Part shown: piece by piece, positions 1-64,000 of the stretch
How positions within the stretch are numbered: the first letter of the stretch is position 1
Layout: each line of letters opens with the position of its first letter
From: Rhodospirillales bacterium
Lineage (GTDB): Bacteria > Pseudomonadota > Alphaproteobacteria > Rhodospirillales > Shumkoniaceae
DNA length: 64,000 nt
Direction: 5' to 3'
Assembly (NCBI GenBank): GCA_016776725.1
Contig: JADHSV010000010.1
Span: forward strand, 1 to 64,000
Made by a program: the position numbers and the translations under genes
Notes under the pieces: generated by a model
What the model saw: the letters and a program-made list of their open reading frames with translations, nothing else
Told to the model about the DNA's origin: nothing
Databases searched by the model: none

Positions 1-33
1 GTGATGCGCAAAATGGTGAGGTTCGAGATATGA
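1..33 (+). CDS. tadB: TadB C-terminal end (partial)
   Basis: Only the last ten codons and the TGA stop (31-33) are inside the window. The end reads VMRKMVRFEI, like the conserved Arg-Lys-Met-Val-x-Phe tail of TadB-type inner-membrane platform proteins of the Flp/Tad pilus secretion system. The stop overlaps the ATG of the next gene (ATGA), so the two are translationally coupled, as tadB and tadC usually are. The assignment rests on this short tail plus the tadC neighbour. Confidence 0.6.
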   Translation: MMRKMVRFEI

Positions 34-1007
34 GCCCGACCCAACTTCTTTCGGAACTGGCCAAACCCGAAACCGTTATCACGGTTCTTGCAGGTCTGGC
101 GGCGGTGGCGGTTATCGGCGTCGTCTGGAGCGCGGCCCTCGCCCGCAACCCCATGAATGATCGCGCCAAAAACCTGAAGCAGCAGCGCGATGTATTGCGC
201 TCAAGTCTTCTGACGGCGAAGCAAAACCAAAACCGAAGGCAGGCAGCGCTGGGGTTCGTAAACCGCATCACCACAGGCTTGAATCTGGTACGCAACCAGC
301 ATGCCGCAAACGTTTCTCTTAAACTGGCCCAGGCCGGTTGGCGCACAAAAGACGCCATCGCCATCTACATGTTTCTTAAACTTTGCCTGCCCTTCGCTTT
401 CGGCGGGGCGGCAGCCGTTGCTGTTTATGGCTTCGGTGCGTTCGATCTGCCGCCCTTGGCGCGGATTTTCGTGGCCATGCTGGCGGTGGTTCTAGGGACC
501 TATGCGCCGGAAGTTTTTGTCAAGAACACGACCATCAAGCGAATGCAGGCCATTCAGAAGGGACTGCCCGACGCACTCGACCTGCTGGTAATCTGCACCG
601 AGGCCGGTCTGGCCCTGGACGGCGCGCTGACTCGCGTGGGCGGGGAAAGCGAAAAATCCTGTCCCGAAATTTCTGATGAATTAGGCCTTACGGCCATAGA
701 GCTGGGGTTTTTGCCGGTTCGCCGCACGGCTCTGGAGAACCTGATTAAACGGGTCGATTTGCCGGCCATGCGCGGCGTTGTGAACACGCTTTTACAGACG
801 GAAAAATACGGAACGCCGGTGGCGCAGTCGCTGCGTGTTCTGTCCTCTGAATTTCGTGAAGAAAGGATGCTGAAAGCCGAGGAAAAGGCCGCGAAACTTC
901 CGGCGACGCTGACGGTCCCGCTGATCGTTTTCATCATGCCGACGTTGTTTATCGTACTTCTTGGTCCAGCCGTTTTGCGCGCTCTCGACGGGCTTGGGGG
1001 CCTTTAG
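30..1007 (+). CDS. tadC: Type II secretion system F family protein TadC
   Basis: Inner-membrane platform protein of the Tad apparatus, which with TadB and the TadA ATPase assembles Flp-type adhesive pili. The 325-aa product is the usual TadC size. It has an N-terminal membrane segment at about residues 13-37, a basic cytoplasmic stretch, a hydrophobic pair at about 110-155, the T2SSF helical domain at about 165-290 (including DALDLLVICTEAGLALDGAL and the FREERMLKAEEKAAKLP stretch typical of the family) and a C-terminal membrane anchor at about 292-318. It starts at ATG 30, overlapping the preceding stop. It is the last gene of a tad cluster that lies mostly outside the window, and a terminator follows. 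Confidence 0.93.
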   Translation: MSPTQLLSELAKPETVITVLAGLAAVAVIGVVWSAALARNPMNDRAKNLKQQRDVLRSSLLTAKQNQNRRQAALGFVNRITTGLNLVRNQHAANVSLKLAQAGWRTKDAIAIYMFLKLCLPFAFGGAAAVAVYGFGAFDLPPLARIFVAMLAVVLGTYAPEVFVKNTTIKRMQAIQKGLPDALDLLVICTEAGLALDGALTRVGGESEKSCPEISDELGLTAIELGFLPVRRTALENLIKRVDLPAMRGVVNTLLQTEKYGTPVAQSLRVLSSEFREERMLKAEEKAAKLPATLTVPLIVFIMPTLFIVLLGPAVLRALDGLGGL

Positions 1008-1081
1008 ACGAGGGAAGGCACATTTATCGCCTGGACCAAAAAGTTCCGGTCGCATTTTAGGGGGTCCGCGGTCGGAACTTG

Positions 1082-1119
1082 GCCGGGTGAGGAGGGAAAC
1101 CTCCTCCCCGGTCTTTTTT
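1082..1119 (+). terminator. Rho-independent terminator after tadC
   Basis: A GC-rich stem (GCCGGGTGAGGAGG pairing with CCTCCTCCCCGGT, one bulged T, GAAA-type loop) is followed by a run of Ts at 1114-1119. It closes the tad transcript. The T run touches the TAA stop of the convergent MFS gene, so the same stem may also slow transcription from the other side. Confidence 0.8.
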
Positions 1120-2347
1120 ACGCTGCGTCTTCGGCATTCTTTTGCCGGCAACTTAGGGCCAGCAATGCGCCCGCCACGGAGGCCACGGTCAACAGGCCGA
1201 AGGTTGTGGTGTAGCTGCCGATAAAGCCATGGGCGAAGGCGAATAGCGACGGGCCGAAAATGACGCCTGCGAAGGTTATGGCTAGGGCAGCACCTGTTGT
1301 CGGACCGATCCGCCCGGCCGGGCTGACACGGGCGACTTCGGCAATGAACACGCCGTTCCAGCCGACTGCGGCAATCCCGAAAATAACAAAGAGAACCTTC
1401 ATTCCGTTGACCGGCCACTCTGGGCCTACCAACATGGTGATACCCGAGGTAATTCCCGCGATAACGCCGATGACGGCCAGTACGACTGCGCCGTCGCCAA
1501 CCTTATCGGCGACCCAGCCCCAGGCCAGACGGCCCAGTACACTGGCCATTTGGACAATGGACAGCACGAAACCCGCCGCCACCAGCGTCATGCCAGCGTC
1601 CTCGACCAGCAATGTCACCAGAAAGGTTACGAGGCAAAGCTGAGTGATGGTGTAGAAAAACGACGCGCTGACCAGCCGCCGCAGGGGCTTGCGGTTCCAT
1701 ACCAGGATCAGCCCTTCGAAAAGATTGCCGCGAATGCGCCACGATTGATCGCGGTCGTCGTCCCAAAACCTGCGGCGCGCCTGAAGGGCGACCAGAAGGG
1801 CGAGAAGCGTCGCCGCCGCGGCGATGGGCACCGATTGCCAGCCGAATGTTATGGCCAGTCCGGGCGCAACCAGCCCGGCAATGGCCCCGCCCAACGGCAC
1901 ACCCGTTTGCTTGATGGAAAAAATCACGTTGCGATACCGATTTCCGGCGAAACGTCCCAAAAGATGCGATGCCGACGGGTTGGTCAACGCATAGCCTGCA
2001 CCGATGCAAACCGATGCCGCGGCAAGTGCTGCAATATCGGGTATGGTCGCCAGCGCACATCCGGCAAGACCCAAAATCAACGCGGACTGACTGGTTCGGC
2101 AGGCGCCCCAACGGCGCACCAGACCACCGGCAATCAGCGAAAAGACGCTGGCGCTTCCAAACACGATGCTGACCTGATAACCGATCAGCGCCGCCGGGAT
2201 GTCCAAAGATTTGGCCACGGCGGGCGCAATCGCCGCCAGCATCAGAACAGCCAGCGACATGCTGGCCTGGACCGAAGTCATGGCCCCGACCACGGCGGTT
2301 CGATTGTATGGCAAAGTTGCCGGGTCGCGCTCCGAGGTTTCGCTCAA
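1118..2347 (-). CDS. MFS transporter
   Basis: A 409-aa major facilitator superfamily permease with about twelve hydrophobic helices. Helix pairs are separated by a short basic loop (GGLVRRWGACR at about residues 75-85), the usual MFS loop 2-3 region, and there is a central hydrophilic loop (ARRRFWDDDRDQSWR) at about 190-205. The substrate cannot be read from sequence. The start is a TTG that overlaps the TGA of the upstream GST (TTGA), indicating translational coupling, with a GGGA-like ribosome site about 9 nt upstream. It is the last gene of a tight minus-strand group thrH-GST-GST-MFS, so a role in exporting or importing a small metabolite related to those enzymes is possible but unproven. 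Confidence 0.88.
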   Translation of the reverse strand: MSETSERDPATLPYNRTAVVGAMTSVQASMSLAVLMLAAIAPAVAKSLDIPAALIGYQVSIVFGSASVFSLIAGGLVRRWGACRTSQSALILGLAGCALATIPDIAALAAASVCIGAGYALTNPSASHLLGRFAGNRYRNVIFSIKQTGVPLGGAIAGLVAPGLAITFGWQSVPIAAAATLLALLVALQARRRFWDDDRDQSWRIRGNLFEGLILVWNRKPLRRLVSASFFYTITQLCLVTFLVTLLVEDAGMTLVAAGFVLSIVQMASVLGRLAWGWVADKVGDGAVVLAVIGVIAGITSGITMLVGPEWPVNGMKVLFVIFGIAAVGWNGVFIAEVARVSPAGRIGPTTGAALAITFAGVIFGPSLFAFAHGFIGSYTTTFGLLTVASVAGALLALSCRQKNAEDAA

Positions 2348-3036
2348 AACGCATATCCCGGCGCGGATCTGGCCAGGCCACCAAACTGGTCCAGCATTTT
2401 ATCGCGCCACGCGAAGATGGGATCGTCGGTTTCGAGCAGTTGGAAGTCGCTCATGATCCGGGCCCACTGGAAGGCGCTGAAAACCAGGCAATCGGCGTAA
2501 CCGGCGTTGGCCCCCGAAAGGAAGGGCTGTTCGGCCAACGTGGCGCGCAGCGGTTCCAATGATTTGCGAAAGCCGACGAGCCGGGTATCGCGTTCCTTAT
2601 GAATATCCTCGATGCGTCCGCCCCAGGTTTTTTCGCGCGATTGCCTAAAGTACGCCTGATCGGCGGGGTCGATATGCTCAAAAATATCCTGAATGATCAT
2701 GGGCATGATGCCGCGCATCACAACCCTGTCGGTCCACATGTTCAGAAACCGCAAGATGCCGACGTTGGCGACGTCGCCGAAGATGGAAGGGCGGTCGGCG
2801 TAGGCGCGGTCCAGATATAGCGCGATGGCCCAGCTGTCATGGACGCAGGTTTCACCATCCACCAGAACCGGCACCCGGTCTTGTCCGGAAAATTCGATCA
2901 AGTGCTTTTGCGTGAATTGCATGGGGATGAACTCGGCGTCCAGCCCCTTGATGGCCAGGGCGAAACGGGTACGCCAGCAATAGGGGCTGAACCGACGGTC
3001 ATCGGCGCCCACCAACTCGAACACATTAATTGCCAT
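2344..3036 (-). CDS. Glutathione S-transferase family protein (beta-etherase-like)
   Basis: A 230-aa GST-fold protein. The thioredoxin-like domain (about 1-80) carries SPYCWRTRFAL near residues 17-27, the cis-Pro motif VPVLVDGE and the glutathione-contacting D-S-W pair (VHDSWAIALYLD). An all-alpha domain follows. The S-P-Y-C/W start and the D-S-W motif resemble LigE/LigF-type beta-etherase GSTs more than classical detoxifying GSTs, but I would not name a substrate. The start ATG overlaps the upstream GST stop by one base (TAATG), and the end overlaps the MFS start, so the three are co-translated. Confidence 0.85.
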   Translation of the reverse strand: MAINVFELVGADDRRFSPYCWRTRFALAIKGLDAEFIPMQFTQKHLIEFSGQDRVPVLVDGETCVHDSWAIALYLDRAYADRPSIFGDVANVGILRFLNMWTDRVVMRGIMPMIIQDIFEHIDPADQAYFRQSREKTWGGRIEDIHKERDTRLVGFRKSLEPLRATLAEQPFLSGANAGYADCLVFSAFQWARIMSDFQLLETDDPIFAWRDKMLDQFGGLARSAPGYAF

Positions 3037-3773
3037 TATTTTCGCCTGTATTGGATATCGCCGAACATCATCTCGCGGGCTTTTTCGTCCAGCGGACCTT
3101 TGGATTGATGTTCCTGCAGGTGTTGCAGGGCGCGAACGACCGGCGGGCGCGCGCCAATGATATCAAACCACCGCTTCACATTGGGGAAGTCGTCCAGATT
3201 CTGGCCCTGACGTTCCCACGAGCGCAGCCACGGGAAGGTGGCCATGTCGGCAATGGAATACTCGCCGGCCAGATATTCGCTTTCACCGAGACGGCGGTCC
3301 AGCACGCCATACAGTCGTCCGGTTTCCTTGGTGTAGCGCTCGATGGCGTAGGGGACCGGTTCCGGCGCGTAGTGGCGGAAATGATGCGTTTGGCCCAACA
3401 TCGGCCCAACACCGCCCATCTGGAACATCAGCCACTGAACCACGGTGAAACGCGCCGCTGTTTCGGTTGGCATGAAGCGGCCCGTTTTTTCAGCCAGGTA
3501 CATTAAAATCGCCCCCGATTCGAACAGCGAATAGGGCGCGCCGCCCGGGCCGCCCGGGCCGCCGGGGCCGCCGGGGCCGTCGGGGCCGTCGGGGCCGTCT
3601 GTATCGACGATGGCGGGCATCTTGTTGTTGGGGCTGATTTTCAGGAATTCCGGGTCGAACTGATCGCCTTTGCGGATATCGACGGGGATGATCTCGTAAT
3701 CAAGCCCCGTCTCTTCCAGCATAATGGAAATCTTGAAGCCGTTGGGTGTCGGCCACGTATAGAACCTGATCAT
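3036..3773 (-). CDS. Glutathione S-transferase with Gly-Pro-X repeat loop (YfcG/Ure2p-like)
   Basis: A 245-aa GST resembling the YfcG/Ure2p-like (Nu) class: FYTWPTPNG at the N-terminus, SPNNKMPAIVD with the cis-Pro, and the glutathione-binding FESGAILMYLAEKTG. YfcG-type enzymes act as glutathione-disulfide reductases. Between the last two motifs, where relatives carry a short acidic DGP-type loop, there is a run of seven Gly-Pro-X triplets encoded by a 9-bp minisatellite. I place the start at ATG 3773, five bases after the thrH stop codon; an in-frame start at 3806 would add eleven residues and overlap thrH by 29 bp. The domain is otherwise intact, so the repeat should sit in a surface loop near the active-site edge. 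Confidence 0.87.
   Translation of the reverse strand: MIRFYTWPTPNGFKISIMLEETGLDYEIIPVDIRKGDQFDPEFLKISPNNKMPAIVDTDGPDGPDGPGGPGGPGGPGGAPYSLFESGAILMYLAEKTGRFMPTETAARFTVVQWLMFQMGGVGPMLGQTHHFRHYAPEPVPYAIERYTKETGRLYGVLDRRLGESEYLAGEYSIADMATFPWLRSWERQGQNLDDFPNVKRWFDIIGARPPVVRALQHLQEHQSKGPLDEKAREMMFGDIQYRRK
3541..3594. repeat. 9-bp minisatellite inside the GST gene
   Basis: Six head-to-tail 9-bp units fall as three pairs of identical units: CCGCCCGGG twice, CCGCCGGGG twice and CCGTCGGGG twice, followed by a partial seventh. On the coding strand they spell Gly-Pro-Asp or Gly-Pro-Gly. The unit length is a multiple of three, so copy-number change lengthens or shortens the loop without a frameshift. Confidence 0.95.
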
Positions 3774-3777
3774 TGTG

Positions 3778-4395
3778 TCAGCCGCCGTTAATGCGTTTCG
3801 AGGCATCCTTGAACTGCGCCGCCAGATCGTCGTACTCGGTAACGTGCGGGAACTGCGGGAATTCGCGGATCACGTTTTCCGGCGAGCGGAACAGAATTCC
3901 GGCTTCGGCGGCGCCCAGCATTGTGGTGTCGTTGTACGAATCGCCCGCCGCCATGACCTTGAAATTGAGCTTCTGGAAGGCTTCGACCGAATGGCGTTTC
4001 TGGTCGGGCATGCGCAGCTTGTAATTGGCAACCCGGCCATCCTCGGCGATTTCGAGGCGGTGGCAGAACAGGGTCGGCCATCCAAGCTGGCGCATCATGG
4101 GTTCGGCGAAGTCGTAAAAGGTGTCCGACAGAATGACCACTTGATAGGTTTCGCGCAGTTCATCAAGAAATTCCCTGGCCCCTTCCATGGGCCCCATTTC
4201 GCCGATAACTTCCTGAATATCCGGTAGTTTCAACCCGTTTTCGTCGAGGATTTTCAGGCGTTGACGCATCAGCACGTCATAGTCCGGAACGTCGCGCGTG
4301 GTCGCGCGCAAAGATTCAATTCCGGTCTTTTCGGCAAAATTGATCCAGACTTCCGGAATGAGAACCCCTTCAAGGTCAAGACAAACGATATCCAC
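3778..4395 (-). CDS. thrH: Bifunctional phosphoserine phosphatase/homoserine phosphotransferase ThrH
   Basis: A HAD-superfamily enzyme of 205 aa, the same length as Pseudomonas ThrH. The nucleophile motif is DLEG (Asp7, Glu9), where ordinary phosphatases have DxD. Motif II is in VVILSDTFYDF, and the metal motif is GDSYND at about 154-159. ThrH dephosphorylates phosphoserine and can pass the phosphate to homoserine, giving an alternative route to threonine. It is the first gene of the minus-strand group leading into two GSTs and an MFS permease; the next start lies five bases past its stop. A start at 4395 is supported by AGGAGG-type bases at about 4405-4410. Confidence 0.93.
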   Translation of the reverse strand: MDIVCLDLEGVLIPEVWINFAEKTGIESLRATTRDVPDYDVLMRQRLKILDENGLKLPDIQEVIGEMGPMEGAREFLDELRETYQVVILSDTFYDFAEPMMRQLGWPTLFCHRLEIAEDGRVANYKLRMPDQKRHSVEAFQKLNFKVMAAGDSYNDTTMLGAAEAGILFRSPENVIREFPQFPHVTEYDDLAAQFKDASKRINGG

Positions 4396-4425
4396 GGCGA
4401 TTTCCTCCTGCCAAATGATAGTTTC

Positions 4426-5088
4426 TTAGTCCGCGATTAATTCGGCCAGTTTCTCGAAAACGCTTTCGAACATCTCGGTCGTCAACCTGCGGGTATTCGT
4501 GTTGTAGCGCGAACAATGATAGCTGTCGGCAAAAAAAATACCGTCGGGAAGCGTATGGATAGCGCCATGGCCGAAGGGGTAGATTGCCTTGCGTAGTTTC
4601 AGGGCCGAAAGAACCGTACCGTGGGCGATGGTTCCCAGCGCCAGAATGGCCCGTAAATCCGGCAGGGCCTTTATGGTGTTGGCCAGAAACGGGCGGCATG
4701 CTGCGATTTCGGCGCCGACGGGCTTGTTTTGCGGCGGGACGCAGCGAACAGAATTGGTGATCTGGCAACCGACAAGATCCAGCCCGTCATCGGGCCGAGC
4801 GTCATAGGTTCCCCGAGACAAACCGAATTTGCCCAGCGTGGCATACAAGAGATCGCCGGCGTAATCGCCAGTGAAAGGGCGGCTGGTCCGGTTGGCCCCG
4901 CGCAGGCCCGGCGCCAGGCCGACGATCAGCAGTTTGACGGGGGGGTCGTCCGAGGTCGGGCAAAACGTGGCAACCGGCGCGTTGTGCCAGTCGGGGAAGG
5001 CGGCGCGGTTGGTTTCGCGAAACGCCACCAGACGCGGACACTGCGCGCAATCGCTTTCAGGCGCGCAATTTAATACATGCGATTCCAT
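4426..5088 (-). CDS. Uracil-DNA glycosylase, family 5 (UDGb)
   Basis: A 220-aa base-excision repair glycosylase that removes uracil and some other deaminated bases from DNA. Motif A is GLAPG (57-61), where family 4 enzymes have GEAPG, and the C-terminal motif is HCSRYNTNTRRLT. Cys14 and Cys17 (CAQC), the Cys of NSVRC and the Cys of ACRP form the expected four-cysteine iron-sulfur cluster. The lack of an acidic or Asn residue in motif A points to family 5 rather than family 4. It lies 24 bp downstream of the NYN nuclease gene on the same strand, and 30 bp separate it from thrH. Confidence 0.9.
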   Translation of the reverse strand: MESHVLNCAPESDCAQCPRLVAFRETNRAAFPDWHNAPVATFCPTSDDPPVKLLIVGLAPGLRGANRTSRPFTGDYAGDLLYATLGKFGLSRGTYDARPDDGLDLVGCQITNSVRCVPPQNKPVGAEIAACRPFLANTIKALPDLRAILALGTIAHGTVLSALKLRKAIYPFGHGAIHTLPDGIFFADSYHCSRYNTNTRRLTTEMFESVFEKLAELIAD

Positions 5089-5112
5089 TGCCGTTGGCCC
5101 CGCCGCAGCCGT

Positions 5113-5712
5113 TCAGACGGTTTCGATGTAGGGGTCCGCGATGGGGACGTCGGGCGGGCCGTTCTTGTCATCACGGTGGCCGCCCTGGCGCTCGATTCGC
5201 GGCTGCAGATCCTGCAATTCGATAAAGAAATCGGCCTGACGGCGCAATTCGTCCGCGACCATGGGAGGTTGTGACCGGATGGTGCTGACCACGGTAATGC
5301 GAACGCCCTTGCGCTGCACTGCTTCGACCAGCCGCCGGAAGTCGCCATCGCCCGAGAACAGGACAGCATGATCAATATGTTCGGCCATTTCCATAACATC
5401 GACGGCCAGTTCGATATCCATATTGCCCTTGATCTTGCGCCGCCCGGTGGCCGCGTCGGTAAATTCCTTGGTCGGCTTTGTGACCATGGTGTAGCCGTTG
5501 TAGTCGAGCCAGTCGACCAGTGGACGAATCGGCGAATAATCCTGATCTTCAAGAAGGGCGGTATAATAAAACGCCCGGATCATCGTTCCTTCGACGGCGA
5601 ACAGGTCAAGAAGCCGCCGGTAGTCGATATCGAAACCCAAAGCCCTTGCCGCCGCGTACAGATTTGATCCGTCAATAAATATTCCCAAACGTTCGTGCGG
5701 ATAAATATTCAT
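5113..5712 (-). CDS. NYN domain protein (LabA/DUF88 family)
   Basis: A 199-aa PIN-like (NYN) nuclease family protein, presumed to be a Mg-dependent ribonuclease. The conserved acidic residues are visible: FIDGSNLY near the N-terminus, the Asp pair in KGNMDIELAVDVMEMA, and the FSGDGDF motif followed by VEAVQRKG. I chose ATG 5712 because AAGGAC lies at the right distance upstream; a start at 5733 would add seven residues. The C-terminal 40 residues are charged and Pro-rich, with no domain visible. It is the first gene of its strand here and is divergent from folK. Confidence 0.9.
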   Translation of the reverse strand: MNIYPHERLGIFIDGSNLYAAARALGFDIDYRRLLDLFAVEGTMIRAFYYTALLEDQDYSPIRPLVDWLDYNGYTMVTKPTKEFTDAATGRRKIKGNMDIELAVDVMEMAEHIDHAVLFSGDGDFRRLVEAVQRKGVRITVVSTIRSQPPMVADELRRQADFFIELQDLQPRIERQGGHRDDKNGPPDVPIADPYIETV

Positions 5713-5865
5713 AACAAATGTCCTTATAATCAAAGACTTGTATCAAAAACTTAATTTTGGACGTTATTATTTTTCACCGATTTTCTATATCTTGTCGGCG
5801 TAATAGGTTTAACGTGTAATAGGTAGGCTGTGGCGCAGAACCTCGCAAGCGGGAATGTCTTTATT

Positions 5866-6363
5866 ATGATCTTTATCGGTATCGGTTCTAATCTTTCCAG
5901 TCCTCACGGCGGAAGCCCGCGCGCGAATTGTCATTCGGCGGTCGAGGCGCTGAATGCCGCCGGTCTGGAAGTATGTCTGTGTTCGCGCTGGTACCGTTCG
6001 GCGCCGGTGCCCACGTCGGATCAGCCGTGGTTCGTCAACGGCGTGGTCGGGCTGGAACCTGAAGGCAAGCACCCGGTTCCGCTGATGGAGCTTCTGCATC
6101 AGATCGAGCTGGATTTCGGACGGCTGCGCAAAACCAAGAACATGGCCCGAACACTGGATCTGGATATTATTGATTTCGACGGGCGTGTCGCCACCGGCGG
6201 GGACGGTGTGATCTTACCTCATCCGCGTATGCACGAAAGGGCATTCGTTCTGCTTCCCCTGGCCGAAATCGCGCCCGATTGGCGTCATCCTATCTCGGCC
6301 GCGTCGATTTATGATTTGATCGAGGAAATTCCCGTGGAACAGTACGCGGAGCCCATTCCTTGA
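5866..6363 (+). CDS. folK: 2-amino-4-hydroxy-6-hydroxymethyldihydropteridine pyrophosphokinase
   Basis: Transfers pyrophosphate from ATP to the pterin in folate synthesis. The protein (165 aa from this start) shows IGIGSNL at the N-terminus, the pterin-binding RSAPVPTSDQPWFVNGVVGLE region, the ATP and Mg loops in FGRLRKTKNMARTLDLDIIDFDGR, and HPRMHERAFVLLPL. The start is uncertain. ATG 5866 begins directly at the first beta strand, as in homologues, but has a poor ribosome site; an in-frame GTG at 5830 has a better AGG-rich leader (AATAGGTAGG) and would add twelve residues. The gene is followed by a promoter and rpoZ. Confidence 0.92.
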   Translation: MIFIGIGSNLSSPHGGSPRANCHSAVEALNAAGLEVCLCSRWYRSAPVPTSDQPWFVNGVVGLEPEGKHPVPLMELLHQIELDFGRLRKTKNMARTLDLDIIDFDGRVATGGDGVILPHPRMHERAFVLLPLAEIAPDWRHPISAASIYDLIEEIPVEQYAEPIP

Positions 6364-6413
6364 AAAAAGTTGGCTAAATAGCCGTTGTTTTGCGTCGAAT
6401 CGTAAGACTGGCC

Positions 6414-6442
6414 TTGCTTAAGGCGAATCGGCGAAATATATA
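6414..6442 (+). promoter_or_regulatory. Putative sigma70-type promoter for rpoZ
   Basis: TTGCTT (6414-6419) and TATATA (6437-6442) are separated by 17 bp, a good match to the housekeeping promoter. It lies about 50 bp before rpoZ. An upstream GGCTA/TAGCC stem (about 6372-6383) followed by a T-rich stretch may end the folK transcript. Confidence 0.5.
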
Positions 6443-6490
6443 TGGGCCGCTAATCGCGATTGAAATTCAAAGAATACGGAGTCCATTTAA

Positions 6491-6979
6491 ATGGCGCGCG
6501 TTACCGTCGAAGACTGTGTGCTTAAAATTCCCAACCGTTTCAACCTGGTGATGCTTGCCGCCCAGCGGGCGCGCGACATTTCCTCGGGTGCTGCGTTGAC
6601 CGTAGACCGCGACAACGACAAGAACCCCGTTGTTGCGCTGCGCGAGATCGCAGACGAAACCGTTGAACTCGATGGGCTGGAAGGTTCTCTGGTCAAGGGT
6701 CTGCAAAAATTCGTCGAGGCTGATGAGCCGGAAGAGGACGAAATGGATCTGGTGGCGATTCAGCAGGAACTGGGTATTCCGGTTGCCGAAGGCGTTGTCG
6801 ATGCCGGAGCCGATGCCGGAGCCGATGCCGGAGCCGAAGAAGGCGCACCGCAGGCGTCCGCCGACATGGATATGGGCATGGTGTTTGCCGATTCGTCGGA
6901 AGCGATCACCGAGGTTTCGGATGACGCCGGCGAAGCCAAGCCCGAAGCCGAAGGGGACGCCGGGACCGACGAGGTCTGA
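6491..6979 (+). CDS. rpoZ: DNA-directed RNA polymerase omega subunit
   Basis: The omega subunit helps assemble and hold the beta' subunit and contributes a ppGpp-binding site in proteobacteria. The first 75 residues are canonical: [47 protein letters not shown]. At 162 aa the protein is much longer than E. coli omega (91 aa) because of an acidic C-terminal tail with three exact copies of a 12-bp unit encoding Asp-Ala-Gly-Ala and many Asp and Glu residues. Long acidic tails are common in Rhodospirillales omega proteins; the exact repeat looks recent. GGAG lies nine bases before the ATG. The neighbour is the ppGpp synthetase gene, a conserved pairing. Confidence 0.96.
6800..6835. repeat. 12-bp in-frame triplicate in the rpoZ tail
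   Basis: Three perfect head-to-tail copies of GATGCCGGAGCC encode Asp-Ala-Gly-Ala three times. It is one of several in-frame short tandem repeats in this window. Confidence 0.95.
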
Positions 6980-7022
6980 GCGTGACCGCGCACTGGCGTC
7001 TTGAAGCGGCGCGAGGCGCCGA

Positions 7023-9173
7023 ATGATCCGCCAATTCGAACTGCTTGAGCGTGTCCTCGAATACGATCCCGATGCGGACGAGGACGCGCTTAACCGCGCC
7101 TACGTTTATGCCATGAAGATGCATGGCTCGCAGAAGCGCGCCTCGGGCGATCCTTACTTTTCCCATCCCAACGAGGTTGCCGGTATTCTGACGGAATACA
7201 GACTGGATACGGCCTCGATCATCACCGCGCTGCTTCACGACACGGTCGAGGACACGGACGCGACGGCGGAGGACCTGCAAAAACACTTCGGCGACGAGGT
7301 TTTGCAGCTTGTTGACGGCGTTACCAAACTGACCCGTATCGAATTGCTGTCTGATCAGTCACAGCAGGCTGAAAACTTCCGAAAACTTTTGCTGGCCATG
7401 TCGAAGGACATTCGCGTCCTTCTGGTCAAGCTGGCCGATCGCCTGCACAACATGCGCACGCTGAACTACATCGAAAATCCGAATAAACGCCATCGGATTG
7501 CGCAGGAAACGATGGAGATCTACGCGCCGCTGGCCGAACGAATCGGCATGCACGCCATCAAGAACGAACTTGAGGAACTGGCGTTCGCAGAACTGAACCC
7601 GGATGCCCGCAACTCGGTGCTCACCCGCCTGGATTTCCTGCGCAAGGAAAGCGGCGAAAGCATTTCGGGAATTATCGGCCAGCTTACGGATCTGATGAAA
7701 GGGTCGGGATTCCGCGTCAGGATATTTGGTCGCGAGAAACAGCCCCATTCCATCTGGCGCAAAATGCAGCGCGAAAGCATTACCTTCGAGCAGCTTTCGG
7801 ACATCATGGCGTTTCGCCTGATCGTTCCCGGGATCGACGACGTGTATCGCGCCCTGGGCGCTATTCACGCCGCCTATCCGGTGGTTCCGGGCCGTTTCAA
7901 GGATTACATCAGTACGCCCAAACCCAACGGCTATCAGTCGTTGCATACAGGTGTTTTCGGACCACGGGGCGAGCGCATCGAGGTTCAGATTCGCACCGAA
8001 GAGATGCAAGACGTTGCAGAACGCGGCGTGGCCGCGCACTGGAGCTACAAACAGGGCGTTGGCAGCACAGAAGGCCCCCAATACCGGTGGCTTCGCGAAT
8101 TGCTGGAAATTCTGGATCAGGCGTCGGGACCCGAAGAGTTCCTGGAGAACACCAAGCTGGAAATGTTCCAGGATCAGGTGTTCTGCTTCACGCCGAAGGG
8201 ATATCTCATCAGCCTACCGTTTGGGGCGACGCCGGTCGATTTCGCCTATGCCGTCCATTCCGAGGTTGGCGATACCTGTGTCGGGGCCAAGATCAACGGC
8301 CGCATTCGTCCGCTGAAGGTAGAGCTTCGCAATGGCGATCAGGTCGAAATCCTGACCTCGAAGGCGCAAACGCCGTCTCCGGAATGGGAACGCTTTGTGG
8401 TAACCGGTCGGGCGCGGGCGCGTATCCGTCGTTTCATGCGCGCGCGGGAACGCGAACAATACGGCGAACTGGGGCGGTCCATCCTGATCAAAGCATTCAG
8501 GGAGGCCGGTTACGAATACAGCGACAAGGCCCTGGATGGGGTTCTCAAACGCCTCAAGTCAAATAGCGCCCATGATGTTTTCGCCGCCGTGGGTTCGGGT
8601 CATTTTACCGCGCGTGAAGTCGTGGAAACGGTCTATCCCGGAGTAAAGGCGAAACGCCTTGGTCCGGAAAAGGTGGTGCCCATCGGCAGGGCGCGCACTC
8701 GCAGCGGCAAGGAAAAGACCCCCAGCGTTCCCATCGTCGGGCTGATTTCGGGCATGGCGGTGCATTTCGCGGGATGTTGCCATCCGCTTCCGGGGGACCG
8801 CATCGTCGGCATTATCACCACCGGCAAGGGCGTCACCATTCACACCATCGACTGCCACGAACTGGAAGGGCTTAGCGACCAGCCCGAGCGATGGCTGGAC
8901 GTTTCGTGGGAAATGGAAGGCCAGGACGCGGATATCCACGTCGGGCGGCTCAATCTGGTGCTTTCCAACGAGGCCGGAAGTCTGGGCGCTATTTCCAATA
9001 TCATCGCCAAAAACGACGGCAACATCAGCAATCTGAACATCACCAACCGCTCGGCGGACTTTTTTGAAATTCTTCTCGATATCGAAGTCAAGGATCTCAA
9101 ACACCTGACAAATATTATCGCAGCCTTGCGGGCCTCCAACGTAATCAACGAAGTGGAACGCGCCCGCGGATGA
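7023..9173 (+). CDS. rsh: Bifunctional (p)ppGpp synthetase/hydrolase (RelA/SpoT homologue)
   Basis: Makes and degrades the alarmone (p)ppGpp. All four modules are visible in the 716 aa: the HD hydrolase with intact LLHDTVEDT (about 68-76); the synthetase with GREKQPHSIWRKM and the KDYISTPKPNGYQSLHT substrate-binding stretch (about 235-350); a TGS domain (about 385-450, beginning VFCFTPKG); and a C-terminal ACT domain (about 640-716). A CCxP motif (FAGCCHPLPGD) lies in the zinc-finger/CC region. Intact HD residues argue for a bifunctional enzyme. It follows rpoZ closely and is followed by DUF2062 and pdxJ, the usual alphaproteobacterial order. Confidence 0.97.
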   Translation: MIRQFELLERVLEYDPDADEDALNRAYVYAMKMHGSQKRASGDPYFSHPNEVAGILTEYRLDTASIITALLHDTVEDTDATAEDLQKHFGDEVLQLVDGVTKLTRIELLSDQSQQAENFRKLLLAMSKDIRVLLVKLADRLHNMRTLNYIENPNKRHRIAQETMEIYAPLAERIGMHAIKNELEELAFAELNPDARNSVLTRLDFLRKESGESISGIIGQLTDLMKGSGFRVRIFGREKQPHSIWRKMQRESITFEQLSDIMAFRLIVPGIDDVYRALGAIHAAYPVVPGRFKDYISTPKPNGYQSLHTGVFGPRGERIEVQIRTEEMQDVAERGVAAHWSYKQGVGSTEGPQYRWLRELLEILDQASGPEEFLENTKLEMFQDQVFCFTPKGYLISLPFGATPVDFAYAVHSEVGDTCVGAKINGRIRPLKVELRNGDQVEILTSKAQTPSPEWERFVVTGRARARIRRFMRAREREQYGELGRSILIKAFREAGYEYSDKALDGVLKRLKSNSAHDVFAAVGSGHFTAREVVETVYPGVKAKRLGPEKVVPIGRARTRSGKEKTPSVPIVGLISGMAVHFAGCCHPLPGDRIVGIITTGKGVTIHTIDCHELEGLSDQPERWLDVSWEMEGQDADIHVGRLNLVLSNEAGSLGAISNIIAKNDGNISNLNITNRSADFFEILLDIEVKDLKHLTNIIAALRASNVINEVERARG

Positions 9174-9227
9174 CGCTGCCGCGTTTTTACCTATAGCCCA
9201 TTCCACCGTTTGCCCTATATTCACGCC

Positions 9228-9845
9228 ATGTTTTTGCGTCGCAAGAAAATAACGTTTCCCGAACGGGTGCGAGAGTTCCTTTGGCCTCGGTCAGGGTGGC
9301 GTCGGACGATCAGCTACCTTTTTCATCGGGTGGCGAGGTTGCCAGGCTCGCCCTACTTTGTGGCGGCCGGTTTCGCCTGCGGCGCAGCTCTTTCGTTTAC
9401 CCCGTTTGTTGGAATGCATATTGCGCTGGGCTGCCTTTTGGCATGGGTTATCCGCGCCAGCCTGCTTTCCGCCGCCATTGGAACCGTTGTCGGGAATCCA
9501 TGGACCTTCCCCTTCATTTGGATCTGGATTTACGAACTTGGTCGCTGGCTGCTGGACGAAACCAGCGGACAGGTGGCCGAAGGGCTGAACTTTTCAGAAT
9601 TTTTCGGGACATTCACCGAGGCATTTCTGCGGTTTGATCTGGTATACGTGTTTGAAACGGCGTGGCCGGTATTCTGGCCGATGGTCGTTGGCGGCATCCC
9701 GACCGCCGTCGTTGTCTGGGTCGCGTTTTATTTTCCGCTCAAACCGATCGTGGGCGCTTATCAACGCCGGCGATGGATACGGTGCATGAAGCAGCAGCAG
9801 GAGGCTCGCGATGAAAAAACCGCTGAGGCTGGGCGTCAACATTGA
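9228..9845 (+). CDS. DUF2062 domain membrane protein
   Basis: A 205-aa protein of the DUF2062 family. The core has a hydrophobic hairpin of small residues at about 45-85 ([20 protein letters not shown] is close to the family signature), then [19 protein letters not shown], then two further membrane segments. The function is unknown. I start at ATG 9228; an upstream TTG at 9210 would add six residues. The last 35 bp overlap pdxJ in another frame, so the two are very likely co-translated, and the pdxJ ribosome site lies inside this gene. Confidence 0.88.
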
Positions 9846-10548
9846 CCATGTGGCCACCATTCGCAATGCGCGTGGCGGCAGATTTCCCGACCCGCTACGC
9901 GCCGCGCTTCTTGCTGTCGAGGCCGGAGCCGACGGCATTACCGCGCATCTGCGCGAGGACCGCCGCCATATTTCCGACGATGACATCACCAAATTGCGCG
10001 AAACGATTTCGGTGCCGCTGAATCTTGAAATGGCGGCCACCGAAGAAATGCTTGAGATCGCGCTTCGCCACAAGCCGCATGCCGCCTGTATCGTGCCCGA
10101 GAAGCGCGAGGAACGCACCACCGAAGGCGGTCTGGACGCGGCGGGAGGGCACAATCACCTGAAGCCCTTCGTCACCCAGCTTGTTAAGGCGGGCATTAGG
10201 GTATCCCTGTTCATCGAGGCCAACCCTTTTCAACTGGACGCTGCCGTTTCCTTAGGGGCTCCGGTGGTTGAACTGCATACGGGTGCCTATTGCGAAGCCG
10301 AGGGAGGGGCGCGCGACGAAGAATTCGCCCGCATCCGCGAAGCCGCAGCACATGCCGAAACGGTTGGTCTGGAATGTCATGCCGGGCACGGCCTTGATTT
10401 CGATACCGTGGGACCGGTTGCCGCCATTCCCAATATTGTCGAATTCAACATCGGGCACTTCCTGGTTGGCGAGGCCATTTTCGTCGGTCTGGCCGAGAGC
10501 ATTCGCGCCATGCGCCACCTCATGGACGAGGCCCGGACCGGCGCATGA
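9811..10548 (+). CDS. pdxJ: Pyridoxine 5'-phosphate synthase
   Basis: Condenses 1-deoxy-xylulose 5-phosphate with aminoacetone 3-phosphate in the DXP-dependent vitamin B6 pathway. The 245-aa TIM barrel shows [16 protein letters not shown] at the N-terminus, [43 protein letters not shown] and [10 protein letters not shown], as in E. coli PdxJ. AGGAGG lies seven bases upstream of ATG 9811, inside the end of the DUF2062 gene. The stop overlaps the acpS start (ATGA). Confidence 0.97.
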
Positions 10549-10952
10549 TTCTTGGACTCGGAACCGATCTTTGCGATATCCGGCGTATCGAACGTTCGCT
10601 CGCACGCTTTGGCGAACGCTTCACCCAGCGGGTCTATACGGATATCGAACGGCGCAAGGCCGCCCGCCGACCCCACCCGGCAAACGTTTTTGCCCAATGT
10701 TTCGCCGCCAAGGAGGCCTGCACCAAGGCCCTCGGGACCGGGCTTCGCCGGGGTGTTTATCTTCGCGATATCGAGGTGTGCAACGAGCAAAGCGGCAAAC
10801 CGTATCTGAGGCTCTCGGGCGGGGCTATGGACCGGCTTCGGGAAATGATGCCGCCTGGCAAGTCGGCACAGATCAATGTTTCACTGACCGATGAATATCC
10901 GATGGCCCACGCCATCGTTATTATTTCCGCGGTTGCCGGAGATGCGCCTTGA
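10545..10952 (+). CDS. acpS: Holo-[acyl-carrier-protein] synthase
   Basis: Transfers 4'-phosphopantetheine from CoA to acyl carrier protein. The product is 135 aa. [15 protein letters not shown] carries the Mg-binding Asp, and [14 protein letters not shown] carries the catalytic Glu-Lys motif. The GTDLxxI and FxxKEAxxKALG signatures are complete. It is translationally coupled to pdxJ and lies 89 bp before lepB. Confidence 0.96.
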
Positions 10953-11000
10953 CAGAAGGGTCCGGTACGGCTTTCATCGGGTGGCCAGATCGTCGTGATT

Positions 11001-11019
11001 TGTAAAAACGTGTAAAAAC
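11001..11019. promoter_or_regulatory. Two 9-bp direct repeats in the lepB leader
   Basis: TGTAAAAAC occurs at 11001-11009 and again at 11011-11019, exactly one helical turn apart, followed by an A/T-rich stretch up to the lepB ATG at 11042. The spacing suits binding of a protein to one DNA face, or it may be chance in A-rich sequence. I see no strong promoter hexamers around it. Confidence 0.25.
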
Positions 11020-11041
11020 AATTTGTTAAACGGACAACTTA

Positions 11042-11776
11042 ATGGAAAAAGAAAAGTCTGAAGGGCTATCGGAGACGGTGCGGACCGTCGTTTATGCCGT
11101 TCTTATCGCCGTTTTTATCCGAACCTTCGCTTACGAGCCGTTCAGCATACCGTCCGGCTCCATGAAGCCGACGTTGCTGATCGGCGACTATTTGTTCGTT
11201 TCCAAATTTTCATACGGCTACAGCCATCATTCGCTGCCCTTCAGCCTGCCACTGTTTTCCGGGCGCATGCTGGTCAGCGAACCCGAACGCGGCGATGTCG
11301 CGGTGTTCAAGTATCCCAGCGACACGTCGAAAGATTACATCAAAAGGATCGTCGGCCTCCCGGGCGACGAGATTCAGGTTGTTCGCGGTCTCCTGCACAT
11401 CAACGGAAAGGCGATAACGCGCGAACGAACCAGCGATTTTATTGATCGCAACCCCAGCGGCAGTGTCAGGCGCATAACGCGCTATATCGAAACCCTTCCC
11501 AACGGCCGACAGCATTTCATTCTTGAGGAAAACGGGGATCGGGGCCAGGCCGACAACACGCCGCTTTATGTGGTTCCCGAGGAACATTTCTTCGCCATGG
11601 GCGATAACCGGGACAATTCCAACGACAGCCGTTTCTTGGATGTGCGCTTTATTCCCCGCGTAAACCTTGTGGGCCGCGCCGACTTCCTGTTTTTTTCCAT
11701 CGACGGAACCGTATGGAAAATCTGGTCGTGGTTCTCGACCGTTCGCTTTGGCCGTATGTTCAGCGGGATCGAGTAG
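11042..11776 (+). CDS. lepB: Signal peptidase I
   Basis: Cleaves signal peptides from exported proteins at the periplasmic face of the inner membrane. The 244-aa protein has one N-terminal membrane segment (about 14-30). The catalytic Ser40 is in PSGSMKPTL and Lys101 in KDYIKRIVGLPGD. Box E is present as AMGDNRDNSNDSR. It heads the conserved lepB-rnc-era group; the rnc start is five bases past its stop. Confidence 0.97.
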   Translation: MEKEKSEGLSETVRTVVYAVLIAVFIRTFAYEPFSIPSGSMKPTLLIGDYLFVSKFSYGYSHHSLPFSLPLFSGRMLVSEPERGDVAVFKYPSDTSKDYIKRIVGLPGDEIQVVRGLLHINGKAITRERTSDFIDRNPSGSVRRITRYIETLPNGRQHFILEENGDRGQADNTPLYVVPEEHFFAMGDNRDNSNDSRFLDVRFIPRVNLVGRADFLFFSIDGTVWKIWSWFSTVRFGRMFSGIE

Positions 11777-11781
11777 CGAGT

Positions 11782-12477
11782 ATGGGAACGCTCCCCGACC
11801 AGTTGGAAGAAGTTATCGGATATCGTTTCGTCAAACCGGAGTATCTGGTCGAGGCGCTGACCCATTCCAGCCTTGCCAAAAACCATTCGCGCAGGCTGCC
11901 CTCCAATGAACGGATGGAATTCCTGGGTGACCGGGTTCTGGGGCTGGTGGTCGCCCGCCTGCTGTTCGAACGTTTTGCCCACGAGGACGAAGGCGCGCTG
12001 GCCCGCCGGCATGCCGAACTGGTGCGCAAGGAAACTCTTGCCCGTGTTGCCGACACCATCGGACTGGCCCGCCATATCCGTATGTCGCACGGCGAGGAAG
12101 ACGCCGGTGGCCGCGAGAACCCCGCACTTCTGGCCGATGCCTGCGAAGCCGTGATCGCGGCCATGTTTCTGGACGGCGGCCTTGATACGGCCGAGACTTT
12201 TATCCGTAGCTATTGGAACGCTTTGGCCGACGAAGACCTGACGCCGCCCAAGGATGCGAAGACCGCATTGCAGGAATGGGCGCAGGCTCGATCCCTGCCG
12301 TTGCCTGACTATCGGGAGGTCGGGCGCGACGGCCCGGCCCATGCGCCGGTTTTCCGCATTCAGGTGACGGTGCAGGGGGAAGCCCCCGAATTCGGCAGCG
12401 CGCCGTCCAAACGCGGCGCTGAACAACTTGCGGCGCGAACGCTGATCGACCGTCTGGAGGGCGTCCAAGGTGAGTGA
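11782..12477 (+). CDS. rnc: Ribonuclease III
   Basis: A double-strand-specific endoribonuclease for rRNA and mRNA processing. The 231-aa product has the signature NERMEFLGDRVL (about 44-55), the second metal-binding motif DACEAVIAAMFLDGG, and a C-terminal double-stranded RNA-binding domain (about 160-228) ending KRGAEQLAARTLID. I start at ATG 11782 because an upstream in-frame start (11713) would overlap lepB by 64 bp and add a non-homologous 23 residues. Its end overlaps era by eight bases. Confidence 0.97.
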   Translation: MGTLPDQLEEVIGYRFVKPEYLVEALTHSSLAKNHSRRLPSNERMEFLGDRVLGLVVARLLFERFAHEDEGALARRHAELVRKETLARVADTIGLARHIRMSHGEEDAGGRENPALLADACEAVIAAMFLDGGLDTAETFIRSYWNALADEDLTPPKDAKTALQEWAQARSLPLPDYREVGRDGPAHAPVFRIQVTVQGEAPEFGSAPSKRGAEQLAARTLIDRLEGVQGE

Positions 12478-13372
12478 TTCGGGAAACAGTTGCGGCTTCG
12501 TTGCGGTTCTGGGCGCGCCCAACGTGGGCAAATCGACCCTGATAAACGAGGTTGTGGGAACCAAGGTTTCGATTGTTTCGCCGAAGGTGCAGACGACCCG
12601 CACAAGGGTGCTGGGTATCCATCTTCAGGGCGCGGCGCAGATCGTTTTTATCGACACGCCGGGCATTTTTGAGCCCCGGCGGCGTCTTGACCGGGCCATG
12701 GTCGCGGCCGCCTGGGGCGGGGCCGATGGGGCCGACCTGATCTTGTTGCTGGTCGACGCCGAACGCGGGATCGACCGAAATACGCGGGGCATCATCGATA
12801 AATTGCGGGCCTCACGGCGCAAGGCCATATTGGCGGTCAACAAGGTCGATCTGGTGCATAAGTCGGATCTGTTGAAGCTGGCGTCTGATTTGAACGAAAC
12901 GGAGCTTTTCACCGACATCTTCATGATTTCGGCGATCTCCGGAGACGGGGTGGACGATCTTGTGGAAACCCTGGCGTCGCGGGTGCCGCAGGGGCCGTGG
13001 ATGTTCCCCGAGGACCAGATTTCCGACATGCCGCAACGCCTGCTGGCGGCCGAGATAACTCGCGAGCAGTTGTATCATCAGCTGCATCAGGAACTGCCCT
13101 ATTCGACGACCGTTGAAACCGAAGGCTGGGAACAGCGTGATGATGGCTCCATTCAAATCGATCAGGTCATTTTCGTGCAGCGCGAAAGCCAGCGCGCCAT
13201 CATCCTTGGCAAAAAAGGCCAGCGCATCCGGTCGCTGGGCGCGGCTTCGCGGGCCGAGCTGAAGGAAATTCTGGACTGCAAGGTCCATCTGTTCCTGTTC
13301 GTCAAGGTCCGCGAATCATGGGGCGACGATCCCGAGCGCTACCGCGACTGGGGACTGGACTTCAACGCCTGA
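12470..13372 (+). CDS. era: GTPase Era
   Basis: A GTPase that binds the 3' end of 16S rRNA and helps mature the small ribosomal subunit. The product is 300 aa. Its G1 is GAPNVGKST, G3 is DTPGI and G4 is NKVD, with a C-terminal KH domain carrying ILGKKGQRIRSLG. It is translationally coupled to rnc. In many alphaproteobacteria recO follows directly; here a reverse-strand glutamate dehydrogenase gene lies between. Confidence 0.97.
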   Translation: MSDSGNSCGFVAVLGAPNVGKSTLINEVVGTKVSIVSPKVQTTRTRVLGIHLQGAAQIVFIDTPGIFEPRRRLDRAMVAAAWGGADGADLILLLVDAERGIDRNTRGIIDKLRASRRKAILAVNKVDLVHKSDLLKLASDLNETELFTDIFMISAISGDGVDDLVETLASRVPQGPWMFPEDQISDMPQRLLAAEITREQLYHQLHQELPYSTTVETEGWEQRDDGSIQIDQVIFVQRESQRAIILGKKGQRIRSLGAASRAELKEILDCKVHLFLFVKVRESWGDDPERYRDWGLDFNA

Positions 13373-13399
13373 CCCACCCTTTGTCCGCAATTGGGCCGA

Positions 13400-14665
13400 T
13401 CAGTGCTTGAAGAACTTGCGTGTTCCCCGGGCGCTGACGGCCGTTCCAATTCGGTCCAGCGCCAACACATAGGCCGCCGTTCGCATGTCGACGGCCTTGT
13501 CCTGTTTGATGCGCCAGATTTTTTCCGCTTCAGGTTCGATGAATTTCCGCAATCGTTCCTGAACCTCGTCTTCGCCCCAGTAGTATCCGGCCCGGTTCTG
13601 GGCCCACTCGAAATACGAAACCGTGACGCCGCCGGCGTTGGCCAGAATGTCCGGAATCGCCACCACGCCGCGCTGCGCCAGGATTTTGTCGGCCAGCGGC
13701 GTGGTCGGGCCGTTGGCCAGTTCCAGAACGTAGCGGGCCTTAATCTGGGCGGCATTGTCATCGACAATCTGGTTTTCCAAAGCACCCGGAACCAGCACGT
13801 CGCAATCGGACACCAATAGCTCTTCGTTGGACATCTCGCAGGCTTTCCCGAACGTCGGCGCGCCCGCGACCCTGCCGGTTTTCTCCTTGTGCGCCAGGAC
13901 TTTGTGCGGGTCCATCCCATCGGCGTCGTACAGGGCCGAAACCGAGTCCGAAACACCGACAATCTTGTAGCCGTCGTCAAACAGCGGCAGCGCGCAGTGG
14001 ATGGATGCGTTGCCGAACCCCTGAAACGCGACCCGCGTCTTTTTGGGGGTCAGGCCGAAGGTCTTTTCCAGATGGCGCAAAATGTAATAGCCGCCCCGTC
14101 CGGTCGCCGATTCGCGGCCCAGCGATCCGCCCAGAACAATGGGCTTGCCGGTAATGACGGCGGGTGACGGGTGGCCGACGATGGTCGAGTATTCGTGTGC
14201 CATCCAGCCCATGATCATGGCGTTGGTGTAAACGTCCGGCGCCGGGATATCGCGATCAGGGCCGAGCACACGTGCAAAGGCCCGCACATAGGCGCGGCTC
14301 AACCGTTCCAGTTCGCCGTGGGACAGTTTGTGGGGATCGACTGCAACACCGCCCTTGCCTCCGCCAAACGGCAGGTTGACCACGGCCGACTTGAAGGTCA
14401 TCCAGAAGGCCAGCGCCACGACCTCGTCCATGTTCACCTTGGGATGATAGCGAATGCCGCCCTTGGTGGGGCCGCGGGTGTCGTCGTAGCGGCACCGCCA
14501 GGCCCTGAAGGACTTTAGCGAGCCATCGTCCATGCGAACGTTCAGGCTGGCGACGGTGGTTTCCTGTGGATGACTGAGCTTGACCATAACGTCGGGGTCA
14601 ACCTCGATGTACTTGGCGGCCTCTTTCAAACGTTTTCGGGCCTTGGAGAAGAGCGTCGATGGCAT
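13400..14665 (-). CDS. gdhA: Glu/Leu/Phe/Val family dehydrogenase (glutamate dehydrogenase)
   Basis: Oxidative deamination of glutamate to 2-oxoglutarate, or the reverse. The 421-aa product (about the hexameric GDH size) shows RGPTKGGIRYHP, the active-site lysine motif NLPFGGGKGGV, DIPAPDVYTN, TGKPIVLGGSLGRESATGRGG and the Rossmann glycine motif FQGFGNAS. I start at ATG 14665 because AAGGAGG sits upstream at good spacing and residue 1 matches family starts; the frame stays open another 45 codons upstream. NAD versus NADP use is not decided. It lies between era and recO on the opposite strand, convergent with era. Confidence 0.93.
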   Translation of the reverse strand: MPSTLFSKARKRLKEAAKYIEVDPDVMVKLSHPQETTVASLNVRMDDGSLKSFRAWRCRYDDTRGPTKGGIRYHPKVNMDEVVALAFWMTFKSAVVNLPFGGGKGGVAVDPHKLSHGELERLSRAYVRAFARVLGPDRDIPAPDVYTNAMIMGWMAHEYSTIVGHPSPAVITGKPIVLGGSLGRESATGRGGYYILRHLEKTFGLTPKKTRVAFQGFGNASIHCALPLFDDGYKIVGVSDSVSALYDADGMDPHKVLAHKEKTGRVAGAPTFGKACEMSNEELLVSDCDVLVPGALENQIVDDNAAQIKARYVLELANGPTTPLADKILAQRGVVAIPDILANAGGVTVSYFEWAQNRAGYYWGEDEVQERLRKFIEPEAEKIWRIKQDKAVDMRTAAYVLALDRIGTAVSARGTRKFFKH

Positions 14666-14913
14666 GACATTTCCTCCTTGCCGACGACCCGTGATCGAAG
14701 GATCACCGGCGTTTCCTGATTTTTCGGAAAAATAGTCGAAACTAAGGGTTTGCCCGCTCTGGTCGGACTGGATGGTTTGGAACCCGCTGCGCTCATACAC
14801 ACCACGGCGTCCATCCGTATCTTGTACCCGTTAATGAAACACATTTTTGGCAATGATTCCAAGACATTTCATTGGGAGTCACGCCCGCCCGATTTTGGGG
14901 TAGACTGCAGACC

Positions 14914-15654
14914 ATGGAGTGGGTGGATCAGGGCATTGTGCTATCGGCGCGGCGGCACGGGGAATCTTCCGTTATCGCCACCTTGCTGACCCGTGCGCAC
15001 GGCTGCCACGCCGGGCTGGTGCGGGGCGGGGCGGGCAAGCGCGCGCGGGGTATTCTGCAACCCGGTAACAAGGTCGAGGCGCGCTGGCGGGCGCGGCTTG
15101 CCGAACACCTGGGAACCATGATGTGCGAGCTGACCCACCCGTATGCCGCCGCCGTCATGGACGATGCCGATCGACTGGCCGCGCTCAGTTCAGCCTGCGC
15201 GCTCACTGAAGCGGCCCTGCCCGAACGCGAGGCCCACGAAGCCGTATATGACGGGCTTCTCGTGCTGCTGGAAGCCATCGAGAGCAACGACTGGCCCACC
15301 GTCTACGTGCACTGGGAAATCGGCCTGCTGGGCGAGCTGGGTTTCGGCCTCGATTTGTCCGAATGCGCCGCCACCGGGCGTAACGACCAGCTGGCCTACG
15401 TTTCCCCCAAGTCCGGCCGCGCCGTATCGCTGGCGGCGGGCGAGGCCTATGAAAACAAGCTGTTGCCGCTTCCCGCCTTTCTGGTCTCAATCGACGGCAA
15501 GGGGGATGTGAGCGAAATGAGCGAAGTCGCCGACGGCCTGCGCCTGACCGGATATTTCCTTGAACGCCACGTGCTGTCTCACCACGATAAAGGATTGCCC
15601 GCGGCGCGCCGCCGCCTGGCCGCCCGACTGAACAAATACAAGCAGAGGGAATAA
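14914..15654 (+). CDS. recO: DNA repair protein RecO
   Basis: Recombination mediator that, with RecR, helps RecA replace SSB on single-stranded DNA. The product is 246 aa. The N-terminal OB-fold begins MEWVDQGIVLSARRHGESS, followed by LVRGGAGKRARGILQPGN, and then a helical domain. Only one cysteine remains in the region where some RecO proteins carry a four-cysteine zinc site (SECAATGRND), so zinc is unlikely to be bound. I start at ATG 14914 by homology; an upstream TTG at 14872 would add fourteen atypical residues. Confidence 0.94.
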   Translation: MEWVDQGIVLSARRHGESSVIATLLTRAHGCHAGLVRGGAGKRARGILQPGNKVEARWRARLAEHLGTMMCELTHPYAAAVMDDADRLAALSSACALTEAALPEREAHEAVYDGLLVLLEAIESNDWPTVYVHWEIGLLGELGFGLDLSECAATGRNDQLAYVSPKSGRAVSLAAGEAYENKLLPLPAFLVSIDGKGDVSEMSEVADGLRLTGYFLERHVLSHHDKGLPAARRRLAARLNKYKQRE

Positions 15655-15658
15655 TCGA

Positions 15659-16054
15659 ATGGAAACCATGATGCTTCCCGTGACCGCGCTGTACGGCGGC
15701 GTGCTTGGCCTGTTTGCCCTGTTCCTTGGCATTCGCATCACCGTCATGCGATCAAAAAAGAAAATCGTTCTCAATGACGGTGGCGACGCCGAACTGACCA
15801 CCGCCATCCGCGTTTTCGGCAATTTCGCCGAATACGTGCCGCTGGCCCTGATCCTGCTGGCCCTGGCCGAAATCAACGGCGCGTCTTCCGCCATGACCCA
15901 CTGGCTGGGCGGCGCGCTCGTCGTCGGACGGCTCCTGCACCTCATCGGCCTCGACGGAACCCGCATGATCACCTTCGGCCGCGTCGCCGGAATGACCATC
16001 ACCTGGGGCGTAATCCTTATCGCCTCGGTGCTGGGGTTATCCCGGCTGATCTGA
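15659..16054 (+). CDS. MAPEG family membrane protein
   Basis: A 131-aa membrane protein with four predicted helices. It has the MAPEG hallmarks: a first helix with GVLGLFALFLGIRITVMR, then RVFGNFAEYVPLALILLALAE, where Asn and Glu lie in helix 2, and GRLLHLIGL in helix 3. MAPEG proteins include membrane glutathione transferases; bacterial members are mostly uncharacterised. The start ATG 15659 lies one base after the recO stop, so it is read from the same mRNA. Confidence 0.88.
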   Translation: METMMLPVTALYGGVLGLFALFLGIRITVMRSKKKIVLNDGGDAELTTAIRVFGNFAEYVPLALILLALAEINGASSAMTHWLGGALVVGRLLHLIGLDGTRMITFGRVAGMTITWGVILIASVLGLSRLI

Positions 16055-16187
16055 GGCGCGAGGGCCTCGCTTTCCGACCGGCTTGCTTGTTGCCGGGTGT
16101 TTGCGGTGGTGGGTTGAGGGTATATTGTGGGGTGGTGGCGTCATCGGGGGTGGTGGCGCTGTGGTGTATTCGGAAGGATCAAAAATT

Positions 16188-16538
16188 ATGAGCGATATTA
16201 AACGCATCGGAACCTGGGAACGCATGAGCAGGGCGGTGGTGCATGGCGATACGGTTTATCTAGCGGGGCAGACGGGGGATGCGGAGGCGGGGTTTGAGAA
16301 GCAGGTTCATCAGACGCTGGGCAAGGTTGCGGACGGTTTGGCTGAGGTGGGGTCGGACAAGACGCGGATGTTGCAGGCCATTGTCTGGCTGGACGACATG
16401 CGCAATTTCGATGCTTTCAACGCCATTTGGGATGCCTGGGTGCCCGAGGGGCATGCGCCGGCGCGGGCGTGTGGCGAGGTTCGCATGGCCAGGGCCGGGA
16501 TTGCGGTCGAGGTGACGGTGATCGCGGCGGCCGGATGA
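16188..16538 (+). CDS. RidA family protein
   Basis: A 116-aa member of the RidA/YjgF/YER057c family, which hydrolyses reactive enamine/imine intermediates from PLP enzymes. Visible are MSRAVVHGDTVYLAGQTG, QVHQTLGKV and the C-terminal RACGEVRMARAGIAVEVTVIA, whose Arg in the CGEVR-like stretch matches the catalytic region. The ATG at 16188 follows a GT-rich leader (about 16083-16165, many GGTGG runs) that is unlike nearby intergenic DNA. Codon use favours GGG and GCG more than neighbouring genes. It lies with a PHP phosphatase gene 45 bp downstream. Confidence 0.87.
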   Translation: MSDIKRIGTWERMSRAVVHGDTVYLAGQTGDAEAGFEKQVHQTLGKVADGLAEVGSDKTRMLQAIVWLDDMRNFDAFNAIWDAWVPEGHAPARACGEVRMARAGIAVEVTVIAAAG

Positions 16539-16583
16539 GCGGCCAGCGCCGCCTGCGCAGCCAGAGAATCCAGCGCGGGTAGC

Positions 16584-17426
16584 ATGAGTTCAACGGATTT
16601 GCCCTTTTACGAGTCTCATATGCATACGCCGTTGTGCGGCCATGCGGTGGGGGATCCGGAGGAGTACGCGAAGGTCGCGGTCCGGAAGGGATTGGCGGGG
16701 ATCATCGTCACCTGCCACAACCCGCTTCCCGGTCCGCCCGATCCCGGCATTCGCATGGGGGTCGAGCGCTTTGATGAATACTGCCAACTGGTCGAGCGCG
16801 CCCGCATGGCGATGGAAGGGATCGCGGACGTAAGGCTGGGGCTGGAGTGCGATTTCATTCCCGGTTTGGAAGGGTGGCTCGAGGAGCAGGTGGGCTGGGC
16901 GGACTTCAACTATGTGCTCGGCTCCATCCACCCGCACCTGCCACAGTACCGAGACCTGTTCCAGACAGGCGACGCGGTGGCGTTTCAACGCACGTATTTT
17001 GAGCACCTGGCGCAGTCCGCCGAGACCGGCCTGTTTGATGCGCTGGGCCATCCCGATCTGGTCAAGATCGTTGATCCTGCGGCGTGGCGGCCCGAGGGCA
17101 TCGCCACAGAGATTGAGCGCTCACTGGATCGCATCGCGGCTACGGGTGTCGCCATGGAGTTGAACACGTCGGGGCTTCTCAAGAACATCGGCGAGATGCT
17201 TCCCGGCGAATTCGTTCTTGCCGGCATGAAGAAGCGCGGTATCCCGGTGGTCGTTGGCGCTGACGCCCATGTGCCGGAACGCGTGGCGGACGGGTTCGAT
17301 AGGGCGTTCAAGAGGCTTACCGAAGTTGGCTACACGGAGGTCAGCTATTTTCTGAACCGCAAACGGATCGACATCCCGATTGAGGCCGCGCAGCGGCGAT
17401 TGGCTGCGGCCCGGAATGAGGTGTGA
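16584..17426 (+). CDS. PHP-family histidinol-phosphatase (HisK-like)
   Basis: A PHP-domain phosphoesterase of 280 aa. Metal ligands of the trinuclear site are visible: His12 and His14 (ESHMHT), His20, the Glu of GLECDF, GSIHPH, LGHPDL and the C-terminal GADAHVPE. Members of this branch hydrolyse histidinol phosphate to histidinol, the HisK step of histidine synthesis, in organisms lacking the HisB-type or HisN-type enzyme. No other his gene is near, so the substrate is inferred from the family only. It follows ridA at 45 bp and converges with the solute-binding protein gene. Confidence 0.82.
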   Translation: MSSTDLPFYESHMHTPLCGHAVGDPEEYAKVAVRKGLAGIIVTCHNPLPGPPDPGIRMGVERFDEYCQLVERARMAMEGIADVRLGLECDFIPGLEGWLEEQVGWADFNYVLGSIHPHLPQYRDLFQTGDAVAFQRTYFEHLAQSAETGLFDALGHPDLVKIVDPAAWRPEGIATEIERSLDRIAATGVAMELNTSGLLKNIGEMLPGEFVLAGMKKRGIPVVVGADAHVPERVADGFDRAFKRLTEVGYTEVSYFLNRKRIDIPIEAAQRRLAAARNEV

Positions 17427-17432
17427 CGAGGA

Positions 17433-18242
17433 TCAAAGCAGCCCGTATTTTTTCTTGAGAGTCTCGAAGGTGGGGGATCGTCTGAATTCGCCGATTGCGT
17501 TCCAGATTTGTTTGGTCAGAACCGGCTGCTCCTCGGCGAAGGTTTTTGAAAACATCAGAAAATAGGGTCTGGTTCGGATCGGCGGCGAGAATTTTCTCAC
17601 CATGGCCAACAGTTCCGGGCGGGCAGACAGATATGGATCGACGACGCCTTCCAGATCGACATAGGCGCTAATTCGTCTGCCGGTCAGTTTTCGCAGGTTC
17701 ACACCCGCGTCGATTCCCTCATCTACACGATGACCGGCATTCTTCAATTGATCGACAATCGCTGAGCCGCGCAGGGCGCCGAGGAAGCGCTGGGTCTTAC
17801 CGATTTGCTTGCCATCCCAGGAAATGTCCGAATCTGTCAACGTGTAGATATGGTACGAAAAATCCGCGATTTTCCGTGTTTCGTCCGGCAGGCCGTCCTT
17901 CATGGGATAGGCGCCGAACGCCGCGCGTTCTTCTTTGAAACTGGAATGGAAAACCGCGTCCGCCCGGTTTTTTTCCACCATGAACAAGGCGCGTTGCCAC
18001 GGAACCCGCGTAAATTCAAACTCGATTCCGATCTGCCGGGAGACCTCGCGCAGAAGATCGATCGTTATCCCCGGACGTTCCGCATCGATCACCGTCCCTC
18101 GTCCAAGAATGAATGGGTTGTTCGGTTCGGCATTGTAGACGACCCGGATTTTGGGCCCGGTGTCGGCGCTGCTTGCCGCGGGCATCATCGCCAGCCCGAA
18201 ACCCAGCGCGAAAAAAAGGTGGAAAAACCCGAAAAATTTCAT
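17433..18242 (-). CDS. Periplasmic solute-binding protein (SBP_bac_3-like)
   Basis: A 269-aa exported protein with a clear signal peptide (hydrophobic residues 4-20, likely cleavage after the Ala-Ser-Ser-Ala stretch at about 23-26). The mature part resembles family 3 extracellular binding proteins (PGITIDLLREVSRQIGIEFEFTRVPWQRALFMVEKNRADAVF), of the branch often found without a permease. No ABC partner lies adjacent, so it could be an orphan importer component or a sensor-type binding domain. It is transcribed divergently from parC and convergently with the PHP gene. Confidence 0.8.
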   Translation of the reverse strand: MKFFGFFHLFFALGFGLAMMPAASSADTGPKIRVVYNAEPNNPFILGRGTVIDAERPGITIDLLREVSRQIGIEFEFTRVPWQRALFMVEKNRADAVFHSSFKEERAAFGAYPMKDGLPDETRKIADFSYHIYTLTDSDISWDGKQIGKTQRFLGALRGSAIVDQLKNAGHRVDEGIDAGVNLRKLTGRRISAYVDLEGVVDPYLSARPELLAMVRKFSPPIRTRPYFLMFSKTFAEEQPVLTKQIWNAIGEFRRSPTFETLKKKYGLL

Positions 18243-18410
18243 GTGAACGAATCATTCGCAGCATCTAATGATTGTCAATTCTTTTCTAATGTTGCGCAAA
18301 TGCACCGCAAATTGATGATCCCGCACTGCCGCCAAACTTTGATAAGTTGATGCGCCCGGCCACTACATGTGGTATCTCTATCGCTAACGATAACTCATTA
18401 CGGATTTGGA

Positions 18411-20639
18411 ATGGCTAAAACGGCTCCGGTTGGGGAAATCCGCGACACCTCGCTCGCCGATGCGTTGGGCGAGCGTTACCTTTCGTATGCACTATCGACC
18501 ATCATGTCGCGCTCGTTGCCCGACGTGCGCGACGGGTTGAAGCCGGTTCACCGGCGGCTTTTGTACGCCATGCGGCAGCTTAAGATGGATCCGGGTTCGG
18601 GGTTCAAGAAGTGTGCGCGCGTGGTGGGCGATGTTATCGGCAAATACCATCCCCACGGCGATTCGGCGGTGTATGAGGCGCTGGTTCGTTTGGCGCAGGA
18701 ATTCGCGGTGCGCTACCCGCTGGTGGACGGCCAGGGCAACTTCGGCAATATCGATGGCGATAACCCAGCGGCCATGCGCTACACCGAAGCGCGCCTGACC
18801 GAAGTGGCCTGGGCGTTGCTGGACGGCATCGACAAGAACGCCGTTGATTTTCGCGAAACCTATGACGGCGAAGACGACGAGCCCGTGGTTCTTCCGGCCC
18901 GCTTTCCCAATTTGCTGGCCAACGGGTCGTCGGGCATTGCGGTGGGCATGGCCACCAACATTCCGCCCCATAATCTGGGCGAACTGTGCGACGCGGCCAT
19001 CCATCTGAACAAGTTTCCGAACGCCACAATTGAAAAGCTGGTGTCGATGGTACCGGGGCCGGATTTCCCGACGGGCGGGGTTTTGGTGGAATCGGCCGAA
19101 TCCATCCTCGAGGCCTATCGCACGGGGCGCGGCGGTTTTCGTCTGCGCGCGCGCTGGGAGGTGGAGAAGCTGCCGCGCGGCGCGTACCAGATCGTCGTAA
19201 CCGAAATGCCCTATCAGGTGCCCAAGGCGCGCATCGTCGAGAAAATTGCCGAATTCATGCTGGCCAAGAAACTGCCCATGCTGGCCGACATCAGGGACGA
19301 ATCGACCGATATCGTGCGCCTGATTCTGGAACCCAAAAACCGCACCGTGGACGCCGATCATTTGATGGAGCACCTGTTCCGCCAGACCGATTTGGAAATC
19401 CGCTTTGGGTTGAACATGAACGTGCTGGGCGCCGACAAGACGCCGCGCGTCATGAACCTGCGCGACGTTCTGGCCGAATTTCTAACCCACCGGCACGAAG
19501 TGCTGGTGCGCTGTTCGCAGCATCGGCTGGATAAGATCGAGCGGCGACTGGAAGTTCTGGGCGGGTTGCTGATTGCGTACCTGAACCTGGACGAAATCAT
19601 CCGCATCATTCGTGAAGAAGACGAGCCGAAGGCTGAACTGATCCGCACCTTCAAGCTGACCGACGTTCAGGCGGAAGCCGTTTTGAACATGCGTCTGCGC
19701 AATCTGCGCAAGCTGGAAGAACAGGCCATACGCGGCGAGCACGACGAGTTGAGCGCCGAACGCGCCGATCTCATTGACTTGCTGGGAAATGACGAGCGGC
19801 GGCGCAAGGTTATCGGCAGTGAAATTGCAGAAGTGAAAAAGCAGTTCGGGCCGAAGACGGAACTGGGCGCCCGGCGCACGGACATCAAGGACGCGCCAAG
19901 CGGAGTCGTGGTACCGCTGGAAGCCATGATCGAGCGCGAGCCCATTACCGTGATCTGTTCGGAAAAGGGCTGGATTCGGGGCATCAAGGGCCATGTCGAG
20001 GACGTGAACGAGGTGCGCTACAAGGAAGGCGACAAGGCCAAGTTCGCCATTCACGCCCAGACCACGGACAAGCTGGTGGTGTTCGCCACCAATGGCCGAT
20101 TTTACACGCTGGCCTGCGACAAGCTGCCCGGTGGACGCGGGAATGGCGAGCCGCTGCGCCTGATGATCGAGTTGTCCAACGGCCACGATCTGGTCGACGT
20201 GATGGTTCACAAACCCGATCGTAAAATCCTGATTGCCTCGGAAGCGGGCAGGGGGTTTGTGGTCGAGGAAAACGCGGTTGTGGCCCAGACGCGCACGGGA
20301 AAGCAGGTGCTGAACCTGCCTGACGGTCAGGAAGCCGCCATTTGCATTCCCATCGACGATATGACCGATTCTCTGGCCGTTATCGGCGACAACCGCAAAA
20401 TGCTGATTTTCCCGCTCGACGAAATTCCGGTGATGACACGGGGACGCGGCGTTATTTTGCAACGCTACGCCAAGGGCGGTATGGCCGACGCCAGAACGCT
20501 GAAACTGGAGGATGGCCTGTCATGGCAGGCTGGTTCGCGCACACGCACCGAAACCCGCCTGACCGACTGGTGCGGCAAGCGCGGGCAGGCGGGCCGATTG
20601 CCGCCGGTGGGTTTTCCGCGTTCCAACCGGTTTACATGA
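18411..20639 (+). CDS. parC: DNA topoisomerase IV subunit A
   Basis: The decatenating type II topoisomerase subunit. The 742-aa product has [26 protein letters not shown], the QRDR-like region [20 protein letters not shown], and the catalytic tyrosine in [10 protein letters not shown]. The C-terminal beta-pinwheel repeats (about 500-740) lack a full GyrA box, supporting ParC rather than GyrA. QRDR positions here are Gly-Asp-Ser-Ala-Val-Tyr-Glu, the common sensitive form. I start at ATG 18411; a start at 18369 would add fourteen residues not typical of the family. Confidence 0.95.
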
Positions 20640-20717
20640 GACCCCGTTGCCTGTTAGGAAGACGTGTCCCGCCCGTGTTGTGACGGGATTTCTTGCGAAT
20701 TGATGGAGACGACGACT

Positions 20718-21314
20718 ATGCGTGATCAGACCGCCGCCCAACCCACCCTGGTTTCCGCCGTCTGGTCGGCGAGTGAAAGCGCCGGTTTTGTGCGCAAGGC
20801 CCTTTTGGCCCTTGCCGGAACCGCCTTGCTGACCCTTTCGGCCAAGACCCAGGTTCCGTTCTGGCCGGTGCCCATGACCATGCAGACTTTCGTCGTTCTC
20901 GTCATCGCCATGGCTTATGGCCCGCGTCTGGGCGTGGCCACCATCGCCCTTTATCTCGCCCAGGGTGCGGCCGGGCTGCCGGTTTTCGCCGGAACGCCCG
21001 CCACCGGCATCGGCCTTGCCTATATGGCCGGACCGACGGGCGGTTATCTGGTTGGCTTCATGGCCGCCGCGGTGGCCGTGGGCGCGCTGGCGCGCCGAGG
21101 CTGGGATCGCAACATTCTGAGCGGACTGGCGGCGTTTTTGATTGGCGATGCGATTATCTTCGCCTGCGGCGTCGGCTGGCTGTCGGCCCTGATTGGCATC
21201 GAAAAGGCGTTCACGGCGGGTATGCTTCCGTTCCTGCCGGGCGAAGCCCTGAAGATCGCACTGGCCGCCGCCTTGCTTGCCACTTCGTGGAAGTTCATCA
21301 AGCGGCGCGGCTAA
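20718..21314 (+). CDS. bioY: Biotin transporter BioY
   Basis: The substrate-binding S component of an ECF-type biotin importer. The 198-aa protein has six hydrophobic helices and the BioY signature: SAKTQVPFWPVPMTMQTF, YLAQGAAGLPVFAG and GPTGGYLVGF. No bioM or bioN genes are next to it; solitary BioY proteins occur in proteobacteria and can work alone or with a shared module. The start is ATG 20718, with GGAG nine bases upstream; ATG 20703 is also in frame. No BioR-type operator (TTATCTATAA-like) was seen upstream. Confidence 0.92.
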   Translation: MRDQTAAQPTLVSAVWSASESAGFVRKALLALAGTALLTLSAKTQVPFWPVPMTMQTFVVLVIAMAYGPRLGVATIALYLAQGAAGLPVFAGTPATGIGLAYMAGPTGGYLVGFMAAAVAVGALARRGWDRNILSGLAAFLIGDAIIFACGVGWLSALIGIEKAFTAGMLPFLPGEALKIALAAALLATSWKFIKRRG

Positions 21315-21333
21315 GCCGGGGCCAAAGTAGGGC

Positions 21334-22050
21334 TCAGAGCTGCTTCCAGCCTTCGGTAGTATAGGCTTCCACCGGGGCGAAGCGGGCCTTGTATGACATT
21401 TTCTGGCAGTCCGCGATCCAGTACCCCAGATAGGTGTAGGGCAACTTTTGGCGTTGGGTTTCACCGATGGTCCACAAGATCATCTGTGTACCGAGGCTGC
21501 GGTTGGGGATTTCCGGGTCGAAAAAACTGTAAACGGCCGAAAGGCCGTCGCCCAACCGATCCACCAGACAACAGGCGACGAGGGTTTCGTCCCCATCGCG
21601 AAATTCGACCAATCCGGTTTCCACCGGGCTGTTTTCGATCAGCGCCTGATAGTCCGCGTCGTCCATGCGGGCCATCTCGCCGGACCGGTGGCGGGACGAC
21701 TGGTAGGCCGAAAACAGCGCGAATTGCTCATCGGTCGCTTTCGGGTGGATCTGTTTGGCGGTCAGGTCGGAATTAAAATTCAACACGCGGCGCATGGATT
21801 TCGAGGGTTTGAAGCGCCCTGAAATGACGCGCACGGCCTTGCACTCGGAACAATCGGGGCAGGCGGGCGCGTATACGATGTCGTGGCTGCGGCGAAAACC
21901 GGCCTGCGACAGGATATCATGAAACAATGGCGCGTCGCGGCCCGCCAGTTCGGTGACGACGCGGCGTTCCAGCCGCCCCGGAAGGTAGGGGCAAGGCATC
22001 AAGCCGGTGGCGAAAAAGAAGCGGCTTCCCAGGATCGCTTCGTGTCGCAT
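21334..22050 (-). CDS. bpt: Aspartate/glutamate leucyltransferase (Bpt)
   Basis: An ATE1-related aminoacyl-tRNA-protein transferase that adds Leu to N-terminal Asp or Glu of proteins, feeding the bacterial N-degron pathway. The 238-aa protein has the N-terminal CxxC-type cysteine cluster CPDCSECKAVR, where the family core lies, and the C-terminal YTYLGYWIADCQKMSYKARF motif. The Bpt-type tail and length fit bacterial enzymes rather than yeast-type ATE1. It follows motA-motB on the same strand, with 44 bp between motB and bpt. Confidence 0.92.
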   Translation of the reverse strand: MRHEAILGSRFFFATGLMPCPYLPGRLERRVVTELAGRDAPLFHDILSQAGFRRSHDIVYAPACPDCSECKAVRVISGRFKPSKSMRRVLNFNSDLTAKQIHPKATDEQFALFSAYQSSRHRSGEMARMDDADYQALIENSPVETGLVEFRDGDETLVACCLVDRLGDGLSAVYSFFDPEIPNRSLGTQMILWTIGETQRQKLPYTYLGYWIADCQKMSYKARFAPVEAYTTEGWKQL

Positions 22051-22094
22051 TGGTTACTTCCCATGGCCGCGCAATCGTCCGCGGCTCGATACCA

Positions 22095-23099
22095 TCAACC
22101 GGGTTCAAGGCCTGCCGGAGGCGGCGGTAACAGTTGGTCGGTTCCCCCTGGCGCGACCGCTTCTCCCGCTTCTCCCGCTTCTCCTGTTTCTCCGAGCGTG
22201 ACCGCTTCGCCGGTTCCGCGTAGCAAAATTATTGAAATCCGCCGATTGCGCGCATGCGTCGGATCTTCCTTCACAAACGGGTCTTCAGCTGCCTTGCCGA
22301 CAACCCGTGAAATCCGTTCTGCCGGGGTGCCCATCTCCAACAGCGCGCGGCGGCTGGCATTGGCGCGATCGGCCGACAGTTCCCAGTTGGTATAACCCTG
22401 ATTGCCACCGCCGAATTTGGTCGAATCCGTATGCCCGGCGATGGAAATCTTCTGGGGCATCTTGTTGACGACCTGGGCGACAAGGCCGAGCATTTTTTGC
22501 GTGTGCCCGAACATGTCAGCGGTTCCGCGCGGGAACATGGCCAGGCCTTCCTGATCGACGATCTGGATTCGTAGGCCTTCCGGCGTGTTGTCGATGATGA
22601 GGCTTTCTGCCATTTGCTGAAGGGACGGAATGCTCTGGATGGCTTGATTGATGGCTTCTTCGGCCTCCTTGAACTGTTCCTCCTCCAGCTTTTTCATCAT
22701 TTCTTCGGCGGATTCCTCGTCGACATCTCCTTCTTCGGGCGTGTCGGATTCGCCTTCGGACGTGCTGCCCGATCCCGCCGAGGGTGGGGCCAGATCCATT
22801 GTCACGGTGGGCGGACGGTTGACGGGGTTGCCCAGGGCGCCGGCTTCGGCGGAGCTCAATCCACCAAGAACGCCGCCGCTGCCGCTGGTGGTGGCCGAGG
22901 TGCTTTGCGGAGCGAAGTAGTTGGAAACGCCTTCCAGCTGTTCCTGCGAAACCGAGTTCAAAAGCCACAACAGCAGGAAAAACGCCATCATCGCGGTCAC
23001 GAAGTCGGCATAGGCAACCTTCCAGGCGCCGCCGTGGGCAGCCGCATGGCCGCCCTTCTTGACCTTCTTGATAATGGTGGTGCCGCCTTGATCCGCCAT
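22095..23099 (-). CDS. motB: Flagellar stator protein MotB
   Basis: A stator subunit that couples proton flow to flagellar rotation and anchors the stator to peptidoglycan. In the 334-aa product, Asp32 in AWKVAYADFVTAMMAFFLLLWLL is the proton-binding residue. An acidic linker (about 110-150, with TPEEGDVDEESAEE) replaces the plug region. The OmpA-like peptidoglycan-binding domain (about 200-310) has AGHTDSTKF and NWELSADRANASRRALLE. The C-terminus has a 9-bp repeat coding Gly-Glu-Ala/Thr four times and then a Pro-rich tail. The gene follows motA at a 12-bp gap. Confidence 0.96.
   Translation of the reverse strand: MADQGGTTIIKKVKKGGHAAAHGGAWKVAYADFVTAMMAFFLLLWLLNSVSQEQLEGVSNYFAPQSTSATTSGSGGVLGGLSSAEAGALGNPVNRPPTVTMDLAPPSAGSGSTSEGESDTPEEGDVDEESAEEMMKKLEEEQFKEAEEAINQAIQSIPSLQQMAESLIIDNTPEGLRIQIVDQEGLAMFPRGTADMFGHTQKMLGLVAQVVNKMPQKISIAGHTDSTKFGGGNQGYTNWELSADRANASRRALLEMGTPAERISRVVGKAAEDPFVKEDPTHARNRRISIILLRGTGEAVTLGETGEAGEAGEAVAPGGTDQLLPPPPAGLEPG
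22159..22194. repeat. 9-bp tandem repeat in the motB tail
   Basis: Four units on the plus strand (GCTTCTCCC twice, GCTTCTCCT, GTTTCTCCG) encode Gly-Glu-Ala or Gly-Glu-Thr on the coding strand. It lies outside the OmpA-like domain, so copy changes should be tolerated. Confidence 0.9.
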
Positions 23100-23111
23100 G
23101 CGGAATCTTCC

Positions 23112-23975
23112 CTAACTCTGAACCGGAATGTTCTGCACCATTTCCTCGACTTCGGCGAACGTGGGCCGAACGTCGGACGTCAGGATCTTGCGACAGAACT
23201 CAACCGAAACCTGCGGCGCGTATCCTTGCATATGGGCGATCAGCGCGACCTTGATGCAGGTCATGTACTGTCCTTCGGCGTTAAACGTGTTCTCCAGGGA
23301 TTTGCCCATGGGCGAAACCAGGCCGTAAGCCATCAAAATTCCGCTGAACGTTCCGACCAGCGCGCCGCCGATCAAATGGCCCAGAACCTCGGGCGGTTCG
23401 GTAATCGATCCCATGGTGTGAATGACACCCAGAACAGCCGCGACGATACCCAGCGCCGGCAGGGAGTCGCCAAGGGTTGATACGGCGCCAGATACGGTGT
23501 GCATTTCGCCGTGATGTGTTTCCAGTTCGGCTTCCATCACGCCTTCCAGCTCGAAGGCATTGCTGGTGCCCAGCGTTAGAAGCCGCAAATAGTCACACAG
23601 AAAGACCAGGGCGTGATGATCCTTTGCGAACCCCGGAAATGATTGAAACAGCGGGCTTTCATCGGGTTTTTCCACATGGCTTTCAAGGGCCAGATCGCCT
23701 TTTGACTTGGCCAATCGAAAAACAGCGTACAGACAGCCGATTAGCTCCAGATAGCTTGCCTTGTTGTATTTTGATCCCTTGAGAATAGAGCCGAAAGATT
23801 TGGCGGAGGCGGCCAGAATGGGTTTGGGGTTGGAGATGATAAACGCCCCGATACCCGCCCCGAAAATAATGAGGAATTCGAACGGCATCCACAGGACGGC
23901 AAGGTGCCCGCCGCCCGCCATATAACCGCCGATCACACTCGCGACAACAACTATAAAACTAATGATGAAAAACAT
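23112..23975 (-). CDS. motA: Flagellar motor stator protein MotA
   Basis: The membrane partner of MotB, 287 aa, with four hydrophobic helices (about 4-22, 30-48, 170-190, 200-225) and a large cytoplasmic region. The family pattern (GGGHLAVLWMPFEFLIIFGAG, then SLPALGIVAAVLGVIHTMG, then GTFSGILMAYGLVSPMG) is complete. GAGGGTCC precedes the ATG at 23975. It is upstream of motB on the minus strand and divergent from the flavin reductase gene. Confidence 0.96.
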   Translation of the reverse strand: MFFIISFIVVVASVIGGYMAGGGHLAVLWMPFEFLIIFGAGIGAFIISNPKPILAASAKSFGSILKGSKYNKASYLELIGCLYAVFRLAKSKGDLALESHVEKPDESPLFQSFPGFAKDHHALVFLCDYLRLLTLGTSNAFELEGVMEAELETHHGEMHTVSGAVSTLGDSLPALGIVAAVLGVIHTMGSITEPPEVLGHLIGGALVGTFSGILMAYGLVSPMGKSLENTFNAEGQYMTCIKVALIAHMQGYAPQVSVEFCRKILTSDVRPTFAEVEEMVQNIPVQS

Positions 23976-24029
23976 TCTGGACCCTCAACTACGCCGTCGC
24001 CGCTCACCAAACGACGACAACGGACAATT

Positions 24030-24050
24030 TGGTATTGTTTTTACATACCA
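24030..24050. promoter_or_regulatory. Putative operator between motA and the flavin reductase gene
   Basis: A perfect interrupted inverted repeat, TGGTAT-N9-ATACCA, lies 55 bp upstream of motA and 160 bp upstream of the flavin reductase. The 21-bp length and symmetry resemble a dimeric repressor site. The regulator is unknown. I did not find other copies in this window. Confidence 0.3.
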
Positions 24051-24209
24051 TTTCGCCGTCAAATCACTCCCATGACGACAGCGCCTTTTGCGCGAGAATA
24101 AAACATTCGGGCGCGATTCAGAACCATTTTTCCAACGTATACAATAAAATCCGTTTTTTCGGCATCATTGAAGCAGCTCGTTTCAAACCTTAGTTGAAAG
24201 ACCGTCGCA

Positions 24210-25747
<1,538 letters not shown>

Positions 25748-27040
25748 TTAAACGGCATCCAGTGCTTGCTTAAGATCCGCAAGAATATCGTCAATGTGTT
25801 CAATGCCAATAGACAATCGCACATACCCGGGTGAAACGCCGGTCGCGGCCTGTTCCTCGTCGGAAAGCTGCGAATGCGTGGTCGTTGCCGGATGAATCGC
25901 CAGACTGCGGGCATCGCCGATATTGGCGACATGATAGAAAAGTTCCAGCGAATCGATGAACTTGCGGCCCGCGTCGCGGCCACCTTCAAGCTCAAAACCA
26001 ACCAAACCCCCGTAACCGCCCGACAGATAGGCGTCCGCCCGGCGTTTCAGTTCGCCGCTCTGAAGGCTGGGGTGAATGACGTTTGTCACCTTCGGATGAC
26101 TGTTCAGGAAATCGGCGACTTTGGTGGCGTTCTCGCAATGGGCGCGCAGCCGCAAGGGCAGGGTTTCCAATCCCTGAATAAACTGGAAGGCGTTAAACGG
26201 GCTCATGGGCGAGCCAAGGTCGCGCAGCAGAACCACGCGGGCACGGATGATATAGGCAATCGGCCCCAGCGGCTTGACGGCTTCGGTCCACACCGCGCCG
26301 TGATAGCTGGGGTCGGGTTCGTTCAGGGTCGGGAAGCGTTCCTTGTGGGCCTCCCAATCGAAATTGCCACCATCAACGATCATGCCGCCAATCGAGGTAC
26401 CATGACCGCCGATATATTTGGTGGTCGAGTACATCACCACGGCAGCCCCGTGATCAAACGGCCGGCAAATGATGGGGCAGGCCGTGTTATCCATGATCAG
26501 GGGCACGCCCTCGGCGCGCCCGATATCGGCGACTTCCTTGATGGGAAACACGTTGAGTTTCGGATTGGGCAACGTTTCGGCGTAATAGCAGCGCGTTTTT
26601 TCATCGGTCACGCGGCGGAAATTCTCAGGGTCGGACGGATCAACGAAACGCACCTCGATGCCAAGATCCTTCAGCGTATTGGCGAACAAATTCCATGTGC
26701 CGCCGTAAATGTCGGTAGAGCTGACGAAATTGTCGCCCGCACGGCACAGGTTGGTTACGGCGTACATCGTTGCCGCCTGGCCCGAGGCCACGGAAAGGGC
26801 GGCGACGCCGCCTTCAAGCGCCGCGATGCGTTGTTCCAGCGCATCGTTGGTGGGGTTCATGATGCGGGAGTAGATGTTCCCGAATTCCTTCAGCGCGAAC
26901 AGGTTTTCGGCGTGCTCGGTGCTGTCGAATTGAAACGACGTGGTTTGATAGATTGGCACGGCGACGGCGTTGGTGGTTTCGTCGCTGCGGTATCCGGCAT
27001 GAAGAACCAGGGTTTCGGGGTGGCGTGAGTCGACGGTCAT
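25748..27040 (-). CDS. metY: O-acetylhomoserine aminocarboxypropyltransferase (MetY-type)
   Basis: A PLP enzyme of the Cys/Met metabolism family that makes homocysteine from O-acetylhomoserine and sulfide. In the 430-aa product, SATMYAVTNLCRAGDNFV-type contacts, YAETLPNPKLNVFPI, DNTACPIICRPFDHGA and the PLP lysine motif in VMYSTTKYIGGHGTSIGG are visible. The 430-aa length and GHGTSIGG favour MetY over MetZ or cystathionine synthase. ATG 27040 follows AAGGAGG at a rather long spacing; the frame is open upstream to 27109. It has its own promoter and no recognisable SAM-II riboswitch. Confidence 0.92.
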   Translation of the reverse strand: MTVDSRHPETLVLHAGYRSDETTNAVAVPIYQTTSFQFDSTEHAENLFALKEFGNIYSRIMNPTNDALEQRIAALEGGVAALSVASGQAATMYAVTNLCRAGDNFVSSTDIYGGTWNLFANTLKDLGIEVRFVDPSDPENFRRVTDEKTRCYYAETLPNPKLNVFPIKEVADIGRAEGVPLIMDNTACPIICRPFDHGAAVVMYSTTKYIGGHGTSIGGMIVDGGNFDWEAHKERFPTLNEPDPSYHGAVWTEAVKPLGPIAYIIRARVVLLRDLGSPMSPFNAFQFIQGLETLPLRLRAHCENATKVADFLNSHPKVTNVIHPSLQSGELKRRADAYLSGGYGGLVGFELEGGRDAGRKFIDSLELFYHVANIGDARSLAIHPATTTHSQLSDEEQAATGVSPGYVRLSIGIEHIDDILADLKQALDAV

Positions 27041-27342
27041 GGGCCGCGGCCCTCCTTGCATCAAATTGTTGCGATACCCACGAGTTTCGTCCCCCCGTGG
27101 CACTTTCACAGTCGAAAACCGACCTGTCCAAACCTACTTAAGGAACGAAAGGGGATTTGCCAACGTCGATTAATCGAATTCAGTCGGCGGCTTAAAAACA
27201 CAAAAATTTTGTATGTGTCAAGAATAAACCTCAAATAAATTGTGAAATAAGGTGATTGGCTCCATCGCAATGGTGTTGTGCAAACCGGATAGGTGCTGGC
27301 AGAATAGCGACGCTCGCACCCGCACTGCCCGATAGGTTTCGG
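27041..27342. other. metY / DUF6898-like gene intergenic region
   Basis: An A/T-rich divergent region. It contains the metY promoter and palindrome (27193-27221), a GGGGG/CCCCC-type weak stem in the metY leader around 27085-27105, and a short tract before the plus-strand gene. I looked for a SAM-II aptamer in the metY leader and did not find its conserved core. Confidence 0.6.
27193..27221 (-). promoter_or_regulatory. Promoter with internal palindrome for metY
   Basis: On the minus strand TTGACA (27221-27216) and TTTTTA (27198-27193) are 17 bp apart. Within the spacer an A/T palindrome (ACAAAAATTTTGT-like) sits exactly where a repressor would block RNA polymerase. The -35 is a perfect consensus; the -10 is weak. 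The distance to the metY ATG is about 150 bp. Confidence 0.45.
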
Positions 27343-27570
27343 ATGACGTATGGAAGACGATATTCAACCGGCACCGTTTTTTTTGAGTTTATTCGCAGGG
27401 GGAACGTGGTCAAGGTCAGCGCCATCGACGCCCGAACGGGAACCGAGGTATCGATTGTGGGTGATCCGAAAGCCGGGCAGGAAGCCATGAAACGGGTTGC
27501 CGCGCGAAAACTCGAATACGTCATGGCCAAGCGCGCGGCCGGCAAAAACCCGCCGGACGGCCACGCATGA
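27343..27570 (+). CDS. Small conserved protein, DUF6898-like
   Basis: A 75-aa basic protein: FFEFIRRGNVVKVSAIDARTGTEVSIVGDPKAGQEAMKRVAARKLEYVMAKR. The conserved RRGNVVKVSAID-TGTEV pattern and the trailing RKLEYVMAK helix match what I recall of the alphaproteobacterial DUF6898 family. The function is unknown. I start at ATG 27343; a longer frame from 27256 exists, but its first 29 residues look non-coding. Confidence 0.65.
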   Translation: MTYGRRYSTGTVFFEFIRRGNVVKVSAIDARTGTEVSIVGDPKAGQEAMKRVAARKLEYVMAKRAAGKNPPDGHA

Positions 27571-27781
27571 GGGAATTCGGGCCTGTGTGGCCATTGATCT
27601 GCCTTGAATCGCCGGATTGATGCAGTTTCGCGTTGCTTTAGGCGATAAGGTTTCGTATTGATAATTAGGTGCATTGCGGATTCACTCAGTGCCCTTTTTT
27701 TTGCTCACGGATCATGGATAATGATCTGGAGAAACAGGGATCTAAGGCGTTCGCGCTTTGCGATTATTTTGGAGAGGGATG

Positions 27782-28900
27782 ATGATCAAAAAACTCACTT
27801 CCGCCGTCGCGGTTGCGGCTGGCATCGGTCTTATCGGTATTGGCGTTGCCCAGGCTGACGAAATTGTGTTCGGCGTACCGGGCGCACATACGGGCGATCT
27901 GGCCTCTTATGGCCTGCCAACCATTAACGCTGCCAAACTGGTGGCGGACAAATACAATGCCAAGGGCGGCGTTTTGGGCAGGATGATCAAGGTTGTCCCG
28001 CAGGACGATCAGTGCAAGCCCGAACTGGCTGTCAATGCCGCGATGAAGCTGGTGAGCGAAGAGGCCACCGTGGCCATGGGGCACATCTGCTCGGGCGCGA
28101 CCAAGGCCGCGCTCCCGGTCTATGGTGATTCGAAAATCGTGGTTATGTCGCCGTCGGCGACCAACCCGCCGTTGACCACCAGTGGCGACTATCCGAACTT
28201 CTTCCGCACCATCGCGCGTGATGATGCCCAGGGCCAGTTGGCTGCAAGCTTTACCATTGAAAAGCTGGGTGCCAAGAAAATCGCCGTCATCCATGACAAG
28301 GGCGACTATGGCAAGGGCTTTGCCGAATTTGCGAAAGCGGCGGTTGATGGTTCCGGCGCTGCCACGTCCGTGTTGTTTGAAGGCGTAACCCCCGGCGCGG
28401 TCGATTATTCCGCAGTCGTGCAGAAGGTTAAGCATTCGGGCGCCGACGCGGTTATCTTCGGTGGCTATCATCCGGAAGCCTCCAAGATCGTGATGGCCAT
28501 GCGCAAGAAGAACCTTAAAATCCCGTTCGTCTCCGATGACGGCGTCAAGGACCCCACTTTCATTAAGGTGGCCGGCGTGTTTGCCGAGGGCGTGTTCGCC
28601 ACGGGTCCGCAGGATTCTTCCGGCAACCCGCTGTACGCGGTTGCTCTGGCCGAGCACAAAAAAGCGTTCAATGCCGAGCCGGGCGCGTTCTTCTTTAACG
28701 CCTATTCGGCGGCGCTGGCTCTCATGAACGCCATCGAAAAAGCCGGTTCGACCGACTATGACAAGATCGTCAAGGCGCTGAAGACGGAATACGTCGAGAC
28801 CCCCGTCGGCAAGATCAAGTTCGATTCCATCGGCGATGCCGAAGGCGTCGGCTTTGACGTTTACATGGTTGCCAACGGCGTGTTCGTTCAGGCCGAATAA
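27782..28900 (+). CDS. livK: Branched-chain amino acid ABC transporter, periplasmic binding protein
   Basis: Captures the amino acid in the periplasm for the LivHMGF importer. The 372-aa product has a signal peptide (MIKKLTSAVAVAAGIGLIG, likely cleavage after GVAQA at about residue 25). The mature domain is type I periplasmic-binding fold: VFGVPGAHTGDLASYG, MGHICSGATKAALPVYG and SPSATNPPLT. Ligand specificity cannot be read. Two tandem ATGs (27779, 27782) follow GGAGAGG; I prefer the second for spacing. A hairpin follows before livH. Confidence 0.93.
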   Translation: MIKKLTSAVAVAAGIGLIGIGVAQADEIVFGVPGAHTGDLASYGLPTINAAKLVADKYNAKGGVLGRMIKVVPQDDQCKPELAVNAAMKLVSEEATVAMGHICSGATKAALPVYGDSKIVVMSPSATNPPLTTSGDYPNFFRTIARDDAQGQLAASFTIEKLGAKKIAVIHDKGDYGKGFAEFAKAAVDGSGAATSVLFEGVTPGAVDYSAVVQKVKHSGADAVIFGGYHPEASKIVMAMRKKNLKIPFVSDDGVKDPTFIKVAGVFAEGVFATGPQDSSGNPLYAVALAEHKKAFNAEPGAFFFNAYSAALALMNAIEKAGSTDYDKIVKALKTEYVETPVGKIKFDSIGDAEGVGFDVYMVANGVFVQAE

Positions 28901-28947
28901 TTCGACCGGGTAACCCGGCCCGAAATCTGGCCGGCAAAAACAATACC

Positions 28948-28976
28948 ATGGGACGGGCCCGCCGGGTCCGTCCCAT
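28948..28976 (+). promoter_or_regulatory. Intergenic stem-loop between livK and livH
   Basis: ATGGGACGG (28948-28956) pairs with CCGTCCCAT (28968-28976) around an 11-nt GC-rich loop. No T run follows, so it is probably an mRNA-stabilising or processing hairpin rather than a terminator. Such hairpins after binding-protein genes can raise binding protein over membrane subunits. Confidence 0.55.
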
Positions 28977-29002
28977 GACGCTATAAAGAAGAGCCGATCT
29001 AT

Positions 29003-29905
29003 ATGGAGTATTTCCTTGAACTTTTCTTGGGTGGTTTGACCCGGGGAAGCATCTATGCGCTGATCGCCCTCGGCTACACGATGGTCTACGGCATCATCAA
29101 GCTGATCAATTTCGCCCATGGCGAAATCTATATGATCGGGGCGTTTACGGCGTTGATCATTTCAGGCGTTCTGGCGCAATTCGGGCTTCCCGGCTGGTCG
29201 ATCCTGCTGATGACCCTGCCCATCGCCGTGATCTATTCGTCGGCCTACGGCTTCACGATTGAAAAGATTGCCTATCGGCCGTTACGTGGCGCGCCGCGCC
29301 TGTCGCCGCTGATTTCAGCCATTGGCATGTCCATCTTCCTGCAGAATTACGTTCTGCTGGCCCAGACCGCCGACTTCCTGCCGTTCCCCGCACTTCTACC
29401 GGAACTGGCCTTCATGGAAGGATTCTCGGGAATCATGAACTCGTCGGAACTGTTCATTGTTCTGACCGCAGCCGCCGTCATGGCCGGACTGACCGCGTAT
29501 ATCAAGTATACCCGCATGGGCAAGGCGATGCGGGCGACGTCGCAGAATCAGCGCATGGCCATGCTGGTTGGCGTGAACGTGGATAACGTGATTTCCATGA
29601 CCTTCGTTATCGGTTCCGCGCTGGCGGCGGTCGGCGGCGTGCTGATTGCCTCGCATGTGGGACAGATCAACTTCTACATTGGCTTCATCGCCGGGATTAA
29701 GGCGTTTACCGCCGCCGTCCTGGGCGGAATCGGAAGCGTTCCGGGCGCCATGCTGGGTGGCCTGGTCCTTGGCTGGACCGAGAGTTTCGCCACCGGGTAC
29801 GTTTCCAGCGATTACGAGGACGTGTTCGCGTTCGCGCTGCTGGTCCTCATCCTGATTTTCCGTCCGTCGGGGATTCTCGGCAAAGAGGAGGGGCATAAGG
29901 TTTAG
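29003..29905 (+). CDS. livH: Branched-chain amino acid ABC transporter permease LivH
   Basis: An inner-membrane permease subunit of 300 aa, eight or so hydrophobic helices. It shows GSIYALIALGYTMVYGIIKLINFAHGEIYM, the LivH N-terminal signature, and the cytoplasmic coupling segment MGKAMRATSQNQRMAMLVGVNVD with the Gly-Val-Asn-Val pattern. It pairs with LivM for the translocation path. Confidence 0.95.
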   Translation: MEYFLELFLGGLTRGSIYALIALGYTMVYGIIKLINFAHGEIYMIGAFTALIISGVLAQFGLPGWSILLMTLPIAVIYSSAYGFTIEKIAYRPLRGAPRLSPLISAIGMSIFLQNYVLLAQTADFLPFPALLPELAFMEGFSGIMNSSELFIVLTAAAVMAGLTAYIKYTRMGKAMRATSQNQRMAMLVGVNVDNVISMTFVIGSALAAVGGVLIASHVGQINFYIGFIAGIKAFTAAVLGGIGSVPGAMLGGLVLGWTESFATGYVSSDYEDVFAFALLVLILIFRPSGILGKEEGHKV

Positions 29906-29963
29906 ACCCTTCCGGCTTTTCAAGCCTCATTTGGGACGTGACCGAATAGCACTTAGTAAAGTC

Positions 29964-31214
29964 ATGCAAGACCTGAAAAAATCACTTCTGACCGCCGCAT
30001 GGTTCATGTTTTTGACCTTTCCAATCATGGTCATCCGCGTGAATACCGTCGAAGACACCATTGAGTGGCGATGGCACAATCTGGCGCTGGTGGGCATTAG
30101 CGCCTTCATTCTTTCCTATGTGTGGCGTTACTTCATGGTGCGCCGCGAACGGGGCGGCGGCAAACCGCAAACCGACGCCGCGCCGCCGACGCCCGCATGG
30201 GTTAGCATCGTTATCGAAGACAAGCGCATCCTGTATCCGCTGCTGGCGGCATTCACCGGGTTCGTGGCATCGTTCCCGTTCCTGTTCTCCATGTATCAGA
30301 CCAACATCATGATTTCGGCCATGGTCTTCGTCATGCTGGGTCTGGGGTTGAACATCGTCGTCGGTCTGGCCGGTCTGCTCGATTTGGGGTTTGTCGCGTT
30401 TTATGCGGTTGGCGCCTATTCCTACGCCCTGTTGAACGAGCATTTCGGCTTGGGTTTCTGGGTTGTTTTGCCGCTGTCGGCCATTTTGGGAACGTTCGTT
30501 GGCGTTCTTCTCGGCTTCCCGGTGCTACGTCTGCGCGGCGACTATCTGGCCATTGTTACCCTGGGGTTCGGCGAGATCATTCGGCTTGTTCTGGAAAACT
30601 GGGGGGCGTTTACCCACGGTCCCAGCGGCATCGCGAACATTCCGCGCCCCGGATTCTTGTGGATCGAATTTGGCCTCAAGGACGGCATCACATTTATGTA
30701 CTACGTGATGATCGCCCTGGTTCTGTTCACCATATTGGTGGTGACGAGGCTGAAATATTCACGAATCGGCCGCGCCTGGCTGGCTTTGCGCGAAGACGAA
30801 ATCGCCTGTCAGGCCATGGGCATCGACAAAACGAAGACCAAACTGATGGCGTTTGCGCTGGGCGCAACATGGGCGTCCATGGCGGGCGTCGTGTTTGCCG
30901 CCAAAACGTCGTTTGTCAATCCGGCCAGCTTCACGTTTATGGAATCGGCCATCATCCTGTCGATTGTTGTTCTGGGCGGCATGGGATCGACGCTGGGCGT
31001 CATCTGTGGTGCCATGATCCTCATTCTTCTGCCCGAACACCTGCGTGCCTTCGCCGAATACCGGATGATTATTTTCGGCGCCACCATGGTGTTGTTCATG
31101 GTGTTCCGCCCGCAGGGCCTGATCCGCGACAGGCGACGAAAGCACACGCTCAAGAAACCAGACGACACCCCCGTTTCGGGCGATGCCGGAAAGGTGGTGG
31201 ACGCTCATGGATAA
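29964..31214 (+). CDS. livM: Branched-chain amino acid ABC transporter permease LivM
   Basis: The second permease, 416 aa, longer than minimal LivM because of an N-terminal region with two extra membrane segments (about 7-25 and 38-55) and a basic, Pro-rich linker (about 60-85). The core has GLGLNIVVGLAGLLDLGFVAFYAVGAY, the LivM signature, and a coupling helix RIGRAWLALREDEIACQAMGID. I start at ATG 29964. The last eight bases overlap livG. Confidence 0.93.
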   Translation: MQDLKKSLLTAAWFMFLTFPIMVIRVNTVEDTIEWRWHNLALVGISAFILSYVWRYFMVRRERGGGKPQTDAAPPTPAWVSIVIEDKRILYPLLAAFTGFVASFPFLFSMYQTNIMISAMVFVMLGLGLNIVVGLAGLLDLGFVAFYAVGAYSYALLNEHFGLGFWVVLPLSAILGTFVGVLLGFPVLRLRGDYLAIVTLGFGEIIRLVLENWGAFTHGPSGIANIPRPGFLWIEFGLKDGITFMYYVMIALVLFTILVVTRLKYSRIGRAWLALREDEIACQAMGIDKTKTKLMAFALGATWASMAGVVFAAKTSFVNPASFTFMESAIILSIVVLGGMGSTLGVICGAMILILLPEHLRAFAEYRMIIFGATMVLFMVFRPQGLIRDRRRKHTLKKPDDTPVSGDAGKVVDAHG

Positions 31215-32031
31215 TGTTCAGGTGAATACCTCTCAGGTGGATACCCCTCAGGCCGTGCTTGATGTCAGAAATTTGACCATGGACTTCGGCGGTCTGCGGG
31301 CCGTGGATAATGTCAGCTTCGACATCATGCCGCGCGAAATCGTCGCCTTGATCGGCCCTAACGGCGCCGGAAAGACGACGGTTTTCAACTGCATCACCGG
31401 CCTGTATGAACCCAGTGGGGGCGACGTGTTTATTGCCGGAAACGGCAAGCCCAACCGGGTCAACGGGCTGAAACCCAACAAGGTTACCGAACTGGGAATG
31501 GCGCGCACGTTCCAGAATATCCGTCTGTTCCAGAACATGACGGTGCTGGAGAACGTCATGATCGGGCGTCATTGCCGAACGCATTCGGCCATATTGGGCG
31601 CCATTTTGCGGCCTCCATCGACCCGCCGCGAGGAACAGGAGATCATTGACGACAGCTACACCTTGCTGGTGGAAATGGGCCTGGAAACCTTTGTGGACGA
31701 GAACGCCAGCAGCCTTCCCTACGGGGCGCAAAGGCGGCTTGAAATCGCCCGCGCCATGGCTACGGAGCCGTCGGTACTGTTGCTGGACGAACCGGCCGCC
31801 GGCATGAACCCGATGGAGACGGAAGAGCTCCAGGCGCTCATCATTCGCCTGCGCGAAAAACACAACCTCTCGATCCTGCTGATCGAACACGACATGAAAC
31901 TTGTTATGAGCCTTTCCGACCGCGTCTTCGTTCTCGAATACGGAACCGAAATCGCCCAGGGCACACCCGAAGTGGTGAGCAAGGATCCGCGGGTTATCAA
32001 GGCCTATCTGGGAGAAGACGACGATGCTTAA
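31207..32031 (+). CDS. livG: Branched-chain amino acid ABC transporter ATP-binding protein LivG
   Basis: A 274-aa ATPase. Walker A is GPNGAGKTT; the signature region is degenerate (SSLPYGAQRRLEIARAMA), as is usual for LivG, which has LPYG-type signatures; Walker B is LLLDEPAAGMNP; the switch His is in LIEHDMKLVM. An N-terminal 15-bp in-frame duplication adds five residues (Val-Asn-Thr-Ser-Gln then Val-Asp-Thr-Pro-Gln). ATG 31207 lies inside livM, and the end overlaps livF by eight bases. Confidence 0.94.
   Translation: MDNVQVNTSQVDTPQAVLDVRNLTMDFGGLRAVDNVSFDIMPREIVALIGPNGAGKTTVFNCITGLYEPSGGDVFIAGNGKPNRVNGLKPNKVTELGMARTFQNIRLFQNMTVLENVMIGRHCRTHSAILGAILRPPSTRREEQEIIDDSYTLLVEMGLETFVDENASSLPYGAQRRLEIARAMATEPSVLLLDEPAAGMNPMETEELQALIIRLREKHNLSILLIEHDMKLVMSLSDRVFVLEYGTEIAQGTPEVVSKDPRVIKAYLGEDDDA
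31219..31248. repeat. 15-bp in-frame duplication at the livG N-terminus
   Basis: CAGGTGAATACCTCT followed by CAGGTGGATACCCCT, 13 of 15 bases identical, then CAGG begins a partial third copy. It codes for two copies of a pentapeptide before the first beta strand. Confidence 0.85.
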
Positions 32032-32731
32032 ATTGGTGGACGTCCATGCGGGCTACGGCGCGATTCCGGTCCTGCGCGACGTCAATATTGAGGTCAACGA
32101 AGGCGAGATCATCACCCTGATCGGGGCCAACGGCGCGGGAAAAACAACCACGTTGATGGCCATATGCGGGCTGGTTCGGGCCAGATCGGGCGACATCCTG
32201 TTGGAGGGCGAGAGCATCTGCGGGTTGCCGACCAACCGGATTGTCGAGATGGGCGTCTGTCAGGTTCCGGAAGGACGTTTGATCTTCCCCGACCTGACGG
32301 TAACCGAGAACCTCGATATGGGCGCGTTTATGCGCCGCGACCGCAAGGGCATTCACGAAGACGCCGAATACGTTTTCAACCTGTTTCCGATTTTGGCCGA
32401 CCGGCGTCACCAGGCCGGTGGCACCCTGTCGGGCGGCGAGCAGCAGATGTTGGCGATATCGCGCGCCATCATGGCCCGACCGCGCCTTTTGCTGCTGGAT
32501 GAACCATCGCTGGGACTGGCGCCTCTGGTAATTCGGCAGATTTTCGACATTATTGTCAAAATCAACCGGGAAAGCGGAACCACCATCTTCCTGGTCGAGC
32601 AGAACGCCAATCAGGCTCTGAAGATCGCCAATCGCGGCTATGTCATGGAGAACGGCGTCATTACCGTGACCGACGCGGCCGACCGTCTGCTGGCCAATGA
32701 AGACGTCAAGAAGGCGTATCTGGGGATTTAG
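32024..32731 (+). CDS. livF: Branched-chain amino acid ABC transporter ATP-binding protein LivF
   Basis: A 235-aa ATPase. Walker A is GANGAGKTT, the signature LSGGEQQMLAISRA, Walker B LLLDEPSLGLAP, and VEQNANQALKI carries the switch region (Gln in place of His, typical for LivF). It is the last gene of the operon. A strong terminator follows. Confidence 0.95.
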   Translation: MLKLVDVHAGYGAIPVLRDVNIEVNEGEIITLIGANGAGKTTTLMAICGLVRARSGDILLEGESICGLPTNRIVEMGVCQVPEGRLIFPDLTVTENLDMGAFMRRDRKGIHEDAEYVFNLFPILADRRHQAGGTLSGGEQQMLAISRAIMARPRLLLLDEPSLGLAPLVIRQIFDIIVKINRESGTTIFLVEQNANQALKIANRGYVMENGVITVTDAADRLLANEDVKKAYLGI

Positions 32732-32757
32732 ATCGTTTTTCCGTTTGATTCAGACTC

Positions 32758-32792
32758 AAAAACGGCCGCGCCATAGGGTGCGGCCGTTTTTT
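32758..32792 (+). terminator. Rho-independent terminator of the liv operon
   Basis: A nine-base-pair stem AACGGCCGC / GCGGCCGTT with a ten-base loop, preceded by A-rich bases and followed by TTTTTT (32787-32792). It lies between livF and the convergent mucR gene, so it can serve both directions. Confidence 0.93.
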
Positions 32793-32828
32793 GGTTCTGC
32801 GTGATCTCTCCAGCGAGGCGGCAGCCGA

Positions 32829-33266
32829 TTAGCGCTTGCCCACTTTTTGACCCGGCTTGCGGCCCAGGCCGATCTTTTTGGCAAATTCCGAGCGCTGCTT
32901 GGCGTACGCCGGCGCGACCATGGGATAGTCCGGGGAGAGGTTCCATTTGGCCCGGTATTCTTCGGGCGTCAGACCGTAGTTGGTGCGAAGATGGCGTTTC
33001 AGCATTTTCAGCTTCTTTCCGTCTTCCAGGCAAATGATGAATTCGGGCGTCACCGAACGCCGAACCGGAACGGCCGGGTTTTGCGGTTCGGGTTTGGCTT
33101 CCGCCGCCGATCCGTCCAAACCGTTCAAGGACCGAAATACCGTATCGATGACTTCCGGAATTTGCCCCGAAGGAAGCTGGTTGTTGCTTAAAAATGCGGC
33201 CACGACATCGACGGACATGCGCAAAACTTCATCGCGTGGCACCGTTTCAATGTTTTCTTCATTCAT
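32829..33266 (-). CDS. mucR: MucR/Ros family transcriptional regulator
   Basis: A 145-aa zinc-finger DNA-binding regulator of the alphaproteobacterial MucR/Ros family. The signature [21 protein letters not shown] and the following [28 protein letters not shown] are nearly invariant. The Ros-type finger C-x2-D-x12-H-x4-5-H is seen in part, with [15 protein letters not shown]. MucR proteins bind A/T-rich DNA, act as H-NS-like silencers, and repress their own promoter; the A/T-rich region upstream is a candidate self-target. An N-terminal oligomerisation region precedes the finger. Confidence 0.93.
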   Translation of the reverse strand: [145 protein letters not shown]

Positions 33267-33622
33267 TCCCAGACAACCTTATTTTCAATTTCATCCCGAA
33301 AAGATATTTCGCATGTGGGAGGGGAAGGTGTCAATAAAAAACAAGTTAGACTTAATAAATAGGGATTTCATTAGTAGGGGACTTCTGTAATTAGTTTCAT
33401 TTTTTTGCGTATTCTTTCCAGATAATTAGTTTCATTTTTTTACTTACTTTTGAAAATGCTGCAAGTTCCTTTCGCAACGCATTATCATTTTCAATTTTGA
33501 GGTCGATTTTCTGCGGCACACCCTGGATTGTGGTTGCCGCGATACATTGTGTCGGCTTGGCAGGCCGATTCGATATGTGGTATCTAATGATCCGTATTTC
33601 TAAGCCAAGGGATTCCGGAAAA
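33267..33622. other. A/T-rich intergenic region between mucR and rpiB
   Basis: A 356-bp gene-free stretch with clearly lower G+C than its surroundings. It holds two 19-bp direct repeats (33388-33406 and 33423-33441), several T runs, and the divergent promoters of mucR and rpiB. An open minus-strand frame here (33397-33732) has no family resemblance I can recognise and overlaps rpiB, so I do not call it. Confidence 0.6.
33388..33441. repeat. Pair of exact 19-bp direct repeats upstream of mucR/rpiB
   Basis: TAATTAGTTTCATTTTTTT occurs at 33388-33406 and identically at 33423-33441, start to start 35 bp. A/T-rich with TA steps, it is a plausible binding site for MucR or another nucleoid protein. 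It is not part of a coding frame. Confidence 0.85.
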
Positions 33623-34066
33623 ATGCCGACGAAAACCGTTGCCGTCGCCTGCGACCACGCTGGGCTTGAGCTTAAATCTCTTCTCTTGGCGCATTTGGGG
33701 CAGCAGGGATATGAGATCGTTGATCTGGGCACGAACGGCCCTGAATCCGTCGACTATCCCGATTTCGGCTACGCCATGGCGGCCGCCATTCGTGAAGGAC
33801 GGGCCGGACGGGGCGTACTGGTTTGCGGCAGTGGCATCGGCATTAGCATTGCGGCCAATCGGCACCCCGAGGTGCGCGCCGCCCTGGTCCATGACGCCTA
33901 CGGCGCGCGCATGTGCCGCCAGCACAACGATGCCAACGTGATCTGCTTCGGCGGGCGCACCACCGGCCCCGATGTGGCGCTTGATTGCCTTGCCGCGTTT
34001 CTGGAGACCGAATTCGAGGGCGGCCGCCACGGTCGCCGCGTTGAAAAACTATCCAATCCATCCTGA
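33623..34066 (+). CDS. rpiB: Ribose 5-phosphate isomerase B
   Basis: Interconverts ribose 5-phosphate and ribulose 5-phosphate. The 147-aa product shows VAVACDHAGLELK, DLGTNGPESVDYPDF and CGSGIGISIAANRHPEVRAALVHDAYGARMCRQHNDANVICFGGR; in the second stretch a Ser in GSGIG replaces the Thr seen in some family members, and the Cys of VCGSG is the catalytic residue. The ATG 33623 is preferred; the frame is open upstream. It lies 44 bp ahead of glyA, a conserved rpiB-glyA-nrdR order. Confidence 0.95.
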   Translation: MPTKTVAVACDHAGLELKSLLLAHLGQQGYEIVDLGTNGPESVDYPDFGYAMAAAIREGRAGRGVLVCGSGIGISIAANRHPEVRAALVHDAYGARMCRQHNDANVICFGGRTTGPDVALDCLAAFLETEFEGGRHGRRVEKLSNPS

Positions 34067-34110
34067 TCCGTTAAACGGTTCCGTTATCGTTTTTTGAGAG
34101 GTGCGCGTTA

Positions 34111-35415
34111 ATGACTTCCGCCAATACCCAATATCCTACCGATTTCCATTCGCAGTTTTTCGGCGCGTCGCTGGCGGAAAGCGACCCCGACGTATGCAGT
34201 GGCATCACTGATGAACTGGGCCGCCAGCAAGACCAGATCGAACTGATCGCATCGGAAAACATCGTTTCGCGCGCTGTTCTCGAAGCTCAGGGCTCGGTCA
34301 TGACCAACAAATACGCCGAAGGGTATCCCGGAAGGCGCTATTACGGCGGGTGCGAATTCGTTGATGTGGCCGAGGCGCTGGCCATCGAACGCGCCAAGGA
34401 ACTTTTTGGATGCGAGTTCGCCAACGTCCAGCCGCATTCGGGCTGTCAGGCCAACGGCGCTGTCAATCAGGCTTTGCTGAGCCCGGGCGACACCATCATG
34501 GGCCTTAGCCTGGCATCCGGCGGACATCTGACCCACGGTGCAGCTCCCGCCCAGTCGGGCAAGTGGTTCAACGCCGTGCAATATGGCGTTCGCGAGGAAG
34601 ACGCGCAGATCGATTTCGACGAAGTCGCAAGTCTGGCCAAGGAACATCAGCCGAAACTGATCATCGCCGGCGGGTCCGCGTATCCGCGCATTATCGATTT
34701 CGCAAAATTCCGCAAGATCGCCGATTCCGTCGGTGCCTATTTCATGGTGGACATGGCCCACTTCGCGGGTTTGGTGGCGGCCGGCGTGCACCCCAGTCCG
34801 CTGCCTCATGCCCATGTGGTGACCACGACCACCCATAAGACTCTGCGCGGCCCGCGCGGCGGCATGATCCTGTCCAACGATGTTGATCTTGGCAAGAAGA
34901 TCAATTCGGCGGTGTTCCCGGGTTTGCAGGGTGGGCCGCTCATGCATGTGATCGCGGCCAAGGCGGTGGCCTTCAAGGAAGCGCTGCAGCCGTCCTTCAA
35001 AGACTACGGACAGGCCGTCGTCGACAATGCAAAGGTTCTGGCGGCGACCCTCGTGAAAGCGGGATTCGCGGTCGTTTCCGGCGGCACCGACACCCATGTG
35101 ATGTTGCTCGATTTGCGCCCCAAGGGGCTCAAGGGCAATGTGGCCGAGAAAAGCCTGGAGCGGGCGAAAATCACCTGCAACAAGAACGCGATCCCGTTCG
35201 ATCCGGAAAAGCCTATGGTGACGTCCGGTCTGCGTCTGGGGTCGCCCGCGGCGACGACCCGCGGTTTCGGCGAGGCGGAATTCCGTCTGGTCGGGGAATT
35301 GATCAACGACGTGCTTGAGGGTTTGGTGGCAAACCCCGAGGATAATTCGGCAGCCGAGGCGGCGGCGAGCGCAAAAGTCGATGAACTTTGCGCGCGCTTT
35401 CCGATTTACGGCTAA
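34111..35415 (+). CDS. glyA: Serine hydroxymethyltransferase
   Basis: Makes glycine and 5,10-methylene-tetrahydrofolate from serine. The 434-aa PLP enzyme shows [50 protein letters not shown] and the PLP lysine Lys243 in [14 protein letters not shown]. Leader GAGAGG lies before ATG 34111. It is followed by nrdR after 17 bp. Confidence 0.97.
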
Positions 35416-35432
35416 GGTGAGGAGAAGAACCG

Positions 35433-35891
35433 ATGCGCTGTCCGTTTTGTGGCCACTCGGATACTCAGGTAAAAGATTCGCGTCCCACCGAAGACAACGC
35501 GGCCATCCGCCGCCGACGCTTCTGTCCCGACTGCGGATCGCGTTTCACGACATTTGAGCGGGTCCAGCTACGCGAACTGACCGTCGTCAAGAAGGACGGC
35601 GGCAAAGCGCCGTTTGATCGGGAAAAGCTGACCCGGTCCCTGAACATTGCACTGCGCAAGCGTCAGGTGGACGATGATCGCGTCGAGCGTATCGTCAACA
35701 GCATCCAGCGGCGGCTGGAAACCCTGGGCGAAAGTGAAATCCCGACCAAGGTCGTCGGCGAAATGGTCATGGACCATCTGGCCGATCTGGACAAGGTCGC
35801 TTATGTCCGCTTTGCGTCCGTCTATCGTAATTTCCGCGAAGCCAAGGATTTCGAGGATTTCGTTGGAAAACTGGGTGACGAAAACGACTGA
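35433..35891 (+). CDS. nrdR: Transcriptional repressor NrdR
   Basis: Represses ribonucleotide reductase genes. The 152-aa protein has an N-terminal zinc ribbon with Cys3, Cys6, Cys31 and Cys34 (MRCPFCG, RFCPDCG), then an ATP-cone domain (about 47-135) starting [29 protein letters not shown] precedes the ATG. The last 17 bases overlap ribD. No NrdR box pair was recognised in this window, so its targets lie elsewhere. Confidence 0.96.
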
Positions 35892-36993
35892 CGAAACCGA
35901 CCGGAAGTATATGCAGACTGCGCTGGCGTTGGCCCGGCGCGGGCTGGGGCAGGTGTGGCCAAATCCGGCCGTGGGCTGCGTTCTTACCGATAAAGGCGGA
36001 AATGTCGTCGGGCGCGGTTGGACCCAGCCGGGCGGACGGCCCCATGCCGAGACCGAGGCGCTGGCGCGTGCCGCCGGGGCGGCGAGGGGAGGCTGCGCCT
36101 ATGTTACGTTGGAACCTTGTGCGCATTTCGGAGAAACACCGCCGTGCGCCAAGGCCCTCATAGATGCGGGCATTGCGCGCGTGGTGGTGGCCATGCAGGA
36201 CCCCGATCCACGGGTTTCGGGGCGCGGCGTTTCAATGCTTGCCGAGGCCGGTGTGGACGTGACCGTCGGCGTATGCGAGGACGCGGCGAAAGATATGAAC
36301 GCGGGCTTCGTGTCACGCATTACGCACGGGCGGCCTCTGGTAACCCTCAAGGTGGCGTCAACGCTGGACGGTCGCATTGCCACGGTCAGCGGCGAAAGCA
36401 AGTGGATTACCGGCGAGGCTGCACGAAACCGTGGCCATATTCTGCGCGCGCGCAACGACGCCATCATTGTGGGTATTGATACGGTGATTGCCGACGATCC
36501 CGATCTGCGTTGCCGGTTGCCCGGCATGGAAGGTTCTTCGCCGCTACGCGTGGTCTTCGATACCTCGTTGCGCATCGATGGGGCCAGCAAGCTGGTTGCG
36601 GGGGCCAAGGATACGCCCACATGGGTCTTTTGTGTGGCCGGTGCACCGCGGATGCGAATTGAGGACTTAACGAAACGGAGCGTTGAGGTTATAGAAGCCC
36701 GGCCCGACGCCGAAGGTCGTCCGGCGGTCGCCGACGTTCTAACGCGGCTTGCCGAACGCGGCGTCACGCGGGTTCTTGTTGAAGGGGGCGGGCGCCTTGC
36801 GGCGGCCTTCCTGAAAGCGCGAACGGTTGACCGTTTGGCATGGTTTCGCGCGCCGGTCATTATCGGAGGCGACGGAATACCAGCCATCGGCGGCGCGACC
36901 GTTGGCCGACTGGCCGATGCATTCGGCTTTGAGCGGACCGGCGGAATCGTTGCCGGAAACGATGTTTTTGAGGAATTCAGAAGGAAGGAATAA
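35875..36993 (+). CDS. ribD: Bifunctional diaminohydroxyphosphoribosylaminopyrimidine deaminase/reductase
   Basis: Performs the second and third steps of riboflavin synthesis. The deaminase (about 12-145) has RPHAETEAL and the zinc motif [11 protein letters not shown]. The reductase (about 150-370) has [40 protein letters not shown] and [15 protein letters not shown] prefer the GTG at 35875, since the conserved Asp-x-x-Tyr-Met start of the deaminase fold lies upstream of ATG 35911; it overlaps nrdR by 17 bp. The product is 372 aa. Confidence 0.93.
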
Positions 36994-37001
36994 GAAACCC
37001 C

Positions 37002-37589
37002 ATGTTTACGGGAATCGTTACCGATCTTGGCGAAGTGCGTTCGATCACCAAAACCGGAGATACGCGGTTTGAATTCAACACCAGCTACGACACCGATGGT
37101 ATCGAGATCGGCGCGTCCGTTTGTTGTTCGGGCGCTTGCATGACGGTCATTGACAAGGGGCCTGGCTGGTTCGCCATCAGCGCGTCGGGCGAGAGCCTCT
37201 CGTGCACCACCATGGGCGACTGGCAAGAAGGATCACCGGTGAACTTCGAGCGGTCCCTGAAATATGGCGATGAAATGGGCGGTCACATCGTTTCGGGGCA
37301 CGTGGACGCCGTGGGGACGGTCGTTTCCGTCACTCCGGAAGGGGAGTCGAAACGTATTGTTTTTGAAGTTCCGGAACGCCTCGAGCGCTACGTCGCGTCC
37401 AAATGCTCGGTCGCGATCGACGGTGTTTCCATGACCGTCAACGAAGTCGAGGGCAGGTGCTTCGGCGTCAACGTCATTCCCCATACACAGGAAGAGACAA
37501 CCCTTGGCAGCCTGAAACCCGGATCAAGCGTAAATCTGGAAATCGACATGCTGGCGCGGTATGTTGCGCGCCTTCTTGAAAAGGAATAG
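37002..37589 (+). CDS. ribE: Riboflavin synthase, alpha subunit
   Basis: Dismutates 6,7-dimethyl-8-ribityllumazine to riboflavin. The 195-aa product is built of two similar barrel repeats: MFTGIVTDLGEV and VCCSGACMTVID in the first, GHIVSGHVDAVGTVVSV and DGVSMTVNEVEG in the second. GCMTV-type motifs are present in both. It sits eight bases after ribD and two before ribBA. Confidence 0.96.
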   Translation: MFTGIVTDLGEVRSITKTGDTRFEFNTSYDTDGIEIGASVCCSGACMTVIDKGPGWFAISASGESLSCTTMGDWQEGSPVNFERSLKYGDEMGGHIVSGHVDAVGTVVSVTPEGESKRIVFEVPERLERYVASKCSVAIDGVSMTVNEVEGRCFGVNVIPHTQEETTLGSLKPGSSVNLEIDMLARYVARLLEKE

Positions 37590-37591
37590 CC

Positions 37592-38710
37592 GTGGCCGAT
37601 CACGAGTACCTTTCGTCGGTTGATGAGATCATTGAGGACGCCCGAAACGGGCGGATGTTCATTCTTGTGGATGATGAAGACCGCGAGAACGAAGGCGATC
37701 TTATTATTCCGGCCCAGATGGCGACGCCCGAGGCCATCAATTTCATGGCCAAGTACGGGCGCGGGCTCGTTTGCCTCGCCCTGACCAGCCAGCGGATCAA
37801 GGAACTGGATCTGCCGTTCATGGCCCGCGACAACGAATCGCGCCACCAGACCGCGTTTACGGTCTCGATTGAGGCGCGGGAAGGGATCAGCACCGGGATT
37901 TCCGCGTCCGACCGGGCGCGTACCATCGCGGTGGCCATTGACGTGACCAAGGAAAAGGGCGACATCGTCTCGCCGGGTCACGTTTTTCCGCTTGAAGCCC
38001 GCGAAGGGGGCGTTCTGGTGCGCGCCGGTCATACCGAAGCAGCCATCGACGTGTGCAGGCTGGCGGGCTTGAACCCTTCGGGCGTTATCTGCGAGGTGAT
38101 GAACGAAGACGGCACCATGGCGCGTCTTCCGGACCTTGTGGCGTTCGCCCAGCATCACGGATTGAAAATCGGCACCATTGCCGACCTGATCGCTTACCGG
38201 CTGCGCAATGACCGTATTGTCGAGCGCACCCTGGAAACGACTCTTGAATCGCGTCACGGCGGAGCGTTCCGCATGTCGCTGTATGTCAACCAACTGGCGC
38301 CGACGGAACATATTGCGCTGGTTAAGGGCGATCTTTCCGCCCCCGGGCCGGTTCCGGTTCGCGTCCACGCGCTGAACATTCTGGAAGATGTCCTGGGCGA
38401 CGTCAGTGCGGGCAAGGCGGGCGAACTGGCCCGCGCCATGTCAATAATTGGCGAGGAAGGGCGTGGCGTGGTCGTTCTGATCCGCGAGCCCAAGCCCACG
38501 GGAATTTCCAGCAGCCTGGAAGCAAAGAAAGGGACGGGCGATGCTCGCGGCGGCGCGCTCAGGGATTATGGGGTCGGCGCACAGATTCTGCTGGATCTGG
38601 GCGTTCGCGATATGATTTTGCTATCCAACACCGACCGCATCATTATCGGTCTTGAAGGTTATGGACTTAACGTGGTTGAACGCAGGCCAATTCCACCGGC
38701 TGAGGATTAA
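37592..38710 (+). CDS. ribBA: 3,4-dihydroxy-2-butanone-4-phosphate synthase with degenerate GTP cyclohydrolase II domain
   Basis: The N-terminal domain (about 1-205) makes the four-carbon precursor of lumazine and is intact: VDDEDRENEGDLI, GLVCLALT, TGISASDRARTI, HVFPLEAREGGVLVRAGHTEA. The C-terminal domain (about 210-372) aligns with GTP cyclohydrolase II (VRVHALN, IAEEGRG-like, LSNTDRIIIGLEGYGLNVVERRPI) but lacks all three zinc cysteines and the GRNIGL stretch, so it is probably inactive. Hybrid RibB proteins with such a tail are known in proteobacteria. A GTG start follows ribE by two bases; the product is 372 aa. Confidence 0.94.
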   Translation: MADHEYLSSVDEIIEDARNGRMFILVDDEDRENEGDLIIPAQMATPEAINFMAKYGRGLVCLALTSQRIKELDLPFMARDNESRHQTAFTVSIEAREGISTGISASDRARTIAVAIDVTKEKGDIVSPGHVFPLEAREGGVLVRAGHTEAAIDVCRLAGLNPSGVICEVMNEDGTMARLPDLVAFAQHHGLKIGTIADLIAYRLRNDRIVERTLETTLESRHGGAFRMSLYVNQLAPTEHIALVKGDLSAPGPVPVRVHALNILEDVLGDVSAGKAGELARAMSIIGEEGRGVVVLIREPKPTGISSSLEAKKGTGDARGGALRDYGVGAQILLDLGVRDMILLSNTDRIIIGLEGYGLNVVERRPIPPAED

Positions 38711-38717
38711 GAATATT

Positions 38718-39185
38718 ATGAGCGCAGATAAACCCCGCGTCCTGATTGTCGAGGCCCGGTTCTACGAGGATATTTCCGATGAACTGGCCAAGGGCGTAAT
38801 TGCCGTTCTGGACGCGGCCGGCGTTGGTTACGAACGCATCGAGGTTCCCGGAACCTTTGAGGTTCCCGCCGCCATTCGCTACGCCATCCAGTCCATGGAA
38901 ACCGATGCGTCGGCTGAACAATACGACGGGTTTATCGCCCTGGGCTGCGTTATCCGGGGCGAAACCGATCATTACGACCACATTTGCCGCGAGGCGTCGC
39001 GGGCCTTGATGGACTTGTCGATTGATCATTGCGCGGCCATGGGATTTGGCATTCTGACGTGCGAAAACCGGGGACAGGCCTGGGCGCGCGCCGCGGTGGA
39101 CCGTAAAGACAAGGGGGCCGATGCGGCCAACGCCTGCCTTCGCATGATGGAACTGCGGCGGAAATTCCGGCTGGTGGCGCCATGA
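38718..39185 (+). CDS. ribH: 6,7-dimethyl-8-ribityllumazine synthase
   Basis: Joins the RibB product and the RibD-pathway pyrimidine. The 155-aa product shows ILIVEARFYEDISDELAKG, EVPGTFEVPAAIR, GCVIRGETDHYDHICRE, and FGILTCEN. It lies in the rib operon after ribBA; the stop overlaps the nusB start (ATGA). ATG 38718 is the clear start (the longer upstream frame is inside ribBA). Confidence 0.95.
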   Translation: MSADKPRVLIVEARFYEDISDELAKGVIAVLDAAGVGYERIEVPGTFEVPAAIRYAIQSMETDASAEQYDGFIALGCVIRGETDHYDHICREASRALMDLSIDHCAAMGFGILTCENRGQAWARAAVDRKDKGADAANACLRMMELRRKFRLVAP

Positions 39186-39721
39186 GCGACAACGGCGATA
39201 AAGACGGCAGGCGCACGGAAGTCAGGCCCCGAAGCGCCGCCCGATTGGCGGCCGTGCAGGCCATCTATGAAATGGAATTGGCCGATCGCGGCGCCGATGC
39301 CGTGTTGCGCGATTTCAGCGACCGGCGGTGGAACCTGCTGGCGGCGGATCGAACGGCTCTGGAATCCGTTTCCAAGATGGACCCGCACACGATGTTTCTG
39401 GGCGAACTGGTGCGTGGTGTCGCCGAACGTAACGCCGATATCGAGGGAATAATATCACCGGCCCTTTCAAACGATTGGCCGCTGGAGCGCCTTGAAGCAG
39501 TATTGCGTGCCATCCTGAAAGTGGGCGTGTTTGAGCTGTTCGCCCACGCCGAAGTTCCGGCGCGGGTGGTTGTTTCCGAATATGTCGATATCGCGCACGC
39601 CTTTTTTGAAGGAAAGGAGACGGGCTTGGTGAACGCCGTCCTGGATAGAATTGCGCGGGTGCTTCGCCCCGATGAAATCGGCCCGGGGGCCGAGGATAAG
39701 GGCGATGACCCGTCCGGGTGA
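39182..39721 (+). CDS. nusB: Transcription antitermination factor NusB
   Basis: Binds boxA of rRNA leaders with NusE for processive transcription. The 179-aa product has RSAARLAAVQAIYEMELAD (helix 1), ILKVGVFELFAHAEVPARVVVSEYVDIAHAFFEGKETGLVNAVLDRIAR, the conserved C-terminal helices. It is coupled to ribH and overlaps thiL by 17 bases, a typical ribH-nusB-thiL order. Confidence 0.95.
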   Translation: MSDNGDKDGRRTEVRPRSAARLAAVQAIYEMELADRGADAVLRDFSDRRWNLLAADRTALESVSKMDPHTMFLGELVRGVAERNADIEGIISPALSNDWPLERLEAVLRAILKVGVFELFAHAEVPARVVVSEYVDIAHAFFEGKETGLVNAVLDRIARVLRPDEIGPGAEDKGDDPSG

Positions 39722-40703
39722 ATTCGAGGTCATTCGCAAATACTTTGCGCCCCTCGCGCAATCCTCGCCGGGCGCTCTCGATCTTACCGACGACGCTGCG
39801 ATTTTGAATGTGCCGGACGGGCGCGAACTGGTTGTCACCAGCGACGCCCTGGTTTCGGACGTACATTTTCTGGCCGACGATCCGCCCACCGATATCGCGG
39901 CGAAAGCGCTGCGCGTCAACGTGTCGGATCTGGCTTCAATGGGGGCACAGCCGCTGGCCTATACCCTGGCCGCCGCATTTTCCCAAAATATCGACGAAAA
40001 CTGGCTGTGCGCGTTTGCCCGAGGTCTGGGGCGCGATCAGGAAGAATTCGGAATTGGCCTGATTGGCGGGGATACGGTGGCGACACCCGGCCCGCTTACC
40101 CTTTGCATATGCGCCTTCGGCTCGGTTCCCAAAGGGAGGGCCCTGCGTCGAAGCGGAGCCCAGGTGGGCGATACGGTGTTCGTTTCGGGGACCATCGGCG
40201 ACGCAGCCCTTGGCCTTGCCGTTCTGCGCGGCAAGTTGGACGGTCTGGCCCCGGCATTCAGCGATCATTTGATTGCGCGGTATCGGCGACCGACGCCGCG
40301 CAGTACCCTTGGGCCCAAGCTGATCGGCCTCGCCACGTCGGCGATAGATGTTTCAGACGGACTGCTCGCCGATCTTGGTCATATTTGCGAGGTTTCGGGC
40401 GTGGGGGCGGTTGTCGAGGCGGGTCGCGTTCCCTTGTCGGCGGCGGCGCGGGCGGCCGTGGACAGCCAGAAGGCCGGCTACGAGAAACTCCTGTGTGGCG
40501 GAGACGACTACGAATTGCTATTTAGCGCACCCGCCAAGGCCCGCGAAACGGTGGCGAAGGTATCCGCGGAATCCGGGGTCGAAATTACCGAGATCGGGCG
40601 TATCGTTGATGCGAAAGACGCCGCGTCGGACGGCCTGGTTCGCGTCATCGGAGAGGACGGAAACCCGGTTGAGATCGGCGACGCCGGGTTCACGCATTTC
40701 TGA
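39705..40703 (+). CDS. thiL: Thiamine-monophosphate kinase
   Basis: Phosphorylates thiamine monophosphate to thiamine pyrophosphate. The 332-aa product (AIRS/PurM fold) has DDAAILNVPDGRELVVTSDALVSDVHF, the Mg-binding region, GGDTVATPGPLTL, AIDVSDGLLADLGHI and GGDDYELLFSA. The start is ATG 39705; the upstream frame (from 39651) is inside nusB. It ends the operon, 67 bp before the FliL-like gene. Confidence 0.95.
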   Translation: MTRPGEFEVIRKYFAPLAQSSPGALDLTDDAAILNVPDGRELVVTSDALVSDVHFLADDPPTDIAAKALRVNVSDLASMGAQPLAYTLAAAFSQNIDENWLCAFARGLGRDQEEFGIGLIGGDTVATPGPLTLCICAFGSVPKGRALRRSGAQVGDTVFVSGTIGDAALGLAVLRGKLDGLAPAFSDHLIARYRRPTPRSTLGPKLIGLATSAIDVSDGLLADLGHICEVSGVGAVVEAGRVPLSAAARAAVDSQKAGYEKLLCGGDDYELLFSAPAKARETVAKVSAESGVEITEIGRIVDAKDAASDGLVRVIGEDGNPVEIGDAGFTHF

Positions 40704-40770
40704 AAAGGCGAAATCGGGGCTTTCCAAGGCGCCGTAATGCCCGAATAATAGAGCGCTGGAGGTGTGTTCC

Positions 40771-41241
40771 ATGTTTCGCACGATTGCGATTTCCGTGGCC
40801 GTTCTTTTGATGATTGCCGGTGGCGCCATTGGTGTCATGAAGCAGATTGAGTGGGGGCCATTCGCCCCCGGCGGGGATACCCCGGAAACCGCCGGCTCAG
40901 AAGACCAAAGCCCGCCGGAACCACCACGCTTTGTCGATATGGAGGCATTGGTGGTGCCGGTTTTCGCCGGTGACAAGGCCGTCGGGACCATTCAAATTCA
41001 TATCAAGCTGGAAACCCTCGGGGCTGAAAACGAAGAGGCGCTGCATCGCCTCATGCCCCGTATCAGCGACGCCTTTCTCAGGGATCTCTATGTCTATATT
41101 CCGCGTTTGTTGCGCAAGACCGGCAATGTTGACGTGATCGCCATTAAACAGCGATTGCAACGCGTGGCGCTGAAGACCGCCGGCAAGGGCCGCGTCGAAA
41201 ATGTTTTGGTCCAATCGGTTACCGAAACGAGCAAACGCTGA
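40771..41241 (+). CDS. Hypothetical membrane-anchored protein, FliL-like
   Basis: A 156-aa protein with an N-terminal membrane segment (about 3-22), a short Pro/Asp/Glu-rich linker and a periplasmic domain with the feel of the FliL-like fold: FVDMEALVVPVFAGDKAVGTIQIHIKLETL then LMPRISDAFLRDLYVYI then RLQRVALKTAGKGRVENVLVQSV. A FliL assignment would be a guess. GGAGGTG lies 8-9 bases before the ATG. It sits between thiL and hppA, the same strand, followed by a hairpin region. Confidence 0.65.
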   Translation: MFRTIAISVAVLLMIAGGAIGVMKQIEWGPFAPGGDTPETAGSEDQSPPEPPRFVDMEALVVPVFAGDKAVGTIQIHIKLETLGAENEEALHRLMPRISDAFLRDLYVYIPRLLRKTGNVDVIAIKQRLQRVALKTAGKGRVENVLVQSVTETSKR

Positions 41242-41297
41242 GTTTCTGGCGACGCCCGAAATTAGGGCATTGAAAAATAACGATAACCTGTTGTTGC

Positions 41298-41336
41298 AAA
41301 ATGCCGCGGAGTCTGGCATTTTCCCGGCGGTTTTTT
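41298..41336 (+). terminator. Hairpin region before hppA, possible terminator
   Basis: AAAATGCC (41298-41305) pairs with GGCATTTT (41315-41322) in a perfect eight-base-pair stem, and six Ts follow at 41331-41336 after a CCCGGCGG stretch. It would end transcription from thiL and the FliL-like gene and leave hppA to its own promoter. The T run is nine bases from the stem, so I rate it moderate; an alternative CCGCGG/CCGGCGG pairing is possible. Confidence 0.45.
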
Positions 41337-41424
41337 CAGGATGTGAAAAACTCAGCAAAATGCATCCTGGTTTTCCCCCGAGAAACTCGGGCGGAACGTT
41401 CCAAGCAATAAAAGGAAACGGATA

Positions 41425-43518
41425 ATGTCAACTGCGTACATTCTTACGATCGCTTGTGGTGCGCTGGCGCTTGCCTACGGCGCCTACGCGATCCGATCGG
41501 TCCTGGCCTCACCGGCCGGTAGCGAACGGATGCAAGAGATCTCGGCCGCCGTGCAGGAAGGCGCACGGGCTTACCTCAATCGTCAATACCGTACCGTCGC
41601 CATCGTCGGCGTGGTCATCGGTGTTCTCCTTGGCCTGAAACTGGGCGTCACGGTAGCCATCGGTTACTTCATCGGCGCCATCTGCTCGGGCCTTGCCGGT
41701 TATATCGGCATGAACGTCTCCGTCCGCGCCAATGTGCGAACGGCAGAAGCAGCACGCTCCAGCGGTCTCGACGCCGCCTTGCAGATCGCGTTCAAATCGG
41801 GCGCCATCACGGGCATGCTGGTGGTTGGTCTCGCCCTTCTCGGCGTTGCCGGCTACTACATTTTCCTTCGCCAGACATTTGATCCGTCTTCCGCCCAGGA
41901 AATGCGCCACATCCTTGAGGCCCTGGTAGCCCTCGGCTTCGGCGCTTCGCTGATTTCGATCTTCGCCCGTCTTGGTGGCGGTATCTTCACCAAGGGCGCC
42001 GACGTCGGCGCCGACCTCGTTGGTAAACTTGAAGCCGGTATCCCGGAAGACGATCCGCGTAACCCCGGCGTCATTGCCGATAACGTGGGCGACAACGTGG
42101 GCGATTGCGCCGGCATGGCCGCCGATCTGTTCGAGACCTATGCCGTTACGATTGTTGCCACCATGCTGCTGGGCGCCATCTTCTTCACGGGCGGTGCGCA
42201 GGAAACCATGATGCTGTTCCCGCTGGTTATCGGCGGCGTGTGCATCGTCGGTTCGGTTATCGCGACCTTCTTCGTGAAGCTCGGCGCCAGCCAGAACATC
42301 ATGGGCGCGCTTTACAAAGGCCTGATCGCCAGCGCCGTGATTTCGGCGATTCTGATCGCCGGTGTGACGGCATGGCTGCTTGGCTTCAACGAAGCCATTG
42401 AGGCAAGCACCGGCCCCATTACCGGTGGCGCGCTGTTCCTTTGCGCCCTTTACGGTCTCGCCGTTACCGGCCTGATCGTCTGGATCACCGAATACTACAC
42501 CAGCACGGAATTCCGTCCGGTCAAGAGCGTTGCCCAGGCTTCGACCACGGGTCATGCCACCAACGTCATTCAGGGCCTTGCGGTTTCCATGGAAGCTACC
42601 GCGTTGCCCGTGATCGTCATTTGTGCGGGCATTCTGGCCGCCTACATGACGGCTGATCTCTACGGTCTCGCCATCGCGGCGACGACGATGCTGGCGCTCG
42701 CCGGTATTGTTGTGGCACTCGACGCCTACGGCCCCGTTACCGACAACGCCGGTGGCATTGCCGAAATGGCCGAACTTCCTGAAGAAGTGCGTAAGACGAC
42801 CGACGCGCTGGACGCCGTGGGTAACACCACCAAGGCCGTGACCAAGGGTTATGCCATTGGTTCGGCTGGTCTGGCCGCCCTGGTTCTGTTTGCTGCCTAT
42901 ACGCAGGATCTCAAGTTCTACTTCCCCGACCTGGAAGTGAACTTCTCGCTTCAGGATCCGTTTGTCGTGGTTGGGCTGTTTATCGGCGGCATGTTGCCGT
43001 TCCTGTTCGGCTCCATGGGCATGATGGCCGTTGGCCGCGCCGGTGGTGAACTGGTCGTCGAAATCCGGCGTCAGTTCAAGGAAATCCCCGGCATCATGGA
43101 AGGCACCGGCAAGCCCGATTACGCCGCCTGTGTCGACATGCTGACCAAGACCGCGATCAAGGAAATGATTGCTCCGTCGCTGCTGCCGATCCTGTCGCCG
43201 GTGGTGCTGTACTTCGCGATCAACGCGGTTGCCGGTCAGGCTGCTGCATTCTCGGCCCTGGGCGCGATGCTCATGGGCACGATCGTGACCGGCATCTTCG
43301 TCGCCATCTCGATGACTTCGGGTGGTGGCGCCTGGGATAACGCCAAGAAGTACATCGAAGACGGCAACCTCGGCGGCAAGGGCTCCGACGCCCACCACGC
43401 CGCGGTGACCGGTGATACCGTTGGTGATCCCTACAAGGACACCGCGGGTCCCGCCATTAACCCGATGATCAAGATCATCAACATCTTTGCCATCCTGCTG
43501 CTGGCCATTCTGGCCTAA
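41425..43518 (+). CDS. hppA: Membrane-bound proton-pumping pyrophosphatase, K+-independent
   Basis: An integral membrane enzyme that hydrolyses pyrophosphate and pumps protons. The 697-aa product has about sixteen helices. The substrate-binding segment is [44 protein letters not shown]-like, and the C-terminal [20 protein letters not shown] motifs are intact. Lys470, in GNTTKA, is the residue that marks the K+-independent class, as in the R. rubrum enzyme; K+-dependent enzymes have Ala there. A palindromic terminator follows the stop. Confidence 0.96.
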
Positions 43519-43562
43519 CCAAGCGGGATAGGCCGGACGTTCCGGCCTTGCGCAAATGAAAC

Positions 43563-43595
43563 AAGCCCCGGAAGCCTAGGCTTCCGGGGCTTTTT
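43563..43595 (+). terminator. Palindromic terminator after hppA
   Basis: A perfect 30-bp palindrome (43563-43592: AAGCCCCGGAAGCC pairing with GGCTTCCGGGGCTT) ends in a T run. It sits between hppA and the convergent bamE stop and can act in both directions. Confidence 0.95.
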
Positions 43596-43621
43596 CTATG
43601 AATGAAATAAGAACCCGCGAC

Positions 43622-44074
43622 TTATTGGGCTTTGCCGAATCGGCCCAGGTTGCCGATCAGTTGCTGAATGATGGTTATCTCATTGCCCGCCGTCGGCGTT
43701 TCGCGCTCAACCGGCTGGATAAGTCGCCCATCCTCAACCCCAAGGGTTTCCACCGACGAGACAACCCCTTCGGCGTCGAAGCGCACGACCAGCACCTTGC
43801 GATCGGCCAGCTCCGGTGCCAAAAAAGCGGTAGTTTCCTTGCGTTCGCTGATGTAATACCACGTCTCTTCGTTGAACATGGCGATGCTGGAGGGTGAACC
43901 CAGAATTTCAGCGACTTCGTCCTTGGCGATTTCGCCCGGAACGATATCGGCCAGTTTATCGGGGTCCGGCAGGTTGCCGTGGGTAGCTATTCTTGGGGTG
44001 CACGCCGAAATGGCGAGAACTGCACCCAAGGCCAGTCCATAAACAGCGACCCGTTTGGTTATCGAATTCGGCAT
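43622..44074 (-). CDS. bamE: Outer membrane protein assembly factor BamE
   Basis: A 150-aa lipoprotein of the Bam complex (SmpA/OmlA family). ATG 44074 gives a lipoprotein signal: a hydrophobic stretch and the lipobox-like LAISAC at about residues 20-25, with Cys25 as the lipid site. After it comes the BamE fold (GEIAKDEVAEILGSPSSIAMFNEETWYYISE). A longer frame upstream to 44368 is not supported. It is convergent with hppA and divergent from the cytochrome chaperone gene. Confidence 0.93.
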   Translation of the reverse strand: MPNSITKRVAVYGLALGAVLAISACTPRIATHGNLPDPDKLADIVPGEIAKDEVAEILGSPSSIAMFNEETWYYISERKETTAFLAPELADRKVLVVRFDAEGVVSSVETLGVEDGRLIQPVERETPTAGNEITIIQQLIGNLGRFGKAQ

Positions 44075-44176
44075 GGTATGTGTGACCGTGTTATGTGCGG
44101 ATCGGGATAATAATGCAGATCGGTTCACGTTCCTAGAGGACTTATCCGCCTTGATTTCGATGCGTGGGAGGATCCT

Positions 44177-44737
44177 TTGAGTCTGTTTGGCATATTCGGC
44201 AAAACGCGCGAAAAGGAGGCTGCTCGCGGGCTTTACGGGGCCGTGGTGGAGCGGGCGCGCGAAATCGCCTTCTATGAAACCGCGGGGGTGCCCGACACCG
44301 TTGACGGGCGCTTTGATATGATTGCGCTTCACGCGTTCCTCGTTCTTCGCCGTTTGAAGCGCGACCACGGCGCGACCGCCACCCTGGCGCAGGCATTTTT
44401 TGACCTGATGTTCGTTGACATGGATGAAAACCTGCGCGAAATGGGGGTCGGCGATCTATCGGTCGGGCCTCGGGTCAAGCAAATGGCCAAGGCGTTTTAC
44501 GGGCGAGTCGCCGCCTACGAGAAGGCGATGGCCGAAGGACCGGAAACACTGGCGGTGGCCGTGCGACGGAATTTGTTTCGCAACGCCGACGTCGATCCGG
44601 CAACCCTTGCTGCCATGGTCGGCTACATGGAGAGGCAGGCGGCGGCCCTGGACGCGCAGGAAATTGACGTGTTTTTATCGGGAAACGTCGTATTGGCGCC
44701 ATTTTCCCAATTGGTTGAGATGGAAAACTTTCGATGA
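44177..44737 (+). CDS. Ubiquinol-cytochrome c chaperone family protein (CBP3-like)
   Basis: A 186-aa protein of the family related to yeast Cbp3, implicated in assembly of the cytochrome bc1 complex. It has LYGAVVERAREIAFYETAGVPDTVDGRFDMIALHAFLVLRRL, DLMFVDMDENLREMGVGDLSVGPRVKQMAKAFYGRV, the family core. The start is TTG 44177, preceded by GGGAGGATC. It overlaps yceD at its end (ATGA-type), the usual neighbour in alphaproteobacteria. Confidence 0.9.
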   Translation: MSLFGIFGKTREKEAARGLYGAVVERAREIAFYETAGVPDTVDGRFDMIALHAFLVLRRLKRDHGATATLAQAFFDLMFVDMDENLREMGVGDLSVGPRVKQMAKAFYGRVAAYEKAMAEGPETLAVAVRRNLFRNADVDPATLAAMVGYMERQAAALDAQEIDVFLSGNVVLAPFSQLVEMENFR

Positions 44738-45273
44738 CGAACGATCCGCAAACCGCTTTCTCCAGACCTTTCAGTGTGGACGAATTAAAGACGGAATCAA
44801 AAATGGATATCGAGGCCGACGCCGCGGAGCGGAAGGCCCTGAGCGCACAGTTGGGCGTTGCTTCGCTGGACAGGTTGGCGGGCAATTTGCTTTTGACCCG
44901 CGAAATCGGAGCGATTATCCACCTTCACGGGACCGTGGACGTCGAACTGACGCAAGCGTGCGTGGTCACGCTAAAGCCTCTGATTTCAACGCGTTCGCTG
45001 GTAATTGACCGTCGATTCGGACCTCCCGAAGTGGTCGAGGAAGAAGATCAGGACGAGGATGTAGCGTTCGACGAAAACGACCCGCCGGACGTGAACGAGG
45101 ACGGCATAATTGATGTTGGCGAGGCCATCGTCGAGCAGCTTGCCCTCGAGATTGATCCGTTTCCACGCGCCGACGGAGCTAAATTTGAAGGCTATTCCAG
45201 CGGCCCCGCAGAGGTCGAAGAAGTGAAAAGTCCGTTTGCGGTCCTTGAAGAGCTTGTAAAGAAACCGAAATAA
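44734..45273 (+). CDS. YceD family protein (DUF177)
   Basis: A 179-aa YceD-family protein linked to 23S rRNA accumulation in bacteria. It has the N-terminal FSRPFSVDELKTESK, the ILTREIGAIIHLHGTVDVELTQACVVTLKPL core and an acidic middle (EVVEEEDQDEDVAFDEND). The C-terminal pattern DVGEAIVEQLALEIDPFPR is conserved in the family. It is coupled to the chaperone gene and lies 90 bp upstream of rpmF, its almost universal neighbour. Confidence 0.9.
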   Translation: MTNDPQTAFSRPFSVDELKTESKMDIEADAAERKALSAQLGVASLDRLAGNLLLTREIGAIIHLHGTVDVELTQACVVTLKPLISTRSLVIDRRFGPPEVVEEEDQDEDVAFDENDPPDVNEDGIIDVGEAIVEQLALEIDPFPRADGAKFEGYSSGPAEVEEVKSPFAVLEELVKKPK

Positions 45274-45363
45274 TAGCCTCAATCGGCTTGCCCCGAAGTG
45301 TTTTTCGGTTTAGATAATGCGCCGCCCATGAAACGGGCTATTTTTTATCGAGAGAATGTAGAA

Positions 45364-45549
45364 ATGGCTGTTCCGAAGAAGAAAATCTCCAAGTCGCGTC
45401 GCAACATGCGTCGGTCGCACGATGCGCTGACCTCGGCTGCGTACGAGGAATGCCCCAACTGCGGCGAGTTGAAGCGGCCGCACCATGTCTGTGCCGCCTG
45501 TGGCCAATACGATGGCCGCGAGGTGACGGAGGCGGCCGACACCGCCTGA
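45364..45549 (+). CDS. rpmF: 50S ribosomal protein L32, zinc-binding type
   Basis: A 61-aa ribosomal protein. [22 protein letters not shown] is the basic N-terminal extension, followed by the zinc ribbon [18 protein letters not shown], which keeps two CxxC pairs, making it the zinc-dependent C+ form rather than the zinc-free paralogue. The ATG 45364 follows a GAGAG leader. It is transcribed with yceD and plsX. Confidence 0.96.
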
Positions 45550-45564
45550 ATCCGGGATCGGTTG

Positions 45565-45580
45565 TAGAGGAAGGCCTCTA
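45565..45580 (+). promoter_or_regulatory. Stem-loop overlapping the plsX ribosome-binding site
   Basis: TAGAGG (45565-45570) pairs with CCTCTA (45575-45580) around an AAGG loop. The only ribosome-binding purines for plsX (GAGGAAGG) are inside this hairpin, and the TTG start lies on the next base. The stem may slow plsX translation or act as a switch. Confidence 0.45.
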
Positions 45581-46621
45581 TTGAATACGCGATTTACTCT
45601 CTCGCTGGACGCCATGGGTGGCGACCACGCGCCGAAAATGGTGGTTGAGGGAATTGAAATCGCTTGCGAGCGGTTTCCCGACATCGATTTTCTGTTGTTC
45701 GGGGACGAGAAGCAGCTAAAGCCGCTTCTTGATGCTTGTCCGCGCGCCAAGGCCCGATCGCAAATTCACCACACCGATGAAGCCGTTCAGAACGAGACCA
45801 AGGCGGCCGTGGCCCTGCGCCGTGGCCGCAACACGAGCATGCGCCTGGCGATCAATGCCGTAAAGGACGGTCGCGCGGCGGGCGTCATCTCGTCGGGCAA
45901 CACGGGCGCGCTGATGGCCATGGGTAAATTCGTGCTGAAGATGCTTCCGGGCATCGACCGGCCCGCCATTGCCACCTATTTCCCCACCCAGCGCGGCGAT
46001 TCGGTAATGCTGGATCTTGGCGCCAATGTGGAATGCGACGAACGCAATCTGGTTCAGTTCGCCGTCATGGGCGAGGTCTTCGCCAGAAACGTGCTTGGCG
46101 TCCAACAACCGTCCATCGGCCTTCTGAATGTGGGCGTCGAGGGATTCAAGGGAAATGACGCGGTTCGCGCCGCCCACGACATCCTGCGTGAAAGCACGCT
46201 GCCCATCAAATTCCATGGATTCGTCGAAGGCGACGATATTGGCCTGGGCACGGTGGACGTGGTCGTGACCGATGGTTTTACCGGTAATATCGCCCTGAAA
46301 ACCACTGAGGGAACGGCCAAGATGGTGGCCTTCTTTCTCAAGCAGGCGTTGACCGGGTCGTTTATGGCCAAATTGGGGGGATTGCTGGCGCGACCCGCGT
46401 TGAACGTGCTTCGTACGCGCATGGACCCGCGCCGCTATAACGGGGCGATGCTCGTGGGGCTGAACGGCATTTGCGTGAAAAGTCACGGAAGCACGGACGA
46501 GATCGGCTTCGCCACCGCCATCGGCGTTACCGCCAATCTTGTGAACGGGCAGTTCAATGAGCGTATCAAAGAGGATATGGGAGGTATCAATATCGACCAG
46601 TCCGCAGCCGAGGTAGCCTGA
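45581..46621 (+). CDS. plsX: Phosphate acyltransferase PlsX
   Basis: Makes acyl-phosphate from acyl-ACP for phospholipid synthesis. The 346-aa product has SLDAMGGDHAPKMVVEG, SGNTGALMAMGKFVLKML and GFVEGDDIGLGTVDVVVTDGFTGNIALKTTEG, as in E. coli PlsX. The start is TTG 45581, behind a hairpin. It lies five bases ahead of fabH. Confidence 0.95.
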   Translation: MNTRFTLSLDAMGGDHAPKMVVEGIEIACERFPDIDFLLFGDEKQLKPLLDACPRAKARSQIHHTDEAVQNETKAAVALRRGRNTSMRLAINAVKDGRAAGVISSGNTGALMAMGKFVLKMLPGIDRPAIATYFPTQRGDSVMLDLGANVECDERNLVQFAVMGEVFARNVLGVQQPSIGLLNVGVEGFKGNDAVRAAHDILRESTLPIKFHGFVEGDDIGLGTVDVVVTDGFTGNIALKTTEGTAKMVAFFLKQALTGSFMAKLGGLLARPALNVLRTRMDPRRYNGAMLVGLNGICVKSHGSTDEIGFATAIGVTANLVNGQFNERIKEDMGGINIDQSAAEVA

Positions 46622-46626
46622 TCCTG

Positions 46627-47598
46627 ATGCCCATCATGACCCAAATCATCGGGACCGGTTCGTATCTTCCTGAACGTGTGGTGACTAACGACGATCTAGC
46701 CAAGACCGTTGACACCACAGACGAATGGATCAGGGATCGCACGGGCATCCGGCAGCGCCATATTGCCGCCGAAGGGGAGCTGACTTCCGATCTTGCCTTT
46801 AATGCGGCGAACCGGGCTCTTGAGGCGGCCGGTATGGTTCCCCAGGAAATCGATATGATCATCGTCGGGACGACGACGCCGGATCATACCTTCCCGGCGA
46901 CCTCGGCGCGCGTTCAGGCCATGTTGAATACGGGGAACGGCTTCGCCTTCGATCTACAGGCCGTTTGCTCCGGTTTTATTTATGGCCTTTCGGTGGCCGA
47001 CAACTTTATCCGCATGGGTCAGATCAATACGGCGCTGGTCATCGGCGCCGAAACCATGTCGCGTCTGATTGACTGGCAGGACCGCAATACCTGTGTTCTT
47101 TTCGGCGACGGGGCGGGCGCCGTGGTTTTGCGCGGTGAAGAGGTGGCTGAGGGCGAGAAACGCGGCGTTCTTTCGACCCACCTGCACTCCAACGGCCATC
47201 TTTACGATCTTCTGCACGCCTCGGGCGGGCCGTCATGGACCCAAACAGCCGGCCATATCCGCATGCAGGGGAAGGATGTGTTTCGTCACGCCGTGACCAA
47301 TCTCGCTTCGGTCGTGGACGAGGCCCTGGAAGCCAATGGCCTGGGTTACGACGATATCGACTGGCTGGTTCCCCATCAGGCCAACCAGCGTATTCTGGAC
47401 GGAACCGCCCGCAAACTGGGCCTTCCGAAATCGCGGGTCGTCGTGACCGTTGCGGAACATGCCAACACGTCGGCGGCTTCGGTTCCGCTGGCGCTGGATA
47501 CGGCTGTACGCGACGGACGCATTCAACGCGGCCAGCTTCTCATGATGGAAGCGATGGGCGCTGGCCTTACGTGGGGCGCCGGTCTGGTGCGTTTCTAG
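46627..47598 (+). CDS. fabH: Beta-ketoacyl-ACP synthase III
   Basis: Condenses acetyl-CoA with malonyl-ACP to start fatty-acid synthesis. The 323-aa product has the catalytic triad: Cys in FDLQAVCSGFIYGL, His in VPHQANQRI and Asn in EHANTSAAS. The GTGSYLPERVVTNDDL N-terminus and DGAGAVVLRGEE are family-typical. ATG 46627 is chosen; ATG 46636, three codons in, gives the MTQIIGTG start and is also possible. Confidence 0.95.
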   Translation: MPIMTQIIGTGSYLPERVVTNDDLAKTVDTTDEWIRDRTGIRQRHIAAEGELTSDLAFNAANRALEAAGMVPQEIDMIIVGTTTPDHTFPATSARVQAMLNTGNGFAFDLQAVCSGFIYGLSVADNFIRMGQINTALVIGAETMSRLIDWQDRNTCVLFGDGAGAVVLRGEEVAEGEKRGVLSTHLHSNGHLYDLLHASGGPSWTQTAGHIRMQGKDVFRHAVTNLASVVDEALEANGLGYDDIDWLVPHQANQRILDGTARKLGLPKSRVVVTVAEHANTSAASVPLALDTAVRDGRIQRGQLLMMEAMGAGLTWGAGLVRF

Positions 47599-47718
47599 GG
47601 CGCGCCGGAACCCGGCTTCGGGTTTGTTATTAACGAACCGACCCATCCCTTTGATATTGACGGATTTAGCGCTCGGCGTTACCCTTTGATTTCCAAGTAA
47701 AAAACGGGGAGAGATGGC

Positions 47719-48027
47719 ATGGCTGGACGGACGATTACCCGGGCGCAATTGGCCGAGGCCGTCTATCAGGAGGTGGGCCTCTCGCGCAGCGAATCGGCCG
47801 AGCTTCTTGAATCGGTGCTGAAGTATACGGCAGACGCCCTAGCGCAGGGCGAATCGGTAAAAATCTCTTCGTTTGGCAGCTTTTCCCTTCGCCAGAAGGG
47901 GCAGCGTGTGGGCCGCAATCCGAAAACGGGCGAAGAAGTTCCCATTCTTCCGCGCAAGGTTCTCGTGTTCCGCCCGTCGCAGGTGCTTAAATCCCGCGTC
48001 AACGAAAAGAGGCGGCCTGGGGCCTGA
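47719..48027 (+). CDS. ihfA: Integration host factor, alpha subunit
   Basis: A DNA-bending nucleoid protein, 102 aa. It shows [56 protein letters not shown], and the DNA-binding beta arm ending [28 protein letters not shown] lies before ATG 47719. It sits after fabH and before a MerR gene, as in many alphaproteobacteria. Confidence 0.95.
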
Positions 48028-48032
48028 CGGAA

Positions 48033-48497
48033 ATGGCCGAGGCGAACAACGCTGGCAATTCAACATCAAGACGGCGCGGGAAGTCTGATACGGCTTTCCG
48101 AACCATTAGCGAGGTCGCGAAAGACCTTGATCTTCCGCAGCATGTCCTTCGTTTCTGGGAAACTCGATTCGTTCAGATTACGCCTATGAAGCGTGGTGGC
48201 GGACGCCGCTATTACCGGCCCGAAGACGTTGCCCTTCTGCGCAGGATCAGGGGCCTGCTGTATGACGACGGCTATACCATCAAAGGCGTGCAGAAGCTGT
48301 TCAAGCAGAACGGTGGCCAAATTCCGGAACCAAATGCCGCTGGCGCCCCGGTGGAGGCGCAAGCGACTGATGGCGGGACGGGCGCAGAGACTGAGGCTCA
48401 ACCGGCAGGCCTGAGCCCGCGTCAACGGGGCGAATTGAAAGCGCTGCTTGGCGAATTGGAAGATCTGCGTGACGTTTTGCGTGGATCGACCAAATAA
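48033..48497 (+). CDS. MerR family transcriptional regulator
   Basis: A 154-aa regulator. The MerR-type helix-turn-helix is at about 24-90: [60 protein letters not shown]. The C-terminus (about 96-150) is Ala/Gly-rich then [23 protein letters not shown], without the metal-binding cysteines of classical MerR. It lies six bases behind ihfA; this pair is conserved. Function unknown. Confidence 0.92.
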
Positions 48498-48611
48498 TCC
48501 GCCGCGGCGAAAAATTCTTTGCGAAAAAAGCGTCCGAGAAAGTTGCGCCGGGGCATGGCCCGCGCGTATAGTGCGCCGGTTCGCCGACGAGGGTATTGGT
48601 GACATCATAGA

Positions 48612-48688
48612 CGGGGCGTAGCGCAGTCTGGTAGCGCAACGGTCTGGGGGACCGTAGGTCGTAGGTTCAAATCCTATCGCCCCGACCA
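48612..48688 (+). tRNA. tRNA-Pro (anticodon GGG)
   Basis: A 77-nt cloverleaf. The acceptor arm CGGGGCG pairs with CGCCCCG, followed by A-CCA encoded in the gene; the anticodon loop is CTGGGGG giving GGG; the T-loop is TTCAAAT. The D arm carries TAGCGCAGTCTGGTAGCGCA. It decodes CCC and CCU. A terminator follows. Confidence 0.97.
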
Positions 48689-48695
48689 AAATAGC

Positions 48696-48729
48696 AAGGC
48701 CCGGCCTTTTCAGGTCGGGCCTTCGTTTT
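48696..48729 (+). terminator. Terminator after tRNA-Pro
   Basis: AAGGCCCGGCC pairs with GGTCGGGCCTT (eleven pairs, one G-U) around a six-base TTTTCA loop, then CGTTTT. It ends the tRNA transcript. Confidence 0.85.
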
Positions 48730-48876
48730 GACCATTCCCAATAAATTTGGCCGCACGGTTACTTTCGGTTACAAATTTCTCTGGTTCCTGAAATCATTAA
48801 GAAACAATCGCCTCCCACAATCCGGGAGTTTGAAAATAGAATTTGGGTGAGATGCGCCAGGAGGGGGATTAACTGG

Positions 48877-50511
48877 ATGCGCAAAACTGCGGTTCTCGTT
48901 GTGCTCATCATTGTTTCGCTCGGCGGTTATGCCATCACGGCCTTCGACGGGGGCGAAAATGGAACGCCGGCCTATCGGCTTGCCAAGGTAGAGCGCGGGA
49001 CGCTGGTCAGCAGCGTTTCATCGAGTGGAACGCTAAATGCCGTTGTCACCGTGCAGGTTGGTTCTCAGATTTCGGGGCAGATATCGGAACTTTCGGTCGA
49101 TTTTAACGACCATGTTAGCGAGGGCCGTGTCATCGCCCGTATTGATCCGCGCAGCTATGAAGCGCGTGTTGCCCAGGCCGAAGCCGAATTGGCCATTGCA
49201 CAAGCGAATTTGGCGTTGAAGAAGGCGGCGTTGGAAAGGGCGAAGGCATCGGTTCAAAATGCGCGCGCGGAGTTGTCGGCTGCCGAAGCGCAGACCGAAA
49301 ACATCCGTGTGGCGGTGGAAAACACGGCGCGCGATCTGGAGCGTAAGGAATCACTGCTCAAACGCGGCACCATCGCGCAAAGCCAGTTGGACAGCGCCAA
49401 AACCGCTTACGAACAAGCAGTGGCCCAATTTAACGCGGCGCAAGCCATGCAGCTGGCGCAATCATCGCAGATCGCATCGCGCAGTGCCGAAATCAAGATG
49501 GCGGAGGCCGAGGTGGTCAACGCGCGGGCACAGGTGGATCAAAAAAAGGCAATCCTTCAGCAAAGCCGCCTTGATCTGGACCACACCTATATTCGTTCGC
49601 CGGTCGAAGGCGTGGTGATTGACCGGGCGGTGGATCTGGGCCAGACGGTGGCGGCCAGCCTGCAGGCCCCGACGCTGTTTACCATCGCACAAAATCTTCG
49701 GGATATGCAGGTCGAGGTCAGCGTGGACGAGGCCGATATCGGGCGCATCAAGGTTGACCAGCGCGTGGTCTTTGGGGTCGACTCGTTCCCCGACAAAAAA
49801 TTCGAGGGGCGGGTGAAGCAAATCCGCCTGTCGCCGAAGGTCACGCAGAATGTGGTCACGTATACGGTGGTCGTTTCCACGGGTAATCCCGACATGAGGC
49901 TTCTTCCGGGCATGACGGCCAACGTGCAGGTCATGATCGACGAGCGCAAGGACGCGTTGAAAATTGCCAACGCAGCCCTGCGTTTCAATCCCGACGGTGT
50001 TGTTAACGCGGCGGCTTCCGAATCGACGACGGGCGGCGGTGGCGGAAAGGGAAAGCGGGATCCTTCGGAAACGGTCGCAAAGCTGACCAATACCCTAAAT
50101 CTGAACGAAGATCAGCAGGCGCAGGTTCTGGCGAGTCTGACCAAAGAGAACGAAGCCATCGGAAAATTGCGTGAACAGGGGTTGTCGCGCGACGAACGGA
50201 AAGAACAGGTCCAACAACTGCGAAAACGCAGCAGAGAAGCCATCAAGTCCGTTTTGACGCCCGAACAACGCGCCACGTACGAGCAAAAAGCCTCCAAGCG
50301 GGCGCAAACAACGATCCGCAAGGGGAAAGTCTGGGTTGTTGGCAAAGACGGTTCACCCAGCCCCGTAGAGATCGCATACGGCGTTAGCGATGGCGGCCAC
50401 ACCGAAATATTGCGCGGAGAGATAGGCGAGGGACAATCGGTCATCGTAGGCGTTAACCGAACGGCCAATAAGGGCGACAGCAGTTTCCGGATGTTCGGAC
50501 TGGGTAGATGA
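48877..50511 (+). CDS. MacA-like periplasmic adaptor with Spy/LTXXQ-like insert
   Basis: A 544-aa membrane-fusion protein for the following ABC exporter. It has an N-terminal membrane segment (5-22), a biotinyl-lipoyl half (about 50-90), a long alpha-hairpin (about 95-235), the second lipoyl half (YIRSPVEGVVIDR) and a beta-barrel (about 275-355). Where MacA passes to the membrane-proximal domain there is an extra segment (about 380-482): Gly-rich, then charged helices with SVLTPEQRATYEQ, reminiscent of the LTXXQ motif of Spy/CpxP proteins. The membrane-proximal domain resumes at VWVVGKDGSPSPVEI. The ATG 48877 follows AGGAGGGGG at a long spacing. It overlaps the ATPase gene (ATGA). Confidence 0.88.
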   Translation: MRKTAVLVVLIIVSLGGYAITAFDGGENGTPAYRLAKVERGTLVSSVSSSGTLNAVVTVQVGSQISGQISELSVDFNDHVSEGRVIARIDPRSYEARVAQAEAELAIAQANLALKKAALERAKASVQNARAELSAAEAQTENIRVAVENTARDLERKESLLKRGTIAQSQLDSAKTAYEQAVAQFNAAQAMQLAQSSQIASRSAEIKMAEAEVVNARAQVDQKKAILQQSRLDLDHTYIRSPVEGVVIDRAVDLGQTVAASLQAPTLFTIAQNLRDMQVEVSVDEADIGRIKVDQRVVFGVDSFPDKKFEGRVKQIRLSPKVTQNVVTYTVVVSTGNPDMRLLPGMTANVQVMIDERKDALKIANAALRFNPDGVVNAAASESTTGGGGGKGKRDPSETVAKLTNTLNLNEDQQAQVLASLTKENEAIGKLREQGLSRDERKEQVQQLRKRSREAIKSVLTPEQRATYEQKASKRAQTTIRKGKVWVVGKDGSPSPVEIAYGVSDGGHTEILRGEIGEGQSVIVGVNRTANKGDSSFRMFGLGR

Positions 50512-51197
50512 GCAGCGAACTCGTTATCGAGACCAACGGACTGTGCAAGGATTATCGGGTGGGCTCGCAGGTCGTCCACGCGCTCGTTGACCTGTCGGTC
50601 GATGTCCGTCGGGGCGAGTTCGTTGCTGTTATGGGGCCATCGGGGTCGGGCAAGTCCACCTTTATGCATTTGCTTGGGTGTCTGGATACGCCGGAAGCGG
50701 GGCGGTATGTGTTCGACGGAACGGATATTTCGTCGATGGACCGTGACCAGTTGGCCGCAACCCGCAACGGCCACATCGGGTTTGTCTTTCAGACTTTCAA
50801 TTTGCTGGCCCGTGTATCAGCGCAGGACAATGTTGCCTTTCCGCTTATGTACGCCCGCGTTCCTCAAGGTGAAAGGCGCGCCCGCGCGGCGCAGGCCCTG
50901 GAGGCCGTGGGGCTTGCCGATCGTGCCCACCATCACCCGGCACAGTTATCCGGGGGCCAGCAGCAGCGTGTGGCGATTGCACGCGCCCTGGTCAACAATC
51001 CGACCCTGATCCTCGCCGACGAGCCGACAGGGGCCCTGGATACCGCCACCGGGGCCGAGATCATGACCCTGTTTCAGGGCCTCAACCGAAAGGGTATTAC
51101 GATCATTGTGGTGACGCATGAACCCGAAGTCGCGGCCTTTGCCGACAGAGCCTTGCACTTCAGGGATGGGCGTCTTGTCTCGGACGGTGCGCTATGA
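50508..51197 (+). CDS. ABC transporter ATP-binding protein (MacB/LolD-type)
   Basis: A 229-aa ATPase. Walker A is GPSGSGKST, the signature is [15 protein letters not shown], Walker B is [12 protein letters not shown], and [11 protein letters not shown] carries the switch His. The [31 protein letters not shown] start is typical of the MacB/LolD group. It overlaps the adaptor stop by four bases and the permease by four bases. Confidence 0.95.
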
Positions 51198-52426
51198 CGG
51201 TACTGGATTGCGTCCTTGCGGCCTTGCAGTCGCTTCGGGTGAATTTGATGCGCAGTTTTCTGACGGCGCTGGGAATTATCATCGGCGTCGGCGCGGTTAT
51301 TACGATGGTTTCCATCGGAGCCGGGGCCGAGGCGCGCGTTCAGGCGCTAATTCAGAATATCGGTTCGAACCTGATTATCGTGGTTCCGGGCGCCACCTCG
51401 GCCAGTGGGGTCAGATTGGGCAGGGGGTCGAAAAAAACACTGACCGAAGACGACGCCATCGCCATCCAAAACGAAATTTCCAGCGTTGTCGTGGCCGGAC
51501 CTTCGGTGCGCGGCAGCGGGCAGTTGATTTTCGGCAATCTCAATTGGTTCACCCCCCTTCGCGGCGTCAACCCGGCCTATCTGGAAGCGCGGGAATGGGC
51601 CGTGCAATCGGGGCGCACCATTTCCACCGAGGACGTCAAGGCGGCGGCCAAGGTGGCTCTGCTGGGAACTTCGGTGGTGGAACAGTTATTTCCCGGACAG
51701 GACCCGGTGGGCCAGATCATGCGCATCAATCGCGTACCGTTCACGGTGATCGGCGTTCTTCAGGAAAAAGGCCAGACCCCGCGCGGCACCGATCAGGACG
51801 ACATTGTTCAAATCCCGATTTCCACGGCCAAGAAGCGCGTCATCGGGGGGCGAAAGGTTAAAGGGCGTTTGGTTGACGACATCTCGATCAAAGCGGCCAG
51901 CGCGGAACTGGTGGAGGATACCGAAAACGATGTGCGCGACCTGCTTCGCCAGCGCCATCGTCTGCGCATCGGCCAGCCCGATGATTTTTCCATCCGCAAC
52001 ATTTCCGAGATGCTGGAGGCCAGGGCCGAGTCTTCGCGCGTCATGTCCATGCTGTTGGCCGCCGTGGCCGCCGTGTCACTGGTTGTCGGCGGTATCGGGA
52101 TTATGAATATCATGCTGGTTTCGGTGACCGAACGGACCCGCGAAATTGGCTTGCGGCTGGCCATCGGCGCACGCAGCCGGGATATCCTTAATCAATTCCT
52201 GATCGAAAGCCTGACACTGGCGGTGGCGGGGGGTGCGATCGGTCTTGTTGCCGGTGTCGCGGCGTCGATCGGGATAGCTCAAATGGCCGGATGGCCGGTC
52301 CTGATCCGGCCCGACGTGGTGTTGCTGGCAATCGGGTTCTCGGCGGGGGTTGGTGTGTTTTTCGGCTATTACCCGGCGCGCAAGGCGGCCAATCTGGACC
52401 CCATTGAGGCCTTGCGTTACGAGTAG
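51194..52426 (+). CDS. ABC transporter permease (MacB-type FtsX)
   Basis: A 410-aa permease with one N-terminal membrane helix (about 17-40), a periplasmic domain (about 45-275), and three C-terminal helices (about 280-400). It shows RVNLMRSFLTALGIIIGVGAVITMVSIGAGAEARV, GIGIMNIMLVSVTERTREIGLRLAIGA and PARKAANLDPIEALRYE, the MacB-type FtsX pattern. With the adaptor and ATPase it forms a tripartite efflux system that probably uses an outer-membrane channel made elsewhere. The substrate is unknown. Confidence 0.94.
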   Translation: MTVLDCVLAALQSLRVNLMRSFLTALGIIIGVGAVITMVSIGAGAEARVQALIQNIGSNLIIVVPGATSASGVRLGRGSKKTLTEDDAIAIQNEISSVVVAGPSVRGSGQLIFGNLNWFTPLRGVNPAYLEAREWAVQSGRTISTEDVKAAAKVALLGTSVVEQLFPGQDPVGQIMRINRVPFTVIGVLQEKGQTPRGTDQDDIVQIPISTAKKRVIGGRKVKGRLVDDISIKAASAELVEDTENDVRDLLRQRHRLRIGQPDDFSIRNISEMLEARAESSRVMSMLLAAVAAVSLVVGGIGIMNIMLVSVTERTREIGLRLAIGARSRDILNQFLIESLTLAVAGGAIGLVAGVAASIGIAQMAGWPVLIRPDVVLLAIGFSAGVGVFFGYYPARKAANLDPIEALRYE

Positions 52427-52450
52427 CGCGCAAACGGACTTATTCTGCCG

Positions 52451-52552
52451 CTACTTTAGAATAAGCGACAATCCGAACGCCAGGGCAACGACCAGAATGA
52501 ACAATCCGTAATGAATGGCGGGGTTGGGGCTAATGCGGCCGGCTTCTTTCAT
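52451..52552 (-). CDS. Small single-pass membrane peptide (33 aa)
   Basis: The frame begins at ATG 52552 and ends at TAG 52451. The peptide is 33 aa: a hydrophilic N-terminus MKEAGRISPNPAIHYG, then one hydrophobic helix GLFILVVALAFGLSLIL and a final Lys. AAGGAG lies seven bases before the ATG, a strong ribosome site. It is convergent with the ABC permease gene. It is too short for most gene callers. The Lys at the C-terminus and the Pro-rich N-terminus suggest a single-span protein. No family recognised. Confidence 0.65.
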   Translation of the reverse strand: MKEAGRISPNPAIHYGLFILVVALAFGLSLILK

Positions 52553-52801
52553 TTTGTCGCTCCTTATGATCGCGCTGAACCATAACCATCTTACCGCCCC
52601 CGTGTTTCAGGTATTTGATCCAAACGGGAAAATGTGTTTCATTTTGTAACAACCAGGGTACGGGGCGGCTGTTTTTTTTGCCCGTGCAGTGCAAACAATC
52701 CCGTTATGGTTTTGAATGCCTGCAAGTGGTAACCTACGGGCGCGTGGGAGTGGACGTATAGGAGTAACTACAGCCCAATCCAAGAAACGGGGGAAGTTGT
52801 T

Positions 52802-53749
52802 ATGGCGGAGAAATCCACGAAGGCAGCACCGGCCAAGCAAGCGAAAAAATCAGGCGAGGCAAAAAACCTTGGTATTGAGGGGCGTCGTCGTGCGCGGCCA
52901 AATCTGGATTTTTCCGGCGTTAATATGCCCCGTGAGATCGCGGCGTGGAATGCGGCTGGCCAATATCCCTACGATAAGAAGCTTAAGACTCGCGAATACG
53001 AGGCGATGAAGACGGATTTACAGATCGAGCTTCTCAAGGTGCAGCGTTGGGTCAAGGATTCGGGCCAAAGAATCATCCTGATTTTCGAGGGCCGGGACGC
53101 GGCCGGGAAGGGTGGAACGATCAAGCGCTTTATGGAGCATATGAACCCTCGTTCCGCACGGGTTGTCGCCCTTGAAAAACCGACCGACCTGGAACGCGGC
53201 CAATGGTATTTCCAGCGCTACGTTCAGCACCTGCCGACGGCAGGCGAAATGGTTCTGTTCGACCGCTCCTGGTACAACCGGGGCGGTGTCGAGCGCGTCA
53301 TGTCGTTTTGTACCGACGAGCAATATCATCGATTCATGCGCCAGGCCCCCGAATTTGAACGCATGCTCATCAATTCGGGTCACCTGCTTTTCAAATATTG
53401 GTTTTCGGTCAGCCGCGAGGAACAACTGCGCCGCTTTCAGTCGCGCCGTATCGATCCGCTAAAGCAGTGGAAGTTAAGCCCTGTTGATATTCAGTCACTG
53501 GATAAATGGGACGCCTACACCGAAGCCAAGGAGGGGATCTTTTTTAACACCCATACGCCCGACGCACAGTGGACGGTGATCAGGTCCGACGACAAGAAGC
53601 GGGCGCGGCTGAACTGCCTGCGTCACTTTCTGCACAACCTGCCCTATCCCGACAAGGACCGCGGGGTTGCCAAGGCTCCCGATCCCAATATCGTTTCTCC
53701 CGCCGTTGCCGTCATGAGTGAAAAGGCGAGAAGAAAGGGCAAGAAATAG
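52802..53749 (+). CDS. ppk2: Polyphosphate kinase 2
   Basis: Transfers phosphate between polyphosphate and nucleotides. The 315-aa one-domain (class I-like) enzyme has Walker A FEGRDAAGKGGTIKR, then VALEKPTDLERGQWYFQRYVQHLP and the lid/Walker B FDRSWYNRGGVERVMSF. Whether it prefers ADP or GDP is not decided. A basic Ala/Lys N-terminal extension (about 1-35) precedes the core. GGGGGAAG lies upstream of ATG 52802. It stands alone, with a 248-bp A/T-rich leader that has no Pho box I can identify. Confidence 0.94.
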   Translation: MAEKSTKAAPAKQAKKSGEAKNLGIEGRRRARPNLDFSGVNMPREIAAWNAAGQYPYDKKLKTREYEAMKTDLQIELLKVQRWVKDSGQRIILIFEGRDAAGKGGTIKRFMEHMNPRSARVVALEKPTDLERGQWYFQRYVQHLPTAGEMVLFDRSWYNRGGVERVMSFCTDEQYHRFMRQAPEFERMLINSGHLLFKYWFSVSREEQLRRFQSRRIDPLKQWKLSPVDIQSLDKWDAYTEAKEGIFFNTHTPDAQWTVIRSDDKKRARLNCLRHFLHNLPYPDKDRGVAKAPDPNIVSPAVAVMSEKARRKGKK

Positions 53750-53800
53750 CGACGGCAACCTGCCGGGCAACGGCTGTCATCGAAGCGTAGCGGCTTGGCC

Positions 53801-54148
53801 TTATCCGTGAGCCGAATACCCCACGGGCGGCCTGTAACCGGAAACGACCGATCCGGCGCGGACCATGGCGCGTTTGCCTTCCTCCGGTGTAATCAGCGTC
53901 GTGGTTTTCATCGTGGAATTCACGCCCGCGCTGGAAATGGTCAGCATGCACGCGTCCAGACTTTCGTTATCGGGAAACTCGATTATCGCCGCGCCATCGA
54001 AGTCGCCGAAGGCAAAGTAAAAGTCGTGTAATTCGCCGCCGAACGCCTCCACCACCTTTTGCAACTCCGCAACCCTGTCTTGGGGCGCTTCAACCAACGC
54101 CCGGACTTGAGGGTCTTTGTAGGTCCATTGGAAAAGATAATGATTCAT
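53801..54148 (-). CDS. GYD domain-containing protein
   Basis: A 115-aa protein of the GYD family: YLFQWTYKDPQVRALVEAP, LQKVVEAFGGELHDFYFAFGDFDGAAIIEFPDNES, TTTLITPEEGKRAM. The FxxGxYDxxxxxxxPD core is present. The function of the family is unknown. GGAG lies seven bases before ATG 54148. It stands alone on the minus strand. Confidence 0.87.
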   Translation of the reverse strand: MNHYLFQWTYKDPQVRALVEAPQDRVAELQKVVEAFGGELHDFYFAFGDFDGAAIIEFPDNESLDACMLTISSAGVNSTMKTTTLITPEEGKRAMVRAGSVVSGYRPPVGYSAHG

Positions 54149-54238
54149 GGCTGGTCTCCGATGAATTCAGTTGATCCAAAGGGACGTCCGCAGAAGCTTG
54201 ATTATACCAAGCCGGAGCCACCGGAGTCTTCATCATGT

Positions 54239-54509
54239 TTGAGCATTTTCCGACCAAATGCGGTCATTCTGATGCACTTCTGTGGAACGATCCGCTGGGC
54301 GTTTCGCGAAGCGCGACGCTTTCGCATCGGGCGAGCGGAACAACGACACGGGCGGCCACCGAAGCGCACCCTTCGGGCGGGCCGTTTAAGGCCGTGCCGT
54401 CGTCGAACCCCTTGCGCGAACACAAAAAGGCTGCGCGCTGCACGGTTCTCCTAACCGCGGCCTTAAACGGTCACGTCAGAATGACCGCATTAGGTTGGAA
54501 AGTGCTCTA
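54239..54509. repeat. Nested inverted-repeat element (MITE-like)
   Basis: A 271-bp gene-free element. Outer arms: 54239-54272 and 54476-54509, 34 bp with 30 identical positions, sharing the perfect 16-base core AATGCGGTCATTCTGA. A second inverted repeat of 13 bp (CCGTTTAAGGCCG, 54382-54394; its complement at 54458-54470) lies inside, and several GC hairpins fill the centre (for example GCGAAGCGCGACGCTTTCGC). Such nested symmetry is typical of non-autonomous mobile or REP-like elements, or a large structured RNA. I see no transposase and no clear target-site duplication. Confidence 0.75.
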
Positions 54510-54523
54510 GGCGGGAAATCGCC

Positions 54524-54847
54524 TCACCTTTTTTTCTTGGCGTCGGCGATGCGCTGGGCGGCGGCGACGTGCTCGACCTTGGCCTGCATATGCTGGAGCG
54601 ACTCAGTGACCTCGGTGCGAATTTCGGACAGGGCGTCCATATCCTTTCTCAGCAATGCGATTTCTTTCACGGCGGCGTTCTGCGCGCTGGTTAAGTCATT
54701 CATTCTTGTCAGCAGGGGTTCGATATGCAGGCGAAGAAACTCCTGGCCGGTTTCATCGGATTTCCTCATTGCCAGATTGGCAAAGAACAAAGAGCCGAGG
54801 CCAATAACAATGGCTAAAATGCTGAAGACGATTCCGATGTTGTTCAT
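54524..54847 (-). CDS. Small membrane protein with coiled coil
   Basis: A 107-aa protein with an N-terminal membrane helix (IGIVFSILAIVIGLGSLFFANLA, about 4-26) and a long helical tail (about 35-100) with heptad-like hydrophobic spacing (LLTRMNDLTSAQNAAVKEIALLRKDMDALSEI), likely a coiled coil. It ends with a basic KKKR. No family recognised. Confidence 0.72.
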   Translation of the reverse strand: MNNIGIVFSILAIVIGLGSLFFANLAMRKSDETGQEFLRLHIEPLLTRMNDLTSAQNAAVKEIALLRKDMDALSEIRTEVTESLQHMQAKVEHVAAAQRIADAKKKR

Positions 54848-54966
54848 TGCGATTTCACTCTTTCCGTAGGTATCGCTTTTTTTCGTTTGACTGTGCCAGT
54901 TTACGGATCAATTTTCCTCTGTCCAAGAGGCTGATTGCTGTTGCCGACTTTTTTTTCAGTACCCTG

Positions 54967-55407
54967 CTAGGCCGAATCCATCCAGATGGTGACCGGACCG
55001 TCATTGACGAGACCGACATCCATGTGCGCGGCAAAGACCCCGGTTTCCACGGGAACGCCCAGACTTTTTAGCGCCTCGCAGTACTCGGTATATAGCGGAT
55101 CGGCAATTTCTGGGCGCGCCGCGCTGCTGAAGCTGGGGCGATTTCCCTTACGCCAGTTGCCGGCGAGGGTGAACTGGCTGATAACCAGCGCTTCCCCGCC
55201 CATATCCAGAAGCGACAGGTTGAATTTTCCGTCGTCGTCCGAAAAAACTCGCATGCGCGCGGCCTTGCCGGCGAAATAGACGGCGGTCTCACTTTCGTCG
55301 CCCCGTTCGACACACAAAAAGATAACGAGGCCGCGGTCAATCGTTCCTCGCGTTTTCCCCTCGACCGACACGCTTGCCTTTTTTACGCGTTGTAGAACCG
55401 CTTTCAT
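54967..55407 (-). CDS. dtd: D-aminoacyl-tRNA deacylase
   Basis: Frees D-amino acids from mischarged tRNA. The 146-aa product has MKAVLQRVKKASVSVEG, ALVISQFTLAGNWRKGNRPSFSSAA (the SQFTL motif) and the C-terminal GVFAAHMDVGLVNDGPVTI, with the Gly-Pro of the second motif near NDGPVT. I start at ATG 55407 (homologues start MKAVLQRV); 55422 would add five residues. Confidence 0.95.
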   Translation of the reverse strand: MKAVLQRVKKASVSVEGKTRGTIDRGLVIFLCVERGDESETAVYFAGKAARMRVFSDDDGKFNLSLLDMGGEALVISQFTLAGNWRKGNRPSFSSAARPEIADPLYTEYCEALKSLGVPVETGVFAAHMDVGLVNDGPVTIWMDSA

Positions 55408-55602
55408 CCGAACTTTTCCCAAACAGTCATTTGGTTTAACCGAAGGTTAGTTTAACAGGGGAAGCGAAACGGCGCGTGGATTTTTCGGAAAAAGAGACGC
55501 CGAATCAATTAGTTGCAAGATAACGCCGCATCGATTTTCACCGTAAAGTAGAAATTTGAAACCTATTATTTCCTGCGGACGGAGTTTATTTTCGTACTGT
55601 AA

Positions 55603-55633
55603 CCTATTGAATATTAGGAGAAATTAGCCTAAT
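55603..55633. promoter_or_regulatory. Inverted-repeat cluster upstream of the 354-aa orphan gene
   Basis: Two overlapping inverted repeats: CCTA-N8-TAGG (55603-55618) and ATTAGG-N9-CCTAAT (55613-55633). They lie about 50 bp before the orphan gene's ATG. They could be an operator; A/T-rich chance is not excluded. Confidence 0.3.
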
Positions 55634-55682
55634 TCACTACAGGGGTGGGCCGGATTAACGCAAGAATGATCGGAGCGTGCGC

Positions 55683-56747
55683 ATGGCGCTCATCAAGGAC
55701 CAGGACCGTGATTCGCTACACGTGCTCCCCTTAAGCATCATTCCGCTGGAATCGCAGCTATTCCAGAAGATGAGCCTGATCAAGAATGTCCACCTTGAGA
55801 GCGTCGTCGAACTCTATGACGGCAAGGATACGGGCAGTGGTCAGATGAAGGTGGAGGCCATGCGGGCGGCCTATGGCAGCATTCCGCAGGCCGATATGGC
55901 CAAGCTTGAAAAACTGTCGCGCCTGAAATCCTACGACGTCTATAGCCTTCGCATTCTTCTGCGCAAACTCGGCATAAACGTCGATGAGGGCGAGTTGCGC
56001 CTTTCCGAAGGCAAGCAGCGTGAACTGACCCAGCATATGCGAATGTTCACCCGGCCTCTCGTGGGCTTCATTTACGGTGACGAGCGGGCCGCCGAGGAAG
56101 GCGTGGATATCATCTCCTTGTTTGCCCAGCCCGATATCAAACGCGCCCGCCAAAAGCTTATGGCGCTGGCCGACAGTCTCGAGATCCCCCTGGAAATGGT
56201 TCCCAAGTTTCTGGAGGATTACGGCGATACCTTTCTGTCCGTATCCTACTACCGGCAGGCATATGGTGGCGTTGGTCCGGTCATGAGGGATTTTCAGAGT
56301 TCGATAAAGGAAATCACTTCAAATAGCATGTTACAGCAGGACCGCAACGTGGTCGATGCCTGCACCAAGGTCCAGGATGTGTTTTCGGATATGACCGCGA
56401 CCATGCGCCAGCGAATGAAGGTTTTCGAGTTCGGGTCGAAAAACATGTGGACCCAACTGGACGGCGCAAAATTCCGGAAATTCAAGGACCTTGTTGAAAG
56501 CAGCCAAACGACCCTTGGCGGATCGTTGTGCGCCATGTCGTTAAAAATGGATGCGTGGAAGGAAAAGTTCCCGGATCCCAAGTTCGGCGGCCCCATGAAG
56601 CGGGCGGAATTTATTATCAACGATATGCAGCAGGGGCTCGAAAAGTTCCAGAAACCGCAGATGCGCAATATCGGGCCGAAGATAAGAGGGCCGAAGTCCA
56701 GCGAGCCGGATAAGGATTCGACCCGCGTGTGGTCGGGGGGGGCATAG
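55683..56747 (+). CDS. Orphan protein of 354 aa
   Basis: A soluble, mostly helical 354-aa protein with no domain I recognise. Its features: an N-terminal Pro/Leu stretch MALIKDQDRDSLHVLPLSIIPL; a charged middle with KLSRLKSYDVYSLRILLRKLGINVDEGELRLSEGKQRELTQHMRMF; a helical region with SLFAQPDIKRARQKLMALADSLEIPLEMVPKFLEDYGDTFLSVSYYRQ; and a C-terminal helix bundle with SSIKEITSNSMLQQDRNVVDACTKVQDVF. There is no signal peptide or membrane helix. GGAG lies eight bases before ATG 55683. The gene is alone, between an operator-like region and a perfect palindrome. Confidence 0.85.
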   Translation: MALIKDQDRDSLHVLPLSIIPLESQLFQKMSLIKNVHLESVVELYDGKDTGSGQMKVEAMRAAYGSIPQADMAKLEKLSRLKSYDVYSLRILLRKLGINVDEGELRLSEGKQRELTQHMRMFTRPLVGFIYGDERAAEEGVDIISLFAQPDIKRARQKLMALADSLEIPLEMVPKFLEDYGDTFLSVSYYRQAYGGVGPVMRDFQSSIKEITSNSMLQQDRNVVDACTKVQDVFSDMTATMRQRMKVFEFGSKNMWTQLDGAKFRKFKDLVESSQTTLGGSLCAMSLKMDAWKEKFPDPKFGGPMKRAEFIINDMQQGLEKFQKPQMRNIGPKIRGPKSSEPDKDSTRVWSGGA

Positions 56748-56793
56748 AGCCCGTTTAACCAATACAGAGCCACTGTATTGGTTAAACGGGCTC
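56747..56793. terminator. Perfect 21-bp-arm palindrome between convergent genes
   Basis: Arms 56747-56767 and 56773-56793 are exact reverse complements (begin GAGCCCGTTTAACC), with a five-base AGCCA loop. It runs from the stop codon of the orphan gene to the stop codon of hemG. No T run follows on either side, so it may end both transcripts by a mechanism other than the classical one, or be a protein-binding site. Confidence 0.7.
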
Positions 56794-58168
56794 AAGAGGA
56801 AATGCGCTGCGCCAGGGTTTCCCCCGCGCGAACGCAATCGGCCACGGAAATGCCGTCGCGCCAATTGCCGCGAAGGTGCAGCCCGGCGAAAGGCTCCATG
56901 CGCCGGTCGGCCTCGGCAATTCGATCCAGGTGACCCAGCGTATATTGCGGAATGGCGCGGGCGTAACGGCTGATGCGCCGGTACGCTGGCGAGCCGTCGA
57001 TCTGCAGCGCGCTGGCCAAATCCGCTTCGACGAGCTGGAAGATGGTCGCGGTAGGCAGTTCGGCTTCCTGCACATCATGCGCGCCGCCCATAAACGCGGT
57101 CAGCAAAACATGGTCCTGCGGCGCACGCCCGTCAAAAAGGGTGCTGGAAAACAGGACACCCAGGGTTCGCATGTTCTCGACGCGGGGGGCCAGAAAACCG
57201 AAACCGTCCAGCGGATGCCCGATCTGGCTGCGCGCATACCCCAGACCGACCGACGATACGGAAACATAGGGGATATCGCCAATAATCCGCGCCGCTTCGG
57301 CGCTTAACGGCGAAATCAGACGTGCCGTTTCCTGGGCGGGCAGGGCCAATACCAGCACGTCTCCCGTTTGTGTGGTCTTGCCGCCGTCTCCGTCCAGATG
57401 CACCCGCCATTGGCTGCCGAAGCGCTCGATCGACTGTGCGCAAAGGCCGGTGGCCACCGAACCGGGCGGCAGTTTTTCCGCGATCCCCAGGGGCAATCCG
57501 CTCATTCCCCGCTCAAACGATATTTGCCGTCCTGCGGGCATGCCTGCGCTTTTTGCGGCCTTGCCCAGGGCCAGGGCGCCGCGGATTAGCGATCCGTACT
57601 GCTGCTCCAACTCGAAAATGCGCGGAACGGCGGCGCGAACGGACAAGGCCCGTGTATCGCCCGCATAGACGCCGGAAATAAATGGATCGACCGCGTAGTC
57701 AAGAAACTCCCGCCCCAATCGTCTTTCCACGAACCCGGCGATGGATTCTTCGCTCTGCGCTCGTCCGATAAAGGGTTCCTTCAAAAGGCGCAGTTTTGCG
57801 CCCCAACTAAAAGCCTTGCTGGTGACGAATGCGGGCGGGGAACCCGGCAACGCCAAAACACGACCGTCGCGAAGAATGAAACGTTTTTGTCCCGCCGGAG
57901 CGGCCTCGATAGCGCGGCTGGAAAGGCCGGTTTCATCCATCAGGCGGCCAATGGCGTCTTCAGGCCTTCCGGGCTTTTGCAATGTTGTATTGGGGCCGCG
58001 TTCGACCATGAAGTCGTTGCGCAGGGTGGTCGAGATGACGCCGCCCACGCGGTCCGACGCTTCGATCAGGCGAACGTCATACCCACGGACATGCAAGAAC
58101 CACGCGCTCGACAGGCCCGAGATGCCGCCCCCGATGATAATGGCGCACGGGCGTTCCCGGGCGGTCAT
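56792..58168 (-). CDS. hemG: Protoporphyrinogen oxidase, oxygen-dependent type
   Basis: Oxidises protoporphyrinogen IX to protoporphyrin IX in haem synthesis. The 458-aa protein has the FAD-binding IIIGGGISGLSSAWFL (dinucleotide-binding GxGxxG), followed by IEASDRVGGVISTTL, and a C-terminal FAD-contacting region GLHLRGNWRDGISVADCV. This is the HemY/PPOX-like fold; many alphaproteobacteria use HemJ instead. The gene is convergent with the orphan gene; its start is ATG 58168. Confidence 0.93.
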   Translation of the reverse strand: MTARERPCAIIIGGGISGLSSAWFLHVRGYDVRLIEASDRVGGVISTTLRNDFMVERGPNTTLQKPGRPEDAIGRLMDETGLSSRAIEAAPAGQKRFILRDGRVLALPGSPPAFVTSKAFSWGAKLRLLKEPFIGRAQSEESIAGFVERRLGREFLDYAVDPFISGVYAGDTRALSVRAAVPRIFELEQQYGSLIRGALALGKAAKSAGMPAGRQISFERGMSGLPLGIAEKLPPGSVATGLCAQSIERFGSQWRVHLDGDGGKTTQTGDVLVLALPAQETARLISPLSAEAARIIGDIPYVSVSSVGLGYARSQIGHPLDGFGFLAPRVENMRTLGVLFSSTLFDGRAPQDHVLLTAFMGGAHDVQEAELPTATIFQLVEADLASALQIDGSPAYRRISRYARAIPQYTLGHLDRIAEADRRMEPFAGLHLRGNWRDGISVADCVRAGETLAQRISS

Positions 58169-58395
58169 AACCGAATTCGCGTTTGGTTAACGGTTGCGCC
58201 GTTTATCGTCCTGTCGGAATGAGGCGAAGGGGGCGGAAATCCAAGCATTTCTTTCCTTTTCAGGGCGAAAAAAAACTCGCGTGACGTTAACGGTTTTGAA
58301 TCATCTTTGACCAATAATAACGTATCTGCTCCCAACATGAGCAGAACCAGTAACTGCGGGAATTGCGCTGCGCAAGTGAATTCAAGAGGTGAGTC

Positions 58396-58755
58396 ATGGT
58401 TGAACGACACGACGACTACCAGCTCTTCATGGAGCACAAGCGATTTTTCGGTAAAATCGAACAGGGCATCAGGTTGGCCAACCGCGAAATCATTCACAAG
58501 CGTATCGACAATATGGACAAGGATACGATCCTTGGCTTCGCTGTGGCGGTGGGACGGCTTCGCGCCCGTTATCTTCAGGCTGCGTTCAAGCTGGGCGTTG
58601 ATGAGCACGGAAACCCGCCGGATCAGGAGATGATCCACGAACTGAGAACGAGCCGTGAAATGTTCGAGGAGGCCAAAAACGCCTTCGAGGCGCTGCGCGA
58701 GGCGGTCGAAAAGGGCTATGTGGATATCGCCGGGATTGATACCACAAATAAATAA
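58396..58755 (+). CDS. Small conserved helical protein
   Basis: A 119-aa, highly charged, all-helical protein: MVERHDDYQLFMEHKRFFGKIEQGIRLANREI, then DTILGFAVAVGRLRARYLQAAFKLGVDEHG, then MIHELRTSREMFEEAKNAFEALREAVEKGY. No domain recognised. AGAGGTGAG lies before ATG 58396. A perfect seven-base-pair inverted repeat (TCTGCTC/GAGCAGA, 58325-58331 and 58339-58345) lies in its leader. Confidence 0.72.
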   Translation: MVERHDDYQLFMEHKRFFGKIEQGIRLANREIIHKRIDNMDKDTILGFAVAVGRLRARYLQAAFKLGVDEHGNPPDQEMIHELRTSREMFEEAKNAFEALREAVEKGYVDIAGIDTTNK

Positions 58756-58757
58756 CT

Positions 58758-59042
58758 CTATCCGTGATTTCCGACGAACAGCGCGCGTCCCGCCTGCGTT
58801 AACTTGCAGACCATCCAATCGGGCTTCAATGGATTGGCGAACCAGGGTTCCGCCCAGCCTTTGCTGATGCAACTGCGCACGGTGCGCTCGCTCACCTTTT
58901 GTCCGGCGGAATCGAATAGCGGCAGCTTTCCACCCGCTTGCTCCATGCCGCGCTTTAGCCATGAACGTTGCGAAATCGTGGGCTTTACCCCCGACGTCAC
59001 ACGGGTTCCGTTGGCGCTCGTTTTTTCGCTTCGCTTGGCCAT
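58758..59042 (-). CDS. Small conserved protein
   Basis: A 94-aa basic protein: TISQRSWLKRGMEQAGGKLPLFD, KVSERTVRSCISKGWAEPWFANPLKPDWMVCKLTQAGRALF. The second half looks like a small winged-helix fold (RTVRSCISKGWAEPW, KLTQAGR). Function unknown. Its stop is three bases from the stop of the helical protein. ATG 59042 preferred to ATG 59045. Confidence 0.68.
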   Translation of the reverse strand: MAKRSEKTSANGTRVTSGVKPTISQRSWLKRGMEQAGGKLPLFDSAGQKVSERTVRSCISKGWAEPWFANPLKPDWMVCKLTQAGRALFVGNHG

Positions 59043-59155
59043 CATCGCGAAACCATCCCCGGGAAAATCGCCTGTTTTCTTTTTTCGTTTGATAAAGTTA
59101 GGTTTGTTGTGCCTTCCAGGTCAAGGTGCACGACAACAGGTGTGAGGGAAAAGTC

Positions 59156-59470
59156 ATGCAGGCCATGCTTCTTTATGTAACCGCCGGGTCCAGGGACGAG
59201 GCGCTGCGTTTGGGGCGCGCGGTGGTCGAGAAACGACTGGCGGCGTGCGCCAACATCGTTGGCGAGACAACGTCGATATACCGCTGGGAAGGCGAGTTGC
59301 AGGAAGACGCCGAAGTCGCCCTGATCCTGAAAACCCGCGCTGCGTTGGTCGATGATGCGACCGCCGAAATCAAACGCCTGCACAGTTACGATTGTCCGTG
59401 CGTTGTTGCGCTTCCGATTGATGGCGGAAATGACGAGTTTCTTAACTGGATTATTAACGAAACATCATAA
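59156..59470 (+). CDS. cutA: Divalent-cation tolerance protein CutA
   Basis: A 104-aa trimeric ferredoxin-fold protein named for copper tolerance in E. coli; its role is not settled. It has LLYVTAGSRDEALRLGRAVVEKRLAACANIV, SIYRWEGELQEDAEVALILKTR, and HSYDCPCVVALPI. Start ATG 59156, with GAGGGAAA upstream. It lies 21 bp from the convergent receiver gene. Confidence 0.94.
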   Translation: MQAMLLYVTAGSRDEALRLGRAVVEKRLAACANIVGETTSIYRWEGELQEDAEVALILKTRAALVDDATAEIKRLHSYDCPCVVALPIDGGNDEFLNWIINETS

Positions 59471-59490
59471 TTAATTGAAAATACACAAAA

Positions 59491-60417
59491 CTATAAAGCC
59501 AATTCATTCATGATTTCTCGTGCGGCAGATTCCGAACCGGTGGTAAAACCGGCTTGAATTGCCGACGCCATGTGGGCGACCACGGCCAGGTCGCGCGGGA
59601 CCGTTCTGGCGGCATCCGGGCCCTCGGATTTCTGCTTTAGGCGAGAGCTTAACTCGATCATGGACTTGCACAGATCCGCGATATGGCTGTGAGCGGTTCC
59701 TTCCACCCGGCGGGCGGCGTCCTGGGCGACATACTCAAGGCGGTTCAAATGGGTAGTGAACGTTTCGGATGCGCCTTGTTTGGCGAACTCGCCTTTCAAC
59801 GCGTCGGCCAGCCAATGGAACTGTGTGATATGGCGGTCCAGTTTCTGTTCGTTGAGTTCCATGATCATTTTCTGGATCTGGTCCTCAATTTTGGAAACGG
59901 GCTCGCCTTTGGCCTTGGCCGCAAGGGTATTGGGCGCTTCCAAAAGGGGAACATTGGTTGGCCGTTCGGTCGATTTGCGACGGTCCGGCCCGATATAATC
60001 GCAGGTCACGACAAACGGCTTCCGCGCATTCACCAGCGAGTTGATGCGATTAAGCAATGCCGCCATCGATAGCGGCTTTATCAGCAAATCATCGGCCCCG
60101 GAATCGACCACGTCGCGTACCTGCTGGGTGCTCGGTTTGCCGGTAACGGCAATCACCGGCAAAAACGGATTGGACCCGATTTCATGATGGCGGATGGCTT
60201 TGATGACCGGACAGGCGGACCCGTCGGGCAGGTCCGCCCCGGTGATCAGCAGATCGAACGCGCCATGTTCCAGGTAGGTGTGAATATCGGAAACGCTGGT
60301 GCCGACCTTGATGCTGCGGAACCCCTCGTTTCGCAAAATCATTTTGAGGGAATCGCGTGAACCGATATCCGGGTCGATGAGCAATACATTTATCACATTG
60401 AATTTAAAGTCGCTCAA
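59491..60417 (-). CDS. Receiver-domain protein lacking the phospho-acceptor Asp
   Basis: A 308-aa protein. The N-terminal 130 residues fold as a receiver: acidic pair LLIDPD (Asp15, Asp17), Thr in VIAVTGKPS and Lys in DDLLIKPLS. The acceptor position, however, is Gly60 (DLLITGADLPDGS), where regulators have Asp. A basic linker (about 138-165) follows. The C-terminal 140 residues are helical (LDRHITQFHWLADALKGEFAKQ, LNRLEYVAQDAARRVEGTAHSHIADLCKSMIELSSRL) and match no output domain. It starts at TTG 60417, six bases after the ispDF stop, so the two are probably co-transcribed. Confidence 0.85.
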   Translation of the reverse strand: MSDFKFNVINVLLIDPDIGSRDSLKMILRNEGFRSIKVGTSVSDIHTYLEHGAFDLLITGADLPDGSACPVIKAIRHHEIGSNPFLPVIAVTGKPSTQQVRDVVDSGADDLLIKPLSMAALLNRINSLVNARKPFVVTCDYIGPDRRKSTERPTNVPLLEAPNTLAAKAKGEPVSKIEDQIQKMIMELNEQKLDRHITQFHWLADALKGEFAKQGASETFTTHLNRLEYVAQDAARRVEGTAHSHIADLCKSMIELSSRLKQKSEGPDAARTVPRDLAVVAHMASAIQAGFTTGSESAAREIMNELAL

Positions 60418-60423
60418 AACCGT

Positions 60424-61593
60424 TTATTCCCTGGTCGTGGTCCGGGTCTGCAGGGCTATGGTCGCGGAGGCCTGCGCGGCTATTCCTTCCTTGCGACCGG
60501 TAAAGCCAAGGCGTTCGGTGGTGGTTCCTTTCACGCTGACGCGCCCGATGTCGATGTCCAGAATTTCGGCGATGCGGGCGCGCATGGCATCGCGATGGGG
60601 GCCGATTTTGGGGGCCTCGCAAATGAGTGTCACGTCCAGTGCCGTAATTTCACCTCCCCGGGCGCGCACCAGATCGTTGGCATGGCGCAGGAACACATGG
60701 GATTCCGCACCCCGCCATTGGTCGTCGGACGGCGGAAAATGGCTTCCGATATCGCCCTGCGCGATGGCTCCCAGAATGGCGTCGGTCAGGGCATGAAGGC
60801 CCACATCGGCATCCGAATGGCCGCTGAGACCGAAGTCGTGCGGGATTTTCACGCCGCACAGCATGATATGATCACCGGTATCAAACCGGTGCACATCGAA
60901 ACCGGTTCCGTTGCGAAATTCCCGCGCTCCCGCCAAGTAGGATTTGGCGCGGGAAAAGTCGTCCTGCGTGGTTACCTTCATATTGTCCTCGCTGCCTTGT
61001 ACGAGCCTGACGTCCAAACCGGCGGCTTCGGCCAGCGCCGCGTCGTCTGTTAGTTCGCGGCCTGCGAAGCGTTGGTGCGCGGCCAGAATTTCGGGGAAAC
61101 GAAAACCCTGTGGGGTTTGCGCGCGCCATAACCCGTCGCGCGACACCGTCTGCGTGATAACGCCGTCTTCGCCGCGTTTCAAAGTGTCGTTGACCGGCAT
61201 GCCGGGGATGGCTGCCGAGTGGTTGTTCAGGGCGTCGATGATCCTGGAGATGGTTTCGCCATCAATGAAGGGGCGGGCCGCGTCATGAATAAGAACGCGT
61301 TCGGGCGCGTATTCGATCAGGCTTTCAAGGCCGAGTCGCACCGAATCCTGGCGCGCGGCGCCCCCGCCCACGGGATCGAGCAACGCCAGCCCGCCCACGG
61401 CTTCATCGTACAGGTCGCGATCATCCATGTTGATGACGGCGCGCACCTCGTCCACGTCCGGATGGGCGAGAAAGGCCTCCAGCGAATACCTGAGCACAGC
61501 CCGTCCGGCCAAATCGTGGTATTGCTTGGGCAGTTCTCCGCCGAACCGGGCGCCGCGTCCCGCGCCGACCACAAGGGCGAGGCAACCGGCCAT
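60424..61593 (-). CDS. ispDF: Bifunctional IspD/IspF isoprenoid enzyme
   Basis: Two enzymes of the methylerythritol phosphate pathway fused in 389 aa. The N-terminal half (about 1-225) is the cytidylyltransferase: LVVGAGRGARFGGELPKQY, then DAARPFI. The C-terminal half (about 230-389) is the cyclase: FDVHRFD (metal Asp and His), SGHSDADVGLHALTDAILGA and VSVKGTTTERLGFTGRKEGI. GAGGAG precedes ATG 61593. Such fusions are typical of alphaproteobacteria. It is divergent from the CcsA-like gene. Confidence 0.97.
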   Translation of the reverse strand: MAGCLALVVGAGRGARFGGELPKQYHDLAGRAVLRYSLEAFLAHPDVDEVRAVINMDDRDLYDEAVGGLALLDPVGGGAARQDSVRLGLESLIEYAPERVLIHDAARPFIDGETISRIIDALNNHSAAIPGMPVNDTLKRGEDGVITQTVSRDGLWRAQTPQGFRFPEILAAHQRFAGRELTDDAALAEAAGLDVRLVQGSEDNMKVTTQDDFSRAKSYLAGAREFRNGTGFDVHRFDTGDHIMLCGVKIPHDFGLSGHSDADVGLHALTDAILGAIAQGDIGSHFPPSDDQWRGAESHVFLRHANDLVRARGGEITALDVTLICEAPKIGPHRDAMRARIAEILDIDIGRVSVKGTTTERLGFTGRKEGIAAQASATIALQTRTTTRE

Positions 61594-61737
61594 CTCAACT
61601 CCTCATTGGGCAATTTTCACATAATCTTGTGGCTGCGAGCATACCTTTTGCCAAGGGGCTTGCCAATCGGCGTCGGGAAGGCGATTTTCATGTAAGCGGT
61701 ATCTCGCGTATGATGCGTTTGATCCGCAGGGGGATTT

Positions 61738-62538
61738 ATGCACGATTCGTTGTTCAATCTGTCGGCTTTGATTGCGCTGGTTCCTGCCGTTGTTGTCGGC
61801 TTCCGCCGCGAAGGGCGGCGCGATGGCGTTTTCTGGCTGGTTCTGGCGGTCGCTCTTGCCGGGCCTCTGGCCTGGATCATCGCGCAGACCGGTGGGGCCT
61901 GGCGAACCGGGTTTTCCACCAATCTTTGGGTCAGCGTGGCAGCAAGCCTTGGCGTTTTTGTCGGTGCGTGCGCGGCCACGTCACAGGCGTGGCGATTGTT
62001 GCCGCTGGTGGCGCCCTATCTGCTGATGGTTGGGATTCTGGCCACGATCTGGCAACGCGGACCGGACGGCGAAGCCATAACCTCGCCAGCCGCGATTGCC
62101 TGGGTTCACCTGCATATTGTTGTTTCCGTGGCGACCTACGCGCTGGTGACGGTTGCCGCCGTTGCGGCCCTGGGCGCGTTCGTGCAGGAGCGCGCGCTAA
62201 AGCTGAAGCGGCCAAGCGCGGTTTCGCGAAGGCTTCCGCCCGTGGCCGATTGCGAGTCCCTCGTGGTCACACTTCTGGCAGTCGGCGAGGCGGTTCTGGC
62301 CCTTGGCATGATAAGCGGCATGGCCATGCAGTACGCGGATACGGGCGTTCTTATGGTATTCGACCATAAAACGGTGCTGGCGGTTGCCGCGTTTCTGGTT
62401 ATCGGCGTGTTGCTCATTGCCCATTACAGAACGGGCGTGCGGGGCCGTGTCGCGGCGCGTTTGGTCCTGTTGGCGTACCTTCTGCTGACGCTGGGCTATC
62501 CCGGCGTAAAATTCGTCACCTCGGTTCTTCTTTCCTGA
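61738..62538 (+). CDS. CcsA/YpjD family inner-membrane protein
   Basis: A 266-aa membrane protein with about eight hydrophobic helices, related to the cytochrome c assembly/HemX group (CcsA, YpjD). It has IAWVHLHIVVSVATYALVTVAAVAALGAFVQERALK, the family core with conserved His, and KTVLAVAAFLVIGVLLIAHYRTG with a further His at the C-terminal helix. The WWxWD haem motif of cytochrome-maturation CcsA was not seen, so a role in maturation is uncertain. GGGGG precedes ATG 61738. Divergent from ispDF. Confidence 0.82.
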   Translation: MHDSLFNLSALIALVPAVVVGFRREGRRDGVFWLVLAVALAGPLAWIIAQTGGAWRTGFSTNLWVSVAASLGVFVGACAATSQAWRLLPLVAPYLLMVGILATIWQRGPDGEAITSPAAIAWVHLHIVVSVATYALVTVAAVAALGAFVQERALKLKRPSAVSRRLPPVADCESLVVTLLAVGEAVLALGMISGMAMQYADTGVLMVFDHKTVLAVAAFLVIGVLLIAHYRTGVRGRVAARLVLLAYLLLTLGYPGVKFVTSVLLS

Positions 62539-62591
62539 TCCTCACCTATATGCCGAAAGCCTAAGCCTTTTTGTTGCATTTGCGGCGAAAT

Positions 62592-62608
62592 TGCCTAATA
62601 AATAGGCA
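62592..62608 (+). promoter_or_regulatory. Small hairpin in the dusB leader
   Basis: TGCCTA (62592-62597) pairs with TAGGCA (62603-62608) around ATAAA, about 25 bp before dusB. No T run follows. It may be an mRNA-stability or regulatory hairpin, or chance. Confidence 0.3.
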
Positions 62609-62632
62609 TCTACAAGCTCGGATATACACGTA

Positions 62633-63619
62633 ATGACCTTCACGATCGGCGCCCTTGAATTCGACCGGCCGGTAATTCTTGCGCCCATGTCTGGCGTTAC
62701 GGATTTGCCGTTCCGCCGCCTTGTCAAAAGGTGGGGGGTGGATCTGGTTGTGTCCGAAATGATCGCCAGCAACGCCATGGTTCGGGCCGCCAGCAAAACA
62801 CTTCGCATGGCGACCAGCGGCGCCGACGAATATCCGGCCGCCGTCCAGCTGGCCGGTTGCGAACCGCAGGTTATGGCTCGTGCGGCGCGGCTCAACGAAG
62901 ACCTGGGCGCGGCCATCATCGATATCAATATGGGGTGCCCCGTCAAAAAAGTGGTTAAGGGAGACGCCGGTTCGGCGCTTATGCGCGACGAGGTTCTGGC
63001 CGGTCGCATCATGAGCGCGGTCGTTGAAGCCGTGAACATTCCGGTGACGCTGAAGATGCGTACCGGATGGGACAACGACACGCGAAACGCGCCGCAAATG
63101 GCGCGCATTGCCGAGAATTGCGGGATCAAATGGGTTTGCGTCCATGGGCGAACCCGCGCCCAGTTTTATCACGGCCAGGCGGACTGGAAGTTCATTCGCA
63201 CAGTCAAGGACGCGGTCTCTATCCCGGTAATCGGCAATGGCGACGTGAATTCGGTGGAAGACGCCCAGCGGTTGCTGGCCGATTCCGGGGCCGATGGGGT
63301 CATGATCGGGCGTGGCGTCTATGGCCGCCCGTGGTTCCCCAGTCAGGTTCGCCACTATTTGGCAACGGGCGAAAAGCTCGCCGATCCGACACCGGCCGAG
63401 CAGTTGGCGACGGTCATGGAACACTACGAAAGCATGCTCGAATACTATGGTTCGCAAAGGGGCCTGCGTGTGGCGCGCAAACACTTGGGGTGGTACAGCA
63501 AGGGCCTTCCGGGGTCGGCGGAATTTCGCGCTAAAGTTAACCACACGGCCGACGTTTCCGAAGCGAAAGCACTGGTTCGCGACCTGTTCGCCCCGCTGAT
63601 TGAACGCGAGGCGGCCTGA
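62633..63619 (+). CDS. dusB: tRNA-dihydrouridine synthase DusB
   Basis: Reduces uridine in the D-loop of tRNA using FMN. The 328-aa product has [37 protein letters not shown] (the catalytic Cys in MGCPVKK), [15 protein letters not shown] and [14 protein letters not shown]. It is the gene called nifR3 in older literature and is followed directly by ntrB, three bases away. Confidence 0.96.
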
Positions 63620-63622
63620 CCC

Positions 63623-64000
63623 ATGAGTAAAAAAGTCGTGGCCTTGAACAAAATGCGGCGCGAGCCGTTCGTGGTTGCCGCCGACAGCATCCTGAACGCG
63701 TTGCCCATGGCCGTCGTGGTGATCGATCCCGAGGGCGCCATCGTTCACGCCAATGATGCCGGTGAACAGCTTTTTCAGGGGAGCACGGCTCACCTTCGCG
63801 GCCAATTGCTCAATGAAATGATCCCTGCGGACAATCCGCTGTTCTCCTTGATCGATCAGGCCAGAACGGACGGAAACGCCGTTTTCGAGTATGGCGTAAA
63901 CCTAAACTCGCCCCGTTTGGGCCGGTCGTTCGTCAACGTTCAGGCGCGCCCCATGGTCGAAGCGCCCGGTCATGTGGTGATCGGTATCCAGCAACGATCC
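63623..64000 (+). CDS. ntrB: Nitrogen regulation sensor kinase NtrB (partial)
   Basis: The first 126 codons, running off the window. The N-terminal region is a PAS domain (about 20-120): AADSILNALPMAVVVIDPEGAIVHANDAGEQLF, typical of NtrB (GlnL). NtrB phosphorylates NtrC under nitrogen limitation under PII control. The nifR3-ntrB-ntrC order is standard in alphaproteobacteria; ntrC should follow outside the window. Confidence 0.9.
   Translation, partial: MSKKVVALNKMRREPFVVAADSILNALPMAVVVIDPEGAIVHANDAGEQLFQGSTAHLRGQLLNEMIPADNPLFSLIDQARTDGNAVFEYGVNLNSPRLGRSFVNVQARPMVEAPGHVVIGIQQRS

Follow-up and report, generated by a model that had tools for sequence, protein, structure and literature searches.

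The sequence between positions 54239 and 54509 of the window, i.e. the whole 64,000-nt stretch of contig analysed here, is one copy of a repeat that is built as an inverted dimer of two folded halves, inserts cleanly at YTAR with duplication of TA and amplifies within genomes. It probably belongs to a large family of non-autonomous DNA transposons (MITEs), for which an IS630-type mover acting in trans and modules working as folded single strands may be proposed. The family is short, non-coding and multi-copy, has terminal inverted repeats and inserts precisely with duplication of the target TA. By every criterion tested it is thus a MITE, in a variant form that we could not match to any described family in a comparison covering Rfam and the RUP, Correia, REPIN, CIR and QMITE elements. 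An earlier note had proposed a miniature inverted-repeat element on the basis of the window alone; multiple copies and filled and empty orthologous sites with a TA duplication bear this mobile-element reading out, while the entity is larger than the note described. The window copy and its neighbors are made up as follows:

54239..54509, plus strand: complete element, 271 bp, TA at both ends (the left one reads TT), full-length match to covariance model R1
54239..54272, plus strand: left terminal inverted repeat, 5' arm of P1, TTGAGCATTTTCCGACCAAATGCGGTCATTCTGA
54273..54368, plus strand: left folded module P2, a bulged hairpin (approximate limits), with unpaired conserved GGGCG ... AACG here
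54369..54377, plus strand: small central hairpin P3, CCCttcGGG, symmetry point and site of length variation
54378..54475, minus strand: right folded module P4, reverse-complement relative of P2 (approximate limits), containing the 13-bp inner repeat
54476..54509, minus strand: right terminal inverted repeat, 3' arm of P1, ending GCTC-TA
54524..54847, minus strand: coiled-coil ORF, 107 aa, stop codon 14 nt from the element
53801..54148, minus strand: putative GYD-like ORF (so named in the earlier note), 115 aa, start at 54148, 90 nt beyond the left end of the element

Direct reading agrees with the earlier description of the outer arms (54239-54272 and 54476-54509), which are identical at 30 of 34 positions and have the 16-mer AATGCGGTCATTCTGA in common, as well as with that of the perfect 13-bp inner inverted repeat (54382-54394 and 54458-54470). 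A repeat search of the stretch returns the arm repeat as 32 nt at 91%, and the 21-nt arm core exceeds chance expectation. The element lies, as had been stated, in a gene-free stretch between the GYD-like and coiled-coil ORFs: the overlapping ORFs 54235-54510 and 54059-54454 (91 aa and 131 aa) show no signs of being genes, and a coding reading was rejected. With a folding energy of -148.8 kcal/mol (z -8.45 versus 200 dinucleotide shuffles), the window copy folds far better than its shuffles, and the pairing is conserved between lineages with heavy covariation.

R1, a covariance model derived from 19 copies with a consensus of 92 pairs, matches the window copy over its full length (231.7 bits, E 9.9e-54). 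In the incomplete assembly of the organism itself, an R1 search finds at least 14 full copies, three close and at least 11 more distant, so that the suspected multi-copy family does exist there and also in related genomes. Besides the window copy, a DNA search yielded two near-complete copies in the same genome (88% and 83% identity) and, from other families of the order, divergent copies. Of the 248 genomes searched in the order, 115 have R1 matches; the numbers are 52 of 385 for the class and 26 of 299 for the phylum, where other classes of Pseudomonadota are included. Hosts identified in the scan of genome contigs comprise Thalassospira, Aurantimonas, Ahrensia, Bauldia, MAGs of Kiloniellaceae and Rhodospirillaceae and a single Holophagaceae MAG. 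Plasmid carriage is documented by 166 records from Rhizobium and 12 from Sinorhizobium, and further by plasmids of Azotobacter and Halomonas and a conjugative plasmid of Pseudomonas aeruginosa; a search for phage carriage gave no match for the window copy or a Rhizobium copy. Element length is nearly fixed at about 263-276 bp. Complete copies outside the organism's own genome are of near-equal length with arms of about 33 bp, the sequences of which vary among copies yet stay complementary within each copy. Many of the MAG contigs from the scan (L189-L268) end within or beside an element, which suggests that assemblies tend to break there and that counts of the element are too low.

Several shortened or extended forms were encountered. 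Arm-only mini-hairpins of 34-60 bp in genome G000 (C22:49927-49987 and C39:39767-39791) are probably deletion derivatives and resemble the common short TAGAGC...GCTCTA palindromes of Rhizobiales. Extra hairpin-forming inserts of about 80-100 nt are located at the center (P3) or in the right module, as in L357 from R. etli IE4803 and L053 from genome G028. Contig C1 of the latter genome also has at least six 88-nt matches (380374, 764845, 850495, 1451162, 2264262, 2439077) to R2, the model built from left modules alone, all with the same score of 33.2 bits; these look like a separate family of solo-hairpin repeats.

Mobility is evident from orthologous sites. In Rhizobium etli, plasmid pRetMIM1d of strain Mim1 is filled while p42e of strain CFN 42 is empty, and the Mim1 flanks joined at a single TA give the CFN 42 sequence with identity over 122 nt. 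Further filled/empty pairs in Rhizobium beringeri (TP6/TP66) and Thalassospira (genomes G225/G177) present the same picture. The flank consensus reads Y-TA[GAGC...GCTC]TA-R with YTAR as the target, and longer target duplications did not occur above chance in the flanks of the copies. TA-duplicating insertion is the mode of Tc1/mariner-IS630 transposases, and the family shows the TA target and the TA duplication expected of MITEs moved by this group. The earlier statement that there is no clear target duplication holds for the window copy, where it is not visible because the left TA reads TT, but not for other copies, in which the TA duplication is seen. Amplification within genomes is equally apparent: genome G181 carries about 24 copies of one lineage, three of which are identical at unrelated loci with two more differing from them by 1-3 bases, and the nearest relative of a copy usually resides in the same genome (47 of 55). 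At 1790-2275 of L117 (G000:C32), a TACC-ended member is nested in a GAGC-ended one at an internal CTAA; a 3-bp duplication of TAA fits this junction better than TA, and the TACC-ended lineage may duplicate 3 bp instead of 2.

Pairing is conserved in the interior of the element. Already in the first consensus of 19 copies, 75 of the 92 pairs had double compensatory changes. When 71 copies are aligned, 94% of the cells are paired (96.1% in the P1 arms) and 88 of 92 pairs have changes on both sides, a level reached by none of 500 shuffles and to be compared with 37-41% pairing in slid-partner controls. Each end consists of the roughly 33-bp arm and a bulged hairpin module of about 100 nt, the right module being a reverse-complement copy of the left. 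This inverted-dimer anatomy is seen in 108 of 119 copies, in which the left half compared with the reverse-complemented right half beats all controls, and in most copies R2 also picks up the right module, on the other strand, with E values down to about 1e-11 (its match to the left module of the window copy spans 54272-54372, E 1.4e-13). In the aligned lineages, an AGG-type motif marks the 5' side of the left hairpin and an ACG-type motif its 3' side, and the same design recurs as its reverse complement in the right hairpin. Both modules conform to the strict pattern WAGGNR...RACR in 60 of 117 copies, as against 6.5-8% per module in shuffled sequences. The module design is kept across lineages with the unrelated ends TAGAGC, TACCAA, GTGGAT and AGGGTCT. 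Such a conserved interior fold is unusual for a MITE; to our knowledge, bacterial MITE families usually have only their ends in common.

Mismatches in the helices reveal that arms and modules differ in strand polarity. The arms show no preference between G-T and A-C mismatches (52 versus 43), as would be expected of ends recognized in the form of double-stranded DNA. Helices 3-5 of the left module contain more wobble pairs than A-C (78 versus 13, or 5.0% versus 0.8%), whereas the relation is reversed in helices 7-8 of the right module (wobble 15, A-C 29; 1.9% versus 3.7%). Two wobble columns dominate the basal right helix, which without them is also reversed (24 versus 38). This polarity suggests that constraint acts on each module as one strand, read from its own end toward the interior. 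The strand could be RNA or single-stranded DNA, which we rate as about equally likely; from the large structured RNA suggested previously, the conserved pairing with strand polarity thus stands, while the two kinds of strand are indistinguishable here. The pairing might instead be kept by quasi-palindrome correction, i.e. hairpin-templated repair, in which case the fold would have no function and selection no part in it. Correction at the DNA level would indeed give the equal wobble and A-C mismatches found in the arms, but bulges and unpaired residues such as those of the strict pattern have been retained rather than corrected away and the wobble polarity of the modules is asymmetric, which makes this explanation quite improbable.

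Genomic positions were assessed with a simple ORF caller, and the pattern is therefore approximate: the 68 cleanly intergenic copies include 30 with convergent and 11 with divergent neighbors, and 50 of 87 neighboring gene 3' ends fall within 20 nt of the element (median 8). The 14-nt distance of the window copy from the stop codon of the coiled-coil ORF is typical in this respect. Insertion at a stop codon would cost little because YTAR contains TAG/TAA and the element starts with TAG on both strands. Placement behind genes, strong covariation and conserved unpaired residues could also mean that the element is no transposon but a gene for a structured RNA, or an mRNA element, spread through ordinary duplication. 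This is highly improbable, as it is largely refuted by the empty sites, with their precise presence or absence of the element at orthologous loci and the TA duplication. Furthermore, co-directional copies are split 15 versus 12 in their orientation to the genes, without bias, element copies have neither a promoter-like site nor terminators above the chance number, and Rfam release 15 gave no match at E<=1 in window positions 53700-55000 and, for 14 related loci, two matches alone that were far below gathering scores.

As to the enzyme that moves the family, IS630-type transposases are candidates. IS630-family elements in several element-carrying genomes begin with TAGAGC (L309, L318, L310, L339); their likeness to the ends of our elements stops after about six bases, with only TA-GAGC in common. 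In one case (L317, G053:C99, 1102-2190) an IS630 element with the ends TAGAGCGTGTTCATAAA sits exactly at the TA abutting a complete element. None of the IS630 elements carries modules, those noted in L317 belonging to the neighboring element. The earlier note saw no transposase, in line with the search for an arm-sharing transposase in 29 Thalassospira genomes, which gave none: the sequences seen there with the arms of the active G181 lineage were family copies and their deletion derivatives, the listed arm pairs of this lineage are spaced as in an element or closer together, and an IS630 match is absent from G181 itself. Presence of the element is independent of that of DDE_3 transposases in the 248 genomes of the order (49 with both, 66 with the element only, 52 with DDE_3 only, 81 with neither; p 0.61). 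Since no full-arm match turned up in the 29 Thalassospira genomes and transposase presence is independent of the element, the assignment to an IS630-type mover is based on the target and the terminal bases. An autonomous parent with a central gene was considered for genome G196, where pairs of half-modules occur 1.6 kb apart, and was rejected: they represent two single-module derivatives flanking a host ORF with the appearance of a magnesium transporter gene (L361, G196:C1:692000-697000). One of the derivatives has about 165 nt between its ends.

The arms differ between lineages, which is odd for a single sequence-specific transposase. It is conceivable that the mover recognizes the folded interior and not the arms, with a transposase or host nuclease binding the hairpin pair as single-stranded DNA during replication, similar to Y1 enzymes acting on REP or IS200/IS605 ends. 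The conservation of the interior where arms are unrelated and a strand polarity that follows the ends would agree with such recognition, and TnpA of IS200/IS605 makes use of subterminal secondary structure (PMC6006769). A TA duplication at palindromic YTAR and true inverted repeats, on the other hand, point to a DDE enzyme working on double-stranded ends rather than a Y1 enzyme, and we consider recognition of the fold unlikely. According to the preferred reading, an IS630-type (Tc1/mariner-like) DDE transposase supplied in trans would cut at TA-GAGC and paste the element into TA. Such sites would often coincide with or adjoin a stop codon, and the terminal TAG could then take over as the stop. 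Each module would function as a folded single strand that is read from its end toward the middle, such that a transcript from either neighboring gene, or a replication strand, would always form one correct module. They may help synapsis and transposition, or process and protect the 3' end of the neighboring mRNA so that insertion is tolerated.

Among known systems, RUP of Streptococcus pneumoniae is an IS630-linked MITE of 107 bp, whose ends closely match those of IS630-Spn1; it resembles our family in being non-autonomous and intergenic with terminal inverted repeats and TA insertion (PMC2229807), whereas our family has TA-GAGC alone in common with IS630 and in addition the conserved two-module fold. 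The Correia or NEMIS elements (CREE) of Neisseria are flanked by TA, 105-157 bp long, and have terminal repeats without a known transposase (PMC2649163). One CREE copy contains CAAGGCG-N40-CAACGC on the minus strand, reminiscent of the invariant residues and their spacing in our module and suggestive of homology, but CREE are shorter with one module at most, and the score of the module model on one CREE is not significant (2.9 bits, E 0.63). Correia copies were examined on viral contigs L381-L386, and the ends AGTGGAT/AGTGGTC of lineage L115/L116 from the organism's own genome resemble Correia TAGTGGAT. As an extension that we hold to be unlikely, TA-inserting elements ranging from those of Rhizobiales and Rhodospirillales to those of Pseudomonas, and perhaps including Correia, would form a superfamily defined by the inverted pair of folded modules, with a mover that recognizes the fold and not the arm sequence.

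REPs are moved by a Y1 transposase. The wording "REP-like block" in the earlier note was therefore wrong in detail; REPs measure 20-40 bp (PMC3733652) and are linked to TnpA-REP (PMC8266576). REPINs and BIMEs are likewise inverted, extragenic, multi-copy hairpin pairs, but our family differs from a REPIN by its true terminal inverted repeats of about 33 bp, the TA duplication and the modules of about 100 nt. The CIR elements of Caulobacter are repeated intergenic structured elements of Alphaproteobacteria as well, yet at about 110 bp they consist of two arms joined by a linker, have GANTC in a loop and do not pair from end to end (PMC2229807), in contrast to the end-to-end P1 stem and 271 bp found here. 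RIMEs, Sm and ABC palindromes are intergenic palindromic repeats in Rhizobiaceae (PMC2573895), a likeness at the level of published description. The Coxiella elements QMITE1 and QMITE2 are similar to our family as large folded MITEs; QMITE2 has unique duplications of 7-9 bp and QMITE1 was reported to lack relatives in other genomes (PMC5896051). Our literature search found no published description of the family, which is weak evidence as subscription papers are poorly covered.

A fold of about 200 nt with conserved unpaired residues thus persists across unrelated ends and proteobacterial classes. This raises the question of which enzymes mobilize the numerous orphan MITEs found in proteobacteria, and whether insertion behind genes is rendered harmless by a nucleic-acid fold that a selfish element brings along. 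With the covariance model, it would be possible to annotate a major repeat that carries no label so far and often forms the end of MAG contigs.
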